Assembly: GCF_014836935.1 (NCBI RefSeq)
Contig: NZ_JACSPW010000014.1
Coordinates: 1-64,000 of the forward strand
DNA: 64,000 bases
Direction: 5' to 3'
From: Solibacillus merdavium
Lineage (GTDB): Bacteria; Bacillota; Bacilli; Bacillales_A; Planococcaceae
The position numbers and the translations under genes were made by a program. This document shows, in pieces, positions 1-64,000 of the stretch. How positions within the stretch are numbered: the first letter of the stretch is position 1; each line of letters begins with the position of its first letter. A model generated the notes under the pieces. The model saw only the letters and a program-made list of their open reading frames with translations, did no database searches and was not told the origin of the DNA.

Positions 1-245
1 AAAAGTTATAATCTATTGTTTGCTTCATTTAAGAAGCTTGTTTCATTAACGTTGCTTGTTCAGTTTTCAAGGTTCATTTTGTTTTTATGTCGTTTTAGCG
101 ACTTCTCTAATTTAACATTTCTTCTTTTCTCTGTCAACAACTTTTTAAAAAGAGTTGTTTGAGCATTTCAAGAGTTATTTTGTTTTTCGAGTACGTCTTA
201 GCGACATTTAATATATTACAATACTATTTATACTTACGTCAACAC
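1..245 (-). promoter_or_regulatory. Leader and tandem promoters of a ribosomal RNA operon (16S lies outside the window)
   Basis: On the minus strand two good sigma-A promoters follow each other: TTGACG (237-242), 18 bp, TAATAT (213-218), and TTGACA (132-137), 17 bp, TAAATT (109-114). Each is followed within about 10 bases by GTCGCTAA, a likely G start site as in B. subtilis rrn operons. Further down, the sequence TTGAAAACTGAACA (minus strand, about 57-70) is typical of Bacillus rRNA leaders and spacers. No 16S sequence is present, so the structural genes must lie left of base 1. The position next to ygxA and perR matches B. subtilis rrnD (established synteny). Confidence 0.82.
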
Positions 246-285
246 TTTTTTTAAAAAAAGTTTCAGAGCGTTATTTAACGCCCTG
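246..285 (-). terminator. Terminator of ygxA
   Basis: On the minus strand a GC-containing hairpin (GGGCGTTA / TAACGCTC, one mismatch, 264-285) is followed by a run of seven T. It sits directly between the ygxA stop codon and the first rrn promoter. Confidence 0.7.
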
Positions 286-294
286 ATTAATATA

Positions 295-1188
295 CTATAA
301 ACCGTACTCACTTTCAATAAAGTGGCGGTCCACATAATAGTTGCGATGGAATATCGCTTCGTTTTTAGCAACTACGGGTTCTACTTGAACTAACTCTTTC
401 TCGATTAAATATTCAACAAAAACTTCTAAATCTATTGAGTAGTAACTCAATTCAGGGTGATTATGTAATTCCTGTATTGTCCAATATGGTTGAGCAAGCA
501 TTGTTTCTAAAATGTGCTGCGCCCCATCAGTAGTTCTTGAATTAATTAAAAACTCCCCCGCCAAAAATAATAGCTCTAGACGCTTTTCTAAACTTTCATT
601 ACTCATAATCAATTCTTCGTATAATTTATAAATTGCCGGATCATTTCGTTTTACATGAGCCCATACAGTGACTTCTGGATAATGGCCACTATCAATAATT
701 GATAATCTGCCTAAATGATGTAATGAAGCAACTACATGATTATAAGCATCTAAATAGTGACCATCCTCAAACAACTCTTTTCCTTCTTGATAACGGCGGA
801 TTAACTTAGCGAACTGTATTCCTGTTTTTAACTTACGTCCGACAAATGGGAACTCTTGTAGTTCAGAACGCAACTTAAATAGAAATTCATTTCGATCGAA
901 CATAATTTTACCGTGGAATAGCCAATCAACTAAACGCTTATTTGAACCAATAAAGATCCATTTACGCAAACGCTCTTCCGTTAAAATATGCATCACCATT
1001 TTCGCATCACCATACATATAGTGTTTTGAATAAATAGGTGTGTCACTATCTTTTACAATAATTAAAAGAACCGAGTCAAATGTATCGGTCATATTCGCAG
1101 CGCCTTCACGCTTATTAATTAAAATAACTCCTAACGTCTCTGGCTGACTTGCGCGTTCCTGATAAATTGGTCTTAAAATATGTTCCAT
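295..1188 (-). CDS. ygxA: YgxA-like nucleotidyltransferase-fold protein
   Basis: This encodes a 297-residue soluble protein similar to B. subtilis YgxA, annotated as nucleotidyltransferase-like with a C-terminal helical/winged-helix part; no enzymatic role is established. I chose the ATG at 1188 (MEHILRPIY) because AGGGGG lies 7-8 bases upstream; the reading frame stays open upstream but without a ribosome site. The gene sits between rrn promoters and ygzB, as in B. subtilis, and this context is the strongest support. No signal peptide or membrane segment is seen. The substrate is unknown. Confidence 0.75.
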   Translation of the reverse strand: MEHILRPIYQERASQPETLGVILINKREGAANMTDTFDSVLLIIVKDSDTPIYSKHYMYGDAKMVMHILTEERLRKWIFIGSNKRLVDWLFHGKIMFDRNEFLFKLRSELQEFPFVGRKLKTGIQFAKLIRRYQEGKELFEDGHYLDAYNHVVASLHHLGRLSIIDSGHYPEVTVWAHVKRNDPAIYKLYEELIMSNESLEKRLELLFLAGEFLINSRTTDGAQHILETMLAQPYWTIQELHNHPELSYYSIDLEVFVEYLIEKELVQVEPVVAKNEAIFHRNYYVDRHFIESEYGL

Positions 1189-1307
1189 TGTTATCCCCCT
1201 ATAAAATTTTGCTACTATTATATTTGTTTCTAAGCTATTGTAATCGCTATAAGTCAAATTAACTAGTATTATCTCATTAAACATTTAACCAAAAAGAAAT
1301 ACGTTAT

Positions 1308-1325
1308 TTATTATAACTATAATAA
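1308..1325. promoter_or_regulatory. Palindrome resembling a Fur/PerR-family operator
   Basis: TTATTATA-AC-TATAATAA is a perfect 8+8 bp inverted repeat between divergent ygxA and ygzB. Its inner 15 bases differ from the Per box (TTATAATnATTATAA) at two positions. Whether PerR binds here is inference. Confidence 0.35.
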
Positions 1326-1456
1326 TAGAAATGTTTCGACAATAAGTTTGGAAATACCTTTAAAATTATATAATCGGTAATCACCAAATTCTTTCAAATC
1401 TACTAATCTAAATCCAATTTATGTTATAGTATATTTTAGATTAGGAGGCAATCGTA

Positions 1457-1798
1457 ATGAAAAAGTATAATAGTAAAATTAACAAAATCCGATCATTTGC
1501 GTTATCCCTTATTTTCATCGGCTTTGTTATTATGTATGGTGCGATCTTTTTTAAAGACAATCAAATTCTTGTATTAATCTTCATGACTATTGGACTTCTG
1601 TGCATTATCGGTAGTACCGCTGTTTATGGGTGGATTGGGCTTTTATCAACTAAAGCAGTACAAGTCGTTTGTCCGGAATGCGGAAAATGGACCAAAGTAT
1701 TAGGTCGTGTAGATATTTGCATGTATTGCAATGAACCACTTACATTAGATCCTTCATTAGAAGGAAAAGAATTTAATCAGGAATACAACAAAAAATAA
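1457..1798 (+). CDS. ygzB: YgzB family membrane protein with zinc ribbon
   Basis: The 113-residue protein has two hydrophobic helices (about residues 13-32 and 37-60) and a cytosolic C-terminal zinc-ribbon-like module with two CxxC pairs (CPEC and CMYC). This matches the UPF0295/YgzB family, whose function is unknown. The start has a good TAGGAGG ribosome site 8 bases upstream. It lies between ygxA and perR, as in B. subtilis, and converges on perR with a hairpin terminator for each. Confidence 0.8.
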
Positions 1799-1810
1799 AG
1801 TATAGACAAG

Positions 1811-1848
1811 CTGCATTAGAACTCATTTCGGGTTCATGCAGTTTTTTT
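1811..1848 (+). terminator. Terminator of ygzB
   Basis: CTGCAT...ATGCAG hairpin with an inner GAAC/GTTC extension, followed by seven T. Confidence 0.8.
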
Positions 1849-1852
1849 CATA

Positions 1853-1882
1853 CAAAAAACCTAGCAACAATCGTTACTAGGT
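1853..1882 (-). terminator. Terminator of perR
   Basis: On the minus strand ACCTAGTAAC/GTTGCTAGGT forms a short hairpin followed by six T, just past the perR stop codon. Confidence 0.75.
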
Positions 1883-1889
1883 TAAACTT

Positions 1890-2336
1890 TTATTGAACTT
1901 TTTTTCCACCGACTGCAACACACTCTGGGCAAGTACCGTATACTTCCAAACGGTGCGAATTAACTTCAAAGCCTGTAACTTGAGAAGCGAACTGCTCCAC
2001 TTCATTTAATCCAGGATAATGAAAATCTACAATTTTGCCGCAACATTCACAAATCATATGATAGTGATCGCCCGTTACAAAATCAAAACGACTTGCTGCG
2101 TCTCCATAAGTAAGCTCTTTAACTAAGCCCACTTCACGAAATACTCGTAAATTATTATATACTGTTGCGACACTCATATTAGGGAACTTGCCGCAAAGTG
2201 CTTTGTATATATCATCCGCTGTTGGGTGAATCATACTTTGAATTAAATATTCCAAAATCGCATGACGCTGAGGAGTAATTCGTACACCAGTAGTCTTTAA
2301 CGTGTCCAGCGCATCCTTTAAATGCATTTCAGACAT
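1890..2336 (-). CDS. perR: Peroxide-responsive repressor PerR
   Basis: PerR is a Fur-family metal-dependent repressor; peroxide oxidises its iron-liganding histidines and releases DNA. With the ATG at 2336 (AAAGGGG about 9 bases upstream) the 148-residue protein aligns residue for residue with B. subtilis PerR: His37, Asp85, His91, His93 and Asp104 of the regulatory metal site, and Cys96, Cys99, Cys136 and Cys139 of the structural zinc site. That register confirms the start choice. The N-terminal winged helix includes [12 protein letters not shown] perfect Per box overlaps its own promoter, so it is probably autoregulated. Confidence 0.95.
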
Positions 2337-2369
2337 CGTCATACACCCCTTTTCATACATATTATTAAT

Positions 2370-2416
2370 TTATAATCATTATAAATAGTGTATCGAATTT
2401 ATCCTCACGTTGTCAA
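2370..2416 (-). promoter_or_regulatory. perR promoter with perfect Per box
   Basis: On the minus strand TTGACA (2411-2416), 18 bp, TACACT (2387-2392) form the promoter. Immediately downstream, TTATAATCATTATAA (2370-2384) matches the B. subtilis Per box consensus at every defined position and covers the transcription start. This predicts autorepression. Confidence 0.85.
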
Positions 2417-2513
2417 CAATTGCTTGTTCTAATAGAAGTAAAAGTCATTAAATACAGTTGCTAATTGAAAATTCATCCAATCAAACCTTAACTTTACTAA
2501 TAAATTTTCTCAG

Positions 2514-3461
2514 TTAGTAGCCTCTAAGAATATCCATCTTATTTTCTAGGTCCCGCTCACCATTTAGCCATTTCTTCAAACTCGGTTTAAAAATATCTAA
2601 ACTGCGTTCTACATAACGAGATGAATGACTTGAAAAATGGGGAGAAAGAGTTACATTATCTAAATCCCATAAAAGACTATCTGATGGTAAAGGCTCCAAT
2701 TCATATACATCCAATACCGCATGCTCAATTAACTTATCTTGCAGTACTTTAATGAGAGTATCTGTGTCCACTACATCTCCGCGCCCAAAATTCATAAAGA
2801 TTGCAGAGTTTTTCATTTTCTCAAAATGCTCACGAGTTAGCAGATGCTTCGTTTCCTTCGTGGATGGGAGTATTGAAATCACAATGTCAGCCTTTGGTAG
2901 ATGTTGCTTCAAGTCATCTAGCTTATATGTTTCATCCATATACGGCGCTTCATTACCTGAACGGTTGCAGCCAATTGTATGAACATCAAACGCCTGTAAT
3001 ATACGTCCGATTTCTCCCCCAATTGCACCTGGTCCGATAATAAGTGCTGTGCTTCCGTTTAACTCAGTAGGTCGGGCCTTTTTATTCCATTCCTTCTTTT
3101 GTTGCTGCTCATAAATAAATGGCAATACACGTTTTAAAGCTAAAATATGCGCCAGAATCGATTCAGTCATCGGCTTTTTATGTATCCCGCGTACATTTGA
3201 TACGATAATATTACGTTTTGCGATTGCTTCTGCAGGCATTTTTTCTATTCCCGCTGAAGCAACGAAGATCCACTGTAATTTGTCTGCATACTGCAAATGT
3301 TGTTCTTTTAAATCTTCCCCGTATGTCACTAATATTTCTGCCTGTGCAAGTTTCTCAACATCCAGTTTTGTATCAAATAAAAAATCTACTTGTGGAAACT
3401 CCGAAAAAAGCGGCTGCTTTAAATCTTCACGTGGTTCAAATGTAAAATAAATCGTTCCCAT
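2514..3461 (-). CDS. D-2-hydroxyacid dehydrogenase (NAD-dependent)
   Basis: The 315-residue protein is an NAD(P)-dependent reductase of 2-oxoacids. It carries the Rossmann motif GPGAIGGEIG (from about residue 143) and the family catalytic set: Arg227 in NFGRGD, the acidic EPLP block (Glu254/256) and His275 in LSPHF. The ATG at 3461 has AAAGGGG 8 bases upstream, better than starts further up that would run close to bcp. It follows bcp by 23 bases and is probably co-transcribed. The physiological substrate cannot be told from sequence. Confidence 0.85.
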   Translation of the reverse strand: MGTIYFTFEPREDLKQPLFSEFPQVDFLFDTKLDVEKLAQAEILVTYGEDLKEQHLQYADKLQWIFVASAGIEKMPAEAIAKRNIIVSNVRGIHKKPMTESILAHILALKRVLPFIYEQQQKKEWNKKARPTELNGSTALIIGPGAIGGEIGRILQAFDVHTIGCNRSGNEAPYMDETYKLDDLKQHLPKADIVISILPSTKETKHLLTREHFEKMKNSAIFMNFGRGDVVDTDTLIKVLQDKLIEHAVLDVYELEPLPSDSLLWDLDNVTLSPHFSSHSSRYVERSLDIFKPSLKKWLNGERDLENKMDILRGY

Positions 3462-3484
3462 TATAATTCCCCTTTGTGCACTCA

Positions 3485-3952
3485 TTAATTTGTGCGATTT
3501 TTTAAATAGTTTAACACATCTTCAATATGATTTTTCACACGTACTTTTCGCCATTCTTTTTCAACTATTCCATTTTCATTAATTAAAAATGTCGTACGCT
3601 CGATGCCCATATATTCTTTCCCGAAATTTTTCTTCAATGTCCAGACACCATATTTCTCCGCCACTTTATGGTCCTCATCCACTAATAACGAAAATGGTAA
3701 CCCATGCTTTTCAATAAATTTTGTATGTTTCGCTGAATCATCTAAGCTCACACCTAAAATAACTGCATTTAAATCCGAAAAATCTTCATACTTATCGCGG
3801 AAGTCACAAGCTTGCGTTGTACATCCAGGTGTTAAATCTTTAGGGTAATAATAAAGAATTACGTTCTTCCCTTTATAATTATCTAGTGCGACCATTTCCC
3901 CCTCCTCGTTTTGTAGAGTAAATGCTGGTGCTTGTAAATTTTCTAATGTCAT
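3485..3952 (-). CDS. bcp: Thioredoxin-dependent peroxiredoxin, Bcp/PrxQ type
   Basis: This 155-residue thiol peroxidase reduces hydroperoxides with electrons from thioredoxin. The motif DLTPGCTTQAC gives the peroxidatic Cys44 and the resolving Cys49 five residues later, the alpha-PrxQ arrangement. The ATG at 3952 follows GGAGGG by 7 bases. It belongs to the same oxidative-stress neighbourhood as perR (B. subtilis ygaF is also next to perR). Its promoter lies back to back with that of gsaB. Confidence 0.92.
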   Translation of the reverse strand: MTLENLQAPAFTLQNEEGEMVALDNYKGKNVILYYYPKDLTPGCTTQACDFRDKYEDFSDLNAVILGVSLDDSAKHTKFIEKHGLPFSLLVDEDHKVAEKYGVWTLKKNFGKEYMGIERTTFLINENGIVEKEWRKVRVKNHIEDVLNYLKNRTN

Positions 3953-3977
3953 AACTTTCCCTCCAAATTTTTCTTTT

Positions 3978-4006
3978 ATGATACAAAACAATGCCCGTTG
4001 CTTCAA
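3978..4006 (-). promoter_or_regulatory. Promoter of bcp operon
   Basis: On the minus strand TTGAAG (4001-4006), 17 bp, TATCAT (3978-3983) lies 26 bases before the bcp start codon. It is a good sigma-A match. Confidence 0.6.
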
Positions 4007-4011
4007 TTTCT

Positions 4012-4041
4012 TTGGCGTTCCCTTTCATAACATACTACAAT
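4012..4041 (+). promoter_or_regulatory. Promoter of gsaB
   Basis: TTGGCG (4012-4017), 18 bp, TACAAT (4036-4041) lies 44 bases before the gsaB ATG. Its -35 box is only five bases from the -35 box of the divergent bcp promoter. Confidence 0.6.
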
Positions 4042-4085
4042 AGATAGGAAATCATTTCATGTAACCTATTTTGGAGGAATTAATT

Positions 4086-5372
4086 ATGAATCATACAAAG
4101 TCAGAACAACTTCATGCAGAAGCACTCGAACATATCGTTGGCGGGGTAAATAGTCCATCCCGATCATATAAAGCAGTAGGCGGCGGCGCACCTGTTGTCA
4201 TGGTCCGCGGTAAAGGAGCATACTTTTGGGATGTGGACGGTAATCGTTACATCGACTATTTAGCAGCTTACGGTCCAATTGTTACAGGTCATGGACACCC
4301 TCATATTGCAAAGGCAATTGCACATGCCGCTGAAACTGGTGTTTTATTCGGTACACCGACAGAGCATGAAATTAAGTTTGCAAAAATGTTAAAAGAAGCA
4401 ATTCCTACATTAGATAAAGTACGGTTTAATAACTCTGGTACAGAAGCAGTTATGACATGTGTACGTGTCGCTCGTGCCTTCACCGGTCGTACGAAAATTA
4501 TTAAATTCGCTGGATGCTATCACGGCCACTTCGACCAAGTACTTGTTGCTGCAGGTTCAGGTCCGGCAACATTAGGTTCACCTGACTCTGCCGGTGTTCC
4601 TCATGCTGTTGCAACGGAAGTTATCACAGTACCTTTTAACAACAAAGAGGAATTTACATTAGCTATGGAAAAATGGGGTAATGATGTGGCAGGGATTTTA
4701 ATCGAGCCAATCGTTGGGAACTTTGGAATCGTAGAACCTCATAAAGGGTTTTTAGAACATGTACATGCCTTAGCAAAAGAGTATGGTGCACTAACAATCC
4801 ACGATGAAGTCATCACTGCATTCCGTTTCCACTACGGTGCCGCACATACAATGCTTGGCTTAACACCAGATTTAGTTGCAATGGGGAAAGTAATTGGGGG
4901 CGGTCTGCCAATCGGTGCATATGGTGGTCGTAAAGATGTAATGGAAACAGTTGCACCACTTGGTCCCGCATATCAGGCAGGAACAATGGCCGGTAACCCT
5001 GCAAGTATGCAAGCAGGAATTGCTTGTCTTGAAGTGCTACAGCAACCTGGGATTTATGAAGAGATGGATCGCTTAGGTGCATTGCTGGAAGAAGGTATTT
5101 TAGCTGCAGCGAAAAAGCATAATGTAACGATTACTTTAAACCGCCTTAAAGGTGCATTCGCCATTTACTTCACAGATGTAAAAGTGGAAAACTATGAGCA
5201 AGCAGAAAATACAGATGGAGAAATGTTCGGTCGCTTCTTTAAATTAATGTTGTCTCAAGGCATTAACCTAGCCCCTTCAAAATATGAAGCATGGTTCTTA
5301 ACAACAGAGCATACCGTAGCAGATATAGAAGAAACATTGAGAGCTGTAGATTACGCATTCTCTCAATTATAG
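4086..5372 (+). CDS. gsaB: Glutamate-1-semialdehyde 2,1-aminomutase
   Basis: This PLP enzyme converts glutamate-1-semialdehyde to 5-aminolevulinate, the C5-pathway entry to haem. The 428-residue protein shows the N-terminal VGGVNSPSR, the NSGTEA cofactor loop, the HDEV aspartate (Asp240) and the Schiff-base lysine Lys268 in MGKVIGGG. The ATG at 4086 follows TTGGAGG by 9 bases. It is monocistronic with its own promoter and terminator. In Bacillus this isozyme (gsaB/hemL2) sits near perR, apart from the main hem operon, so a second copy probably lies elsewhere (inference). Confidence 0.93.
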
Positions 5373-5481
5373 GAACAAAAGCGAAAAGGCGCCCTCCAAG
5401 TTATTAGAGGATCCGACGCACAAAACATTACTTGAAAGTTTCCCTTAATGCGATATTCTATAATACAAGACAAACATGAAA
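5373..5481. other. Unexplained short intergenic block rich in GGCGCC/GATCCGACGC
   Basis: After gsaB, about 5380-5425 contains GCGAAAAGGCGCC and GAGGATCCGACGCAC, markedly more GC-rich than the surroundings and without an open frame. It may be a remnant of a dispersed intergenic repeat; only this one copy is seen here. Confidence 0.3.
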
Positions 5482-5515
5482 GCCACTATAACTTCATTGT
5501 TTATAGTGGCTTCTA
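5482..5515 (+). terminator. Hairpin terminator after gsaB
   Basis: GCCACTATAA (5482-5491) pairs perfectly with TTATAGTGGC (5501-5510), followed by TTCTATAT. The T-run is weak. Confidence 0.55.
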
Positions 5516-5548
5516 TATCATAACTCCGTGAGAAAGGAGGAAATGCAA

Positions 5549-6643
5549 ATGAAACTAGGTGCACGTGTATTAAAAACTGGCGTTGCAATCGTCTTTGCCC
5601 TATTTTTAGCTCAAATATTAAATGTTCCCTCACCTGTATTTGCTGCAATCGCTGCTGTTTTTGCTATTCAGCCTTCTATTTACCGATCTTATCTTACTAT
5701 TTTAGAACAAATACAAGGAAATTTTATTGGGGCTACTGTTGCTGTACTATTCGGTTTACTATTCGGGCATCATATTGTTGCAGTCGGTATTGCTGCCATT
5801 ATCGTACTCGGTCTTATGATGAAACTTAAGCTCGAAAAATCCATTTCCCTTGCACTTGTAACGGTTATCGCTATTATGGAAGTACCTGGCGATGACTTTA
5901 TAATGTTTGGCTTAATTCGCTTTGGGACAATTATGCTCGGTGTTTTTGCTGCATTTGTTGTAAATTTAGTGTTTTTGCCCCCTAAGTATGAAGTAAAGCT
6001 CTTTAAAAAAATCAACTCCATACAAGACGATATCATTCGCTGGACTCGTTTAGCTGTACGCCAAGCAAGTGAACATACATCTACTAAAATGGCCGTCAAT
6101 AAATTGGAATCCCGTCTAAATGAATTGGACACAATGTATGACTTTTTTAAAGAAGAACGCGGTTACTCCAAAAACCAAAAGTATGTAAAAGCACGCAAGC
6201 TTGTCATTTATCGTCAAATGCTATTAACTTCGAAAAAAAGCTATGAATTACTTGTCCGATTGCATAAGCATGAAAACGAACTGGGTAAGTTGCCGACTAA
6301 ATTTCAAAATATTATTCAGGAGCGGTTGGACTTTTTATTAACCTATCACGAACAACTATTATTGAAATATACAGGTAAACTAAGACCCGAACATTCAAAG
6401 TGGACACGGCATGAGGAATATTTACAAGGTAGTGAGCTTATGGAACAATTCATCAAACAAATCGCACTTGCCCAGGAAGAGGCTTCTGAAGACGAACAGT
6501 TTTCAAGCTACCATTTACTTTATATTTTATCCCGAATTTTAGATTACGAGGAAAACTTAGAGCATCTGGATACATTAATTGTTTCCTATCGCAGCTACCA
6601 TAGCGAAGAAAAGAATCTTAATTTAGAATCAGACTTTTACTAG
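5549..6643 (+). CDS. Aromatic acid exporter family (ArAE_1/DUF939-like) membrane protein
   Basis: The 364-residue protein has five to six closely spaced hydrophobic segments in its first about 140 residues, then a long hydrophilic, charged, mostly helical C-terminal half. This is the layout of the FUSC/ArAE_1 group (efflux-type proteins of unproven substrate). The ATG at 5549 follows AAAGGAGG by 8 bases; an earlier ATG at 5543 is too close to the ribosome site. The position between gsaB and the YgaD-like exporter matches B. subtilis ygaE, but I am not sure it is orthologous. Confidence 0.65.
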   Translation: MKLGARVLKTGVAIVFALFLAQILNVPSPVFAAIAAVFAIQPSIYRSYLTILEQIQGNFIGATVAVLFGLLFGHHIVAVGIAAIIVLGLMMKLKLEKSISLALVTVIAIMEVPGDDFIMFGLIRFGTIMLGVFAAFVVNLVFLPPKYEVKLFKKINSIQDDIIRWTRLAVRQASEHTSTKMAVNKLESRLNELDTMYDFFKEERGYSKNQKYVKARKLVIYRQMLLTSKKSYELLVRLHKHENELGKLPTKFQNIIQERLDFLLTYHEQLLLKYTGKLRPEHSKWTRHEEYLQGSELMEQFIKQIALAQEEASEDEQFSSYHLLYILSRILDYEENLEHLDTLIVSYRSYHSEEKNLNLESDFY

Positions 6644-6705
6644 AAATATGATTTTATGACCTTCCTTTAGTAAGCTCTTTTAAATTTCTACTCTCTGAAC
6701 AACCT

Positions 6706-6748
6706 AAAAAGAGAAGATGTGCTTTTTGCACACCTTCTCTTTTTAATT
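6706..6748. terminator. Bidirectional terminator
   Basis: AAAAAGAGAAG...CTTCTCTTTTT with an inner TGTGC/GCACA stem separates the convergent membrane-protein gene and the app operon, with T-runs on both strands. Confidence 0.85.
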
Positions 6749-7636
6749 TTTCATTTTTGGGTCGAGTGCATCCCTTAGCCCATCTCCCATTAAGTTAAAT
6801 CCTATTACCGTCAACATAATTGCCAGCCCCGGGAATATCAATGCCCACGGTGCATTTAATAAAAACATCCGCGCATCCGCCAACATTTTCCCCCACTCCG
6901 GCTGAGGCGCCTCCGCTCCAAGCCCTAAAAAGCCAAGTGCTGCAGCTTCAATAATCGCCGTTGCAATCGCCAATGTTCCTTGGACAATTACAGGTGTCAT
7001 AGAATTAGGTAAGATATGTTTCCATAATATCCTCGTATTCCTCATCCCAATTGCTTTTGCAGCATGAATATATTCCTCTTCCTTAATACTAAGCACCCGT
7101 GAACGAATGAGTCGACCAAAGTTCGGTATATTTATAACCGCAATTGCAATTAAAGCATTTTGCAATGAAGGTCCTAAAATTGATACAATCGCAATCGCCA
7201 ATAAAATACTTGGGAATGCGAGCAGGATATCAAATATCCGCGAAATAATGGTATCAATCCAGCGACCATAATAACCCGCAATAATACCTAAAAAGCTACC
7301 AGCTACTGCGGAAATTAATACTGCAGTCAAACCAACTGTTAAAGAGATTCGAGCACCATGTAAAATTCGCGAAAAAATGTCACGACCTAAATCATCTGTC
7401 CCAAACCAAAATTCAGCGGATGGAGGCTGCAAGCGCATACTTAAATTTTGCTCATTAATTCCTTGGGGTGCGATAAAGGGACCAAAGACCGCAATAAGGA
7501 CAAAAAATATTACAATTGCACTGCCCACTAAGGCTGATTTACTTTTTTTGAAACTCGTCCATGCTTCTTGCCATGGCCCTTTTACTTTTTCTTCAACTTC
7601 AATTTGTCGAACTTGATTTCGTATGATTTCAGACAT
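6743..7636 (-). CDS. appC: Oligopeptide ABC transporter permease, AppC/DppC type
   Basis: The 297-residue inner-membrane permease has a hydrophilic N-terminus, a first helix at about residues 33-55, the family phrase FGTDDLGRDIFSRI and further helices. The EAA loop (EAAALGFLGLGAEAP) contacts the ATPases. The ATG at 7636 is preceded by GGGGGGAGG. It is the last gene of a minus-strand operon in the order D-F-A-B-C, 16 bases after appB, and ends at a strong bidirectional terminator. Confidence 0.88.
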   Translation of the reverse strand: MSEIIRNQVRQIEVEEKVKGPWQEAWTSFKKSKSALVGSAIVIFFVLIAVFGPFIAPQGINEQNLSMRLQPPSAEFWFGTDDLGRDIFSRILHGARISLTVGLTAVLISAVAGSFLGIIAGYYGRWIDTIISRIFDILLAFPSILLAIAIVSILGPSLQNALIAIAVINIPNFGRLIRSRVLSIKEEEYIHAAKAIGMRNTRILWKHILPNSMTPVIVQGTLAIATAIIEAAALGFLGLGAEAPQPEWGKMLADARMFLLNAPWALIFPGLAIMLTVIGFNLMGDGLRDALDPKMKN

Positions 7637-7652
7637 GCTATGCGCCTCCCCC

Positions 7653-8657
7653 CTAGTTGTATTTAATGCGTGAATCGATTACTGTATATAAAATATCAAC
7701 GATCAAATTAATCATAACGAATAAAAAGGCAACAATTAAAATGCCAGACTGAATGACAGGATAATCTCGGAACCCTATCGCTTCATATATATAGCGTCCA
7801 ATACCAGGCCAACTAAAAATAGTTTCAGTTAATATGGCACCACCCAAAAGCATCCCCGTTTGCAACCCTACTACTGTTAACACAGGAATTAAGGCATTTT
7901 TTAATGCGTGTTTATAAACAACAACAAACATTTTTTGCCCCTTTGCTCGAGCTGTACGAACGAAATCCGAACGCATTACTTCCAGCATTGACGCTCTTGT
8001 CATACGGGCTATAATTGCTGTAGGTATTGTAGCTAGTGCAATGCCCGGCAAGATTAAATGCTTGATTACATCAACAAACTGATCAAATCTACCATGCAAT
8101 AATGTATCAATTAAATAAAAATGCGTAATTGCAGTGACTGGATCTCGTACCTCCTCACGACCCGAAGTTGGCAACCATCCAAGTTGAATACTAAAAGCCC
8201 ATTGTTCCATTAATCCTAACCAGAATATTGGCATGGATACTCCTATTAAAGCAATAATCATCGCCATGTAATCGAACCAGGAATTTTGAAACCATGCGGA
8301 AATAATTCCAGCATTTACTCCGATAATAACAGCAATAATCATTGCGAAAAGTGCAAGTTCAAATGTAGCAGCCAAATACGGCCAAATTTCAGAGGCAATC
8401 GGTTGTCTTGTTCTTAATGAGTCACCTAAATTACCTGTAAATATTCCTTTTAAATAATCAAAATATTGAACATACCATGGATTATCGAGCCCTAGCTTCA
8501 GGCGAAGTGCTGCTATAGCATCCGCGGTAGCTTGTTGGCCTAAAATTACTTGGGCTGGATCCCCTGGAATGGCACGAATAATTAAAAATACTAAAAAGGT
8601 CATTCCCAGCAATACTGGTATTAAATGCAGTAGACGTTTGCCAATGTAGTGAAGCAT
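7653..8657 (-). CDS. appB: Oligopeptide ABC transporter permease, AppB/DppB type
   Basis: The 334-residue permease begins MLHYIGKRLLHLIPVLLG, typical of the DppB/OppB family, with the PGDPA loop after helix 1 and the EAA-like phrase ETIFSWPGIGRY near the end. The ATG at 8657 has AAAGGGG 8 bases upstream, favouring it over a GTG three codons earlier. It pairs with AppC to form the membrane channel. A hairpin lies between this gene and appA and may lower its expression relative to the binding protein. Confidence 0.87.
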   Translation of the reverse strand: MLHYIGKRLLHLIPVLLGMTFLVFLIIRAIPGDPAQVILGQQATADAIAALRLKLGLDNPWYVQYFDYLKGIFTGNLGDSLRTRQPIASEIWPYLAATFELALFAMIIAVIIGVNAGIISAWFQNSWFDYMAMIIALIGVSMPIFWLGLMEQWAFSIQLGWLPTSGREEVRDPVTAITHFYLIDTLLHGRFDQFVDVIKHLILPGIALATIPTAIIARMTRASMLEVMRSDFVRTARAKGQKMFVVVYKHALKNALIPVLTVVGLQTGMLLGGAILTETIFSWPGIGRYIYEAIGFRDYPVIQSGILIVAFLFVMINLIVDILYTVIDSRIKYN

Positions 8658-8697
8658 GCTCTTCACCCCTTTTATGAATGTATGTTTTTGCTAGTAG

Positions 8698-8732
8698 AAA
8701 AAAGGAGAGGCGTATTACCTCCCCCTTTTACT
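8698..8732 (-). terminator. Intra-operon hairpin between appA and appB
   Basis: On the minus strand AAAGGGGGAGG ... CCTCTCCTTTTTT forms a hairpin with a T-tail 13 bases after the appA stop. It is probably a partial terminator or mRNA-stabilising end for appA. Confidence 0.55.
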
Positions 8733-8743
8733 TAATTTTTCTT

Positions 8744-10390
8744 TTATTTCATTGAAACGTTCGTTAATTTATCAGAACCTGTTGGATGCGGTTTGAAATC
8801 TTGTACCCCTGCTTTAGCTGCAAGTAATGGTGTAGAGTGAGCAAGTGGAACCCATGGCGCATCTTCATGGATAATTTCTTGCGCTTTTTTGTATAGATCA
8901 TTACGTACATTTTCATCAGTTTCTGATTGTGCTTTAATTAATAACTCATGTACTTCATCATTAGAATAGTACGCATAGTTATTTGAACCGATATTGTCTT
9001 TGTCTAATAATGTGTAAATGAAGTTATCTGCATCTCCGTTATCGCCAGTCCATCCAAGCATGAACGCATCTGCTTCTCCATTTTTTGCTTTTTCTAAATA
9101 TGTCGCCCATTCAAATGTTACAATTTTTGATGGAATTCCAACATCTTCTAAATTCTTCTGAATAACTTCCGCTACTTTAGCACCGTCTGGCATATACGGA
9201 CGTGGTACAGGCATAGCCCATAGTTCAATTTCTTTTCCATCATAGCCAGCTTCTGCTAATAATGCCTTCGCTTTTTCTGGATCATACGGATACGGAGAAA
9301 TTGCATCGTTATAGCCACTAATTGATGATGGCATTGGGTTTGCCGCCACTTCCGCACGACCTTCAAAGAATGCATCTACAATTGCTTGTTTATCAATTGC
9401 ATAGTTAACCGCTTGTCGTACTAATTTATTATCAAATGGTGCACGAGTATTCGTTAAGCCTAAATAGCCAATATTCATTGAAGGACGTTCAATAAGCTGT
9501 AATTCAGAGTTACCTTCCACTGTCTTCCCATCAGAAGGATTAATACCATCCGCTAAATCAATACTACCTGCCATTAATTCATTTAAACGAGCAGAGTTGT
9601 CAGGAATAGAACGGAAAATTACTTTGTCTAATTTCGGTAAACCTTCTTGCCAGTACTCTGCAAACTTCTCAATTGTAATTGAATCATTACGTTTCCAATC
9701 TACAAATTTAAATGGACCTGTTCCTACTGGTTGGTCACCAAAGCTATCACCCGCTGCTTCAAATGCAGTTGGTGAAGCAATACCGAACGGGCTCATTGCC
9801 AAGTTTTTAAGGAATGGTGCCTGTGGACGGGAAAGAGTGAATACAACAGTATGATCTCCTTCTGCTGTCACATCTTTAATAATATCTTCGCCTTCTGCTT
9901 TAAACATTGAGTTGAAGTAGTAGAAATCCTCTTCTTTTCCACCCTTCCAACGATTAACATTCTTAATGACCGCTTCAGCATTAAAATCTGTTCCGTCATG
10001 GAATGTAACGCCTTCCTGAAGCTGGAACGTGTATGTTAGGCCATCTTCACTAACTTCCCATTCTTTTGCTAAACCGGGATTGATTGTTGTATCCTGCTCT
10101 CCGAAATTCAATAATGTTTCAAAAAGGTTTTGGGTAACTTTAAACGATTCACCATCCGTTACTGTCCCTGGATCAAGTGAAACTGAGTCTGCCCCACGAC
10201 CAAATACTAAAACTTGAGGTGTTGAAGAACTTGAATTGTCTGTCGTATCACTTTCTGTATTTGTTGCACTTGAGTCTGTACTTGGATCCGCTGTCGATGT
10301 ATCTCCATCATCAGCACCACAAGCAGCCAAAAATAGCGCCATCATTAGAAGCATAACTAGACTTAGTGAATACACTTTACCTTTCTTCAA
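8744..10390 (-). CDS. appA: Oligopeptide-binding lipoprotein, AppA type
   Basis: This is a 548-residue extracellular solute-binding protein of family 5. A lipoprotein signal peptide ends at LAAC with Cys24 as lipid anchor, followed by a Ser/Thr/Asp-rich linker (about 25-57) and the SBP_bac_5 domain with phrases such as GLAKEWEVSEDG and VTFHDGTDFNAEAV. The start is TTG at 10390, preceded by AGGGGG. Length and the D-F-A-B-C gene order resemble B. subtilis AppA (543 residues). Peptide specificity is not readable. Confidence 0.88.
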   Translation of the reverse strand: MKKGKVYSLSLVMLLMMALFLAACGADDGDTSTADPSTDSSATNTESDTTDNSSSSTPQVLVFGRGADSVSLDPGTVTDGESFKVTQNLFETLLNFGEQDTTINPGLAKEWEVSEDGLTYTFQLQEGVTFHDGTDFNAEAVIKNVNRWKGGKEEDFYYFNSMFKAEGEDIIKDVTAEGDHTVVFTLSRPQAPFLKNLAMSPFGIASPTAFEAAGDSFGDQPVGTGPFKFVDWKRNDSITIEKFAEYWQEGLPKLDKVIFRSIPDNSARLNELMAGSIDLADGINPSDGKTVEGNSELQLIERPSMNIGYLGLTNTRAPFDNKLVRQAVNYAIDKQAIVDAFFEGRAEVAANPMPSSISGYNDAISPYPYDPEKAKALLAEAGYDGKEIELWAMPVPRPYMPDGAKVAEVIQKNLEDVGIPSKIVTFEWATYLEKAKNGEADAFMLGWTGDNGDADNFIYTLLDKDNIGSNNYAYYSNDEVHELLIKAQSETDENVRNDLYKKAQEIIHEDAPWVPLAHSTPLLAAKAGVQDFKPHPTGSDKLTNVSMK

Positions 10391-10428
10391 TACAAAAACC
10401 CCCTAAATTCTTTTCTTTTAATCTATTA

Positions 10429-11406
10429 TCATTGCGGCGCTTCATATAAATGACACGCAACAGAATGACCCGATTTGACTTGCTGGAGCATAGGAATAAC
10501 TTGCTTACATTTTTCCATAGCATGTGGACATCGCGTATGAAAAGTGCACCCTGTTGGTGGATTAGATGGGCTCGGAATATCACCCTTTAGCAATAGTTGC
10601 TCTCTTTCAAACACTGGATCCGGTACTGGTACAGCCGATAATAGCGCTTGTGTATACGGATGCAATGGCTCATGATATAAAAGTTCGCTTTCCGCAATTT
10701 CGACGAGCCTTCCTAAATACATCACACCTACTCTGTCGCTAATATGTCGAACAACACCTAAATCATGTGCAATAAATATATAAGTGAGCTTTAAATCATC
10801 CTGTAGTCTTTGCATTAAATTCAATACTTGCGCTTGAATAGATACATCTAATGCCGATACTGGCTCATCAGCAATAATTAGCTTCGGATTGGTCATAAGC
10901 GCTCTTGCGATTCCAATACGCTGCCGTTGCCCTCCACTAAACTGATGAGGATAACGCTTCGCATGGTATGAGCTCAGTCCTACTATTTCCAAGTATTCTC
11001 GAACCTTGTTTTTTCTTTCCTTTGCATTGCCGATGCCATGGACAATTAAAGGTTCTTCCAAAATTTTTTCTACCGTATGCCTCGGATTTAACGATGCGTA
11101 CGGGTCTTGAAATACCATTTGTATATCTCTTCGAACTTTTCGCATTTGCTCGTTGTTTAAATCCGTAAGCTCAATGCCGTCAAATAACACTTTTCCTTCG
11201 GTCGGTTCATGTAATCGCATAATTGCGCGGCCAGTAGTAGATTTACCACATCCTGATTCCCCTACAATACCAAGTGTTTCCCCTTCATAAAGCTCGAATG
11301 ACACATCGTCGACTGCCTTTACATCTCCAACATGTCGGGCAAACATCCCTTGACGAATCGGAAAATACTTCTTTAAATGATCAACTTTCAGCAGCACTTT
11401 CGACAT
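10429..11406 (-). CDS. appF: Oligopeptide ABC transporter ATPase, AppF/DppF type
   Basis: The 325-residue ATPase starts [20 protein letters not shown]; the ATG at 11406 follows AAGGGGGG by about 8 bases and overlaps appD by 26 bases. It has Walker [10 protein letters not shown], signature [15 protein letters not shown] and Walker [13 protein letters not shown]. The C-terminal oligopeptide/dipeptide extension carries four cysteines (CTFHTRC, C, C), which in this family can bind an iron-sulfur cluster. It works as a heterodimer with AppD. Confidence 0.9.
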
Positions 11407-12400
11407 GTGAAATCCCCCCTTCTTCCATATCCAATAAGAAACATCGTGCTCTATGTGCCCCTGATGCATCGTATAATGGGGGATTACTAGTTAAGCACCT
11501 TTCAAATGCATATTCACAACGTGCTGCAAAACGGCACCCTTCTAAAATAGATCCGGGCTTTGGTACATTACCGGGAATAGAATAAAGCGTGTCCTTTTTA
11601 TAGCGCATATCGGGTACAGATTGAATGAGACCTTTCGTGTATGGATGCTGGGGGTTTTTAAATATTTCATTAACCGGTGCTTCCTCCACAATCTGCCCAG
11701 CATACATTACAATGACGCGCTCACACGTTTCAGCAACGACTCCTAAATCATGTGTAATTAATAAAACCGCAGTATTCAGTCGTTCATTTAAATCACGCAT
11801 TAATTTTAAAATTTGGGCTTGTATCGTTACATCCAGTGCAGTTGTGGGTTCGTCCGCAATGAGCACTTTGGGATTACATACAAGAGCCATTGCAATCATA
11901 ACGCGCTGCCTCATCCCGCCGGATAACTGATGCGGGTAATCATTAATCAATTGTTCAGCTCTTGGTAATCCTACTAGTTTCATAATTTCTATTGCACGCG
12001 CAGTAGATTCCTTTTTCGACCATTTCGGATGATGGATGCGTACTGCTTCAATTAACTGATTTCCAATTGTAAATAATGGATTAAGCGAAGTCATCGGCTC
12101 CTGGAAAATCATTGCGATTTCATTGCCACGGATTTTCCTCATTTGCTTATCAGAGAATTTCGAGATATCCTTTCCATTCAATAAAATACTGCCATTAGTT
12201 ATTTTCCCTGGAGGACTCGGTACAAGGCCCATTATAGAAAGAGATGTTACACTTTTCCCACAGCCAGACTCTCCTACGATGGCAAGAATTTCTCCCTCAT
12301 GAATTGAAAAGCTTATTCGATCAACAGCAGCAACCTTACCACTGTCTGAAAAAAATGTAGTTTCTAACTCTCTCACTTCCAACACAGCTTTTCGACTCAC
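11381..12400 (-). CDS. appD: Oligopeptide ABC transporter ATPase, AppD/DppD type
   Basis: The 339-residue ATPase is the first gene of the operon. It carries Walker [10 protein letters not shown], signature [15 protein letters not shown], Walker [13 protein letters not shown], and the C-terminal extension with cysteines (CRFAARCEYAFERC). The start is GTG at 12400 behind AGAGGTGG. It is preceded by 120 bases of AT-rich sequence that must hold the operon promoter; I see no convincing -35/-10 pair there. Confidence 0.9.
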   Translation of the reverse strand: MSRKAVLEVRELETTFFSDSGKVAAVDRISFSIHEGEILAIVGESGCGKSVTSLSIMGLVPSPPGKITNGSILLNGKDISKFSDKQMRKIRGNEIAMIFQEPMTSLNPLFTIGNQLIEAVRIHHPKWSKKESTARAIEIMKLVGLPRAEQLINDYPHQLSGGMRQRVMIAMALVCNPKVLIADEPTTALDVTIQAQILKLMRDLNERLNTAVLLITHDLGVVAETCERVIVMYAGQIVEEAPVNEIFKNPQHPYTKGLIQSVPDMRYKKDTLYSIPGNVPKPGSILEGCRFAARCEYAFERCLTSNPPLYDASGAHRARCFLLDMEEGGISHVESAAES

Positions 12401-12517
12401 CCAACCACCTCTATTTTCTGAAGATTATAAGTATTTTAAAATATGATATTATATCAATTGGCAATTTACAACATTATCGTAATATAATTTATGGAATATT
12501 ATGAATATTTAACTATT

Positions 12518-12553
12518 AAAAAAGCTATGCTGAATTATTTTTTCAGCATAGCT
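12518..12553 (-). terminator. Terminator of the ygaD-like gene
   Basis: On the minus strand AGCTATGCTGA (loop AAAAAATAAT) TCAGCATAGCT is a perfect 11-bp stem followed by six T. Confidence 0.9.
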
Positions 12554-12561
12554 ACTTATAA

Positions 12562-14319
12562 TTAATCTAATTTTTGTACTTGGAATAAGTTATAATATGC
12601 TCCCTCTTGCTCCATTAGTAGTTGGTGGGTACCTGCTTCTACTACTTCCCCATGTTCAATAACAAATATGTTATGTGCATGGGTAATGGTAGACAGTCGA
12701 TGCGCAATAATAATTGTCGTACGATCATGCGCTAATCGGTCGAGTGAATCCTGTATAAGTGCTTCACTTTCCAAATCAAGCGCTGAAGTTGCTTCATCCA
12801 ATACTAAAATTGGCGGGTTTTTCAAAAATACTCGTGCAATTGCTACGCGTTGTTTTTGACCTCCAGAAAGTTTGACTCCCCGCTCCCCGACTTTAGTGTC
12901 ATAGCCCTCAGGTAAATTCATAATGAAATCATGAGCATTTGCCGCTTTAGCAGCTGCAACTATTTCTTCATCTGTTGCATTTGGATTCCCCATTAAAATA
13001 TTTTGTTTCACCGAGTCACTAAACAAAATATTATCTTGCAATACTATCCCGATTTGTGAACGTAAAGATTCTATACTTACATCTTTAACATTTTGATCAT
13101 CAATCTTTACTGCACCCTCTGTTACATCATAGAATCGTGGGATTAAACTGACTATCGTTGATTTACCCCCGCCACTCATTCCGACAAAGGCAACTGTTTG
13201 TCCCGGCTCAATCGTGAAATCGACATTATTTAAAATTGTTTTTCCTTCTTTTTCATATTGGAATGTAACATTTTCAAATTTAAGTTTGCCCTTTGCTGGT
13301 GGCAGCACCATTGCATTCGGTTTATTCTGGACATCATACTTCTCGTCCATTAACTCAAACATTCGATCCATTGAGGCAATAGATTGTGTCAATGTTGTTG
13401 ATGAGCTTACTAAACGACGGAGCGGGCCATAAAGGCGCTCAATATATGCATAAAATGCAACGAGTATACCAATGGAAAGTGCACCTTGTAAATATTGATA
13501 ACCCGCATATCCGATAACAATTAACGGCGCCATATCTGTAATCGTATTGACGACAGCAAAAGACTTCGCATTCCAACGTGAGTGGGCTAATGCTTTATCT
13601 AAAAACTCACCATTTGTTTCATCAAATATTTTTTGCTCATGCTTTTCTAATGTAAAACTTTTTATAATGCTCATCCCTGCGACGCGCTCATGCAAATAAC
13701 TTTGAACACCTGCTAATGCCTGTGACCTATCCTTAGTCAACCTTCTCAATTTCCCAAAGAAAAATTTAACACTAAAAGCATAAAACGGAAGCGCTATTAA
13801 CGAAACAATTGTCAGTTTTACATCCATCGTAAACATGATGGCAATGACGATTAAAATTGTTGCTAAATCCAGCCATAAATTCATTAATCCTGTCATGACA
13901 AAGTTTTTAGTTTGTTCAACATCATTAATTACCCGCGAAATCACTTCTCCAGCGCGGGTATTTGCGTAATACTTTAAACTTAATTTTTGTAAGTGCCCAT
14001 ACAATTCTTTACGTATATCAAATAATATATTATTACTTAAATTTTGCGCAAAGTATTGACGGTAATATTCAATTGGTGGTCGAATTATAAAAAATACTAC
14101 AAGTGCAATACCGATCCATGTAAATAATTGCTTTGTTTTCTCTTCTGTAGACAGACCATCTTTTAGTAATATATCATCTATAATTATTTGCAGCAGCCAT
14201 GGTAAAAACAATGGTATTGCAAATTTAAGTATACCGATGACGATCGTTAAAAATAAGAGCACTTTATACGGCTTTACGAACCGCATATAACGTTTAATAC
14301 TATCCAATGCAAAAAACAC
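12562..14319 (-). CDS. ygaD: ABC exporter half-transporter, YgaD/MsbA-like
   Basis: A 585-residue fused exporter has six membrane helices in about residues 1-310 followed by a nucleotide-binding domain with Walker [10 protein letters not shown], signature [16 protein letters not shown], Walker [13 protein letters not shown] and the H-loop AHRLST. It would dimerise and export lipids, drugs or peptides. The frame begins with GTG at 14319, which is very close to GAGGGG; a TTG four codons later is an alternative start. Its place next to ygaC matches B. subtilis ygaD. Confidence 0.82.
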
Positions 14320-14400
14320 TTCCCCTCAGAAATTTTGCAACAGCAACTATCATATCATAATTTTTCATTAAGTATTTATAGGTTAACTTTACCCAAAAGG

Positions 14401-14432
14401 AAAACACAAGCAACCAAAAAAGTCACTTGTGC
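14401..14432 (-). terminator. Weak terminator of ygaC
   Basis: On the minus strand a six-base stem CACAAG/CTTGTG is followed by TTTT. It is short, so this is tentative. Confidence 0.45.
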
Positions 14433-14437
14433 TTCAT

Positions 14438-14986
14438 TTACTCTTTATTTGCCTGAATTTCACTTAATAGCATATAGCGGTTTGTCCAAGACTCGATAAA
14501 GTCAGGAGCAAATGGACCACGACGCTGTTCAATCCAGCTCACTAATGTTTTGACATTGCGCTTTAAAATTTTATCAATGACTTCAGGATAATTCATTTCC
14601 AATTTGTGTTGTTCATATTCATCTTCATCTAATAATGCATGACTCATATCCGGAAACACTTTTACATCCAAATCATAGTCAATATACTTTAAGCAGTTAT
14701 TATCAAACACAAATGGTGAACTAATGTTGCAATAATAATACACTCCATCTTCACGCAGCATGCAAATAATATTAAACCAATGTTCAGCGTGGAAGTAACA
14801 AATCGACGGCTCACGTGTTAACCAAGTACGACCATCCGATTCGGTAACAAGTGTTTTTTCATTCGCACCGATAATGATATTTTTTGTTGCCTTTAATACC
14901 ATCGTTTCTTGCCAGACACGGTGGATATTACCATTGTGCTTATAACTATGTATTTGGATTGTTTCTCCTTCAACCGGTAATGCCAT
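14438..14986 (-). CDS. ygaC: YgaC/Ntdp-like nucleoside di/triphosphatase (DUF402)
   Basis: The 182-residue protein belongs to the DUF402/UPF0374 group; Staphylococcus homologues hydrolyse nucleoside tri- and diphosphates with a metal. The DUF402 core is visible as [13 protein letters not shown] followed by [10 protein letters not shown] and [11 protein letters not shown], containing the acidic residues expected for metal binding. The ATG at 14986 follows AGGTGGG by 8 bases. The order ygaC-ygaD is conserved with B. subtilis. Confidence 0.8.
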
Positions 14987-15116
14987 TATAAAGCCCACCT
15001 TTTCGTCTTAGCTGTCTTTATTGTATTATAACAATGCTTTAGCAAAACTTGTAGTTAGAATGCAATTATTTTCAATTTTGTGTGAAAAGTAGTAGGAAAT
15101 ACTAGGGGTTAACCAT

Positions 15117-15165
15117 AAAAACAAAGAGGATGCTCTGAAAGTTTGTACTTTCAGAACACCCTCTT
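15117..15165 (-). terminator. Terminator of sspE
   Basis: On the minus strand GAGGGTGTTCTGAAAGT and ACTTTCAGAGCATCCTC form a long stem with a four-base ACAA loop, followed by TTTGTTTTT. Confidence 0.88.
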
Positions 15166-15175
15166 CTACTTCAAA

Positions 15176-15493
15176 TTAGAAGTTGTTGTTATTACGCTTA
15201 TTAAATTGTTGGTTGCGTTGTTCTTGCTCACGGTTTTGCTTTTGGTTTTGGCGTTGAACTTCATTAAAATTCAACTCTTGACCAAATTCTTCGTTATTGT
15301 TTTGTTGGTTTTGGTTGTTTTGGTTGTTTTGCTTTTGGTTCTGGTTTTGATTTTGGTTTTGGTTAAAATTATTAAAGTTTAGATCTTCACCAAATTCCTC
15401 ACGATTGTTTTGGTTGTTTTGGAATTGGTTTTGTTGGTTTTGTTGGTTATTACGGTTTTGCTGGTTATTACGGTTTTGTTCATTTCGCTTCAT
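15176..15493 (-). CDS. sspE: Gamma-type small acid-soluble spore protein SspE
   Basis: The 105-residue protein is built almost entirely of Asn, Gln, Glu, Phe and Arg. Two copies of the block EEFG(E/Q)(D/E)LNFN are separated by QN-rich linkers. This is the signature of gamma-type SASPs, amino-acid stores in the spore core degraded at germination by GPR protease. The ATG follows GGAGGTGA by 7 bases. A sigma-G-like promoter lies just upstream. In B. subtilis sspE also lies between mutY and ygaC. The highly repetitive codons create a long antisense frame that is not a gene. Confidence 0.92.
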   Translation of the reverse strand: MKRNEQNRNNQQNRNNQQNQQNQFQNNQNNREEFGEDLNFNNFNQNQNQNQNQKQNNQNNQNQQNNNEEFGQELNFNEVQRQNQKQNREQEQRNQQFNKRNNNNF

Positions 15494-15515
15494 TATTTGT
15501 CACCTCCATGACCAT

Positions 15516-15546
15516 TATTGTGGTCGGAAGGAGAATGAATTATGCA
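15516..15546 (-). promoter_or_regulatory. Sigma-G-type promoter of sspE
   Basis: On the minus strand TGCATA (15541-15546), 18 bp, CACAATA (15516-15522) resembles the sigma-G consensus TGMATA / CATACTA. It lies in the short gap after mutY and 23 bases before the sspE ATG. Confidence 0.6.
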
Positions 15547-15555
15547 CAATTTTTT

Positions 15556-16614
15556 TCATTTTAACTTTCCCCAAATTTTTAACATCGGCACAGGCATTGG
15601 TATACTTTCGATTTGTTCTTTCGTTAAAAAGGCTATATTTAACTGTTTCGATTCACTAGTTTCAATTGCATCGATTAAATAACTGCTAATATGCCATTTC
15701 AAATGAGAAAACACATGTTTAAAACTAATTATTGGCTCGACTAATTCCCTATTAAGGATCACGTTATATTGTTTTTCAACTTTGGTTAAACTATTTTCAA
15801 CTTCATCACGTTCAACCATTATAAATTGCCACATATTTGCAAGCAGCCCTGCTTCCAACCTTTTTTCCATCAGATAACGTCCATCTTTATCGCGAATTAC
15901 GTAGACGTCATAGTGAATGTCTTTCGTCTTTAGCTTTTTGGATTTTACCGGTAAGCTCGCGGGGTTACCTTCATGAAAGGCAGTGCAATAATCGCGTACA
16001 GGACATAATAGGCATTTTGGTGAAGTCGGCGTACAGATTAACGCCCCTAATTCCATTAATCCTTGGTTAAATGCGGATGGATTTTGTACATCAATTAACT
16101 TTGTTACGGCCTCTTCAAAAATCTTCTTTGTTTTTGGCAATGCAATATCTGCATCAACATTTAACACGCGACTCAATACTCGCATAACATTCCCATCAAC
16201 AGCATGCTCCGGCTTACCATAAGCGATACTTAAAATGGCGCCTGCTGTATAAGGTCCAACACCTTTTAACTTTGAAATGTCTACTCGATTGTCTGGTACT
16301 TTACCGCCGTATACTTCTACAACTTCTCTAACGCCTGCCTGTAAATTGCGCACACGTGAATAATAGCCAAGACCTTCCCACATTTTAAGAAGCTCTTCTT
16401 CCGGTGTATATGCTAAACTTTCCGCTGTTGGATATTTTTCTATAAATCGGTTGTAATACGGGATAACAGTGTCCACCCTTGTTTGTTGAAGCATCACTTC
16501 AGAAACCCAAATTTGATAGGGTTCTTTCGTCTGACGCCAAGGTAAATCTCTTTGTTCCTCTAAATACCATGTAACTAATGCTTGGCGAAATTGTTTTATA
16601 TATGGATAGTTCAA
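15556..16614 (-). CDS. mutY: A/G-specific adenine DNA glycosylase MutY
   Basis: MutY removes adenine opposite 8-oxoguanine. The 352-residue protein has the catalytic glutamate in SEVMLQQT, the helix-hairpin-helix LKGVGPYTAG, the catalytic aspartate in AVDGN, a [4Fe-4S] loop with exact spacing C-x6-C-x2-C-x5-C (ending CPVRDYC), and a C-terminal NUDIX-like domain that recognises 8-oxoG. The likely start is TTG at 16614 (LNYPYIKQF), because an upstream in-frame TTG at 16626 overlaps the ribosome site GGAGG itself. Confidence 0.92.
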   Translation of the reverse strand: MNYPYIKQFRQALVTWYLEEQRDLPWRQTKEPYQIWVSEVMLQQTRVDTVIPYYNRFIEKYPTAESLAYTPEEELLKMWEGLGYYSRVRNLQAGVREVVEVYGGKVPDNRVDISKLKGVGPYTAGAILSIAYGKPEHAVDGNVMRVLSRVLNVDADIALPKTKKIFEEAVTKLIDVQNPSAFNQGLMELGALICTPTSPKCLLCPVRDYCTAFHEGNPASLPVKSKKLKTKDIHYDVYVIRDKDGRYLMEKRLEAGLLANMWQFIMVERDEVENSLTKVEKQYNVILNRELVEPIISFKHVFSHLKWHISSYLIDAIETSESKQLNIAFLTKEQIESIPMPVPMLKIWGKLK

Positions 16615-16785
16615 AATGTCCTCCAAAAATTCGATTTTATTTCCTTAAAAAAGGGTATATTATTAAATAAATTGTAGCAAACGCTTATGCGAAGCTTACT
16701 TTCTTTTAATCATATATGTTTACGCATTGAAAGAAGCTATATATTTCCGTTCTCGAACGGTTTTATGATCGAGGGGATGATAACT

Positions 16786-17775
16786 TTGGATTCTGGCACA
16801 CATTTCGTTATGGGTATTGCTATAGGTGGCCTAGCACTTGTTGATCCCACCGTCGCAAGCCATTCATTAACATTTACCGCTGTTATGGCCGGAACGATTA
16901 TTGGTCAGCAGGCACCGGATATTGATACGGTTTTAAAATTTCGCAATAACGCAATCTATATACGGCATCATCGGGGAATTACACACTCGATTCCTGCTGT
17001 TTTGTTATGGCCTTTATTAATAACAGGTGCACTCGCCATTATTCTACCTGATGCCCATTTGTTTAATGTATGGTTATGGACACAGATTGCAGTATTTTTA
17101 CATGTTTTTGTCGACATTTTTAATGCGTACGGTACTCAAGCTTTACGGCCATTTTCAAAAAAATGGGTAGCACTCGGTGTTATTAATACATTCGATCCAT
17201 TTATTTTTGGTTTTCATTGTATAGGTATTTTACTATGGTTATTCGGTACAGATCCTGTTTTAACATTTACTATCATGTACCTAATTATTTTCGTTTACTA
17301 TATTTTGCGCTTTGCCATTCAAAAGGCAATTAAATCTGCGGTTCATCATGAATTACAAGATGAGGAATTTGTCATTGTCGCACCGACTATGCGTTTCTTC
17401 CATTGGAAAATAGCTGCAAAATCGAAAACACATTTTTACGTAGGGCGTGCTTATCGAAGAACTGTCAACATCTATGACAAGTTCAAAATTGAGCCTATTC
17501 CAAAAACGGAGTTCGTTGCAAAAGCGATAAAAGATCCGAATCTTGATGCGTTTTTATCTTTTTCTCCACTTTATAGATGGGAAATTTCCGAACTAGAAAA
17601 TGGAATAACAGAGCTTCGATTAATCGATTTGCGCTATCGCAGTAATGACCGATATCCTTTCGTTGCTGTTGCACATTTGGATGAAGAGCTCAACATCGTA
17701 AATTCTTATACCGGCTGGATATTTACTGAAGAAAAGTTACAAAAGCGTTTACAAATAGGCGCTGGAAATGAATAG
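16786..17775 (+). CDS. yfhP: YfhP family membrane-bound metal-dependent hydrolase-like protein
   Basis: The 329-residue membrane protein (YdjM/DUF457 family) starts at TTG 16786 behind GAGGGG, giving the family N-terminus MDSGTHFVMG. Conserved histidine/aspartate motifs follow: GQQAPDIDTV, HHRGITHS and HVFVDIFNAYGTQ. These line the first about 130 residues together with four membrane helices. The biochemical role is unproven. It diverges from mutY, as in B. subtilis yfhP/yfhQ, and ends with a terminator shared with yfhJ. Confidence 0.82.
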   Translation: MDSGTHFVMGIAIGGLALVDPTVASHSLTFTAVMAGTIIGQQAPDIDTVLKFRNNAIYIRHHRGITHSIPAVLLWPLLITGALAIILPDAHLFNVWLWTQIAVFLHVFVDIFNAYGTQALRPFSKKWVALGVINTFDPFIFGFHCIGILLWLFGTDPVLTFTIMYLIIFVYYILRFAIQKAIKSAVHHELQDEEFVIVAPTMRFFHWKIAAKSKTHFYVGRAYRRTVNIYDKFKIEPIPKTEFVAKAIKDPNLDAFLSFSPLYRWEISELENGITELRLIDLRYRSNDRYPFVAVAHLDEELNIVNSYTGWIFTEEKLQKRLQIGAGNE

Positions 17776-17807
17776 ATTATAGATGCACTACGGCAGTTGC
17801 TAAACAG

Positions 17808-17840
17808 GGAAAACCACCAGCATAAACTGGTGGTTTTTTA
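17808..17840. terminator. Bidirectional terminator between yfhP and yfhJ
   Basis: AAAACCACCAG/CTGGTGGTTTT hairpin with a six-base loop and T-runs on both strands. Confidence 0.88.
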
Positions 17841-18107
17841 GTTTACTGTATCTTCACTATCATTCAATAAATGTGCATATTTCGGATTTTTTGCTGCGAA
17901 GAGGTGAAGCTTATCACCATAACTTTCAATTAACTGACTGACCAATTTCCCCGTATATTCCATTCCACGATAACTTGCACCGGCCTTTGCCGAAGTTGAT
18001 TCAAAATCGCTACATAGTAGCTCAACCCATGTGCGTGCACGTCCTGTCGGTAAATTTGGGTTTTTTTCCAAAAGTTGCTCAGTAAGTTTTTGATATAACT
18101 CTTCCAT
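17838..18107 (-). CDS. yfhJ: YfhJ (WVELL domain) protein
   Basis: The 89-residue protein contains the defining RTWVELLCSDFE segment of the small Bacillales WVELL family. Function is unknown. The start ATG lies one base after the yfhH stop (TAAGATG), so translation is probably coupled. It belongs to the recX-yfhH-yfhJ operon. Confidence 0.85.
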   Translation of the reverse strand: MEELYQKLTEQLLEKNPNLPTGRARTWVELLCSDFESTSAKAGASYRGMEYTGKLVSQLIESYGDKLHLFAAKNPKYAHLLNDSEDTVN

Positions 18108-18108
18108 C

Positions 18109-18438
18109 TTACTTCCCTTCCTTTACTGGACGTAACATTGATACGGGTAATGCCTCTTCAAAACGCTCCGAACCTAATCTGTGCCCCCATGCGAAACGTC
18201 CTTTTAAATAATCCACTTGGAAAAATTCACCTGGTGAACCATTTAAACGATACAGCTCACCAGGAATAATTGTTGAAAGATCGACTAAATATGCTTCAGC
18301 CATTAATGCTTTACGTTCATAAACCGCGTATTCATTAATTATCCCTAATTGCTCTGCTTTTCGTGCTCTTTCACGTAAATTGGCAACCTCTTGGCGTAAT
18401 TCCTGTTCTGACATACTACTATAAGTTAATTCATTCAT
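18109..18438 (-). CDS. yfhH: YfhH family protein (DUF1811)
   Basis: The 109-residue protein has a coiled N-terminal half (SEQELRQEVANLRERARKAE) and a C-terminal SH3-like stretch (IIPGELYRLNG, FQVDYLKGRFAWGHR), the layout of DUF1811/YfhH. The ATG at 18438 lies 10 bases after AAAGGAG and overlaps the recX end by eight bases. Function is unknown; conserved proximity to recX is the main clue. Confidence 0.82.
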   Translation of the reverse strand: MNELTYSSMSEQELRQEVANLRERARKAEQLGIINEYAVYERKALMAEAYLVDLSTIIPGELYRLNGSPGEFFQVDYLKGRFAWGHRLGSERFEEALPVSMLRPVKEGK

Positions 18439-19240
18439 TTTGGTGTTGCTCCTTTTGTTCAATATATTCTTTTATTTTATCTATTGGAAAGCCCTTTTGA
18501 TACAGGGCCTGCTTAACTTTTTGATGCAGTTCAAATCCCGTTAGCTTGGTTCCATATTTGCGCCATAGTTTGTCGCCCTGACTTTCTATTAAAAGTCCCC
18601 AGTCATCATCATGTCGTTCAATTTTAACTTGCTCAACTATTTCAGTCACAATGGAATAGGAATAACCTTTACGAAGGAGTACATCCTGGATTTTTTGCTT
18701 CACTTGAGTCGGCGTTTTATTTTCATTTGAACGAATTGCTTTTTCAGCTAGTTCCATTGCAATCTTCAACTGTTCATCATGACTAAATGTTCCCAATACT
18801 TGCTGCTGCAATTCTTTGTCGATGCCTTTTTTTATGAAATCTTGGCGTATAGCTGCGGGACCTTTTTTAGCAGTCCGTTTTCTCGTTTCAAGTAAAGCCT
18901 TCGAGTAGCTTTCATCATTTAAAAATCCTAATCCCGTTAGCTTATGAATAGCTTCCTGAATGACAGCTTCCCCATAGCCTAATTGTAACAGCTTTGTTTT
19001 CACTTCATGTTCACTTCGCATTTGAAAGCTTAAAAAATTCAGTGCTTTATTAAAAGCCTTTGCAATCTCATCTTCATATTGTATTTCATCTATTTCAATC
19101 TGCTCAAGTACTTTGCCTTTTTGCAGACCAAACTTTATAAGTGTACCTTCGTCGACTGCAAATGAATATTTTTCGTTTAAATATATATTATAACGTTGCT
19201 GATTGTTTTTTTGCCGTCCGATTTTTGTTATTACTTGCAC
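18431..19240 (-). CDS. recX: RecA regulatory protein RecX
   Basis: RecX binds RecA filaments and modulates recombination. The roughly 270-residue protein shows the tandem three-helix repeats of the family: KALNFLSFQMRSEHEVKTKL, then GFLNDESYSKALLETRKR, then GPAAIRQDFIKKGI. The start is probably the GTG at 19240 behind GAGGTG; another in-frame GTG lies three codons upstream. It heads an operon with yfhH and yfhJ and diverges from yfhF, as in B. subtilis. Confidence 0.9.
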   Translation of the reverse strand: MQVITKIGRQKNNQQRYNIYLNEKYSFAVDEGTLIKFGLQKGKVLEQIEIDEIQYEDEIAKAFNKALNFLSFQMRSEHEVKTKLLQLGYGEAVIQEAIHKLTGLGFLNDESYSKALLETRKRTAKKGPAAIRQDFIKKGIDKELQQQVLGTFSHDEQLKIAMELAEKAIRSNENKTPTQVKQKIQDVLLRKGYSYSIVTEIVEQVKIERHDDDWGLLIESQGDKLWRKYGTKLTGFELHQKVKQALYQKGFPIDKIKEYIEQKEQHQNE

Positions 19241-19349
19241 TGTGCACACCTCACAATAACCTTGTTCATTCTAGTATACATGTTTTTACTTTCTCTTTCA
19301 TGAAACGGTATACTGAACTAACTAGACTAATTAAAGGAAGGTGTTATTA

Positions 19350-20249
19350 GTGAGAGTTGCTATTGCAGGCGGTACAGGAATGGTTGGTCGTAAATTGAGT
19401 GAACAGCTAATTGAAAACGGACATGAAATAATAATATTGACACGTGGCATGCAACAGATGAAAAATGGCATTCAATATGTACAATGGTTAAATGACGACG
19501 CAACCCCTGAGCTTTATGTTAAAAATATTGATGTTTTTATCAATTTAGCCGGGGTATCTTTAAACGATGGTCGATGGACAGAAGAGCAAAAAGAAAAAAT
19601 TTATAATAGCCGTATGGAAGCAACAGATGAAGTAATCCGTTTATTGCGAAACTTACAGTATAAACCACAAGTTTTAATCAATGCGAGTGCAGTCGGTATT
19701 TATCCTGTTTCGGAAACTGCTGTCTACACAGAGCAGTCTGATGAAAGAGCGAACGATTTTTTAGGACAAGTCGTTACACATTGGGAAGAAAAGGCACTTC
19801 CAGCCGAGCAACTCGGTATTCGCACTTGCTTAACTCGCTTTGGTGTAATTTTACAAAACGGTGAAGGCGCATTGCCAATGATGGTACTTCCTTATAAATT
19901 AGGTTTCGGTGGAACAATCGGATCAGGTAACCAATGGCTAAGCTGGATTCATATAGATGATGTGGTGCGAGCTATGCTTTTGCTAATCTCAGACGAAAGT
20001 TTATCCGGACCGATTAATTTTACAACGCCTAATGTTAAAAGAATGAGGGAATTCGGAAAATCGATTGGCAAAGCGCTAAATCGTCCGCATTGGCTCCCTG
20101 TTCCAAGTACAGCTTTAAAGCTTGCTCTCGGTGAAAAAAGTATTCTCGTTCTCGAAGGCCAGCACGTAATTCCTGAAAAGTTATTAACAGCAAATTTTGA
20201 ATTTCAGTTCGCTTCTGTAGAAGATGCCATTCGTAATTTATATAAATGA
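19350..20249 (+). CDS. yfhF: YfhF-type epimerase (TIGR01777, extended SDR)
   Basis: The 299-residue protein starts with the NAD(P)-binding GGTGMVGRKL motif and ends with the DUF1731-like tail (WLPVPSTALKLALGE). These define the sulA/YfhF family of extended short-chain dehydrogenases, whose substrate is unknown. GTG at 19350 is the better start (AAGGTG, 6-base spacing); another GTG lies nine bases earlier inside the ribosome site. Its stop codon overlaps the -35 element of a putative sigma-G promoter for pdaA. Confidence 0.85.
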   Translation: MRVAIAGGTGMVGRKLSEQLIENGHEIIILTRGMQQMKNGIQYVQWLNDDATPELYVKNIDVFINLAGVSLNDGRWTEEQKEKIYNSRMEATDEVIRLLRNLQYKPQVLINASAVGIYPVSETAVYTEQSDERANDFLGQVVTHWEEKALPAEQLGIRTCLTRFGVILQNGEGALPMMVLPYKLGFGGTIGSGNQWLSWIHIDDVVRAMLLLISDESLSGPINFTTPNVKRMREFGKSIGKALNRPHWLPVPSTALKLALGEKSILVLEGQHVIPEKLLTANFEFQFASVEDAIRNLYK

Positions 20250-20276
20250 ATAAATTGTGCCGTTTCACGCAACCTA
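20247..20276 (+). promoter_or_regulatory. Sigma-G-like promoter of pdaA
   Basis: TGAATA (20247-20252), 17 bp, CAACCTA (20270-20276) resembles the sigma-G consensus; the -35 contains the yfhF stop codon. pdaA is forespore-expressed in B. subtilis, which fits. Confidence 0.5.
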
Positions 20277-20303
20277 ACTTGTAAAAAGGAGGTTGCTTTT
20301 TTA

Positions 20304-21095
20304 ATGAAACGACATATTTTAGGCATTAGCTTCGTTTTACTCGTTGCATTAGTCTCATTATCATTTATTTCAGTAGCCGAGGCCGAGGAATTCCACTGGG
20401 GCTTTAAACCGAGCAAAAATGGAGAGCCAGTGGAAATTGGAGAGCCTTTAGAAACATTAATGCACAAGTACGGTGCAATTTATAAAGGTAGCCCAGAGAA
20501 GAAAATTGTTTATTTAACATTCGATAATGGCTACGAAAATGGTTATACCGAAACCATTTTAAATACGTTAAGGGAAGAAAATGCGCCCGCTACATTCTTT
20601 TTGACTGGTCACTATTTGACAAGTGCGACCGATTTAGTGAAAACAATGATTAAAGATGGACATATAATCGGTAACCACTCTTACGGTCATCCGAACATGG
20701 CCCGGCTGTCTGCTGATGAAATGAAGAGCGAATGGAAAAAATTCGACGATAAGTTAAATGAACTAACTGGTGTACAACGTACGTATTACGCCCGTCCACC
20801 TGAAGGTATTTTTAATGAAGAAGTATTAAAAGTCGGCAATGAAGCGGGTTATCGCCATATGTTTTGGTCCATCGCTTTTAAAGACTGGTTAAAAGATGAG
20901 CGACGCGGTGCCCAATATGCTTATGATGCACTAATGGGACAGCTTCATCCTGGTGCAATTATATTGATGCATACTGTTGCACAAGATAATGCCGAAGCGA
21001 TACCGCAGTTTATAAAAGATGCAAAAGCTCAAGGTTACACTTTCGGCTCTCTTGATGACTTAGTACTTGAACACGAAAAAATATCTCCATATTAG
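20304..21095 (+). CDS. pdaA: Delta-lactam-biosynthetic de-N-acetylase PdaA
   Basis: PdaA removes acetyl groups from N-acetylmuramic acid during formation of the muramic-delta-lactam of spore cortex, needed for germination. The 263-residue protein has a signal peptide (about residues 1-27), then a NodB polysaccharide-deacetylase domain with Asp74 in TFDNGYENG, the metal histidines His125 and His129 (HSYGHPNM), RPPEGIFNE and the terminal LMHTV motif. TFDNGY, rather than TFDDGY, is typical of PdaA. A ribosome site AAAAAGGAGG lies 12 bases upstream. Confidence 0.93.
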   Translation: MKRHILGISFVLLVALVSLSFISVAEAEEFHWGFKPSKNGEPVEIGEPLETLMHKYGAIYKGSPEKKIVYLTFDNGYENGYTETILNTLREENAPATFFLTGHYLTSATDLVKTMIKDGHIIGNHSYGHPNMARLSADEMKSEWKKFDDKLNELTGVQRTYYARPPEGIFNEEVLKVGNEAGYRHMFWSIAFKDWLKDERRGAQYAYDALMGQLHPGAIILMHTVAQDNAEAIPQFIKDAKAQGYTFGSLDDLVLEHEKISPY

Positions 21096-21157
21096 GAAAG
21101 TTGCGTACCTTTCTTTCCATTACAATATCCGTTATACTGGAATGATGAAAAGAAAGA

Positions 21158-21190
21158 AGTGACTCGCACTATTTTTTGGTGCGAGTCACT
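21158..21190. other. Perfect 12-bp hairpin upstream of rlmCD
   Basis: AGTGACTCGCAC (21158-21169) pairs completely with GTGCGAGTCACT (21179-21190) around a T6-containing loop. No T-run follows on the plus strand. A TATACT box at 21133-21138 places it in the possible rlmCD leader; it could instead end pdaA transcripts. Confidence 0.6.
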
Positions 21191-21212
21191 CTATTTAAAG
21201 GACGTGTAAAAC

Positions 21213-22589
21213 TTGAGTGAATTAAAAATGGAAGTCGGGCAAAAGTTCCCGTTAACAATAAAGCGCCTTGGTATTAATGGTGAAGGTGTAGGGTTTTATA
21301 AACGAAATGTTGTATTTGTAAAAGGAGCAATTCCTGGAGAAGAAGTAACAGTTAGGCTAACAAAAGTATCTCCTAAATTTTCAGAAGCTGAAATATTGAA
21401 TATTCGTAAAGCGAGTGAATTCCGTCAAGAAGCACCCTGCCCTGTCTATTCGGAATGTGGCGGCTGTCAATTACAGCATATGACGTATGATGCTCAGCTA
21501 GTAAACAAGCGCGATATCGTTGTACAGGCATTTGAAAAATATGCAAAGGAAATTGTAGAATCAGCCGAAATCCGACCAACTATTGGTATGGATAACCCTT
21601 GGCATTACCGTAATAAATCTCAATTCCAAGTGCGTAAAGAAGGTAAGCGTGTCTATGCTGGACTCTTTTCAGAAGGAACGAATCAACTTCTGAATATTAA
21701 TGATTGCCTAGTGCAATATCCTGTAACATCAAAAATTACAGTAGCTACACGAAAAATTTTACAAAAGCTAAACATTCCTATTTATGATGGAAAATCATTA
21801 AATGGTTTAGTACGTACTATTGTAGTGCGTACAGGGATGCGCTCTGGTGAAACACAAGTCTGTCTTGTGACAACTCGTCATGAGCTGCCGCATAAAGAGG
21901 AATTAATTGAACGCATCAAAAAAATTGATCCGTCAATTGTATCAATTACACAAAACGTAAACCGCGAGAAAACATCTCTTATTTTCGGTAGTGACACATA
22001 TGTATTAGATGGTAAAGATGCCATCCATGAAAAATTAGGTGAATTCGCATTTGATTTATCAACTCGCGCATTTTTCCAGCTAAACCCAGAGCAAACAGTT
22101 CATTTATATAATGAAATAAAAAAAGCTGCTGCACTTACTGGAAAAGAAAATGTAGTTGATGCTTACTGTGGTGTTGGGACAATTGGAATGTGGCTTGCGG
22201 AAGGCGCTCGTGAAGTACGCGGAATGGACAATGTCGATGAAGCAATTGCCGATGCAAAATACAATGCCCGTACAAACGATAATTTACAACATGTACGTTT
22301 CTTCCCAGGCTCTGCCGATAAATGGCTATTCCGTTGGTCAAAAGAAGATTATCGTCCAGATGTAATTTGTGTAGACCCTCCACGTACAGGATTGGAGCCA
22401 GGCTTTATTAGAACAGTACTAAAAATCAAACCTAAGCGTTTCGTATATACATCGTGTAATCCGTCTACGCTGGCACGTGATTTAAAAGATTTATCAAAAG
22501 CATATAAAGTGGAGTACATTCAGCCAGTTGATATGTTCCCTCAAACAGCACAGGTTGAGTGTGTTGTAAAATTAACATTAAAGAAATAA
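21213..22589 (+). CDS. rlmCD: 23S rRNA (uracil-5-)-methyltransferase RlmCD
   Basis: This enzyme methylates uracils of 23S rRNA with S-adenosylmethionine (B. subtilis YefA/RlmCD modifies U747 and U1939). The 458-residue protein has an N-terminal TRAM domain, an iron-sulfur motif with Cys76, Cys82 and Cys85 ([10 protein letters not shown]) plus a later cysteine in NDCLVQ, the SAM site [10 protein letters not shown] and the nucleophile in [13 protein letters not shown] near residue 415. The start is TTG at 21213 behind AAAGGA. Neighbouring pdaA and yfh genes are typical of Bacillales. Confidence 0.9.
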
Positions 22590-22594
22590 GCTAT

Positions 22595-22631
22595 CACCTT
22601 CATCAAAATAATTTTGGTGAAGGTGTTTTTC
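22595..22631 (+). terminator. Terminator of rlmCD
   Basis: CACCTTCATCAAAA and TTTTGGTGAAGGTG form a 14-bp stem with one G-U pair, followed by TTTTT. Confidence 0.88.
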
Positions 22632-22692
22632 ATATCTACCCCCAAATTCTCACACTTTTCATGTAAAATAGAATTTGCTAGGAGGTATTTTA

Positions 22693-22929
22693 ATGAAAAA
22701 TATTATATTTGTACTAATTACATTCATTCTTTCCTATTGGGGTATTTCGTCTCTTGGAGGTTTTATCTTCCCTAGTAATGATGAAAATTCCGCAACTTCA
22801 GCGAGCTCACTGCAGGCTGCTGTTACATTCGGTGGTGTAAATTATTTAAATGTATTTATCTACATAATTTTAGCAATGATTTTAACAACGATTATATTCT
22901 TTTCAGTAAAAAGCAGACGTGCCAATTAA
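22693..22929 (+). CDS. Small membrane protein of unknown function
   Basis: The 78-residue protein has a hydrophobic N-terminal helix (about residues 2-24), a polar extracellular-like middle, and a second helix (about 52-72) ending in KSRRAN, a positive-inside tail. The ATG at 22693 follows TAGGAGG by 8 bases. I do not recognise the family. It is a single gene, and its end overlaps the shared terminator with the MFS gene. Confidence 0.65.
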   Translation: MKNIIFVLITFILSYWGISSLGGFIFPSNDENSATSASSLQAAVTFGGVNYLNVFIYIILAMILTTIIFFSVKSRRAN

Positions 22930-22946
22930 GGACGTCTGCTTTTTTC
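22912..22946. terminator. Bidirectional terminator
   Basis: AGCAGACGT/ACGTCTGCT with T6 on the plus side and TTTTT on the minus side; the left arm lies within the last codons of the small membrane protein gene. Confidence 0.82.
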
Positions 22947-24103
22947 TATAAAGAAAGTTTTTTCGGTTTACCAAAAAACACTACAATTGCTACAATCAAC
23001 AGCATTACAGCAATGACAAATAAAAATCCACTGTCCGGGAAAATCTCCAAATATAATCCCCCTAATAAAGGCCCCGATAAACTTCCCAGACTAAAGAAGA
23101 TACCACACAGTAAATTTCCAGTTGGCAATAATTCTTTAGGAGTCAAATCTGTCATATAAGTTATGCCTAACGAGAACATTGAACCAACACTCATTCCGGC
23201 TAATAAAAAGGTAGCTGCAACGAATACTTCGGAATTCTCCAATAAGTTGCCGATAAAGAAAAAGCTGCTACCTACCATTAATCCTGAAACGATGACTTTA
23301 CGGCGTCCAATTTTATCGCCCAATGCACCTAGTGGGAATTGCATCAAAATGGCTCCAATTGAAAAACTCGCTAAAATAATAGAAACATAAGCTAAATCAA
23401 AGTCTTTTCGTAACGCATAAACCGGGAATAAAGCATTAAGTGATGACTCCAAAAACCCATACACAAATGGTGGCAAAAATGCTATCCATCCATATTTTAC
23501 TGCCTTCTTATAACGCGAAAAACTATTTTGATTTGCATCGCCTACTAACGTTTCCGGCTTCTCGTTTTTAATCAGAAAAACTAAAGACCATGCAACAAGG
23601 CATAATGCCGATGACACAATAAACGGCACACTTTCGGATATTCTAATAAGCGGTACAAATAAAGGACCAACTGCAAACCCTATCCCAAAAGATAGTCCAT
23701 AAATAGACATTGCTTTGCCAAGTTTATGGGTAGCGGTCGATGTTGTAATCCATGTTTGGGTTGCAAAATGTAATGCATGGTCACCGATACCGATTAATAA
23801 TCGCAGAACAAACCAAAAGATAACACTTTTCCAAAATGGAAATAACAATAACGATATAAAAACGAGTGCCCCTCCAAATACAATAATCGGTTTGTAACCA
23901 TATTTGCGTAACGGCTGCTCAATAAATGGGGAAATCAATAATGTTCCTATGTATAATCCTGTTGCATTCAAGCCGTTAAGTGTAGACGACACGCCATCCC
24001 CTTCAAATATGACCGAAATAAGCGGCAACAGCATACCTTGCGAAAAGCCTGAAATTGATACGATAATTACTAAAATAATAAATCTTCGCTGATTATAACT
24101 CAT
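22946..24103 (-). CDS. MFS transporter
   Basis: A 385-residue major facilitator protein with 12 predicted helices. Family marks are the loop motif GDKIGRRKVIVSG (between helices 8 and 9) and a GFAVGPLFVPL motif in the N-terminal half. The ATG at 24103 follows AAGGGAG. Substrate cannot be assigned; it resembles putative drug or sugar exporters of Bacillales. Single gene, convergent with the small membrane protein. Confidence 0.82.
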   Translation of the reverse strand: MSYNQRRFIILVIIVSISGFSQGMLLPLISVIFEGDGVSSTLNGLNATGLYIGTLLISPFIEQPLRKYGYKPIIVFGGALVFISLLLFPFWKSVIFWFVLRLLIGIGDHALHFATQTWITTSTATHKLGKAMSIYGLSFGIGFAVGPLFVPLIRISESVPFIVSSALCLVAWSLVFLIKNEKPETLVGDANQNSFSRYKKAVKYGWIAFLPPFVYGFLESSLNALFPVYALRKDFDLAYVSIILASFSIGAILMQFPLGALGDKIGRRKVIVSGLMVGSSFFFIGNLLENSEVFVAATFLLAGMSVGSMFSLGITYMTDLTPKELLPTGNLLCGIFFSLGSLSGPLLGGLYLEIFPDSGFLFVIAVMLLIVAIVVFFGKPKKLSL

Positions 24104-24588
24104 TTTATTGTTCTCCCTTAATTCATACATCCTATCGTATCATAGCTTGAAAAATGAGGAAAAATCAACATAGCGAAAATCAATTTTAGAAAAAAACATA
24201 AAACCCTAGCCAACTTTATCTCTAAAAGTTAACTAGGGTTTTAAATATCACTTAATTCCATTTTATTCTTGCGTAAACAGTCGTCTCGACTAAATGCCGA
24301 AAATGTTTAAACGTCCTCCTTTTTTTGAGTTTGTCTATACAATTCTTTTCCGATCATCTCCTCTTCTTTTAGGTATGAGTTTACTTTATCATAACACTTT
24401 AATATTGTAAATATTCAAAATACATAGAACATTAAAATAATTAACAAGTACTATATAATTTCCTATTTTTTAAAGCTAATTTAATAGTTAAGATATATAA
24501 ATAATATAGAGCGTAAGTTGTCAATTAACTTTTACGGTAGAACGTAGTATAATGTTCGTATGCAAACACAAAAGGAGCATCACGAACT
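24104..24588. other. Gene-poor 485-bp gap containing a minus-strand promoter, ribosome site and terminator
   Basis: No long frame is present. On the minus strand an extended -10 (TGTTATGAT, about 24386-24394) precedes GAGGAG-ATG and the 16-codon frame MIGKELYRQTQKKEDV, then AAAAAAGGAGG and about 80 bases ending at the 24200-24242 terminator. This reads as a small transcript (regulatory RNA or leader with short peptide) of about 180 nt. The rest (24400-24588) is AT-rich, with a TATAAT box about 24548 for the next gene. Confidence 0.4.
24200..24242. terminator. Strong hairpin terminator
   Basis: AAAACCCTAG and CTAGGGTTTT with an inner AACTTT/AAAGTT stem; T-runs exist on both strands. On the minus strand it would end the unrecognised small transcript starting near 24380. 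Confidence 0.8.
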
Positions 24589-24774
24589 ATGAAGCCAATT
24601 ACGAATAAAGAGCAGCAAGTAACGTATTTAAAGGAACGTTTAGAAATCTTCCTTGAAGTGTTGGATGCTATTGACCCTGAAACGACTGAACTAGAAGACA
24701 TCGATCGCTTAATTCAAATGATGGATGATTTAGAAGATAAAATGGAACAATTCCAAACACGCGAAGAACAATAA
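24589..24774 (+). CDS. Small acidic conserved protein (SE1561-like family)
   Basis: A 61-residue acidic protein, largely helical, with the phrase FLEVLDAIDPETTELEDIDRLIQMMDDLE. I associate it with the short Bacillales SE1561-type family, of unknown function. AAAGGAG lies 12 bases before the ATG. It is a single gene with its own strong terminator. Confidence 0.7.
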   Translation: MKPITNKEQQVTYLKERLEIFLEVLDAIDPETTELEDIDRLIQMMDDLEDKMEQFQTREEQ

Positions 24775-24782
24775 AATCCTAT

Positions 24783-24828
24783 AAGGCTGTGTTAAAAGTG
24801 AAATTGACTTTTAACACAGCCTTTCTTC
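24783..24828 (+). terminator. Terminator
   Basis: AAGGCTGTGTTAAAAGT and ACTTTTAACACAGCCTT form a perfect 17-bp stem with a 7-base loop, followed by TCTT. Confidence 0.85.
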
Positions 24829-25077
24829 GCAATAGTTTCGATACTCCCTTTTTTTCATTCTTTTGACTACATCCGCTATTATCCGCCAAAATTTCATGTG
24901 TTTTGACATTCATTCATGTAAGCGCTCTTTTTTTTCTATTTTAAAAGAGTTATAATGTAATATGGATTATTAATAAGAGTATGATATTCACTATATCGTG
25001 AAATATTATGTTCTGACCTATGTCGACGATTCATTTAACGACAAAAATAAACATATTTTTCTGGGGGGAAAAATAAG
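24829..25077 (+). promoter_or_regulatory. Fumarase upstream region with possible cre site
   Basis: ATGTAAGCGCTCTTT (24916-24930) matches the CcpA cre pattern WTGNAANCGNWNNCW at all but one defined position. TATAAT (24951-24956) is the likely -10; its -35 is poor. The 120-base leader includes a near-palindrome ATATTCAC/GTGAAATAT (about 24987-25009). Carbon control of fumarase is inference. Confidence 0.45.
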
Positions 25078-26616
25078 ATGGCATACTTAGAAACTTTAGA
25101 AAAAAGTCTTTATTCTTTAGTAACTGAAACATCTACTAACTTACCAAAAGACGTTCGCCGCGCTATTAAAGCTGCCAAAGAAGCAGAAAATGCCGGTACT
25201 CGTGCAGCAATGTCATTAGACACGATTACTACAAATATTGTAATGGCTGAAGACAATGTGTCTCCAATTTGTCAAGATACTGGTCTACCAACATTTAAAG
25301 TATATACTCCCGTTGGTGTAAACCAAATCGAAATTAAAAAAGCGATCCAAACTGCAATCGCCGCTGCTACTGGTGATGCAAAATTACGTCCAAACTCAGT
25401 TGATTCATTAACTGGAAAAAACTCTGGTACAAACATTGGAGCAGGTCTCCCAGTTGTTAAATTTGAACAATGGGAAAATGACTATATTACAGTGAAGCTG
25501 ATCTTAAAAGGTGGCGGCTGTGAAAACAAAAACATCCAATATTCATTACCAACAGAATTAGAAGGTTTAGGGCGCGCTGGTCGTGACTTAGACGGTATCC
25601 GTAAATGTATTTTACACTCTGTATGGCAAGCACAAGGGCAAGGCTGTTCAGCTGGTTTCATCGGTGTCGGTATCGGTGGCGACCGCTCTTCTGGATATGA
25701 TTTAGCGAAAGAGCAGTTATTCCGTCATGTAGATGATGTGAATCCAATTGAAGACTTAGCAAAATTAGAAAAGTACATCGTAGAAAAATCAAATACATTT
25801 GGCGTTGGTACAATGGGCTTCGGCGGTGAAGCTACATTACTGGGTTGTAAAATCGGTGTAATGGACCGTTTACCAGCATCATTCTTCGTATCTGTAGCTT
25901 ACAACTGTTGGGCTTACCGTCGTATGGCAATCGATATCGATCCAGCTACTGGCGAAATTACAAACTGGCACTACCAAGATGGCGAAAAAATTACTTTCCG
26001 TGACGAAGTAAAACAAGACAACTCGGACAATAAAGTAGTTGAACTTGTTGCACCAATTACAGAAGAAAAAATTCGTTCACTTAAAGTTGGGGACGTAGTG
26101 AAGATCTCTGGTCGTATGTACACAGGTCGTGACGCAATTCACCATCACTTAATTGGTGAAGGTGTCGAAGCACCAGTAGACTTAGACGGTCAAATCATTT
26201 ACCACTGTGGTCCAGTAATGGCGAAAGACGAAGCAGGCAACTGGGTCGTAAAAGCTGCTGGTCCAACAACTTCAATTCGTGAGGAGCCATACCAAGGCGA
26301 TATCATGAAAAAATTCGGTATCCGTGCTGTTATGGGTAAAGGCGGTATGGGACCAAAAACACTAAAAGCACTTAACGAGCATGGTGGTGTTTACTTAAAT
26401 GCTATCGGCGGTGCTGCACAGTACTATGCAGACTGCATTAAGTCAGTTGATGGTGTAGACTTAATGGAATTCGGTATTCCAGAAGCAATGTGGCACTTAT
26501 CTGTAGAAGGGTTCACAGCTGTAGTAACAATGGACTCTCACGGGAACTCATTGCATGCAGATGTAGAAAAATCTTCATTAGATAAGTTAGCGCTTCATGC
26601 AGAACGTGTATTTTAA
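25078..26616 (+). CDS. fumA: Class I (iron-sulfur) fumarate hydratase
   Basis: This enzyme hydrates fumarate to malate in the TCA cycle. The 512-residue protein unites the alpha domain (ICQDTGLPTF with Cys65; GQGCSAGFIGVGIGG with Cys190; LLGCKIG with Cys257 as candidate cluster ligands) and the beta domain (GRMYTGRDAIHHHL, then KGGMGPKTLKAL). Class I enzymes are oxygen-sensitive; B. subtilis uses class II CitG instead. The ATG follows GGGGGG by 9 bases. It is a single gene with its own terminator and a possible cre site upstream. Confidence 0.93.
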   Translation: MAYLETLEKSLYSLVTETSTNLPKDVRRAIKAAKEAENAGTRAAMSLDTITTNIVMAEDNVSPICQDTGLPTFKVYTPVGVNQIEIKKAIQTAIAAATGDAKLRPNSVDSLTGKNSGTNIGAGLPVVKFEQWENDYITVKLILKGGGCENKNIQYSLPTELEGLGRAGRDLDGIRKCILHSVWQAQGQGCSAGFIGVGIGGDRSSGYDLAKEQLFRHVDDVNPIEDLAKLEKYIVEKSNTFGVGTMGFGGEATLLGCKIGVMDRLPASFFVSVAYNCWAYRRMAIDIDPATGEITNWHYQDGEKITFRDEVKQDNSDNKVVELVAPITEEKIRSLKVGDVVKISGRMYTGRDAIHHHLIGEGVEAPVDLDGQIIYHCGPVMAKDEAGNWVVKAAGPTTSIREEPYQGDIMKKFGIRAVMGKGGMGPKTLKALNEHGGVYLNAIGGAAQYYADCIKSVDGVDLMEFGIPEAMWHLSVEGFTAVVTMDSHGNSLHADVEKSSLDKLALHAERVF

Positions 26617-26630
26617 TCTTATATAATTTT

Positions 26631-26667
26631 AGCAACTCACTTCCATTTGGGGGTGAGTTGCTTTTTG
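26631..26667 (+). terminator. Terminator of fumarase
   Basis: AGCAACTCAC (26631-26640) and GTGAGTTGCT (26653-26662), followed by TTTT. Confidence 0.88.
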
Positions 26668-26754
26668 CGTTTCCTAACTTTTAAAATATTCTGTTTATTG
26701 GCAGCGTAATTTGTGTTATATTATTTTCTAATAAATGGTATAAGGAGTGCTTGA

Positions 26755-27009
26755 ATGTTTTTTATTAAAATATTTGTTAATTTATTATTTATAGTAGCTC
26801 AAATACATTTTAGTACAACTTATCAATACAAGCACAGTTTACTGGTCGCTGTTCTTTATACAACATATGCCTACATTATTTTTCCTCATGTCACATACGG
26901 TTTTATATATGTATTTCTTCTTATAATGTTATGGTTACTTTTTTCCGCCTCATATTTTCAGCGCAATCACTTATTTGATTCATATAAAAGTCGTACAGAA
27001 TCTAAATGA
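26755..27009 (+). CDS. Small membrane protein of unknown function
   Basis: An 84-residue hydrophobic protein with about three helices (residues 4-20, 28-43, 48-68) and a polar tail. ATAAGGAG lies 8 bases before the ATG. No family is recognised. Its last codons form the left arm of a terminator shared with tcyP. Confidence 0.6.
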   Translation: MFFIKIFVNLLFIVAQIHFSTTYQYKHSLLVAVLYTTYAYIIFPHVTYGFIYVFLLIMLWLLFSASYFQRNHLFDSYKSRTESK

Positions 27010-27026
27010 TTCTGTACGACTTTTTC
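26986..27026. terminator. Bidirectional terminator
   Basis: AAAGTCGTACAGAATC and GATTCTGTACGACTTT form a perfect 16-bp stem with a five-base loop and T-runs on both sides. Confidence 0.9.
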
Positions 27027-27034
27027 TTTTTATT

Positions 27035-28417
27035 TTACTGAACTAATTGTGCTTTATCTGCCGGCTCGTTATAAACATCTGTATCTAACTCATTTGTTAC
27101 CCGGCTGGATACAACTCCCGAAACCATGGAGCCACTAACATTAAGCGCTGTACGCCCCATATCGATTAATGGCTCTACCGATATTAAAATACCTGCCAAA
27201 GCTATCGGTAAATCCATTGCCGATAGTACAATGATGGCAGCGAATGTTGCGCCACCGCCAACACCGGCTACACCGAATGAGCTAATTGCTACAATTAATA
27301 TTAATGTTGCAATAAAGCCTGGGGATAATGGATTTATACCTACTGTTGGGGCAATCATAACCGCTAACATCGCTGGATATACACCTGCACAGCCATTTTG
27401 CCCAATCGATAAACCAAATGAACCTGCAAAGTTCGCAACTCCATCCGGAACACCCAGTCGTTTCGTTTGTGTTTGTATATTTAATGGTAATGCACCTGCA
27501 CTTGAACGTGAAGTGAAGGCAAACAGTAATACTTCTGCTGATTTTTTCACATATGTTAACGGACTTAATCCTGTTAATGCGACAATAACTAAATGCAATA
27601 AGAACATAGCAATTAACGCGACATATGAAGCTAAAATGAATTTACCTAAATCCATAATCGCACCTAAATCACTCGTTGCAACTGTTCGTGCCATAATTGC
27701 AGCTACACCGTATGGAGTTAAACGTAAGATAATGCGTACTACTCCCATTATTAAACCATATATAGCTTCGACACCTTTTTTCACGTTCGCTGCTGTTTCT
27801 TCTTCTTTACGACGAAGCGTTAAATAACTAAAGCCTAAAAACGCTGCAAAAATAACAACTCCAATTGTTGATGTTGCGCGGGATCCTGTTAGATCTGCAA
27901 ATGGATTTGCCGGGAACATTGTTAATATTTGTTCAGGTAAAGTAGTAACCTCAGCCGAACGTTCTACTAACGACTCCCCACGTGCAATTTCTGCTTCCCC
28001 TTGCATAATTTGTGTGGCATCTAAATCAAATGCAACTGTAGATGCAATACCTAAACCAGCTGCTATTGCTGTAGTACCTATTAGTACAGATAGAATAACC
28101 GCTGCTGTTTTCCCTAAATTCTTTCCAAATGTTACTTTAGTAAATGCTGCTAATATTGAAATAAAAACTAAAGGCATTGCAATCATTTGTAATAATCGTA
28201 CATAACCATTCCCTACGATGTTATACCACGGCATAGTTTCTGTAATTGCATCGGATTCCACCCCGTATGCGAATTGTAGCCCTATTCCGAGTAAAATTCC
28301 TAATCCTAGTGCGATAAATACGCGATTAGAAAATTTAACATGCTTTGTTTTAAGGAAATATAAAAATGTAATAACAATGATCAACAAGGCAATATTAAGT
28401 AAAACGAATAAATTCAA
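27035..28417 (-). CDS. tcyP: L-cystine sodium/proton symporter TcyP
   Basis: The 460-residue carrier of the dicarboxylate/amino-acid:cation symporter family imports L-cystine. It has the TcyP-type N-terminus with VKFSNRVFIALGLGILLG and PLVFISILAAF, the serine-rich reentrant loop FAFTSRSSAGALPLNI, and FGLSIGQNGCAGVYPAM. Length is close to B. subtilis TcyP (463). The start is TTG at 28417 behind AGGAGGAG. It diverges from pfeT, so the 212-base gap holds both control regions. Confidence 0.9.
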   Translation of the reverse strand: MNLFVLLNIALLIIVITFLYFLKTKHVKFSNRVFIALGLGILLGIGLQFAYGVESDAITETMPWYNIVGNGYVRLLQMIAMPLVFISILAAFTKVTFGKNLGKTAAVILSVLIGTTAIAAGLGIASTVAFDLDATQIMQGEAEIARGESLVERSAEVTTLPEQILTMFPANPFADLTGSRATSTIGVVIFAAFLGFSYLTLRRKEEETAANVKKGVEAIYGLIMGVVRIILRLTPYGVAAIMARTVATSDLGAIMDLGKFILASYVALIAMFLLHLVIVALTGLSPLTYVKKSAEVLLFAFTSRSSAGALPLNIQTQTKRLGVPDGVANFAGSFGLSIGQNGCAGVYPAMLAVMIAPTVGINPLSPGFIATLILIVAISSFGVAGVGGGATFAAIIVLSAMDLPIALAGILISVEPLIDMGRTALNVSGSMVSGVVSSRVTNELDTDVYNEPADKAQLVQ

Positions 28418-28515
28418 CTTAAACTCCTCCTATTTAATAAAATGTACTTAATTATATTACTCTATAATCCTTATAAGTCAAGTTGGTATTTATTATTCTT
28501 ATTTATTGTATGTTA

Positions 28516-28575
28516 TTTACAAAATAAGATGATTATATTATAATTATTCTAAATAAGAAATAATTATAATATAAT
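28516..28575 (+). promoter_or_regulatory. pfeT promoter overlapped by a 17-bp perfect inverted repeat with Per-box-like sites
   Basis: TTTACA (28516-28521), 17 bp, TATAAT (28539-28544) is a near-consensus sigma-A promoter. The -10 lies in the left arm of a perfect inverted repeat: 28532-28548 and 28559-28575, 17 bp each, spacer 10. TTATAATTATTCTAA (28538-28552) matches the Per box at 13 of 14 defined positions. In B. subtilis pfeT is PerR-repressed (established knowledge). Confidence 0.75.
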
Positions 28576-28618
28576 TGAAATTCATTATCAGTTGATTTAA
28601 CAATGATATTCATTATCA
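28576..28618 (+). promoter_or_regulatory. Two tandem Fur-box-like sites before pfeT
   Basis: TGAAATTCATTATCA (28576-28590) and TGATATTCATTATCA (28604-28618) resemble the Fur box TGATAATnATTATCA with two and one mismatches. They are direct repeats 28 bp apart, and the second abuts the AAGGAGG ribosome site. Confidence 0.6.
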
Positions 28619-28629
28619 AGGAGGTAAAT

Positions 28630-30534
28630 ATGAAAAACTCTAATCGAGAAAAGTTATCATTAAATGAGAAAATTATAGAACATAAAGAATTGATAGCTGC
28701 CTTAGTTTCAGGCTTTATTATTTTGCTGGCATGGAGGATGGAATCCACCGATCAAACAACCGCAGCTGTCATTGCATATTTAACAGCTTTTGTAATTGGC
28801 GGTTATGCAAAAGCAAAAGAAGGCATTGAAGATACAATTGAAAACAAATCTTTAAATGTAGAAATGTTAATGATTTTGGCAGCCATCGGTTCAGCCATTA
28901 TTGGATACTGGATGGAAGGTGCCATATTAATCTTTATATTTGCCTTAAGTGGCGCACTTGAAACATACGCTATGAACAAAAGCCATCGTGAAATTTCTTC
29001 TTTAATGGAATTACAGCCTGAAGAAGCCTGGCTTGTACGAGGCGGATTTGAACCTATTAAAGTATCTGTAAAAGATTTAAAAGTAAATGACCATATTTTA
29101 GTGAAGCCTGGAGAGCGTATTCCTGCCGACGGAAAAATTTTCAAAGGGATTTCAACTGTCGATGAAGCAGCTATTACAGGTGAATCAATGCCGATTACGA
29201 AAAATATTGACGATGAAGTGTTTGCAGGGACAGTGAATTTAAATGGAGTTTTAACTATTAGTGTAACGAAGCAAAGCGGAGAAACTTTATTTCAAAAAAT
29301 TATTACTCTTGTACAATCTGCGCAAAGTGAAAAGTCTCCATCACAGCAATTTATCGAACGTTTTGAAGGTCTATATGTAAAAGGGGTTTTAATTGCAGTC
29401 GCAATCATGATGTTTTTACCTCACTATTTATTAGGCTGGGATTGGACAACAACATTTTACCGCGCAATGGTGCTGTTGGTAGTGGCATCTCCTTGTGCCC
29501 TTGTAGCATCCATTATGCCCGCTACCCTATCTTCCATCTCAAATGGTGCCAGAAACGGTATTCTAGTAAAAGGTGGCCTACATTTAGAACATTTGAATAC
29601 ATTACGTGTCTTAGCTGTCGATAAAACTGGAACACTTACACAAGGGACACCTGCAGTAACAGATTTTATCGTTCGTGAGGATTTAAATAAAGATGATACA
29701 TTGGCATTAATCGCGGGCATTGAAGGACAATCAAACCACCCTCTAGCACAAGCGATTACTTCATTTGCTAAACAACAAAATGTCATTATCCCACAAAATA
29801 TAACGATTGAAGATATACCCGGGTATGGGATAAAGGCACAGTATAAAGAACAACATTATACAATTGGAAAGCCTGATTTTGTCGGTAAAGATTTGGCCGT
29901 TTCTTTTTCGGATGGAGCATTGCAGCAATTAGGGAATGAAGGAAAGACAGTTGTATTTTTAAAAGACCAAAACGGGATTGCAGCATTGGTCGCCCTAAAA
30001 GATATAGTACGAGATGAAGCGAAAAAAGCAGTTGCGGCACTGAAGGAACTTGGCATTGATGTCATGATGCTTACTGGTGACAATGAAGCGACAGCAAAAA
30101 CTATTGCAAATGAAGCTGGTGTGACTAACTATGTTGCAGAATGTTTACCTGAAACAAAGGTCGAACATATTAAGCAGTATAAGCAATCGTACGGCAATGT
30201 TGGTATGGTGGGTGATGGGATTAACGATGCCCCAGCGCTAGCAACTGCTTCTGTCGGGATTGCAATGGGTGGCGGTACGGACGTGGCACTCGAAACAGCC
30301 GATGTTGTATTAATGAAAAATGACCTTTCAAAAATCGCCTATGCGGTTAAGCTTTCTCGAAAAATGCAAAGAATCGTCAAACAAAATATTATTTTTTCGT
30401 TAACAGTCATCGCAATTCTCATCATCTCAAACTTTTTCCAGGCCATTAGCCTCCCTCTTGGGGTTATTGGTCATGAAGGAAGTACGATTCTAGTTATTTT
30501 AAATGGCCTGCGTATGTTGAGCAAAAATGTTTAG
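28630..30534 (+). CDS. pfeT: P1B4-type ferrous-iron efflux ATPase PfeT (formerly ZosA)
   Basis: This 634-residue P-type ATPase exports metal, in B. subtilis Fe(II) during peroxide stress. It lacks an N-terminal HMA domain and carries the P1B4 marks SPC (Ser287-Cys289) instead of CPC, and HEGST in the last helix (about residue 615). It also has the actuator TGES, DKTGT (Asp331), an HP motif in SNHPLA, and GDGINDAPAL. The ATG at 28630 follows AAGGAGG by 6 bases. Zinc or cobalt was formerly proposed as substrate; PerR/Fur-like operators upstream favour iron. Confidence 0.9.
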   Translation: MKNSNREKLSLNEKIIEHKELIAALVSGFIILLAWRMESTDQTTAAVIAYLTAFVIGGYAKAKEGIEDTIENKSLNVEMLMILAAIGSAIIGYWMEGAILIFIFALSGALETYAMNKSHREISSLMELQPEEAWLVRGGFEPIKVSVKDLKVNDHILVKPGERIPADGKIFKGISTVDEAAITGESMPITKNIDDEVFAGTVNLNGVLTISVTKQSGETLFQKIITLVQSAQSEKSPSQQFIERFEGLYVKGVLIAVAIMMFLPHYLLGWDWTTTFYRAMVLLVVASPCALVASIMPATLSSISNGARNGILVKGGLHLEHLNTLRVLAVDKTGTLTQGTPAVTDFIVREDLNKDDTLALIAGIEGQSNHPLAQAITSFAKQQNVIIPQNITIEDIPGYGIKAQYKEQHYTIGKPDFVGKDLAVSFSDGALQQLGNEGKTVVFLKDQNGIAALVALKDIVRDEAKKAVAALKELGIDVMMLTGDNEATAKTIANEAGVTNYVAECLPETKVEHIKQYKQSYGNVGMVGDGINDAPALATASVGIAMGGGTDVALETADVVLMKNDLSKIAYAVKLSRKMQRIVKQNIIFSLTVIAILIISNFFQAISLPLGVIGHEGSTILVILNGLRMLSKNV

Positions 30535-30576
30535 TGGCATGCTACCAAAAATAACCAACTGACAATAACCATAAAT

Positions 30577-30615
30577 AAAGCACGACGCCTAAATATTTAT
30601 GGCGTCGTGCTTTTT
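30577..30615. terminator. Bidirectional terminator between pfeT and yfkH
   Basis: AAAGCACGACGCC and GGCGTCGTGCTTT form a 13-bp stem, followed by T5. Confidence 0.9.
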
Positions 30616-30630
30616 ATGTGACACAATCAC

Positions 30631-31566
30631 TTAGAAAACAGGTGTCTTTGCATTCTTTTTATTGTTCTTGGCAATCTGTCTTTTTTGGAATGTGGCATTT
30701 AATATTCCACCCAAAATTAAAATCATTCCAGTAAAGTACAGCCAAAGCATTAGTATAATGACTCCGCCAATACTGCCGTAAGTAGCACTAAAATTGCCGA
30801 AATTATTAATATAAAATGAAAAGCCATAAGTTAATGCAAGCCAACCTAGTGTTGCCAATATTGAACCTGGTACAACACTAACAATTGTTAATCGAGGATC
30901 AGTATTAGGAACAATCCAGTACATAACTGTTAATAAAAGGAAAATAAGAGTAGGCGGCATAATCCAGCGCATTGTATTCCAAAGACCCGCTAATGATTCT
31001 TCGATACCAAAATAGCCGAACACTACATTCCCGATTTGCTGTCCAAAAACCGGTAAGACAAGCGCTACTAAAATAATAATAACGAGTGAAATAGTAAATA
31101 CAAGAGACCAAATACGATTTATAAAACCTGCTCTAGCTTCTACATCATAGGCACGGTTTAAAGTTTTCATTAGTGCGTCAACAGCACGCGACGCTGACCA
31201 AATAGTACCGATAATACCAATTGAAAGTAATCCGCCATTTTGATTGGATAGTACTTCCGAAAGTGTACCTTCTATAAGACCATAAACTTCCTCAGGCATA
31301 ATGTCACTTAAGAAGTCGAATACTTGCCCTTGCTCTAAATTTAAATAAGGTAAGAGTGTTACCATAAAAATAAGCATCGGGAAAAATGACAGTAAAAAGA
31401 AATAAGCAAGTAGCGCACCCATCCCCGACATATCAACTTTTTGAATGCGGTATATTAAATCCTGAAAAAAACCTTTTGTCGTTAAAATATTAATATGACT
31501 AGGATCTGGTGAAACATATGATTTAATAAGTGAAATCTTTTCTTTAAATTCTTCTTTCTCTCCCAT
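30631..31566 (-). CDS. yfkH: YihY/BrkB family membrane protein (YfkH-like)
   Basis: The 311-residue integral membrane protein has six helices and the family phrases LLAYFFLLSFFPMLI, IIGTIWSASRAVDALMKTLNRAYD and FSATYGSIGGVIILMLWLYFTG. The family was once annotated as ribonuclease BN, now considered wrong; function is unknown. The ATG follows GGTGGTGG. A sigma-B-like promoter precedes it. In B. subtilis yfkH and yfkI are neighbours, as here. Confidence 0.85.
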   Translation of the reverse strand: MGEKEEFKEKISLIKSYVSPDPSHINILTTKGFFQDLIYRIQKVDMSGMGALLAYFFLLSFFPMLIFMVTLLPYLNLEQGQVFDFLSDIMPEEVYGLIEGTLSEVLSNQNGGLLSIGIIGTIWSASRAVDALMKTLNRAYDVEARAGFINRIWSLVFTISLVIIILVALVLPVFGQQIGNVVFGYFGIEESLAGLWNTMRWIMPPTLIFLLLTVMYWIVPNTDPRLTIVSVVPGSILATLGWLALTYGFSFYINNFGNFSATYGSIGGVIILMLWLYFTGMILILGGILNATFQKRQIAKNNKKNAKTPVF

Positions 31567-31658
31567 ATAGCCACCACCTTTTGAATTATCCAGATAGAAA
31601 GAGTACTGAATACCTTTTAATCAGGATAATGCCCTAACGGATGTCCCGTGCTTTTAAA

Positions 31659-31684
31659 TTACCCCAAGGAAAAGTCTGTTACAA
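31659..31684 (-). promoter_or_regulatory. Possible sigma-B promoter of yfkH
   Basis: On the minus strand TTGTAA (31679-31684), 14 bp, GGGTAA (31659-31664) resembles GTTTAA-N14-GGGTAT. Confidence 0.4.
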
Positions 31685-31698
31685 TGAGGCGAATTTAA

Positions 31699-32028
31699 TT
31701 AGCTAACTTGTTCATCCTTTTTTGAAAATGCATCAATCGTTTCTGAAACCATACTTTGAATCGTAGTTGGCAATTCTTTAATATCATTGCCGTTCTGCAA
31801 AATAGACTGAATACTATCATTTACTGTTCCGTAAACTGTTTGAGCCTGCTCGACTTTCGACTCAACTAACGCTAATAGTTCGTCACGGTTTTCAGCGTAA
31901 TAAACGACCGTATCTTTTGCATTTTTCGCTGTCTTTACAGTATGCTCTCTTGTTTGCTTATCTAACATACTTATTGCTGCACCAGTTACTGCTCCAATTG
32001 CTATAAACGGTAATAGTTTACTTTTCAT
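31699..32028 (-). CDS. ytxH: YtxH-like general stress protein
   Basis: The 109-residue protein has a short N-terminal hydrophobic segment (about residues 6-20, FIAIGAVTGAAISML) followed by a long amphipathic helical part, the plan of YtxH/gas-vesicle-like small proteins. AGGAGGAG precedes the ATG. A good sigma-B-type promoter lies upstream; B. subtilis ytxH is a sigma-B gene. The exact role is unknown, and orthology is only probable. Confidence 0.65.
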   Translation of the reverse strand: MKSKLLPFIAIGAVTGAAISMLDKQTREHTVKTAKNAKDTVVYYAENRDELLALVESKVEQAQTVYGTVNDSIQSILQNGNDIKELPTTIQSMVSETIDAFSKKDEQVS

Positions 32029-32058
32029 TTTATACTCTCCTCCTGTTTATGCTTTCAT

Positions 32059-32084
32059 ATTCCCATAAAAATTTCCTATAAAAC
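32059..32084 (-). promoter_or_regulatory. Sigma-B-type promoter of the ytxH-like gene
   Basis: On the minus strand GTTTTA (32079-32084), 14 bp, GGGAAT (32059-32064) differs from the sigma-B consensus GTTTAA-N14-GGGTAT by one base in each box, 31 bases before the ATG. Confidence 0.55.
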
Positions 32085-32210
32085 TTTTCTATATTCATTT
32101 TAGCGAATGTTTGTTATTTTTAAAAGTAATCCCAAAACTTTTACGGGTTGACAAGAAGTGCCTTGCATGAAATGATATTTTTGTAAACATTGAAAGGTAG
32201 GGCAAAAAAT

Positions 32211-32432
32211 ATGGACTTATCCAACCCATCACAACAAAATGTCAATTATATGATAGAACAAATCAAAGAAAAACTACGTATGGTAAACGTTGACGCTATG
32301 CAATCAGAGGCATTCGATGAAAATAAATACGAAGATCTACAATATTTATATGAAATGGTAATGAAACGTGACTCATTCAGCCCTAGTGAAATGAATGCAA
32401 TTGTTGCAGAGTTAGGATCACTTCGTAAGTGA
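32211..32432 (+). CDS. yfkI: YfkI family protein (UPF0435/DUF1128)
   Basis: The 73-residue protein matches the small UPF0435 family ([12 protein letters not shown] ... [30 protein letters not shown]). Function is unknown. The ATG at 32211 follows AAAGGTAGGG. It diverges from the ytxH-like gene; in B. subtilis yfkI is adjacent to yfkH. Confidence 0.82.
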
Positions 32433-32443
32433 AAGTAGAGTAT

Positions 32444-32486
32444 AAAAAGGAAGCTCATCGATATTTTTCGACGAGCTTCCTTTTAT
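32444..32486. terminator. Bidirectional terminator between yfkI and psuG
   Basis: AAAAGGAAGCTC/GAGCTTCCTTTT stem with an inner CG pairing and T-runs on both sides. Confidence 0.88.
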
Positions 32487-32515
32487 TTCATACATTATTC
32501 CCCAGGAAATACCGA

Positions 32516-33424
32516 TTATTTATTAAGTTCGACAGCAATTTTTGCGCCTACACGTGCATTGTGTTTAACTAAGGCAATATTGGCATCAAGCGACTTGCCT
32601 TCTGTCAGTTCCTTTACTTTACCTAGCAGGAATGGTGTTACATTTTTACCTGCAATACCTTGTTCTTTTGCTTCTCTTAATGCATTGTCGATAATGGCAT
32701 CAATTACACTTGATTCCATAGCATCCTCAGCTGGAATTGGGTTGGCGATTAATGCCCCACCACGTAACCCTAAATCCCATTTCGCGCGTAAAATAGCCGC
32801 AGTTTCTTCTGCAGAATCAACACGAATGTTTACATCAAATTCACTTTCGCGTGCATAAAATGCCGGTAATTTGTCAGTACCGTATCCGATTACCGGTACA
32901 CCTTTTGTTTCTAAATATTCTAATGTTAAGCCGATATCTAAAATCGACTTTGCGCCTGCACATACAACAGCAACATTTGTTATCGCTAATTCTTCCAAGT
33001 CTGCAGAAATATCCATTGTTGTTTCCGCACCACGGTGAACCCCGCCAATACCACCTGTTACGAATAATTCAATACCTGCTAACTCTGCGCAAATCATTGT
33101 TGCAGCTACTGTAGTTGCCCCGATTTTTTTAGTAGCTAGTAAATAGCCGATATCACGGCGACTCGTTTTAGCTACCCCTTGTGCATTTCCAAACATTTCT
33201 AGCTCTTCATCGGATAAACCGATTTTGATTTTCCCGTCGATTAATGCAATTGTTGCTGGTACTGCACCACCATCACGAATAATTTGTTCTACTTCACGAG
33301 CTGTTTGTACGTTTTGTGGATAAGGCATCCCATGTGAAATGATTGTCGATTCAAGGGCGACTATTGGTAGACCTTTCTCTTTTGCTTCTAACACCTCTTG
33401 TGAATATGATAAATATTGTTCCAT
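32516..33424 (-). CDS. psuG: Pseudouridine-5'-phosphate glycosidase PsuG
   Basis: PsuG splits pseudouridine 5'-phosphate into uracil and ribose 5-phosphate, breaking a C-glycosidic bond. The 302-residue protein shows the family sequence [16 protein letters not shown] at about residues 25-40, [33 protein letters not shown] and the GALIANPIP loop. The ATG at 33424 follows GGAGG by 8 bases and shares one base with the psuK stop (TAATG), so translation is coupled. It terminates at a bidirectional hairpin. Confidence 0.95.
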
Positions 33425-34512
33425 TATAAATTCCTCCATTCAAGTAATTTTTCCTTTGTTAAATCTTCACGGACTGTTTTGTCCGATTGTAATGTTTTTG
33501 ATGCATTTGTTAAACCAAGTTGGATTGCTTCTTTAAAGTCCTCATTGTTTAGTACCCCATGTAAAAATGCACTCACAAAAGCATCACCTGCACCTGTAAC
33601 ATCCACAATTTTTTTTGTTGGAGCGGCTTTATAATGTGTCACTTTATCAGCGTGACCAGCCATTACTCCATGTTCCCCTAATGTAAGGACAACATATTCT
33701 GCGCCTTTTTGCATCATTGTCTTTACTGCCATTTCATACTTACCGTACGTATCCAGCTTCGTGTTCAAATACATTTCTGCTTCATCACGATTGCATATAA
33801 AGTAATGCACTCCGTGTAAATCCTGTGGCATGTTCTTCATTTTAGGTGATGAAACAGGAATAATAGCGAATGGAATTTTGCGCTCATGGGCAAACTCCCT
33901 TACATATTCCACTGTTGCTAACGGGCAGTTTAAATCAATTATTAAACAACTCGCATTTTGCATAATGGCTTCGTACTTCTTCAGGATGCTTGGTGATAAT
34001 TGTTCATATATCTCCATATTCGCCATTGAAATTACCAGTTCCCCAGTATGCGCCAATACTGCTGTGTATGATCCCGTTTTATAATCTTTTAACTTTTCTA
34101 CTAAATCAAGACTCATCGTAGCATTGCAATTTTGTTCAATATATATGGCATCATGATCATCACCCATTACGGTAATCAATGAAACACGATTGCCTAAGCG
34201 ACCTATATTTTCTGCTATGTTACGAGCCACTCCACCAACTGTTTCAGTGACCGAAGCAGGATTCGATGTACCTAATTGGACATGTTGCTCAATTATAAAC
34301 TTACGGTCAACATTAGCACCGCCAATTGCGATAATATGATTCTTTTCTGGTAAGACATATGCTCGCCCTAGAATTTCTCCGCGTTTAATCAATGACGAGA
34401 TGATATTTGCAAGTGCTGGCCTCGACATCCCTAATTGCTCTGCCATTTCCTGTTGAGACAGATAGGGATTTTTCTTAATCAATTGGAAGATTAGCTTTTC
34501 TTTTTCATTCAA
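33424..34512 (-). CDS. psuK: Pseudouridine kinase with N-terminal winged helix (PfkB family)
   Basis: The 362-residue protein fuses an N-terminal winged-helix domain (residues about 1-55, [22 protein letters not shown]) to a PfkB ribokinase domain starting [13 protein letters not shown]. The catalytic/anion-hole motif is [16 protein letters not shown] near the end. It would phosphorylate pseudouridine to feed PsuG. The fusion resembles E. coli YeiI rather than YeiC, and may let the kinase regulate its own operon (inference). The start is TTG at 34512 behind GGAGGTGATG. Confidence 0.88.
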
Positions 34513-34538
34513 CTACATCACCTCCGAACGAACATTTG

Positions 34539-34573
34539 TTTATTATTATAAACTTTTGTTTAAAAGATGTCAA
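34539..34573 (-). promoter_or_regulatory. Consensus promoter of psuKG with overlapping palindrome
   Basis: On the minus strand TTGACA (34568-34573), 17 bp, TATAAT (34545-34550) is an exact sigma-A consensus. GTTTAT-TATT-ATAAAC overlaps the -10, and TTTGTTTA occurs twice nearby. These are candidate operator elements. Confidence 0.75.
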
Positions 34574-34575
34574 AA

Positions 34576-34620
34576 ATAAAAAATGCCGTTTAGAAAGATT
34601 TCTCTCTAAACAGCATTTTA
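34576..34620 (-). terminator. Terminator of motAB
   Basis: On the minus strand AAATGCTGTTTAGA and TCTAAACGGCATTT form a stem with one mismatch, followed by T6. Confidence 0.82.
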
Positions 34621-35391
34621 TTACTCCACAATTAAATCTCCATTTTCGGTTATACGTGGTTGTACAAGAACCTCTACACGTCGATTTTTTGCTTTTCCTT
34701 CTTCAGTATCATTGGAGGCTATTGGCTGGAATTCACCGAACCCTTTTACACTGAAGTATTTTGGATCAAGCTCTGCATTACCTGTAACAACTTCCTTCAT
34801 AAAGTTCACGGCACGCATAACAGATAAATCCCAGTTCGAATCAAATTCTGAATTATTGATTGGAACATTATCTGTATGACCAGTAATAATGATATTACGA
34901 GGTGGGTCAAACATTAACAGTTGTGCAATTTCATCAGCAATGGTCGCATACTCGACCTTTACTTCGGCACGCCCCATATCGAATAAAATACTATCACGAA
35001 TCGTAATTAACAATCCTTCTTCTGTCAATTTCGTTTCGAACTGATTTTCCAATTCATTAATTGCAATGAACTCATCCACACGGTTTTGTGTTTCTAGTAG
35101 GCGTTCTTGGTCCTCCATATATTTGGAAACACCAGATTGAATATTGGACGTCGACCCATTTGGTGTTTGAACTACTGATGGGTTGTCCATGACACCTGTA
35201 CCACTAGTAAAAATTTCATTGAATACAGCAGACATTTGCTGCAGTTTTGTTTCGTCTACTGAACTTGATGCAAATAGGACGATAAATAATGCTAATAATA
35301 AAGTTAAAATATCCGCATAAGGTACTAGCCATGATTCGTCCACATGTTCCTCATGCTTTTTATGTTTCTTACGCTTCCTTGCCAAGGCCAC
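34621..35391 (-). CDS. motB: Flagellar motor stator protein MotB
   Basis: MotB anchors the stator to peptidoglycan and, with MotA, conducts ions to drive the flagellum. The 256-residue protein has a basic N-terminus, one membrane helix with the ion-binding Asp27 (PYADILTLL), a linker and a C-terminal OmpA-like domain (IIITGHTDNVPI and FGEFQPIASNDTEEGKAKNRRVEV). The start is GTG at 35391, overlapping motA by 23 bases. The residues around Asp27 resemble proton-type stators, but the ion is inferred. Confidence 0.93.
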   Translation of the reverse strand: MALARKRKKHKKHEEHVDESWLVPYADILTLLLALFIVLFASSSVDETKLQQMSAVFNEIFTSGTGVMDNPSVVQTPNGSTSNIQSGVSKYMEDQERLLETQNRVDEFIAINELENQFETKLTEEGLLITIRDSILFDMGRAEVKVEYATIADEIAQLLMFDPPRNIIITGHTDNVPINNSEFDSNWDLSVMRAVNFMKEVVTGNAELDPKYFSVKGFGEFQPIASNDTEEGKAKNRRVEVLVQPRITENGDLIVE

Positions 35392-36169
35392 CCGCCCCGC
35401 TTTCCGTAATTTGCTTACGTTCTTCCATCGTTAAATATGAAGCAAGCTTTTGCTCGATTACTCGTGGGGCTTCACCTTCAAGTACAGATAAAATCCCTTC
35501 AATCATCATCTGCTTTTGCTTAACTTCTACAGAAGATTTACGTTTTAACTTATTGGCAAATGGATGCCATAACACATACCCCGTGAAGATACCTAATAAT
35601 GTAGCAACAAAGGCTGCGGAAATCGCTACCCCTAATTTATCGATATCAGTCATATCTTTTAGCGCTGCTATAAGCCCTACTACTGCCCCTAATACACCAA
35701 GAGTTGGCGCATATGTACCTGCTTGAGTAAAAATTCCGGCACCACTTGCATGGCGGTCTTCCATTGCTTCTACTTCCTCTGATAGCACATCGCGAATATA
35801 GTCTGCATTTTGACCATCTATTGCCAATGTTAAGCCATTTTTTAGGAAAGGATCTTCAATTTCGGACGCTTTGCTTTCGAGCGCCAATAACCCTTCACGA
35901 CGGGCTAAATCTGCCCACTGTGAAAACATTTTGATTAAATCAATATCACTTGCTAATTTTGTTTCTGTAAATAAAATTTTAAAGAGTTTTGGAATTCTTT
36001 TTAATTCCTTCATTGGGAACGCAATTGTTACCGCTGCAATCGTACCAAAGATAATAATTAAAATAGCGGCAGGATTCAATAATGCGTCAGGTGTTACGCC
36101 TTTCAAAAACATCCCTAGTAAAAGAGCGAAAAAGGCAAGTATAATCCCAACAACCGATGATATATCCAT
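35369..36169 (-). CDS. motA: Flagellar motor stator protein MotA
   Basis: The 266-residue stator subunit has four membrane helices: two N-terminal (about 3-20 and 33-50) and two after a cytoplasmic loop containing the charged region that contacts FliG (DLARREGLLALE). Helices three and four carry AGTYAPTLGVLGAVVGLI and GVAISAAFVATLLGIFTGY. The ATG at 36169 follows GGAGG by 9 bases. motA and motB form an operon apart from the flagellar gene cluster, as in B. subtilis. Confidence 0.93.
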   Translation of the reverse strand: MDISSVVGIILAFFALLLGMFLKGVTPDALLNPAAILIIIFGTIAAVTIAFPMKELKRIPKLFKILFTETKLASDIDLIKMFSQWADLARREGLLALESKASEIEDPFLKNGLTLAIDGQNADYIRDVLSEEVEAMEDRHASGAGIFTQAGTYAPTLGVLGAVVGLIAALKDMTDIDKLGVAISAAFVATLLGIFTGYVLWHPFANKLKRKSSVEVKQKQMMIEGILSVLEGEAPRVIEQKLASYLTMEERKQITESGAGGLGKEA

Positions 36170-36202
36170 ATGTAGTACCTCCAAATTACTATGTCTTTTC
36201 TT

Positions 36203-36229
36203 ATTTCGGTATATTTATCTTTTTATTAA
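36203..36229 (-). promoter_or_regulatory. Possible sigma-D promoter of motAB
   Basis: On the minus strand TTAA (36226-36229), 15 bp, ACCGAAAT (36203-36210) partly matches the sigma-D consensus TAAA-N15-GCCGATAT. Motility genes use sigma-D in B. subtilis. Confidence 0.4.
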
Positions 36230-36355
36230 CTTCCTTTACACTAGTAATAGAACAATTTTTATATTTTTCGATAGAATTATTATTTTTATCACAATTTAAT
36301 AATGATGTATCGAAAAATACTACATTTTACGACAATTACTGGAGGAGTGTTTCAA

Positions 36356-37591
36356 ATGAATTCAATGTTCGAAAGTAAGTTAACAAAGTATGCGGAATTG
36401 GCAGTAAAAATCGGTGTAAATATACAACCAAATCAATATTTGTATATCGCGGCTTCCATTGAATCAGCGCCATTTGTACAAGTTGTGACTAAGATCGCCT
36501 ATGAGACAGGAGCAAAGCAAGTATTTGTAGATTATACAGATGACCAAATTACGCGTACTCGTTACGAGTTAGCACCGGATGATTCATTTGACTTCTTCCC
36601 TCCGTGGAAAGTACAAGAACGTGAATGGCTTGCAGAACAAGGTGCGGCGTTTATGAGCATCGTATCGCAAAGTCCTGATCTATTAACTGGTATCGATTCA
36701 AAACGCATTGCAACTTTCCAAAAAGCAGCTGGAACTGCTTTAAATAAATACCGCCAATATGTACAGTCCGATAAAATCAGCTGGACTGTTATTGCAGCTC
36801 CTTCTAAGCAGTGGGCTCAAAAGGTATTTTCGGATTTACCTGAACAGGAACAAGTGGAAGCATTATGGGAAGCAATCTTTAAAGCGACACGTGCTGATTT
36901 AGAAAACCCTGTTCAAGCTTGGGCACAGCACAATGATAATTTACATGAAAAAGTAGATTATCTAAACAATAAAAACTACGCTAAATTGCACTATACAGCG
37001 CCAGGAACAGATTTAACAATAGATCTTCCGAAAGGTCATTTATGGTGCGGGGCAGGCAGCGTCAATGAAAAAGGCGACGAATTTATGGCCAATATGCCGA
37101 CAGAAGAAGTATTTACAGTCCCGCATAAAAATGGCGTTAACGGGTATGTATCTAGTACAAAGCCACTTAGCTATGGCGGCAATATTATAGATAATTTTAA
37201 AATTACTTTTGAAAATGGGCGCATTGTTGATGTTGAGGCTGAACAAGGCGAGGAAGTATTGAAAAACCTTGTAGCGACAGATGAGGGTTCTCATTATCTA
37301 GGGGAAGTGGCTCTTGTACCTTTCCATTCACCTATCTCTGAATCGAATATTTTATTTTACAATACATTATTCGATGAAAATGCATCAAACCACTTAGCCA
37401 TTGGCAGTGCATATGCGTTTTGCTTGGAAGGTGGGAAAACGATGTCACAAGAGGAGTTAAGAAAGCACGGGTTAAATGACAGTATTACTCATGTTGACTT
37501 CATGATTGGTTCTGCACAGATGAATATTGATGGGATTACGAAAGATGGCCAGGCAGAAGCTATTTTCCGTGATGGAAACTGGGCATTCTAA
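36356..37591 (+). CDS. ampS: Aminopeptidase, M29 family (AmpS-like), copy 1
   Basis: The 411-residue cytosolic metallo-aminopeptidase removes N-terminal residues from peptides. Metal-site motifs of family M29 are in place: MPTEEVFT (Glu), YLGEVALV (Glu), HSPIS (His), ENASNHLAIG (His) and THVDFMIGS (His and Asp). The ATG at 36356 follows GGAGGAG by about 9 bases. A second gene at 54032-55261 encodes a close paralogue. It is a single gene here. Confidence 0.92.
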   Translation: MNSMFESKLTKYAELAVKIGVNIQPNQYLYIAASIESAPFVQVVTKIAYETGAKQVFVDYTDDQITRTRYELAPDDSFDFFPPWKVQEREWLAEQGAAFMSIVSQSPDLLTGIDSKRIATFQKAAGTALNKYRQYVQSDKISWTVIAAPSKQWAQKVFSDLPEQEQVEALWEAIFKATRADLENPVQAWAQHNDNLHEKVDYLNNKNYAKLHYTAPGTDLTIDLPKGHLWCGAGSVNEKGDEFMANMPTEEVFTVPHKNGVNGYVSSTKPLSYGGNIIDNFKITFENGRIVDVEAEQGEEVLKNLVATDEGSHYLGEVALVPFHSPISESNILFYNTLFDENASNHLAIGSAYAFCLEGGKTMSQEELRKHGLNDSITHVDFMIGSAQMNIDGITKDGQAEAIFRDGNWAF

Positions 37592-37716
37592 ATCTTCAAG
37601 ATGTCGCCATATTTACAAATCATTCTGTAATAAATGCATAAATTACCCTACAATGTTCCAATTTATTAGGTTATAATTGGTTAATGATTCTTATTATAAA
37701 ATAGAGAGGAGTTTTT

Positions 37717-37920
37717 ATGATGTTTGATCACCGTCATCCGTTTTTGTCTGACTACTATACGCTAGTTTTAGGTTTCTCGGCAGTTATTCTTATTCTCTTA
37801 GTAATGTTTATCATGTACTTACGAATCGGATTACAATCTCATGACTCTGTTATAGTAGATTCAAAGGCCAATGCATTTGCGCCAAACGAAAAATCACTAG
37901 ATGGTCACCACCATCATTAA
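37717..37920 (+). CDS. Small single-span membrane protein with C-terminal HHHH
   Basis: A 67-residue protein with one hydrophobic helix (about residues 14-36) and a polar tail ending GHHHH. An N-terminal HRHP segment adds more histidines. AGAGGAG precedes ATG-ATG, and either ATG could start it. No family is recognised. Metal or pH sensing is only a guess from the histidines. Confidence 0.6.
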   Translation: MMFDHRHPFLSDYYTLVLGFSAVILILLVMFIMYLRIGLQSHDSVIVDSKANAFAPNEKSLDGHHHH

Positions 37921-37928
37921 TATTTTTC

Positions 37929-37958
37929 ACAACCGTTCTATTTGAGCGGTTGTTTTTT
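37929..37958 (+). terminator. Terminator
   Basis: ACAACCG...CGGTTGT hairpin followed by T6. Confidence 0.8.
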
Positions 37959-38084
37959 ATTACCGAATTACTGCTTTAGTTCTCTTTATTTATTAAATTT
38001 TTATCTTTAATCGCGTACATTTGTTTGAATTATCTAAATAATATTTTAAAATGGATATAGATATGAAAGGGGTATGAAAAATAA

Positions 38085-38654
38085 ATGTCTGCATTACAAA
38101 ATATTTTAGAATTTAATGAAAAATTTGTAGCTGAAAAGCAATATGAAGAATACGCGACAACGAAATTCCCTGATAAAAAAATTGTTGTTTTATCTTGCAT
38201 GGATACGCGATTAGTGGAATTATTACCAAAAGCAATGAACTTACGTAATGGGGATGTAAAAGTTGTTAAAAGCGCTGGCGCAATCGTAAATCACCCATTC
38301 GGGGGCATCATGCGCAGCATCTTGGTAGCTGTGTATGAATTAAAGGCTGATGAAGTTTATGTTATTGGTCATTATGATTGCGGTATGAGTGCAGTTGACT
38401 CAAATGTTATGATTGGTCATATGCTTGAGCGTGGTGTAAAACAGGAAACGATAGATGTTATTAACTATGCACGTATTGATTTAAAAGAATGGTTACGAGG
38501 TTTCGGCGATATTAAAACGAGTGTTTTAAAAAGCGTTGACTTAGTAAGAAACCATCCATTAATGCCGGCTGGTGTTCCTGTACACGGTCTAATCATTGAT
38601 CCTGAAACTGGTAAATTAGATTTAGTATCTGATGGATCTGACAAAGTAAAATAA
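38085..38654 (+). CDS. Beta-class carbonic anhydrase
   Basis: The enzyme interconverts CO2 and bicarbonate. The 189-residue protein has the zinc ligands Cys38 (with the Asp40-Arg42 dyad in CMDTR), His96 and Cys99 (GHYDCG). This short beta-CA type is like B. subtilis YtiB. GAAAGGGG lies 12 bases before the ATG. Single gene with a strong terminator. Confidence 0.9.
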   Translation: MSALQNILEFNEKFVAEKQYEEYATTKFPDKKIVVLSCMDTRLVELLPKAMNLRNGDVKVVKSAGAIVNHPFGGIMRSILVAVYELKADEVYVIGHYDCGMSAVDSNVMIGHMLERGVKQETIDVINYARIDLKEWLRGFGDIKTSVLKSVDLVRNHPLMPAGVPVHGLIIDPETGKLDLVSDGSDKVK

Positions 38655-38655
38655 T

Positions 38656-38708
38656 AAGCTATAGCGCTCACCCAAAGTATTTTTTAGGTGAGCACTATAG
38701 CTTTTTTT
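38656..38708. terminator. Terminator of the carbonic anhydrase gene
   Basis: AAGCTATAG-GCTCACC and GGTGAGC-CTATAGCTT form a long stem followed by T7. Confidence 0.88.
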
Positions 38709-38729
38709 ATAGCCTTAAAAATGTGGAAC

Positions 38730-39326
38730 TTATCTATTTTTATATTCTCGCTGTAATATTGCGTACATATAATGATCAACCCATTTACCATTTATAAATA
38801 ATAATTCTCGGAGTAAACCTTCTCTCGCAAATCCTGACTTCTCTAAAACACGTATAGAGCCCAAATTTTGAGGAGCCACATATGCTTCAATGCGATGAAT
38901 ATTTAAAGTTGTAAATGCGAACTCCATTACTAAACGAACTGCTTCGGTTACAATGCCTTTTCCTATAAATTTTTCATCCATGGAATAACCTATAAAGCCG
39001 CTAGAGTATGGTAATCGTTTTATAGAATAGAGCGAAATATGACCAATCAGCTGACCTGTTTCATTATGGAAGATACCAAAGGAAAATTCTCTATTTGTTT
39101 GCAAAAGATGCATGCTCTCCAATATTTTCTTGTACTGTGTCTCTTCTGTATAAAATTCATCCCGATGTAACGGTTCATATGTTGACCAGTAAAACTTATT
39201 ATCTACTAATAGCTTTGTCAATGCTCTTGCATCAGACAGGGTAAAAGTACGCAATGAACATTGTTGCCCAATAAGTTGAACCATTGGACCCTCCTTCTTT
39301 TGAAATAGCTTGAATAAGCTTTTCAT
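38730..39326 (-). CDS. GNAT N-acetyltransferase, RimJ/RimL type
   Basis: The roughly 198-residue protein has the acetyl-CoA-binding pattern DEKFIGKGIVTEAVRLVMEFAF and the family ending APQNLGSIRVLEKSGFAREGLLRE, typical of ribosomal-protein-alanine or YdaF-like acetyltransferases. Two starts are possible: ATG at 39326 (AGGTGAG upstream) or ATG at 39284 (GGAGGG only four bases upstream). The substrate is unknown. Confidence 0.82.
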   Translation of the reverse strand: MKSLFKLFQKKEGPMVQLIGQQCSLRTFTLSDARALTKLLVDNKFYWSTYEPLHRDEFYTEETQYKKILESMHLLQTNREFSFGIFHNETGQLIGHISLYSIKRLPYSSGFIGYSMDEKFIGKGIVTEAVRLVMEFAFTTLNIHRIEAYVAPQNLGSIRVLEKSGFAREGLLRELLFINGKWVDHYMYAILQREYKNR

Positions 39327-39366
39327 TTAACTCACCTACATTTCACAGCCAAACTTATTTATCCGT

Positions 39367-40191
39367 TTATGACTTTTTCTTTTTTTGCTTTGGCTGTATT
39401 TCTATAAATTCAGGCAGTGTACTTTCTGCTGCTTGTTCATTATGATTTTCAAAAACATTAGTAAGTTGAAGACCCCGTTTTGTTATTTGATTCTCAATTT
39501 GAGCAACAGCTTCTTTTAGCACTTGTACTCGTGCATAAAATTTATCGTTGCCAGGAATTAAACACCAAGGGGCATTTTCTGTATTTGTTTTAGCAAACAT
39601 CTCATCTGCCGCTTCTATATATAAATTAAACTTTTCACGATTTCGCCAATCTTCATCTGTTAGTTTCCATGATTTATACGGATCTTCCGCTCTTTCCATG
39701 AAACGCTTCAATTGCTCATCTGCATCTATATGAATCCAGAATTTAACTATAATATAATCTTCATCTGTTAATTGCTTTTCAAAACCATTAATTTCGTTAT
39801 ACGCCCGCTGCCATTCATGTTCTTTTGCAAAGCCTTCGATGCGTTCCACTAATACACGACCATACCAGGAACGGTCAAAGATGGCAATCTGTCCATGCTG
39901 GGGTAACTTCCTCCAAAATCGATGCATATAATGATAACGCATTTCGTGTGGCTGTGGTGCGGAAATTGGCGAAACGATTAATCCACGGGGATCAATGTGT
40001 TCTGTTAATCGCTTAATGGCCCCCCCTTTTCCTGCTGCATCCATTCCTTCAAATACGAAGATGAGACCGATTTTATTGTTGTATAAAAATTGCTGAATAT
40101 TAAGCACTTCATACTGCAGCTCTTTCAATTGCTTTTTGTATAGCTTCTTATCCAATTTTAATGTTAGATCCAAATCATTTAGTTTCTTCAT
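39367..40191 (-). CDS. ppk2: Polyphosphate kinase 2 family protein (PPK2)
   Basis: PPK2 enzymes transfer phosphate between polyphosphate and nucleotides. The 274-residue single-domain protein shows Walker A GMDAAGKGG (49-57), the lid motif DRSWYGRVLVER from Asp106, and the conserved RGLIVSPISAPQPHE region. Whether it prefers AMP, ADP or GDP cannot be told. The C-terminus ends in a lysine run. ATG at 40191 behind GAGGAGG. Confidence 0.9.
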   Translation of the reverse strand: MKKLNDLDLTLKLDKKLYKKQLKELQYEVLNIQQFLYNNKIGLIFVFEGMDAAGKGGAIKRLTEHIDPRGLIVSPISAPQPHEMRYHYMHRFWRKLPQHGQIAIFDRSWYGRVLVERIEGFAKEHEWQRAYNEINGFEKQLTDEDYIIVKFWIHIDADEQLKRFMERAEDPYKSWKLTDEDWRNREKFNLYIEAADEMFAKTNTENAPWCLIPGNDKFYARVQVLKEAVAQIENQITKRGLQLTNVFENHNEQAAESTLPEFIEIQPKQKKKKS

Positions 40192-40323
40192 TCAACGGCC
40201 TCCTCTATTACGAATCCTTACATATATTTTACTTGAAAGTGTATGAAAATGGTAATTGTTGTTGTGATTTATTTGAATCGTTTGATTATTTTATGTTGAT
40301 TTAAACACCCGCTAGAACAAAAG

Positions 40324-40358
40324 TAAAAAACGTGGCCGCATTATATGCTTCCACGTTT
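40324..40358 (-). terminator. Terminator of map
   Basis: On the minus strand AAACGTGG ... CCACGTTT hairpin is followed by T6. Confidence 0.85.
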
Positions 40359-40363
40359 TCTAA

Positions 40364-41143
<780 letters not shown>

Positions 41144-41263
41144 CTACCCTTAACTATAACATACTTAAAATCGGTTGTAAGTGTTCATTGTTTTTTTAAA
41201 TGATGTGTTTAAATCCAGGAATTATGTGCAAAAATGAAGTATAGATTAGAGTACATTTATAAT

Positions 41264-41313
41264 AAAAAACAAACTAGATTTGAAGATGACAATCCGCACT
41301 TCAAACCTAGTTC
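41264..41313 (-). terminator. Terminator of thiT
   Basis: On the minus strand AACTAG-TTGAAG and CTTCAA-CTAGTT stems are followed by TTTGTTTTTT. Confidence 0.82.
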
Positions 41314-41330
41314 TATATTAATAATTAAAC

Positions 41331-41891
41331 TTATTGTACTTTTTGCAATAAACGTGGTGCAGACGTGAATAATAAGATGGCAATAATAGCTGTAATAATT
41401 GTTGCTGGCAGCATGTAGGAACCGTTGTAAATAATTGAATACATCCATACGTTATCGTCGCCTGCAAATTCCTTAAAGAAGACAACTCCGGCAAGTAAGT
41501 GGCAAACTAATCGTAAAGATCCACCTAATAACGTACCTATTACAATGTAAAGCGCCATTTTTGTTTTATTTAGTGATTGCGTTGCTTGTAATAAAGGCTT
41601 TCTTATAATTGCCGCTAAACCTACTACAGTAAAAGCAAGACCATAATCAAGAATTGCCTGAAGCCAGTGGACAATATAAGCTCCAAACATCATCTGCATT
41701 ATTCCGATTAGTAGGCCAGTTGCAAGACCTGCTGTTAACCCCCAACGAATTGCCATTAAAATAATAGGAACCATTACAAAGCTAATCGATCCACCTTGCG
41801 CCCACATTTTAAATGATATTTGATCCAGCACCAGTCCGACGGCAGCGAAAATCGCTATTTCCACCATCATAAGTAATCTCTTTTTGTCCAT
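41331..41891 (-). CDS. thiT: Thiamine ECF transporter substrate-binding protein ThiT
   Basis: ThiT (YuaJ) is the S-component that binds thiamine and docks on the energy-coupling module EcfAA'T. The 186-residue protein has six membrane helices. Family residues are visible in VLDQISFKMWAQGGSISFVMVPI and in FGAYIVHWLQAILDYGLAF, whose tryptophan and glutamine residues line the thiamine pocket in known structures. ATG behind AAAGGAG. A TPP riboswitch with terminator precedes it, which fixes the function. Confidence 0.95.
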   Translation of the reverse strand: MDKKRLLMMVEIAIFAAVGLVLDQISFKMWAQGGSISFVMVPIILMAIRWGLTAGLATGLLIGIMQMMFGAYIVHWLQAILDYGLAFTVVGLAAIIRKPLLQATQSLNKTKMALYIVIGTLLGGSLRLVCHLLAGVVFFKEFAGDDNVWMYSIIYNGSYMLPATIITAIIAILLFTSAPRLLQKVQ

Positions 41892-41957
41892 AACAATGCT
41901 CCTTTCCTTTTTCCGATGTAACAGAAGTGAAGAAGGAATAGAAATCCATCTGCAAAA

Positions 41958-41999
41958 ATAAAAAAAACGATAATCAGGACAAAAGCCTGACTATCGTTT
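41958..41999 (-). terminator. Riboswitch-controlled terminator before thiT
   Basis: On the minus strand AAACGATAGTCAGG ... CCTGATTATCGTTT is followed by eight T. It is the expression platform of the TPP riboswitch. Confidence 0.9.
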
Positions 42000-42011
42000 G
42001 AACAGTCGGTT

Positions 42012-42112
42012 TCTATCCACATCCCTACGCAAGTGCTAACTTACAGGTTCAAAGAGTCAGTGCAATTACGTGCACAATCTCAGCCGACTTACTCGGCTCC
42101 CCTTGTGGTACA
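42012..42112 (-). ncRNA. TPP riboswitch (THI element)
   Basis: On the minus strand the aptamer shows the conserved blocks ACAAGGGGAGCC, GGCTGAGATTG (the CUGAGA box), GACTCTTTGAACCTG and GCGTAGGGATGTGG. TPP binding would favour the downstream terminator and switch off thiT. Confidence 0.96.
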
Positions 42113-42230
42113 TCTAAATAAATATTGTTTGAACAAATTAATTGTATCGAATATTTTTCCAACTTTCAACAGACGATTTTTTTGTAACTAAATTCTAGAC
42201 CGTTCGTATACATACAAAGGAGTGAATGAA

Positions 42231-42557
42231 ATGGATCAATCAAAAGGATTAAGTGCATTAAGCTATTTAAGCTTTTACTTTGCACCCTCTATCTTGCCGT
42301 TCATTATATATGTTGTTTCAAAAGATGATTTTGTAAGGGAGCACTCGAAAAAGGCTTTTATTACCCAACTTATTCCGATTGCTTTTGGTGTTTTGTATAT
42401 TATTTACTTTTTTATTTCGCTATTTTTGACTCATGAAACTTTGGCGATACAGGATTTCTTTGTAAGTTCGCATTTTATTGCCCTTGTTGCTTTACTGATT
42501 ATCTTTTCAATTACGGGAATTTGGAATTTAGTGAAAGCTATTAAAGTTTTACGTTAA
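42231..42557 (+). CDS. DUF4870-like small membrane protein
   Basis: A 108-residue protein with three helices (about residues 12-27, 45-66, 80-100) and the motif FVREHSKKAF after the first, typical of DUF4870/YtxE-like membrane proteins of unknown function. The ATG at 42231 follows AAAGGAG by 8 bases. Single gene. Confidence 0.65.
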   Translation: MDQSKGLSALSYLSFYFAPSILPFIIYVVSKDDFVREHSKKAFITQLIPIAFGVLYIIYFFISLFLTHETLAIQDFFVSSHFIALVALLIIFSITGIWNLVKAIKVLR

Positions 42558-42626
42558 TGTTTATGAAAGCTCCTTAATTGGGTATATTTCTTATACGAAA
42601 TGATATTCGTTAAGGAGTGTATACGT

Positions 42627-42758
42627 ATGAAACTAAACAAACTTGTTAAAACAGCAATTAAATTCGGTCCAATACTTTATCCCATCATAAAAAAAATGAT
42701 GGATAAAAAATCTACTCCGCAACGTGCAACAACTACACGACGAGCTACAAAGCGTTAA
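42627..42758 (+). CDS. Very small basic protein, 43 residues
   Basis: This short frame (MKLNKLVKTAIKFGPILYPI ... ending RRATKR) has a good AAGGAG ribosome site 8 bases upstream and a terminator directly after its stop. The N-terminal half forms an amphipathic/hydrophobic helix; the tail is rich in Thr, Arg and Lys. No known function. It could bind membranes or nucleic acid. Confidence 0.6.
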   Translation: MKLNKLVKTAIKFGPILYPIIKKMMDKKSTPQRATTTRRATKR

Positions 42759-42763
42759 CACAA

Positions 42764-42806
42764 AAACACATTTCACTCAGTCTTTCGTGTGAAATGTGTT
42801 TTTTTG
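42764..42806. terminator. Bidirectional terminator
   Basis: AAACACATTTCAC and GTGAAATGTGTTT stem with T-runs on both strands, between the 43-residue gene and sbcC. Confidence 0.85.
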
Positions 42807-42815
42807 TACAATCAT

Positions 42816-45800
42816 TTATTTAATAATAATTTCTGTTTTACTATAGCCTTCTTTTAGCTTTTGTACTTGTAAAATGGCCGGCATCGCTGCTTTAAGTTCC
42901 GCGACATGTGAAATGACACCGATTAAGCGACCCGTTTGCTGTAGGTCAATTAAAATATCGATAGCGCGTCGTAATGCTTCTTCATCCAACGTACCGAAGC
43001 CTTCATCGATGAACATAGTATCAATATGCACACTGCCCTGAACACTTTGAATAACATCCGCCATTCCTAAAGCTAGTGAAAGCGAAGCATTGAATTTTTC
43101 ACCTCCGGATAATGTTTTAACATCGCGTGTTTGCCCAGTGTTGCTATCATATACATCAATACTTAACCCGCTTTGTGCATTTCCTTCTTTACGACCCGTT
43201 GACTTTAAAAAATACTGACCATTTGATAAAACACGTAGTCTTTCATTTGCAGCTTGTGTTACTTTTTCTAAATAGCCTATTTGCGCAAATCGTTCAAAAG
43301 AAATTTTCGCTTCATTCTGTCCACGAATTAAATCATATACATGTTCGACTTGCATTAATTTTTCTTTATAATCTTCTATTTGTCGAGCTGATTTTTCAAG
43401 CTTTTCTAAAGTTTCCCCACACTGTAATGCGTAAGAATGGACTAATTTCACTTCTGAATATTGGGCTTCTATTTGCTCATTAAGCAGCGAAATCTGTTGC
43501 TCAATAGCCTTCAAATCCGCCAATTCTTTTCCCTCTAACATTTGTTGTTCTTCTGCAATTTGCACTGTTAAAGTATGGACATTTTGCTTATAGCTCTCTA
43601 ATGTTTCCTGTATTTGTTGTTGAACCTGCTGAGATAGTAGCGCTTGTTTATATGCTTCTATATGGAAGCCTTCTTGTAAGAGTGCAGACTCAAATGCAGA
43701 TTGCGCTATTTTACTTTCCTGTTGTTTCTCAGTTAAATTCTTTGTAGCATGCTCATAATTCACTTCACATGTCTTTTCTTCCAATTGAATATTTTGCAAT
43801 GCTTCCAATGCCTTTTGTATCGCTTCTTTTAAATGACGATATTTCTGCTGCAGGCTTGTCAACGCTTCCGTAACTTGTTGGACGGTTGAAAACTGCGGTA
43901 GTAAAGACTTTTCACTTTGCTCAAGCTTACCCTTTTCTTGTGCATATTGTTTATCAATTTCCGATACATACTGCTGCCCTTTTTCAATTCGCCCTTGGAG
44001 CATTTCTTTACTTTGCAAAATCTGTTCCAAATTTTTCTTTTCCATTAATAGTTGTGCTTGTTGCTGTTTTTGCATCGATAATTGGTTCGTCAATACAGAT
44101 AGTTGCTGTTCGTATTCGTGAAGCGATGAAGGTTCAATGCCAAGTTGCTGAAGTACCTGCTGCTTCTCGTTCAATGCCGCTTGCTCTACTTCTAATTTCG
44201 AGCTTACTTGGTAAAAGTTCTGCATAGCACTGTCACTTTCACGGCGTAGTGCGGTCAATTCATTATCGTCAACTTCCAATGCTTCACTGCTATGGATGGC
44301 TGGATGTTCTGTGCTTCCGCATACAGGACACGCCTCCCCGTGATGAAGGGAAGTAGCGAGAAATGCTGCATGATTACTGCGAATCTGTTGTTCCAGCTTC
44401 TGTAATCTTTCCTGAGCAAGATTTGCAATTTGCTGCTTTTCTGCCAGTGTTTTTGTTAATGCTACCTCGCTAGATTGGAGCTTTAAAATCTCCCTTGCTA
44501 GCTCAATTTTCTTGGTCAACATTGCATGAGCTTCAAATGTCTCCTGGTACGTAGCTACTTTTTCTTCCAGTTCATTTATAATTATCCGCTGCTTCTGTTG
44601 CTGTTCCTTTAATGTAATATCCTCTTTTTGAAGTTTTTCAAATAGTTGTTTTGCATTATTTTGATTTTCCTCTATTTTCAAAACGGACTTTCGCTGTTCA
44701 TCTATCGATTGATAAATCGGTAAAAGCTGCTCTAACTGTGAAATAGATTTTGAATACTCATCGAGTAATGGTTCATGCTGTTTTTGTTCGTCATAAAATT
44801 TCATTGCATTTTGAAGTTGCGACTTTGCTTTTTCAAAATCCTTTTTTGCATGTTGTAATGCGATTTCCGCTCTTTCAAATTGAAGCTTCACTTTCTCATG
44901 CTCGCGCTCCAAAGGTTCAATTTGATTCGCTTTTTTGGCAAGTTCGAGACGCTGTTTCTCGGATTGCATTGTTTGTTCTTGTTGAAGGAGTTCTGCAAGC
45001 CGAGTTTTTCTTAATAAATATTTTTCAATTCGTTCATTTAGCAGCTTTTGCTCACTGAATGTTTCATTTAATTGCTGTAATTGTAATTTGGATTTCTCAT
45101 ATTGCCCCTTTAATGTTTTGCAATGTTCTTCATAATATTGCTGTTCGTTTAATAAAGCTTGCTTTACTTGATATAGATTAATTACATCTTGGTTTATCTC
45201 CGAAAATAGCTCTGAATCTCTATTTGGTAGGCGCGAGATAATTTCATGGATCGTATGGTCTTGCTGCATTATAGATTGATCATATAGCTTTTCTGCAGAC
45301 TTCTTTTTTTCCCGCAAAAGCTCGACCATTTTTGTAAATCGTTCAGTTTTAAAGATTTTACGGAAGATTTCTTCTTTATGCTTTGATTCGGATGTCAAAA
45401 GTTTTTGGAATTCTCCTTGTGGAAGCATAACAATCTGATTGAATTGAGAATAGGTTAGGCCAATCAACTCTTCGACTTTTGCCTGAATAAGCTTTACCTG
45501 AAATTTTTCTACAGCTGGTACTTCAATACCACCTGTAATCTCATAAAATTCACGTTTTGCACTCGATCCGTCCTGTCCGAATTTCCGCCAAATACGATAT
45601 AGACGACCGCGCACTTCAAATTCAAGCTCCACTTCTGTATCAATTGTTTCGTCAGCAAAATCACTGCGTAAAAACAGTGACTTCTCACGGTCTTCCCCAC
45701 TGCCTGAATCATAAAGAGCAAATGATATCGCATCAAAAATGGTTGTTTTGCCCGCACCAGTAGCCCCTGAAACAACAAATATTCCATGCTCATGAAGTTT

Positions 45801-45869
45801 AGTGAAATCGATTACTTCTTTTGTTTGATATGGTCCAAAAGCTGTCATCGATAATTTTATAGGCTTCAT
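42816..45869 (-). CDS. sbcC: Nuclease subunit SbcC (Rad50-like SMC ATPase)
   Basis: SbcC with SbcD cleaves hairpins and DNA ends with blocked termini. The 1017-residue protein has an N-terminal Walker A (SGATGAGKTTIFDAI, about residues 34-48), two long coiled coils very rich in Gln/Glu/Leu, a zinc hook CPVCG near residue 513, and the C-terminal LSGGEKFNASLSLALG signature with Walker B FIDEGFGTLD. It begins two bases after the sbcD stop, behind GGAGGTG, so expression is coupled. Confidence 0.95.
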   Translation of the reverse strand: MKPIKLSMTAFGPYQTKEVIDFTKLHEHGIFVVSGATGAGKTTIFDAISFALYDSGSGEDREKSLFLRSDFADETIDTEVELEFEVRGRLYRIWRKFGQDGSSAKREFYEITGGIEVPAVEKFQVKLIQAKVEELIGLTYSQFNQIVMLPQGEFQKLLTSESKHKEEIFRKIFKTERFTKMVELLREKKKSAEKLYDQSIMQQDHTIHEIISRLPNRDSELFSEINQDVINLYQVKQALLNEQQYYEEHCKTLKGQYEKSKLQLQQLNETFSEQKLLNERIEKYLLRKTRLAELLQQEQTMQSEKQRLELAKKANQIEPLEREHEKVKLQFERAEIALQHAKKDFEKAKSQLQNAMKFYDEQKQHEPLLDEYSKSISQLEQLLPIYQSIDEQRKSVLKIEENQNNAKQLFEKLQKEDITLKEQQQKQRIIINELEEKVATYQETFEAHAMLTKKIELAREILKLQSSEVALTKTLAEKQQIANLAQERLQKLEQQIRSNHAAFLATSLHHGEACPVCGSTEHPAIHSSEALEVDDNELTALRRESDSAMQNFYQVSSKLEVEQAALNEKQQVLQQLGIEPSSLHEYEQQLSVLTNQLSMQKQQQAQLLMEKKNLEQILQSKEMLQGRIEKGQQYVSEIDKQYAQEKGKLEQSEKSLLPQFSTVQQVTEALTSLQQKYRHLKEAIQKALEALQNIQLEEKTCEVNYEHATKNLTEKQQESKIAQSAFESALLQEGFHIEAYKQALLSQQVQQQIQETLESYKQNVHTLTVQIAEEQQMLEGKELADLKAIEQQISLLNEQIEAQYSEVKLVHSYALQCGETLEKLEKSARQIEDYKEKLMQVEHVYDLIRGQNEAKISFERFAQIGYLEKVTQAANERLRVLSNGQYFLKSTGRKEGNAQSGLSIDVYDSNTGQTRDVKTLSGGEKFNASLSLALGMADVIQSVQGSVHIDTMFIDEGFGTLDEEALRRAIDILIDLQQTGRLIGVISHVAELKAAMPAILQVQKLKEGYSKTEIIIK

Positions 45870-45871
45870 CG

Positions 45872-47035
45872 TTACAGCACCTCCTGAAATTCACGTTCAT
45901 TGTCGATAAGCTGCTGAAGAATGTCAGTATAAATTGCTTTCGTTTCCTCACTTAAAGGCTTACCTGTCATTTCTGTATAAAACAGCTCAAACAATTCCGT
46001 ATCATCCATTTGTACGCGATTCATTGTATTCGCTTGCTGCTCTAGCCTTTCATATACAACGGTTCTTTCGATGTGTAAAGCATTCTGATATACAGTACGT
46101 ACGAGCTCAGCGGCACCTTTAACATAATTTTCATCCTGCAACTTTACGAATACGTAGTCATCGTTTTTTTCATGCTGTAAAATATCATCAAGCAGTCCTG
46201 AAACAATTCGCATATCTCGGATCGGCGTCAGTAACTTTTTTTCAACAGCTACTGATCCATCTTCTTTTAAATCAACTATTAAAAAGCCCTTTTTATGATT
46301 AACTTCTGATTCGGAATATTTAAGTGGTGAGCCTGCATACTGTATTTTTTCATTTGCCACAAAATGCGCCTGGTGAAGATGCCCCAGTGCCGTATAGCAA
46401 AATGGTTCAAACAATGCCGAGTTGATGCACTCTGTACCGCCTATTGTCAATTTCCGTTCAGAATCACTTGTATTTTGTTCTGGCATCCCGTCTTTTGTAA
46501 TAAAGGCATGTCCTACAATAATATTGCGCTTTTCCGGATCAAGTGTTAGCTCAATTTCTTCAATAATGCGTGCCATTGCCCCTTCATGGGTCGTAATCGA
46601 TTCATCTCCAAAAACATTTCTTACAATGGAAGGCTCTGCAAACGGAACTAAATAAAAATGTACTTCCCCGTATTCATCATTCATAATAACCGGTTTAAAG
46701 TAACTTTCTAGATGACCAACGATGTGCAAGCCACTTGCCTTCATTAAATCACTGCCAAAGTTTAAACGTGTAGCGCTATCATGATTTCCAGCAATTGCGA
46801 CAATCGGTGTTTTTTCATCGATTAATATTTGTTTAAAAGTTTTATTCAAAAGCTGAATAGCATCAGTAGGTGGTACTGAACGGTCATATAAATCCCCCGC
46901 TATAATGACTACATCCGGCTTTTCTAATCTTATTTCCTCGATGAACTGTTCGAGTACATATTGCTGATCTTCAGTCATCGACACACCTTGTACGAGCTTC
47001 CCTAAATGCCAATCTGCTGTATGAAATATTTTCAT
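45872..47035 (-). CDS. sbcD: Nuclease subunit SbcD (Mre11-like)
   Basis: The 387-residue nuclease has the calcineurin-type metallophosphoesterase motifs: HTADWHLGK (residues 5-13), AGDLYDR, GNHDS, VGHAFI and LGHLHQAH. It supplies the dimanganese nuclease site of the SbcCD complex. The ATG follows GGGGGGCGG. It is first in the sbcDC operon. Confidence 0.95.
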   Translation of the reverse strand: MKIFHTADWHLGKLVQGVSMTEDQQYVLEQFIEEIRLEKPDVVIIAGDLYDRSVPPTDAIQLLNKTFKQILIDEKTPIVAIAGNHDSATRLNFGSDLMKASGLHIVGHLESYFKPVIMNDEYGEVHFYLVPFAEPSIVRNVFGDESITTHEGAMARIIEEIELTLDPEKRNIIVGHAFITKDGMPEQNTSDSERKLTIGGTECINSALFEPFCYTALGHLHQAHFVANEKIQYAGSPLKYSESEVNHKKGFLIVDLKEDGSVAVEKKLLTPIRDMRIVSGLLDDILQHEKNDDYVFVKLQDENYVKGAAELVRTVYQNALHIERTVVYERLEQQANTMNRVQMDDTELFELFYTEMTGKPLSEETKAIYTDILQQLIDNEREFQEVL

Positions 47036-47083
47036 GAATACCGCCCCCCATTTTATTACTATAAGTGTACATGACTAAAATCG

Positions 47084-47128
47084 AAAAAACCACACTATAC
47101 GAACGAATATTCGTACAGTGTGGTTTTT
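47084..47128. terminator. Terminator of the second peptide-transport operon
   Basis: AAAACCACACT/AGTGTGGTTTT with an inner ACGAA/TTCGT stem; T-runs on both strands. Confidence 0.88.
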
Positions 47129-47132
47129 ATTA

Positions 47133-48146
47133 TTAATAGTTTGGAGTCATTTTTCCAGCTGAAATTTCTTCCATATAGTGACACGCAGCTTCATGTGTAT
47201 CCTTCATGATGTCTGAAGTACGTAAAACTGGCTCTTCCGTACGGCATTTATCTGTCGCAAATGGACAGCGCGTATGGAAGCGGCAACCTTGTGGCGGATC
47301 AATTGGTGACGGTACATCACCTTTCAATACGATTCGACTCTTCACTGCATCCGGATCTGGTACAGGGATTGCCGATAAAAGTGCTTTCGTATATGGATGT
47401 TGAGGATTTTCAAACAAACTATTTTTATCTGCAATCTCAACAATTTTCCCTAAATACATTACGATAATACGGTCAGAAATATGACGTACTACCCCTAAGT
47501 CATGAGAGATGAATAAGTATGTTAATCCATATTCATCTTGTAACTCTTCTAATAAGTTTAGTACTTGCGCTTGAATTGAAACGTCAAGTGCAGATACCGC
47601 TTCATCACAAATAATAAGCTTTGGGTCAACGGATAATGCACGGGCAATACCGATACGCTGACGTTGCCCACCTGAGAATTCGTGGGGATAGCGGTCTGCT
47701 TGATATGGACGCAATCCAACCGTTTCAAGAAGTTGTTCAATCCGTGCACGGCGTTGGTCCGGTGGTAAAACATTCTGAATATGCATCGCTTCACTTAGTA
47801 CACTTGCAACAGTTTGACGTGGATTAATTGAAGCGTATGGATCTTGGAAAATGATTTGTAAATCTTTACGGAATTTACGCATTTCACCTTTAGGGATTTT
47901 TGTAATATCTGTCCCTTGGAAGACAACAGATCCATCTGTTGGCTCTTCCAAACGTAAAATTGCTCGACCTGTTGTAGATTTACCACACCCAGATTCCCCT
48001 ACAATACTTACAGTTTCCCCTTCATAAATCGTAAATGAAATATCATCTACTGCCTTTACGTGGTTGACGGTACGGCCTAAAAAACCACCTTTAATTGGGA
48101 AGTATTGCTTTAATCCCTCAACCTTTAACAGTTCTTTTTTCGCCAT
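47133..48146 (-). CDS. oppF: Peptide ABC transporter ATPase, OppF/DppF type
   Basis: The 337-residue ATPase has Walker [10 protein letters not shown], signature [15 protein letters not shown], Walker [13 protein letters not shown] (an alanine replaces the usual proline after DE) and a C-terminal oligopeptide extension with CRFHTRC. The ATG follows GGAGGTG and overlaps oppD by 29 bases. It is last in a C-B-D-F operon and is paralogous to the appF gene at 10429-11406. Confidence 0.9.
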
Positions 48147-49155
48147 ATAGCGTCACCTCCGATTCTCCATCCCACTCTTCTGAATACATCCAGCAACGGA
48201 TTTGCTCTGAATTGTCTCCCCCGGTACTTAATAAATCCGGCTGTTTTTTATGGCAAAGCTCTGTCGCCACTGGACAACGAGGAGCAAAACGACAACCGAC
48301 CGGCATTTCATGTGGGCTCGGCACCATTCCTTTTATCGGAATTAGTTTTTCCTGGTCCACATCATGACGTGGTAATGAATTTAGTAAGCCTAATGTATAT
48401 GGATGCTTAGGATTTTTAAATAGTGTGCGAACATCTGAATATTCCACTACTTGCCCAGCGTACATTACCGCTACATAATCGCATGTCTCAGCCACTACCC
48501 CTAAATCATGGGTAATCATTATTACAGACATTCCTAAGCGATTTTGTAAATCTTTAATTAGCTCTAAAATTTGCGCTTGAATTGTCACATCGAGCGCTGT
48601 TGTTGGCTCATCCGCAATTAGAATTTCAGGATCGCATGCTAATGCCATCGCAATCATTACACGCTGGCGCATCCCGCCCGATAGTTCGTGTGGATATTGT
48701 TTTACGCGCTTTTCAGGTGATGGTATACCAACCAGTTTTAACATTTCCACTGACTGAGACATCGCTTCTTTATTACCTAGCTTTTTATGGATTTTGATTG
48801 TTTCACTAATTTGCTGTCCCACTGTATAAACCGGATTTAACGATGTCATAGGCTCCTGGAAAATCATTGAGATCTGATTACCGCGAATTTCACGCATTGC
48901 TTTTTCAGACAGCTTCAACAAGTCTTTTCCTTTGAAAAGTACTTCACCGCCCTTAGTTTTACCGTTTGATGCTAGTAAACGTAAAATCGAAAGAGATGTA
49001 ATACTTTTCCCCGAACCAGATTCACCTACAATTCCAATAGTCTTTCCTTTTGGAACAGTAAAGCTTACACCGTCAACTGCACGAACTTCTCCAGCTTCCG
49101 TACCGAATGATGTTTGTAGATTATTTACGACTAAAATACTTTCCATTTCATTCAT
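48118..49155 (-). CDS. oppD: Peptide ABC transporter ATPase, OppD/DppD type
   Basis: The 345-residue ATPase has Walker [10 protein letters not shown], signature [15 protein letters not shown], Walker [13 protein letters not shown] and a cysteine-rich C-terminal extension ([14 protein letters not shown]). The ATG at 49155 follows GAGGTG by six bases. It forms the energy heterodimer with OppF. Confidence 0.9.
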
Positions 49156-49177
49156 TTGCCACACCTCTTTTCGTTTA

Positions 49178-50131
49178 TTAGTTTAAGTCAATTCGTTTAT
49201 TCAAGAATTTGTAAGAAATATCAACAAGTAGGTTTACAATTACGAATAATAGTGAAATTACAAGTACAGTCCCTTGAACGACTGGGAAGTCCCTTTGCCT
49301 AATTGCATCTATTGTTAAACGGCCCATACCATTAATAGCGAAAATTGTTTCTGTTAATACTGCTCCCCCTAGGAAACCACCAAACTCTAATCCAATAACT
49401 GTTACTACTGGAATAAGTGCATTTTTAAGAGCATGACGATAAATAACGATACGTTCCGATACCCCTTTTGCACGAGCGGTACGGATATAGTCTTGTCCGA
49501 TAACTTCAAGCATCGATGAGCGAGTCATACGCGCAATGATTGCGGCACCACCTGTACCGAGTGTGATAACCGGTAGAATAATTTGTCGCCACGAGTCACC
49601 CCATCCAGATGGCCGCATTTTTAGAATTTCCGGTAAATCCCAGCCAAATGGTAGATTACCTAATGCAAACCATTGAATTAATAGTAACCCTAACCAGAAA
49701 TTCGGCATTGATAATCCAAATAACGCAATAATCATAATTGAAACGTCAGTTAATGTATAATGACGTACTGCAGAAATAATACCTGCAATTAAACCGATAA
49801 ATACCGCTAAAATTGTTGCATAAACAGCTACTTCTACCGTAATCCAAAATCGTGCCTGTATTTCATCCATTACAGGACGACCACTACGAACTGAATTACC
49901 TAAATCGCCTTGCAGCGCATTGCCTAAAAATCGACCATACTGTACATATGCAGGGTCATTTAACCCTAATTTTTCACGTAAATTTTCTACCGTTTGTTCA
50001 GATGCACCTTCCCCTGCCATTACTTGCGCAGGATCACCAGGAATTAGGAACATCAATGAAAACACTAAAATAGAAACCCCTAACAATACGGGAATCGTTT
50101 GTAATAAACGACGGATAATATATTTAGTCAT
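49178..50131 (-). CDS. oppB: Peptide ABC transporter permease, OppB/DppB type
   Basis: The 317-residue permease starts [18 protein letters not shown], with [10 protein letters not shown] after helix 1 and the [12 protein letters not shown] coupling loop near the C-terminus. AGGAGGTGG precedes the ATG. Unusually, it is second in the operon, after the C-type permease; most opp/dpp operons have B before C. Confidence 0.9.
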
Positions 50132-50146
50132 TTACTGTTCCACCTC

Positions 50147-51043
50147 CTATTGTTTCATCTTTGGATCAAGTGCATCACGTAATCCATCACCGAAAATATT
50201 AAATGCCAATACTACGACAACAATCATCATTCCAGGAATTAATACCATATGACCTGCATTATGCATATACGTACGGCCATCACTTAACATTGCTCCCCAT
50301 TCCGGGTCCGGCGGCTGCGCACCTAAACCTAGGAATGCCAAGCCCGAAGCTGTTAAAATTGCCGTTGCAATACGCATAGTTGCTTGAACGATAATTGGTG
50401 ACATAATATTCGGTAAAATATGTTTAAAAATAATTCTTATATCCGATGCCCCAAGTGCCCTTACTGCATCAATATATTCGAGCTTTTTCACTTGTAGCGT
50501 CGAACCACGTACAATACGTGCAAACGCTGGTACGGAGAATATACCTACCGCAATAATAACATTTACTAAGCTACCACCTAATACAGATACGATTGCTAAA
50601 GCTAGTAAAATACCAGGGAACGCCAACAGAATATCCATAAGACGCATAGTTATCGTATCAATGGCACCGCCATAATATCCTGATACAATCCCTAATACTA
50701 CCCCAATTATTCCTCCAATAAATACCGATAAAAACCCAACTGTTAACGTTAACTTTGTTCCATTAACAATACGCGAGAATATATCACGGCCGAAGTTATC
50801 TGTACCAAACCAATGTTCTTTTGAAGGTGGCTGAAGTTTGTTTAAAATATTTTGTGCATTTGGATCGGTCTTAACTAAAAATGGTCCAAATATCCCTACT
50901 AAAATGATAAAAAGAATTACTATTCCACCAACAACAGCTGCCTTATTTTTAAGTAAACGCTTCATAAACGTTTTAAAAGCTTCCGAACGTGGATTACTTT
51001 TTTTCATTGTAGAAGGATTTTTCTCTGTTTGTACCGTACTCAA
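50147..51043 (-). CDS. oppC: Peptide ABC transporter permease, OppC/DppC type
   Basis: The 298-residue permease has a long hydrophilic N-terminus, the family phrase FGTDNFGRDIFSRI and the coupling loop LTASGLAFLGLGAQPPDPEWG. The start is TTG at 51043 behind AAGGGTGA. It opens the minus-strand C-B-D-F operon, divergent from the binding-protein gene. Confidence 0.9.
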   Translation of the reverse strand: MSTVQTEKNPSTMKKSNPRSEAFKTFMKRLLKNKAAVVGGIVILFIILVGIFGPFLVKTDPNAQNILNKLQPPSKEHWFGTDNFGRDIFSRIVNGTKLTLTVGFLSVFIGGIIGVVLGIVSGYYGGAIDTITMRLMDILLAFPGILLALAIVSVLGGSLVNVIIAVGIFSVPAFARIVRGSTLQVKKLEYIDAVRALGASDIRIIFKHILPNIMSPIIVQATMRIATAILTASGLAFLGLGAQPPDPEWGAMLSDGRTYMHNAGHMVLIPGMMIVVVVLAFNIFGDGLRDALDPKMKQ

Positions 51044-51443
51044 TATAAATCACCCTTTCAAATTTTTAGTTCCTTCTATAAATTCTAAATTATTAGTATA
51101 AATAATAGTATATAGAGTAAAAAGTATACATTTCAAGATAATAATGTTTTAGTAAAATTCTGAATATTTTATTATTTTTATATTTTTTAACAATTTGATT
51201 ATATCAACATAGTATACTTTTTTAATCCAAATTATGACTAACGCTTACAGCCATAAGACCTACATCAATTTACTGAATTGTTTAACATTATCATGAAATA
51301 CTTTATCATGTCCCGATTTTCTCCTTTAACTATTTTTTATCTTTTTTGGATATTGATGCTTTGTACTCATATGTGCTATTCTATTTAAAGAAATTACATT
51401 TTTGTAATATTCTAAAATAATATTAAATGGGGGGACTTCCATC
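51044..51443. promoter_or_regulatory. Divergent control region of the second peptide-transport locus
   Basis: This 400-bp AT-rich gap has no gene. A minus-strand promoter TTGAAA (51131-51136), 18 bp, TATACT (51107-51112) would drive oppCBDF. A plus-strand promoter TTGATG (51353-51358), 18 bp, TATTCT (51377-51382) would drive the binding protein. AAAATTCTGAATATT (51154-51168) matches the CodY box AATTTTCWGAAAATT at 12 of 15 positions, just upstream of the minus-strand -35. Confidence 0.55.
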
Positions 51444-53090
51444 ATGTCATTTTCTAAAAAGTCGCTATGGATGCTACTTCTTACATTTACACTTGCCCTT
51501 GTGTTAGCTGCATGTGCTGGTGGAGATGATTCAGAAGATACATCAAAAGGCGAGGACACTGGAACTGAAACAAATACAGACTCTAGTACGAACGATGATG
51601 CAGCTTCAGAAGGTGGCGGTGATTTAATTATCGCTGAATTATCTGATGCTCAATCACTAGACCCACACGGATCAAACGATGTTTCTTCGTCAAATGTACA
51701 ATCTAACATTTATGAAACATTAGTAAATCGTGATGCTAACGGAGAATTAGTTCCTGGTTTAGCAGAATCTTGGACTCAAGTTGATGACTTAACATGGGAA
51801 TTCAAGCTTAAGCAAGGTGTTACTTTCCATGACGGCGAAGCTTTCAATGCTGAAGCTGTAAAAGCTTCTTTCGACCGAGTTTTAGATGAAAAAGTTGCGT
51901 CACCACGTGCTTTCTTATTTGAAATGGTTACAGAAGTAAAAGTAATTGATGATTCAACAGTTCAATTCGTAACTGAATACCCATTCTCACCATTACTTGC
52001 ACACTTAACGCACAATGGTGGTGGTATCATTTCACCAAAAGCAATTGCTGATGACTATGCTGCAATGGAAGCTGATTCTTCTGTAGCTGCTGGTTCAGTA
52101 ATCGGTACAAATCCAGTAGGTACTGGTCCATTCAAATTCGTTTCTTGGACTCCAGGTACTGAAGTAAAATTAGAAAAGTTCGCTGACTATGCAGGAACTC
52201 CTGCACACGTTGATACGGTAACATTTAAAGTAGTACCAGAAGGCGCTACTCGTGTTGCTGAATTACAATCAGGTTACGCTCACATTATCGGTGCCGTTGA
52301 GCCTAGCCAAGTAGCAAACGTAAATGGTTCTGACGGCGTTTCAGTTTTAGAAACTCCATCGTCTTCTTTAACTTATGTAGGTTTCAATACACAAAAAGCA
52401 CCATTTGATAACGAAAAAGTACGTCAGGCGATTTCAAAAGCAATCGACCGTGTTACTTTAATCGATGGTATTTATGAAGGATACGGTATTCCAGCGATTT
52501 CCCCATTATCTCCTGGTATTTTCGGATACACTGAAGATGTAACATCAATGGCTTACAACTTAGACGAAGCGAAAGCTTTACTAGCTGAAGCTGGTTATGC
52601 AGATGGCTTCTCAACAACAATTTGGACGAATGATAACCCAGCTCGTCAAAATGTTGCGATCGTATTACAAGAAGGCTTAAAACAATTAAACATCGATGTT
52701 AAGATCGAAGTTTTAGAGTGGGGCGCGTACTTAGAGAAAACAGCTGCTGGTGAGCACGATATGTTCATCTTAGGTTGGTCTAATGCTACTGCTGATGCAG
52801 ACTACGGTCTATATGCATTATTCCACTCTTCACAACATGGTGACCCAGGTAACCGTTCATTCTACTCAAGCGAAAAAGTGGATGAGTTATTAGATAAAGG
52901 TCGTCGTGAAGCAGATCCAAGTGCTCGTGAAGCAATCTACAAAGAAGCATTACAATTAATTTCTGACGAGTCGCCAATGGCATTCGTATTACACCCATAT
53001 ACATTAACAGGTGTATCTGATAAAGTTTCTGGCTTCAACGTAGGAACTGACAGCATTTACCAATTACGTGACGTTAAAATCAGCGAGTAA
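51444..53090 (+). CDS. Peptide-binding lipoprotein (family 5 SBP), OppA/DppE/GsiB-like
   Basis: The 548-residue extracellular receptor has a lipoprotein signal ending LAAC (Cys24), an acidic Ser/Thr linker (25-55) and an SBP_bac_5 domain with SLDPHGSND, GLAESWTQVDD and VTFHDGEAFNAEAVKASFDRV. It resembles binding proteins annotated for dipeptides or glutathione. The codons are strongly biased (many GTA, TTA, GAA), which suggests high expression. GGGGGG precedes the ATG. It is divergent from its presumed permease/ATPase operon. Confidence 0.87.
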   Translation: MSFSKKSLWMLLLTFTLALVLAACAGGDDSEDTSKGEDTGTETNTDSSTNDDAASEGGGDLIIAELSDAQSLDPHGSNDVSSSNVQSNIYETLVNRDANGELVPGLAESWTQVDDLTWEFKLKQGVTFHDGEAFNAEAVKASFDRVLDEKVASPRAFLFEMVTEVKVIDDSTVQFVTEYPFSPLLAHLTHNGGGIISPKAIADDYAAMEADSSVAAGSVIGTNPVGTGPFKFVSWTPGTEVKLEKFADYAGTPAHVDTVTFKVVPEGATRVAELQSGYAHIIGAVEPSQVANVNGSDGVSVLETPSSSLTYVGFNTQKAPFDNEKVRQAISKAIDRVTLIDGIYEGYGIPAISPLSPGIFGYTEDVTSMAYNLDEAKALLAEAGYADGFSTTIWTNDNPARQNVAIVLQEGLKQLNIDVKIEVLEWGAYLEKTAAGEHDMFILGWSNATADADYGLYALFHSSQHGDPGNRSFYSSEKVDELLDKGRREADPSAREAIYKEALQLISDESPMAFVLHPYTLTGVSDKVSGFNVGTDSIYQLRDVKISE

Positions 53091-53100
53091 TTGAACAGTA

Positions 53101-53144
53101 AAAAAGCATTCCTTCAAGAATTTCTTGTCGGAATGCTTTTTATT
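53101..53144. terminator. Bidirectional terminator
   Basis: AAAAAGCATTCC/GGAATGCTTTTT with a 17-base loop separates the binding-protein gene from the GDSL gene. Confidence 0.88.
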
Positions 53145-54010
53145 TATACATATATAGGTGTTGGTTTATCAGGATAATGCAGGGCCATAAATTGCGATTC
53201 CTCAACAGCTAATTCATTTTGCTGCATCTGCAACATTTCTTCAAATGTTTTCGGATTTGGTGCAGGCATTGCGTCTATAGGTAACGAAAGAAAATCATTT
53301 CCGCTATATTTCTTTAGCATTTCATTAGCCATTATACGGTAGCCAAGCTGATTCGGATGAATATCTTGAATGCTAGGTAAATAATCCGCTTGCCCTGAAT
53401 TAAAAGCTTCAAAAACATCAACAAATACATATCCGGCTTGCTCTGTCTCCTGCTTTAAAATTCCATTTAATAACTTTACTGCCTTTTCTGCACCTTGTTT
53501 TTGCTCCTCATGAAGGCTCACATAAGGAAAATAATAACCAAGCACATAAATTTCAGCGTTAGGTGCTTTTTCTTTTGTTAACGAAAGGAGTTCTTTCATT
53601 TGAATCCGCACTTCATTTAATGCAAAGTCCGCACTTAGCTGGGAAAAGGCAATAGTACCTTGCTCCGGATTATGCGCTATAAGAGGGAGTAAATTATTGG
53701 CCCCCGCAGAAATAGTAATCAATGTCGCCTCATTTAGTAACTGTTCTGCTTTATCAGATTGAACTGTTTCAATGACATTTTCAACACGATAACCCGGAAA
53801 AGTAAGCTCTTTTGAAAAATGAGCAAGTTTTCCGTTGCGCATGAGCTGTAAAGCAATAAAATCCGTATAGCCCGCATCGATTTCACTGTATGGCGTTTGT
53901 CCTGCTGCTAATGAATCTCCAAGCGCTATATACACATCCCGTTCATCGGCCAATGTTGCAGTTGGAAATAAGACGACACAAAAAATAATGCTAAGTATTA
54001 TTTTCCGCAT
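53144..54010 (-). CDS. Secreted SGNH/GDSL hydrolase
   Basis: The 288-residue protein has a signal peptide (about residues 1-21) and the SGNH blocks: ALGDSLAAG with the nucleophilic serine, SAGANNLL with the oxyanion Asn, and DIHPNQLGY with the catalytic Asp and His. It is a lipase or esterase acting outside the membrane; the substrate is unknown. It is third in the operon after a helicase and an aminopeptidase, 21 bases behind the latter. Confidence 0.87.
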   Translation of the reverse strand: MRKIILSIIFCVVLFPTATLADERDVYIALGDSLAAGQTPYSEIDAGYTDFIALQLMRNGKLAHFSKELTFPGYRVENVIETVQSDKAEQLLNEATLITISAGANNLLPLIAHNPEQGTIAFSQLSADFALNEVRIQMKELLSLTKEKAPNAEIYVLGYYFPYVSLHEEQKQGAEKAVKLLNGILKQETEQAGYVFVDVFEAFNSGQADYLPSIQDIHPNQLGYRIMANEMLKKYSGNDFLSLPIDAMPAPNPKTFEEMLQMQQNELAVEESQFMALHYPDKPTPIYV

Positions 54011-54031
54011 TTACTCACCCCACTTCTATAT

Positions 54032-55261
54032 TTAGAATGCCCAGTTTCCTTTTCTGAAAATCGGTTCTTTTGAGCCATCCGCTAAAATACCGTCTATATC
54101 CATTTCAGCGCTTCCGATCATAAAATCTTCATGTGTAATCGATGTATTAATACCTAACGATTCTAGCTGGCCTTTTTCTAGCTCCTTGCCACCTTCATAA
54201 CAAGTTGGATATGCTTCACCAATCGCTAAATGATTAGATGCATTCTCATCAAATAATGTGTTGTAATATAAAATATTTGATGCTGAAATTGGTGATTCAT
54301 GTGGTACTAATGCCACTTCCCCTAAATAAGTAGAACCTTCATCTGAAGCGATAAGCTGCTGCAGTAATTTCTGACCCACTTTTGCCTCAGCACTCACAAT
54401 TTTTCCTTTTTCAAAAGTAAGCTTAAATTCATCAATAATATTTCCTTTATAAACAAGCGGTTTTGTATTTGATACGTATCCATTTACCCCATATTTTGCA
54501 GGTAGTGTAAATACTTCTTCTGTCGGCATATTCGCAATAAATGTTGTACCGTCCGGAGATTCACTACTACCACTTTTCCATAAATGCTTTTCGGGTAATT
54601 CAATTGTTAAATCTGTACCTGGTGCCAAGTAGTGTAATTTAGCATATTTCTTAGCATTTAGCTGTGCTGCACGTGCATGTAAAGTTTCAATATGATTTTT
54701 CCAGTTTTCAACCGCATTACCATCACCAATACGCACAGTTTTAAAAATGGCATCCCATAATGCCGGTACTTGTTCTTGCTCAGCTAAATCAGGGAAGACT
54801 TTAGCCGCCCATTTTGGAGAAGGGACTGCAATAATTGACCATGCGATATCATCATTCATAACTGCTTTACGATAGTTGACAAGCGCTGTACCTGCTGCCT
54901 TCTGCTGAGCACCGATTTTCTCCGATTCTATACCCGCCAGTAAATCGGGATTTTCTGCATCAATCCAAAGAAGTGCGCCTTTACGTTCGATTAATTCCTC
55001 GCGTTGTGCAACGACCCATTTAGGAAAATTAGCTGTCTCTTCAACAGTAACATTTTCAAAATAGGCACGTTCAAAGCTTGCATCTGTTAAATTTACATGG
55101 ACACGACTTGCGCCTGCCTCATATGCTTTTTTCACAACAATTCGTGTGAAATCCAATGTATCTGTTGATGTATTAATTAATAAGTATTGTCCTCTTTGAA
55201 CATTTACTCCGATACGAACAGCTAAATCTGCATATTGCTCTAACTTCTCTTGGAATGTCAT
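54032..55261 (-). CDS. Aminopeptidase, M29 family (AmpS-like), copy 2
   Basis: The 409-residue enzyme is a paralogue of the gene at 36356-37591. It has the same metal-site motifs: MPTEEVFT, YLGEVALVPHESPIS, ENASNHLAIG and THEDFMIGS, where Glu replaces the Val of copy 1 between His and Asp. ATG behind AAGGAG, three bases after the helicase stop codon, so it is co-translated with that gene. Confidence 0.92.
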   Translation of the reverse strand: MTFQEKLEQYADLAVRIGVNVQRGQYLLINTSTDTLDFTRIVVKKAYEAGASRVHVNLTDASFERAYFENVTVEETANFPKWVVAQREELIERKGALLWIDAENPDLLAGIESEKIGAQQKAAGTALVNYRKAVMNDDIAWSIIAVPSPKWAAKVFPDLAEQEQVPALWDAIFKTVRIGDGNAVENWKNHIETLHARAAQLNAKKYAKLHYLAPGTDLTIELPEKHLWKSGSSESPDGTTFIANMPTEEVFTLPAKYGVNGYVSNTKPLVYKGNIIDEFKLTFEKGKIVSAEAKVGQKLLQQLIASDEGSTYLGEVALVPHESPISASNILYYNTLFDENASNHLAIGEAYPTCYEGGKELEKGQLESLGINTSITHEDFMIGSAEMDIDGILADGSKEPIFRKGNWAF

Positions 55262-55264
55262 GAA

Positions 55265-56497
55265 TTATTTCTCCTTTTTCTTACTGAAAGTCATACCTTT
55301 TTTATTTGTCTTTGGCTGATAAGACTTTTTCTCTGTTGCTTTCTTTACTTCGGGAGCCGCTTTTGATGAAACTGTTTTTGCATTTCCCTCCACAAGCTGC
55401 CCTTGAGTCCATACTTTTTGAACACCTTTTAATGAAAGATCACGCAACCATTTTTTGAAAGTCTTTTCATCTTTATAAGATAATAATGTTAATACTTCTC
55501 CATCTGCTCCTGCACGACCTGTACGGCCCGAACGATGTGTATACTGCTCAATTATACGTGGAACGTCGACATGAATAACATGTGTTAATCCTGAAATATC
55601 TAAACCTCGTGCCGCAATATCTGTTGCGATTAAAATGCGTGCTTCCCCTTTTCTGAAAGCATCCAACGCTTTTTTACGTTCGTCTTTTTTCATATCTGAA
55701 TGAAGTGCTACAATTGGTGCATCGCGATATTCCAACTTGTTTTGTTTCATTAATACTTGGTCAATATTATTGACGAATGCCAACCCGCGTAATCCTTCAA
55801 TATTAGCAAGACGGCGAAGCATCTCTGTTTTGTCTCGTTCCTCTACTTTTACAAAGGAGTGAACTACTTTACCGAACTTCACCATATCTTCAGGCTTAAT
55901 TTCTATGCTGACTGGCTCGAACATTAAGCGTTCTGCTACAAGCTTTATTTCTTCTGTAATCGTTGCAGATACTACAACGACTTGACGACCGAATGCCGCA
56001 TTTTCTATAAATGATTTTACGACAACGCGGTATTCACGACTTAATAGCTGATCGCATTCATCTAAAACAATTGTTTCTATTTCTCTAAGCTTTAATTTAC
56101 CTTGGCGAGCCAATTCATTTAAGCGACCTGGTGTCCCGACAACAATCGTTGGCTTTTTCTTTAATTTTTCAATTTGACGAGCTGAGTTTGCCCCACCGAT
56201 CAACTGTTGGACAGTAATATCTGTTCCAACTGTCCAATCACGGATAACTTCAACAATTTGCATTGCAAGCTCTTGTGATGGTGCTACGATCAACGCTTGG
56301 GTTTGTTTCTTTTTTCCGTCAACTTTATTTAAAATAGGTAATGTGTAGGCTAATGTTTTTCCTGAGCCTGTTGGGGATTCTGCTACGATATCTTTCCCTT
56401 CAACCATCGCTGGAATCATTTCGTCCTGAATTTTCATTGTCGTTTCAAACGACCATTTATTTTGAAGTGTTTCGTTTAATAAACTGATTGCTGACAT
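55265..56497 (-). CDS. DEAD-box-family RNA helicase with DECD motif (YfmL-like)
   Basis: The 410-residue helicase has two RecA domains. Motifs seen: Q-motif region TTMKIQDEMIPAM, motif I SPTGSGKT, Ia PSQELA, GG, Ib TPGRL, motif II DECD (not DEAD), III SAT, ATDIAARGLDI and VI HRSGRTGRAG. The C-terminal tail (about 370-410) is Lys/Ser-rich. Length fits small helicases such as B. subtilis YfmL, involved in ribosome assembly; orthology is probable only. First gene of a three-gene operon. Confidence 0.85.
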   Translation of the reverse strand: MSAISLLNETLQNKWSFETTMKIQDEMIPAMVEGKDIVAESPTGSGKTLAYTLPILNKVDGKKKQTQALIVAPSQELAMQIVEVIRDWTVGTDITVQQLIGGANSARQIEKLKKKPTIVVGTPGRLNELARQGKLKLREIETIVLDECDQLLSREYRVVVKSFIENAAFGRQVVVVSATITEEIKLVAERLMFEPVSIEIKPEDMVKFGKVVHSFVKVEERDKTEMLRRLANIEGLRGLAFVNNIDQVLMKQNKLEYRDAPIVALHSDMKKDERKKALDAFRKGEARILIATDIAARGLDISGLTHVIHVDVPRIIEQYTHRSGRTGRAGADGEVLTLLSYKDEKTFKKWLRDLSLKGVQKVWTQGQLVEGNAKTVSSKAAPEVKKATEKKSYQPKTNKKGMTFSKKKEK

Positions 56498-56727
56498 ATT
56501 GTTTTACCACCTTTTATTCGTTGGCTTTAGTGTAACATATTCCGCAATTAATGCGTAAAATTTGGCGGAATGTGATTTGGTTGTTTACAGCAAAAAAAGT
56601 AAGGTTTGTGTCAAATTAAAATCGGTTTGAATTTTTCGTAATAAAGTTCAAATGAAAGAATCTATTTCGGTATGCTACCCTTTGTGTCTCATCTTTAGAA
56701 ACTTGGGGTGAAAAAGTTGCAAGGATT
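56498..56727. other. Upstream region of the helicase operon
   Basis: No gene is seen. ATTCCGC (56539-56545) and GCGGAAT (56565-56571) form an inverted repeat spanning a possible minus-strand promoter (-10 TACACT, about 56530-56535). A TTGACA on the minus strand at about 56609-56614 has no good -10. Confidence 0.4.
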
Positions 56728-56898
56728 TCTAATATAATCTGAAATCGTCTAATATATTTTTATTTGTTCTAATAAAATTGCGATTTTCTAATATGTCCTT
56801 TCGTTGTGCTAATAAAGGTTCGCTTTGTTCTAAAATCCCCTTTCACTTTTCTAATACCGGCCCGACTTTTTCTAATATCCCGCATTATTGTTCTAATA
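56728..56898. repeat. Nine-copy degenerate repeat TCTAATA with a period of about 21 bp
   Basis: The heptamer TCTAATA or a one-base variant starts at 56728, 56748, 56768, 56787, 56808, 56829, 56850, 56871 and 56892. Spacings are 20, 20, 19, 21, 21, 21, 21 and 21. The intervening bases are loosely conserved and pyrimidine-rich (for example TCCCCTTTCACTTT). There is no open frame. It lies between the thiolase terminator and the helicase promoter region. Confidence 0.85.
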
Positions 56899-56908
56899 AA
56901 AACATACA

Positions 56909-56945
56909 ACAAAAAAGCATGCCGGAAACTTTCTCCTAGCATGCC
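56909..56945 (-). terminator. Terminator of the thiolase gene
   Basis: On the minus strand GCATGC ... GCATGC with inner GGA/TCC pairing is followed by T6. Confidence 0.78.
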
Positions 56946-56951
56946 AAGTTT

Positions 56952-58133
56952 CTATACTCTTTCGATAATTAAAGCAATTCCTTGTCCGCCACCGATACAA
57001 AGGCTGGCAACCGCATACTTCCCATTTCGTCGTTGCAGTTCATATGCAGCGGATAAGATGATTCTTGTACCACTTGCACCTACTGGGTGACCGAGTGCGA
57101 TTGCACCACCATTTACATTCGTTTTCTCACGGTTCAGTCCAAGTTCCTTTTCTACTGCGATATATTGGGCTGCAAATGCTTCATTAATTTCAACTAAATC
57201 CATGTCTTCGATTGTTAGATTCGCACGCTCCAATGCTTGACGAATTGCCGGAGCCGGACCGATTCCCATAATCGACGGATCAACACCCGCTATTCCCCAT
57301 GATACAATGCGGGCTAACGGCTTTAGTCCTTGTCCATTTACAAAATCTTCACTTGCGACAACGACAGAAGCTGCCCCATCATTAATGCCCGATGCATTCG
57401 CTGCTGTTACTGACCCATCCTTTTTAAAAGCAGGACGTAACTTTGCCAAGCTCTCCCGTGTTCCGCCTTCTTTAATATGTTCATCCTGATCTATTAAAAT
57501 TTCGCCTTTTCTCGTAGCTACAGCAACCGGCACGATCTCTTTTGCAAAAGTGCCGTCCTTACGTGCTTTTGCGGCACGTTCATTTGAAAGAAGGGCGTAT
57601 GCATCTTGCTCCTCGCGAGAAATTGTGTACTGTTCAGCCAGCTTTTCTGCCGTTAAGCCCATTCCTGAACCTGTATACTGGTCAGTTAATGTTGCTTGAA
57701 GCATATCTGTAAACTCCAGGTTGCCTAGTTTCGAACCGCTAAAGCGTTGTTCGAAGTTCGAATATGGCGATTGGGACATATTTTCTGCTCCCCCAGCCAA
57801 TACTACATTTCCTTCACCTAGCTGTATCATTTGTGCAGCAGATATAACCGATTGTATACCTGATCCACATAAACGATTCACAGTTAAAGCTGGTACTTCT
57901 TTAGGAACACCTGCGTAAAGTCCAATATGTCGAGCTAAATAGGCTGAATTGGAACCAGTTGTAATGACACCCCCGTAAATTACATGGTCGACTTGTTCAG
58001 GCTGTACATTTGCCCGCTTTAACGCTTCCACTGCAGTTTTTGTACCAAGCTGTACTGCATCTGTTGTTGCAAAGGAACCCCCAAAAGCTGTAAATGCAGT
58101 ACGAGCCCCGTCTACAATATATACGTTTTTCAT
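56952..58133 (-). CDS. Acetyl-CoA C-acetyltransferase (thiolase)
   Basis: The 393-residue enzyme condenses two acetyl-CoA or cleaves 3-ketoacyl-CoA. Catalytic residues are Cys89 in NRLCGSG, the His of GHPVGASG and the second Cys in CIGGGQG near the C-terminus; NEAFAAQ is also present. The ATG follows AAAGGGG. It is 22 bases downstream of an acyl-CoA dehydrogenase, suggesting a role in short-chain fatty-acid or amino-acid degradation. Confidence 0.92.
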   Translation of the reverse strand: MKNVYIVDGARTAFTAFGGSFATTDAVQLGTKTAVEALKRANVQPEQVDHVIYGGVITTGSNSAYLARHIGLYAGVPKEVPALTVNRLCGSGIQSVISAAQMIQLGEGNVVLAGGAENMSQSPYSNFEQRFSGSKLGNLEFTDMLQATLTDQYTGSGMGLTAEKLAEQYTISREEQDAYALLSNERAAKARKDGTFAKEIVPVAVATRKGEILIDQDEHIKEGGTRESLAKLRPAFKKDGSVTAANASGINDGAASVVVASEDFVNGQGLKPLARIVSWGIAGVDPSIMGIGPAPAIRQALERANLTIEDMDLVEINEAFAAQYIAVEKELGLNREKTNVNGGAIALGHPVGASGTRIILSAAYELQRRNGKYAVASLCIGGGQGIALIIERV

Positions 58134-58155
58134 AATTCTATCCCCTTTGTAAGTA

Positions 58156-59298
58156 CTATTTTAAAATTTGTTTTGCGATAATCCCCTTCATAATTTCCGT
58201 TGTTCCCGCATAAATTGCTGCTACGGGAATATCTCGGTAACGTCTCGCAATTTCATATTCTTCCATATAGCCATATCCTCCATGTAACTGTAGGCAATCA
58301 GCTACGACGCGTTTAGCCATTTCACTATTCCACCACTTTGCCATGGATACTTCCTTCACAATATCTTTACCAGCAATATGTTTTTCGATTAAACTGTCGA
58401 CATATGTACGTCCAAGCTCAATTTCCGTCGCCATTTCCGCTAATTTAAATTGTGTGTTTTGGAAATCTGCAATACGACTCCCGAATGCTTTACGTTCTTT
58501 TACATAATCTACCGTTAGCTGTAAACAACATTCAGCCTCGATTTGAGTTTCAATAGCTACGATTAATCTTTCTTGCTGCAATTTTTCCATTAAATAATAG
58601 AAGCCCCGGTTTTCTTCCCCCAATAAGTTTTCTGCAGGTACACGTACATCTTCAAAAATAAGCTCCGCTGTATCTGCACTATGCATTCCGATCTTATCGA
58701 GCTTTTTTCCGCGTTTAAAATCAGGTGTACCGCTCTCTACAATAAGCAAACTAATCCCTTTATACGCCGGGCTGGCCTTTGTGTTTGTTTTACAAACAAC
58801 GACTACATAATCTGCATGAATCCCGTTCGTAATAAATGTCTTTTCTCCATTTAAAATATAGACATCCCCATCTTTTTTAGCGGTCGTTTGAATCCCCGCG
58901 AGGTCGGAGCCTGCTCCCGGTTCTGTCATTGCAATAGCCGAAATATACTCACCTGTAACACTTTTAGGTAGCCATTTTTCTTTTTGCGTAGTTGTTCCAT
59001 ATGATTCGATATATGGTGTCACAATATCAGAATGAAGTGAAATCCCACTCGCAAGTCCTGCTCCTACACGTTCTAGCTCCTCCGTTAATATAGCGGAATA
59101 GCCAAAATCCAGTCCAAGTCCTCCGTATTCCTCGCTCACCATCGGACATAAAAAGCCATTCTCCCCAAGCTTCAACCAAAACTCACGCGGAATATCCCGA
59201 TCCTTCTCCCATTGTTCAAAATAAGGATATGCCTCTTTATCCAGCATTTTGCGTAAAGCTTTTCTAAACATCTCATGCTCTTCTGTAGAAATGCCCAT
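58156..59298 (-). CDS. Acyl-CoA dehydrogenase
   Basis: The 380-residue flavoenzyme oxidises acyl-CoA to enoyl-CoA, passing electrons to ETF. Family marks are AMTEPGAGSDLAGI (about residues 127-140), FITNG, the substrate-side DVRVPAENLLG and the catalytic base Glu368 in AGTTEIMKG. The ATG follows GGGGGCGGGG. It forms an operon with the thiolase. Chain length or branched-chain specificity cannot be set from sequence alone. Confidence 0.9.
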   Translation of the reverse strand: MGISTEEHEMFRKALRKMLDKEAYPYFEQWEKDRDIPREFWLKLGENGFLCPMVSEEYGGLGLDFGYSAILTEELERVGAGLASGISLHSDIVTPYIESYGTTTQKEKWLPKSVTGEYISAIAMTEPGAGSDLAGIQTTAKKDGDVYILNGEKTFITNGIHADYVVVVCKTNTKASPAYKGISLLIVESGTPDFKRGKKLDKIGMHSADTAELIFEDVRVPAENLLGEENRGFYYLMEKLQQERLIVAIETQIEAECCLQLTVDYVKERKAFGSRIADFQNTQFKLAEMATEIELGRTYVDSLIEKHIAGKDIVKEVSMAKWWNSEMAKRVVADCLQLHGGYGYMEEYEIARRYRDIPVAAIYAGTTEIMKGIIAKQILK

Positions 59299-59420
59299 CT
59301 CCCCGCCCCCTTTGTTTTTTTCTGAATATTAGTACACTTTAATATTAACAGTCACAAAAAACAGAAACAATGGTTTTATAAGAAATATTATCGCGCTATA
59401 CAGAAATTCTAAGTAAAAAA

Positions 59421-59457
59421 CCAAAAAGAGTTGCCAGAATTATTCATGACAACTCTC
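59421..59457 (-). terminator. Terminator of murQ
   Basis: On the minus strand AGAGTTG-CA ... TG-CAACTCT hairpin is followed by TTTT. Confidence 0.82.
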
Positions 59458-59461
59458 GTTA

Positions 59462-60367
59462 TTAACTATTGTTTAAAAGTAAAATAGCCTTTCTTGTATG
59501 GCCGTTTACTTGTTCCAATGCAAGTTTTACTCGTTCATAATTTTGATTTGTTTTTAGCATGACAATTGCCGGCTTTACAGCAAATTTCGTTTTTCCAAGC
59601 ACCTCTTCTGCTTCCTCATATTTGCAGTCCGTTGCAGAAACAACAATTCTTTTAGCCCGCTCTATTAATTTTTTATTGCTAGCATTTACATCGACCATTA
59701 AGTTTTCATACACTTTACCTAATTGCACCATCGATGCCGTGCTGATCATATTTAAAATCATTTTATGTGATGTAGCAGCTTTTAATCGAGTTGAGCCTGT
59801 TAAAATTTCGGGTCCGACGACAACCTCAATTGCTTCTTCCGCATAGCGACTTACTTCAGATTTAACATTGCTCGTCAAACTTACCGTAAAAGCTCCGACA
59901 GATTGGGCATATTCTAAAGCCCCCATTACAAATGGTGTCGTACCACTTGCCGTAATACCGATAACGGAATCGAACGGCGTAATGTTTTTCCCCTTTAATT
60001 TATTCATCCCATCTTCCAAACGATCTTCAGCATTTTCAACTGCCTGAAAAAAAGCATCCTTTCCACCTGCCATTACCGTTTGCACAAGCTCCGGGTCAGT
60101 CATAAAAGTAGGAGGACATTCAGATGCATCAAGCATACCTAAACGACCACTAGTCCCCGCCCCGATATAAAACAGGCGCCCTCCATTTCTTAAATTTTCA
60201 ACCACTTTTTTAATTACTTTCTCAATGGTAGGTAAAACTCGTTCGACACTATTCACAACCTGCATATCCTCTTTATTCATTATTTGAAGTACGTCCGAGA
60301 TGGGCATAACATCCAAATTCATTGTTTCATTATTCCTTTTTTCAGTTGTTAATTGATCGTAATTCAT
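59462..60367 (-). CDS. murQ: N-acetylmuramic acid 6-phosphate etherase MurQ
   Basis: MurQ removes D-lactate from MurNAc 6-phosphate, giving GlcNAc 6-phosphate. The 301-residue SIS-domain protein has the sugar-phosphate loop YIGAGTSGRLG and the catalytic pair Glu83 (SECPPT) and Glu114 (VENAED), in the same numbering as E. coli MurQ. The start overlaps the upstream kinase stop by four bases (ATGA). It is last in the operon. Confidence 0.96.
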   Translation of the reverse strand: MNYDQLTTEKRNNETMNLDVMPISDVLQIMNKEDMQVVNSVERVLPTIEKVIKKVVENLRNGGRLFYIGAGTSGRLGMLDASECPPTFMTDPELVQTVMAGGKDAFFQAVENAEDRLEDGMNKLKGKNITPFDSVIGITASGTTPFVMGALEYAQSVGAFTVSLTSNVKSEVSRYAEEAIEVVVGPEILTGSTRLKAATSHKMILNMISTASMVQLGKVYENLMVDVNASNKKLIERAKRIVVSATDCKYEEAEEVLGKTKFAVKPAIVMLKTNQNYERVKLALEQVNGHTRKAILLLNNS

Positions 60368-61341
60368 GTTATCTCACCTTCCAATAGACGCCATGTTTGT
60401 TGAATCATTTGTTTAACCGGATCACTTACTTCAATTTTATTTTCATGTAATGCTAATAAGTAAGCTCCAACTGTCCCCGAAATTGTTGGCTTCAAAGCAA
60501 TCAAGTCAGGAAATCGTGACGAAAAACGCATGTTAAACTCTTCATAAAATATATTATTCGAAAATAATCCGCCGTGTAATACTACCGGCTTTGTTCGATC
60601 GATTCGTGAGTAGGCACTTTCAATAAGTTCTAATAAAGCTTCTTGAACTGTATAAACGATGGCTTTTGCTAATGTATCTTCTTCAAAAGCGTCTAGCACA
60701 ATCCTGCTCACAGAAGAAATAGCGGCTACAGGATTTGTGCTGCTATATACTTTTGTAATGAGCTGATCTGGTGATAATACATTAAAATGAGTAAGTATCT
60801 CTTTTTGAAAAAGTTTTAAAGGCATTTTGTCATCATGCGCCTTTAATACAGAACGAATGGCGAGCTTCCCTAAGTGATAGCCGCTTCCTTCGTCACCTAA
60901 TAAATAGCCCCAGCCACCAACACGAAATGTGTTTTGTTGCTCATAACCAAATATAATCGCTCCGGTTCCAGCAATAAGTAAAGTACCTTCTCTGCCCCAT
61001 GTTCCCGCTGCTAATGCAGCATGAATATCACTCTGAACTTTAAGTTTAGCAAGAACTGGTGATTGCAAAAACGCATCATATATTTTCTGTTGCTCAGCTT
61101 GTCGATCTGCACCTGCCATTGCAGCAAATATCGTTTCAACATCCGATAAGGCTACACCTGTCTTCATTAACAATTGGTCAATCAGATTATTTATTAGTGT
61201 GTACAACTGCTCTGTTGAAATTGCTGTTAAATTGCTGGAACTCCCTTTGGCTGCTGCAAGTAAACGTCCGCTTTCATTACCGATTACAGCAATCGTTTTA
61301 GTGCCGCCGCCATCGATTCCAATCCATAATTTCCCTGACAC
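60364..61341 (-). CDS. murK: BadF/BadG-family sugar kinase (MurNAc/GlcNAc kinase, MurK-like)
   Basis: The 325-residue ASKHA-fold ATPase starts IGIDGGGTKTIAVI (phosphate 1 motif), with AGADRQ, LLIAGTGAIIFGY (phosphate 2) and GGWGYLLGDEGSGYHLGKLA, as in N-acetylhexosamine kinases including Clostridium MurK. Its place between a serine hydrolase and murQ implies that it makes MurNAc 6-phosphate in the cytosol. The start is GTG at 61341 behind AAGGTGAG. GlcNAc may be a second substrate. Confidence 0.85.
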   Translation of the reverse strand: MSGKLWIGIDGGGTKTIAVIGNESGRLLAAAKGSSSNLTAISTEQLYTLINNLIDQLLMKTGVALSDVETIFAAMAGADRQAEQQKIYDAFLQSPVLAKLKVQSDIHAALAAGTWGREGTLLIAGTGAIIFGYEQQNTFRVGGWGYLLGDEGSGYHLGKLAIRSVLKAHDDKMPLKLFQKEILTHFNVLSPDQLITKVYSSTNPVAAISSVSRIVLDAFEEDTLAKAIVYTVQEALLELIESAYSRIDRTKPVVLHGGLFSNNIFYEEFNMRFSSRFPDLIALKPTISGTVGAYLLALHENKIEVSDPVKQMIQQTWRLLEGEIT

Positions 61342-61345
61342 ATGC

Positions 61346-62386
61346 TCACCTTACCTCTTCATTCTCAAGTGCAACTAAGTTATGAACAATTCTTCTAAAC
61401 CTTTGAATTTCACAACTTCGTCCAAAATGAACGCGATTTGTTAACAATATAATTACTAATTGCTTCTCATCCGATATCCAAATTGAAGTACCCGTAAACC
61501 CTGTATGCCCAAAACCATCTCGTAAATATTGGCCGGAAAATGAAGGCGAAGAATACAATTGCCACCCTAATCCACGCTGTTCCAAATGCTGCTCTGTAAA
61601 ACTCCGCTTTGCTAATTGCTTAGTATGCTCTTTAAAAATAGAATCGTTATTTTTCATAAAAGATTGAGCAAATCTCGCCAAATCCTCAGCAGTTGAAAAT
61701 AATCCCGCATGCCCGCTAACTCCACCGAAATGGAGCGCATTTTCATCATGCACATCACCCCATTGATGTTTGTTTAAATAAGGTCGGTATTCAGTTGCCG
61801 CTATTTTTCCCCGCAATCGAACAGACGGATTAAATTGGGTATTTTGCATACGAAGCGGTTGAAAAATATTTTTATGGGCATAGTCCTCTAAAGAAATACC
61901 CGTAACCTTTTCTATCAGTTTCCCTAATAAAATATAGTTTACATCACTATAGATGACCTGCTGCTCTACATTTTTCCGTCCTGTTTCCTGTGCAATGCGT
62001 TCCACAATCTCCTTGTTTGCTATTTGTTCTTTATAAAATTTGATTTCTGCCTGAAATCCGCTTGTATGTGTTAATAAATGTCGAATCCTAACTTCTTCAT
62101 GCCTCAATATAAGCTCCGGAAAGTAGTAGCTAATAGAATCATCTAAATCAATAAAGCCCTGCTCCAGCAATAATAAAACTGAGCTTGCTGTTGCTGCTAC
62201 TTTCGTTAATGAAGCACAATCAAAAATCGTATGTTCCGACATCGGGATTTGTTCTTCTATATGTGCCATACCGAATGCCTTACAATAGACTACATCCTTC
62301 GCATTTGCCACAACCAATACTGCACCCGGCAGTTCTTTGTTTTGGATTGCTGTTTCAATAAATTGGTCAACTCCTGAAAAAGACAT
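61346..62386 (-). CDS. Serine hydrolase of the beta-lactamase family (YbbE/AmiE-like)
   Basis: The 346-residue protein has the class C-type motifs: SLTK (Ser59-Lys62) as SxxK, YSDVN as YxN and HTG (in FGHTGFTG). In B. subtilis the related YbbE/AmiE is encoded with murQ and cleaves MurNAc-peptide amide bonds. Here no signal peptide is visible (MSFSGVDQFIETAIQ...), so it appears cytosolic. The ATG at 62386 follows AGGAGGGGG by about four bases. It sits between sugar permease and kinase genes. Confidence 0.8.
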   Translation of the reverse strand: MSFSGVDQFIETAIQNKELPGAVLVVANAKDVVYCKAFGMAHIEEQIPMSEHTIFDCASLTKVAATASSVLLLLEQGFIDLDDSISYYFPELILRHEEVRIRHLLTHTSGFQAEIKFYKEQIANKEIVERIAQETGRKNVEQQVIYSDVNYILLGKLIEKVTGISLEDYAHKNIFQPLRMQNTQFNPSVRLRGKIAATEYRPYLNKHQWGDVHDENALHFGGVSGHAGLFSTAEDLARFAQSFMKNNDSIFKEHTKQLAKRSFTEQHLEQRGLGWQLYSSPSFSGQYLRDGFGHTGFTGTSIWISDEKQLVIILLTNRVHFGRSCEIQRFRRIVHNLVALENEEVR

Positions 62387-62396
62387 GATCCCCCTC

Positions 62397-63221
62397 CTAT
62401 TTGATGGCACCTTCTGTCATACCCTTTACGATATGGCGTTGGAAGAATGAGTAGAAAATGATTACCGGTATGACAGCAATACATAACCCCGCAAATAATA
62501 CACCCCATGCACTATCGTATTGTGCATCGATTTTCAGTAAGTTCATAGCAACACCTAACGTATTTTTACTTTCCGTTTGAAGTAAAATTAGCGCCATGAA
62601 AAATTCGTTCCAATAAGAAATGGCATTTAAAATCGTTACGGTTATAATTCCTGTCTTTATGAGTGGTGTCACAATTTTAAATAGTATGCCATATGGACTC
62701 ATACCATCAACGACCGCTGCTTCTTCCAGCTCTTTAGGAATATTGCCAATGAATCCAACAAGAATGAAAATCGTAAATGGTACATGTGATATGGCATAAA
62801 CAAGGGATAACGCCCACAAATTGTCTAGTAAATTAAGCTTCATCAATAGGAAAAATAGAGGAATCCAACCTAAAACAGATGGGATCATCATTGAAGCTAA
62901 ATAAACATTAATTAGCACTTCACCGAATTTTGACCGCACACGCTCTAACGCATAAGCCGTTGGAATGGATAAAATGATTGTTAAAAATGATCCAAGAACT
63001 GTTACAAAAAAACTATTTAAAAATGCACGTCCGATATTATAGTCATTCCATGCGCGCTCAAAATTTGTAAAACTAAAATCAGTAGGAAATGACCAAGGTG
63101 ACGTGAAGATTTCTGCATTCGATTTAAACGCACCCATAAACATCCATATTAACGGGAAAATTACAATAAATGCCCATAGGATTAACGGGATACGTACTAA
63201 AATTTGCGAAACTACTTTCAT
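62397..63221 (-). CDS. Sugar ABC transporter permease, MalG/CUT1 type
   Basis: The 274-residue permease has six helices and the EAA coupling motif EEAAVVDGMSPYGILFKIVTPL. The ATG follows GGGGGG. The operon context (kinase, murQ) suggests that MurNAc, a muropeptide or an amino-sugar is imported. The ATPase is not in the window; CUT1 systems often share an MsmX-type ATPase encoded elsewhere. Confidence 0.88.
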   Translation of the reverse strand: MKVVSQILVRIPLILWAFIVIFPLIWMFMGAFKSNAEIFTSPWSFPTDFSFTNFERAWNDYNIGRAFLNSFFVTVLGSFLTIILSIPTAYALERVRSKFGEVLINVYLASMMIPSVLGWIPLFFLLMKLNLLDNLWALSLVYAISHVPFTIFILVGFIGNIPKELEEAAVVDGMSPYGILFKIVTPLIKTGIITVTILNAISYWNEFFMALILLQTESKNTLGVAMNLLKIDAQYDSAWGVLFAGLCIAVIPVIIFYSFFQRHIVKGMTEGAIK

Positions 63222-63235
63222 CTAAATTCCCCCCG

Positions 63236-64000
63236 TTAATATTCGACTTTTTCTTTTTTCAAAATAAATTGTGACACGAGAACGGTAATGAGCGACACAA
63301 CTAAGATTAGTACCCCAATCGCTGCACCATAGCCAAATTGGAAATCTTCAAAAGCGCGCTGGTATAAATAGGAGCCCATAACTTCTGAAGCACTTCCCGG
63401 TCCGCCCCCCGTCATAACTTGCACAAGTACAAATGAACCGTTAAGAGAGGTAATAATAATATAGAGAATGGATGTTTTAATTTGTGGCCAAACGAGTGGA
63501 ACCGTAATATGCCAAAATTGTTGCCATTCAGATGCACCATCAATATCTGCCGCTTCATATAAACTTTTCGGCACATTCGATATACCACCCATTATAAGTA
63601 GCATAAATAATCCAATCCCTGCCCAAATGGCGGGAATCGCAATACTAGGTAGTACCCATGTTTTATCACCTAACCAAGGCCGGGCCCATTCTGTTAATCC
63701 GACTTGATTTAATAAGCTATTTACAATCCCCATATTCGGATCATAAATAAACTGCCATAAAATCCCGATAACTACTACAGACATAATATTAGGAAAGAAA
63801 AATACAATCCGGTAAAATGGCGCTTCCTTAATCTTAAGCTGCGTTAATGCCACCGCAAAAAATAGGGCGAGCGTCATGATCCCAATGACTTTTACAAATA
63901 CAAAGAAAAAGTCATTTATTATCGCCTTTTTAATAATGGAGTCATTCCATAGACGAATATAATTATCTAAGCCAATAAATGTTTTGTTGGCACTTGTTCC
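63236..64000 (-). CDS. Sugar ABC transporter permease, MalF/CUT1 type (5' end outside the window)
   Basis: The reading frame stays open to the right edge: upstream of an internal ATG it continues as FIGLDNYIRLWND, the usual periplasmic-side start of MalF-type permeases, so the gene is truncated by the window, not short. At least 254 residues are present, with the EAA motif YEAADIDGASEWQQFWHITVPL. It lies 14 bases before the MalG-type gene. A binding-protein gene probably lies beyond base 64000 (inference). Confidence 0.88.
   Translation of the reverse strand, partial: GTSANKTFIGLDNYIRLWNDSIIKKAIINDFFFVFVKVIGIMTLALFFAVALTQLKIKEAPFYRIVFFFPNIMSVVVIGILWQFIYDPNMGIVNSLLNQVGLTEWARPWLGDKTWVLPSIAIPAIWAGIGLFMLLIMGGISNVPKSLYEAADIDGASEWQQFWHITVPLVWPQIKTSILYIIITSLNGSFVLVQVMTGGGPGSASEVMGSYLYQRAFEDFQFGYGAAIGVLILVVSLITVLVSQFILKKEKVEY

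Follow-up and report, generated by a model that had tools for sequence, protein, structure and literature searches.

REP and BIME elements are dispersed intergenic repeats in which the REP units are palindromic hairpins. Iteron arrays, in which direct repeats follow one another at about two helical turns, lie at plasmid and chromosome-2 origins beside a rep gene. LytTR-type sites are pairs of direct repeats, also about two turns apart, at promoters, and DNA uptake sequences are single dispersed words with lineage dialects. In marine Beggiatoaceae the heptamer TAACTGA forms direct repeats, with 2–6 copies per set in the genome described and mostly just upstream of start codons; a translational role has been proposed for them (PMC4679880).

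Here we analyse an array of short direct repeats in a 64,000-nucleotide stretch of Solibacillus merdavium DNA (contig NZ_JACSPW010000014.1, positions 1 to 64,000; the window). We consider it probable that this array belongs, as a single copy, to a dispersed family of putative protein-binding DNA arrays. No description of these arrays was found among the matches listed from the open literature, most subscription papers lying outside reach.

The nine-box array in the window

An earlier note on this DNA described nine TCTAATA elements, phased at about 21 bp, in a non-coding gap. Nine boxes of 8 bp are indeed present, all on the plus strand, but only seven contain exact TCTAATA and the other two carry a one-base change. 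The phase of about 21 bp is right, except that the first three steps are shorter (20, 20 and 19 bp), a shortness that is conserved in other copies. The features of the locus are as follows.

56727..56898, plus strand: nine-box array of TTCTAATA boxes with steps of 20, 20, 19, 21, 21, 21, 21 and 21 bp (shuffle control)
56727 TTCTAATA, 56747 GTCTAATA, 56767 TTCTAATA, plus strand: starts of boxes 1–3 (direct reading)
56786 TTCTAATA, 56807 TGCTAATA, 56828 TTCTAAAA, plus strand: starts of boxes 4–6 (direct reading)
56849 TTCTAATA, 56870 TTCTAATA, 56891 TTCTAATA, plus strand: starts of boxes 7–9 (direct reading)
56727..56793, plus strand: boxes 1–4 with the short steps of 20, 20 and 19 bp; the spacers flanking box 3 are the best-conserved spacers (column information, 73 nine-box copies)
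56828..56835, plus strand: box 6, the most variable box; TTCTAAAA in the window, TTCAAATA type with A as fourth base in 45% of the 73 nine-box copies
56911..56945, minus strand: A-run and imperfect hairpin (GCATGCC...GCATGCC), a possible thiolase terminator read leftward (loose scan; no call in the stricter scan)
56952..58133, minus strand: thiolase gene (PF00108, PF02803), right of the array
55265..56497, minus strand: DEAD-box helicase gene (PF00270, PF00271), left of the array

The word by itself is not enriched: exact TCTAATA occurs 18 times in the window against 14.3 expected, a count that is reached in 25 of 100 shuffles. Box-like sites form a chain of up to nine members in the window, compared with longest chains of two (78 times) or three (22 times) among 100 Markov shuffles. 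One outcome that the earlier note had named as fatal, equally phased runs arising at random, is therefore absent, since shuffled sequence gives chains of at most three. That the array is non-coding was also borne out; the sole ORF of at least 60 aa across it is a mechanical 94-aa GTG ORF, and the 19- and 20-bp steps are evidence against a coding repeat. The helicase and thiolase neighbours were found as claimed. The terminator placed between array and thiolase fared less clearly: a looser scan, run without a shuffled control, shows a hairpin and A-run soon past the last box, whereas by the criteria of the stricter scan the helicase–thiolase gap holds no terminator.

RNA folding of two overlapping 134-nt parts of the array on both strands gave z-scores of −0.61 to +0.85, and no Rfam match was found at the array. 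The earlier note had seen no CRISPR-like repeat, and this holds: the conserved part spans 8–13 bp inside a unit of 19–21 bp, compared with about 24 bp or more for a CRISPR repeat, and the spacers are inherited and drifting, unlike the unique, constant-length spacers of CRISPR loci. Bending by AT-tracts, one of the roles first suggested for the array, is improbable, since the box lacks any A4/T4 tract, relatives carry G+C-richer words at the same 21-bp phase and, by reading, TTCTAATA, TTCTATCC and TTCTATGAGCGC all lack tracts of A4+ or T4+ every ~10.5 bp.

Elsewhere in the window, a TPP riboswitch scores above the Rfam gathering score at 42005–42113 (minus strand). The plus strand at 15232–15480 is dense in G+T-rich tandem repeats with periods of 6, 9 and 18 (TTGTTTTGG), and short ORFs of either strand overlap this stretch. 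At 52892–52934 two copies of a 21-bp unit lie beside a minus-strand TCTAATA; since they are located inside a 548-aa ORF, they are probably a chance occurrence in coding sequence.

Dispersal and conservation of the arrays in Solibacillus

The pair pattern TTCTAATAN{11,15}TTCTAATA matched 76 times in the window's own genome (G000, Solibacillus; 3.78 Mb in 56 contigs), with 0 matches for the reversed control. All places with an exact pair were read (the window and 23 further stretches; arrays without an exact pair would escape), and merging of chains gave at least 25 arrays that are apparently intergenic. No chain lies inside a convincing gene, and five overlap an ORF of 71–127 aa. Nine boxes are found in 19 of the 28 single chains; in all 19 the third step is 19 bp and the distance from first to last box is 163–166 bp. 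For the close species G009, which has one main contig, we read 42 array groups around 48 matches of a 19-bp-step pattern, a lower bound because only the surroundings of such matches were read. Steps of 21 bp predominate there (319), followed by 20 bp (90), 19 bp (47) and 22 bp (1). Pooling the nine-box copies of three species (42 from G009, 12 from G003, 19 from G000), the third step is 19 bp in 72 of 73. Both the window array and those of G009 show the direct repeats at about two helical turns that characterize iteron arrays. Using the same 73 copies, an RNA hairpin model with the boxes as internal loops was tried and rejected (45 region pairs; top z 2.7, within the expectation for 45 tests).

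Some nine-box copies are followed by a second module, consisting of a linker of 71–72 or 81–82 bp and 4–5 further boxes. It is present after 23 of 42 copies in G009, 1 of 12 in G003 and 0 of 19 in G000, and at the helicase–thiolase locus it occurs in six of eight species, G000 and G003 being without it. The distinct linker lengths of G009 (38, 50, 71, 72, 81, 82 and 174 bp) cluster in helical phase (Rayleigh R 0.83, p ~0.008, n = 7), with the caveats that 38 bp is not near whole turns and that the lengths may share descent. A stretch of ~60 kb in G009 (2.68–2.74 Mb; L217–L219) holds six nine-box groups and one three-box chain, with layouts 9-4-4 (two) and 9-3-3 (one). Behind a nine-box array at L206 and L207 (G010 and G014), the linker and four-box module is tandemly amplified with a period of 144 bp.

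Matches between the most similar copies run essentially from the first box to the last, between unrelated flanks. The best pair in G000 is 84% identical over 176 bp; of the best pairs in G009, one is 88% identical along 321 bp and another 87% identical along 336 bp. These matches begin 0, 3 or 18 bp outside the first box and end 2–3 bp outside the last. Less similar pairs among the matches listed extend up to ~28 bp outside the array, and for the seven-box copy L161 the matches continue 49–50 bp beyond the last recognized box. The array was therefore moved or copied as one block that ends at or near the outer boxes. The best pairs thus share with MITEs their dispersed copies and sharp ends; the terminal inverted repeats of MITEs are missing, both array ends being boxes in direct orientation. 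Just outside the arrays there is, by reading, a weak GGATT/AATCC tendency. No clean empty site, on which a target-site duplication would be read, was alignable at the two sites compared, which include the L187 locus, and a comparison of 80 kb from four relatives and 60 kb from a fifth returned the orthologous array alone. In the 60-kb cluster of G009 the starts of the ORFs (first 50 residues) read as ordinary genes rather than an autonomous element, apart from one IS200-like fragment at its edge.

Many G000 arrays have an orthologue at the same place and in the same orientation among the fetched G003 or G009 stretches. Between orthologues the boxes diverge by 0.027 (G000–G003), 0.053 (G000–G009) and 0.062 (G003–G009), and the spacer middles by 0.203, 0.490 and 0.486 respectively; only pairs with nine recognizable boxes in both species were compared (10, 11 and 6), which favours conserved boxes. 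Divergence at fourfold sites of the helicase gene is 0.249 (G000–G003) and 0.435 (G000–G009, aligned), so that the spacers drift near the synonymous rate of one neighbouring gene while the boxes stay held. Steps are equal between orthologues in 77 of 80, 81 of 88 and 44 of 48 cases (202 of 216). Slow boxes together with equal steps indicate that selection acts on box and phase. Spacers of non-orthologous arrays diverge by 0.64–0.65, compared with 0.49 for orthologous ones, which shows that the arrays were inherited and not overwritten. Gene conversion or slippage could add to the uniformity of the boxes, yet orthologous spacers have not been homogenized. The suggestion that the array is a decayed minisatellite is contradicted by these data, the boxes evolving ~7.5 to 9 times more slowly than the spacer middles at orthologous loci; a neutral minisatellite should diverge uniformly along its unit (box 0.053, spacer 0.490 for G000–G009).

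At the helicase locus, seven comparisons gave divergences of 0.03–0.06 for boxes and 0.15–0.33 for spacers; the relatives were found via the gene, and the locus was chosen because G000 carries an array there. Of the 172 positions, 36 are missing in G003, and the G005 copy shows a 2-bp gap together with a short insertion. The earlier note had named absence of the array from this locus in close relatives as a second refuting outcome. This did not occur: the array is present there in eight species, the window's included, which are the closest by identity of the helicase. It is absent from the other eight genomes of the genus. Since units have been lost in some copies (in G003, and the second module at the window locus of G000), not every box is needed.

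With respect to genes, arrays are enriched in convergent gaps (15 of 42 G009 arrays vs. 37 of 204 control gaps, p 0.02) and depleted in divergent ones (3 of 42 vs. 50 of 204, p 0.012), the control gaps coming from 20 regions picked away from known arrays. A hairpin with a T-run lies within 110 bp on either side of 18 of 25 arrays in G000 and 33 of 42 in G009, by a loose scan without shuffled control. Arrays tend weakly to run antiparallel to tandem genes in G009 (17 to 7, p 0.06) and in G009 and G000 combined (25 to 12, p 0.047, loci partly shared), and this bias is absent from the tandem gaps of Ureibacillus (5 to 8, hand count). For arrays of the related words described below that lie outside ORFs, a gene stop faces the 3' side in 19 of 21 cases (15 of 17 once duplicate loci are removed, hand count). 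Replication polarity of the KOPS kind was not seen: with the G009 origin at ~0 and terminus at ~1.7 Mb by skew, 23 of 48 sites are co-directional and 25 contrary (hand count). No common function was seen among the array neighbours, few of which were family-searched. When Ureibacillus and Solibacillus array neighbourhoods were compared, 26 of 166 Ureibacillus ORFs had a protein match; recurring matches were YusW-like (4 of 9 proteins searched), alpha/beta hydrolase, MFS transporter and dehydrogenase, and none of the nine proteins searched among the recurring shared neighbours belongs to a DNA-binding family.

Array words in other lineages

Among 16 genomes of Solibacillus, TTCTAATA pairs match 61–410 times in eight, 10–13 times in three and 0–1 times in five. 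Only two further genomes among 261 in 19 genera are rich in them, G233 (44) and G243 (125), which are Ureibacillus acetophenoni and U. manganicus. Most arrays of these two species consist of four-box modules with 21-bp phase, linked by 40-bp steps to give a period of 103, and G001, G002 and G013 carry simple 21-bp arrays of 3–7 boxes. G011 has no TTCTAATA pairs, but by reading its helicase gap contains TTCTATCC-like boxes at 21 bp. This small TTCTATCC-type array (L066) lies upstream of the same helicase gene, with a far neighbour gene that reads differently, and it could be the same old array as that of the window with a changed word.

The TTCTATCC-like boxes of G011 led us to predict a second word, for which the family was then searched. 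The prediction held: among the 32 genomes of genus g8, 26 have TTCTATCC pairs at 19–22 bp (6–260 matches), and such pairs were also found in G007 (10), G011 (28) and seven others (1–4), with 0–3 matches for reversed controls. The two words exclude one another. TTCTATCC pairs are absent from all 13 genomes that carry at least ten TTCTAATA pairs, and TTCTAATA pairs in g8 amount to a single pair in each of two genomes. A generic pattern, with four TTCTA words spaced 21 bp apart, matches 85 of the 261 genomes, low counts meaning little because the reversed control was unclean in g2 and g13 (up to 21 matches) and a few others. Further words are TTCTATGAGCGCTT and TTCTATCTATTCA in g2 and TTCTACCGAAA in g4; G193, G197 and G224 (g17) and G256 (g18) were only counted, with 79–131 generic-pattern matches each. 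In the arrays printed the spacers vary between units, with few uniform exceptions. L290 and L295 (g8) are nearly uniform 21-bp tandem repeats of 13–14 TTCTA units, possibly young arrays or plain minisatellites. Exact 21-bp arrays are often open in one frame: among 54 of them (some loci counted twice), 33 share sequence with an ORF of 80 aa or more. Two such ORFs that were searched are an RNA methyltransferase and an antiporter; as their domains start well past the array part, the array is an upstream extension in both. The shared TTCTA, the phase and the mutual exclusion, on which the grouping is based, suggest that these dialects may be one system.

Outside the family, 6 of 130 sampled genomes of Bacilli match the generic pattern. 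G267 (13 matches, control 4, several uniform) is the sole possible case among them, and the other five read like coding repeats; the one relative of G267 compared has no generic-pattern matches. A four-box scan across taxa returned 34 stretches, 20 in the two Ureibacillus species, 2 in Solibacillus palustris and 12 elsewhere. The last group was rejected: five are in frames open over the array and 150 bp on each side, and six are uniform or near-uniform tandem units; the twelfth, L119, comes from the same Treponema MAG as L112 and its sequence was outside the six inspected. A phage origin was also considered and discarded, the 13 stretches from a pattern scan of IMG/VR comprising four in open frames, five with three boxes only and four at 20-bp steps (two printed, uniform repeats).

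Proposed mechanism, alternatives and related systems

Among the explanations offered at the outset, a phased array for a putative DNA-binding protein is the one that survives the tests. We propose that each box, in an extended form of about ATnTTCTAATAwm, would be one site, and that sites placed head to tail every two helical turns would allow a putative protein to assemble cooperatively along one helix face. Each box may take one protomer or dimer, so that a filament or multimer would build near the ends of transcription units. The arrays would have spread in the past as a unit of nine boxes, in some species with a phased linker and four more, settled mainly near transcription-unit ends, and now be kept locus by locus through selection on box and phase. 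Protein and box may have co-diverged into lineage dialects, recognized by one protein family, that share TTCTA and the 21-bp phase. The most likely role would be a nucleoprotein barrier at transcription-unit ends, limiting read-through or the spread of supercoils, or a nucleoid organizer; an insulating role would fit the placement in convergent rather than divergent gaps. More tentatively, the arrays may belong to a previously undescribed chromosome-organizing or insulating system of the Caryophanaceae, in which a fast-evolving putative DNA-binding protein acts on up to hundreds of phased boxes in lineage-specific words that spread as mobile arrays and were then kept by selection. If this is right, a bacterial family has an important DNA-binding protein that escaped notice, and the arrays are a non-coding DNA code with dialects: one two-turn array, written in lineage-specific words and selected at dozens of loci. 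The dialects would then show, as a natural experiment, how the specificity of a DNA-binding protein changes jointly with its many sites.

The main rival for how the arrays spread is a transposition complex. Here the arrays would be MITE-like, non-autonomous elements, their boxes the sites of a trans-acting multimeric transposase on tandem ~21-bp sites and their copies the remnants of bursts. Rather sharp copy boundaries at the outer boxes, dispersal to unrelated sites, patchy copy number (0 to 410 pair matches among 16 genomes of the genus) and lineage-specific words are all consistent with it. We nevertheless judge it unlikely, as it leaves the retention of boxes at each place unexplained: dead copies should lose boxes and spacers equally, yet the boxes are held at each locus. 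In addition, all boxes are direct and no terminal inverted repeat is long enough to name, the first 50 residues of the ORFs in the 60-kb G009 cluster reveal no transposase barring the one IS200-like edge fragment, and no clean empty site is readable at the two sites compared. The box/spacer rate contrast and the conservation of steps weigh against a neutral minisatellite, which the plain tandem look of the 3–7 box 21-bp arrays of G001, G002 and G013 might suggest, and words without A-tracts against an intrinsic curvature element; we regard an origin of either kind, with no binding protein, as very improbable.

There is only a slight chance that the arrays are decoys, that is, dispersed iteron-like sites that titrate an initiator of replication from a plasmid, chromid or integrative element. 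Sets of four or nine direct repeats spaced two turns apart do resemble iteron arrays, and dialects would mirror incompatibility groups. However, when three array stretches were compared with plasmids and one with phages by blastn, all matches were weaker than E 0.05 or lacking (BLAST being weak for 8-bp boxes), and the arrays that were read sit among ordinary-looking genes on contigs not typed as plasmids (around the few arrays of G001, G002 and G013, where a replication gene may lie, ORFs were listed by size only). We think it just as improbable that the arrays act after transcription, as sites for an RNA-binding protein or as a termination element. Many of them lie shortly past a possible terminator and would be part of any read-through RNA, but the window copy has neither fold nor Rfam match, spacers are not complementary to one another, strand bias relative to genes is weak, and helical phase kept across linkers is a feature of DNA; the hallmarks of a structured RNA family are lacking.

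As putative protein-binding DNA, the arrays can be set beside several described systems. They resemble REP and BIME elements in being numerous, intergenic and often adjacent to gene ends, and differ in that their boxes are direct and non-palindromic, with no hairpin and with free spacers, which places them outside that class. With iterons they have in common direct repeats, head to tail, at about two turns; iterons, however, lie at an origin beside a rep gene, and the arrays at dozens of dispersed intergenic sites. Like DNA uptake sequences they employ a short genome-wide motif with dialects, but uptake words are single and do not form phased arrays. Cooperative assembly of a protein multimer on direct repeats, as reported for BldC (PMC5859096), is the kind of binding that we propose. 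LytTR sites, treated in PMC6193735 and PMC4227749, have a similar layout of direct repeats on one face at ~21 bp. The likeness is one of layout, not motif, and LytTR sites are pairs at promoters whereas our arrays have 4–9 boxes at gene ends. The TAACTGA repeats likewise form numerous intergenic sets in which one heptamer is directly repeated, with a patchy distribution over taxa and no binder assigned; they are distinguished by their 2–6 copies, their placement at start codons and the other lineages in which they occur (PMC4679880).
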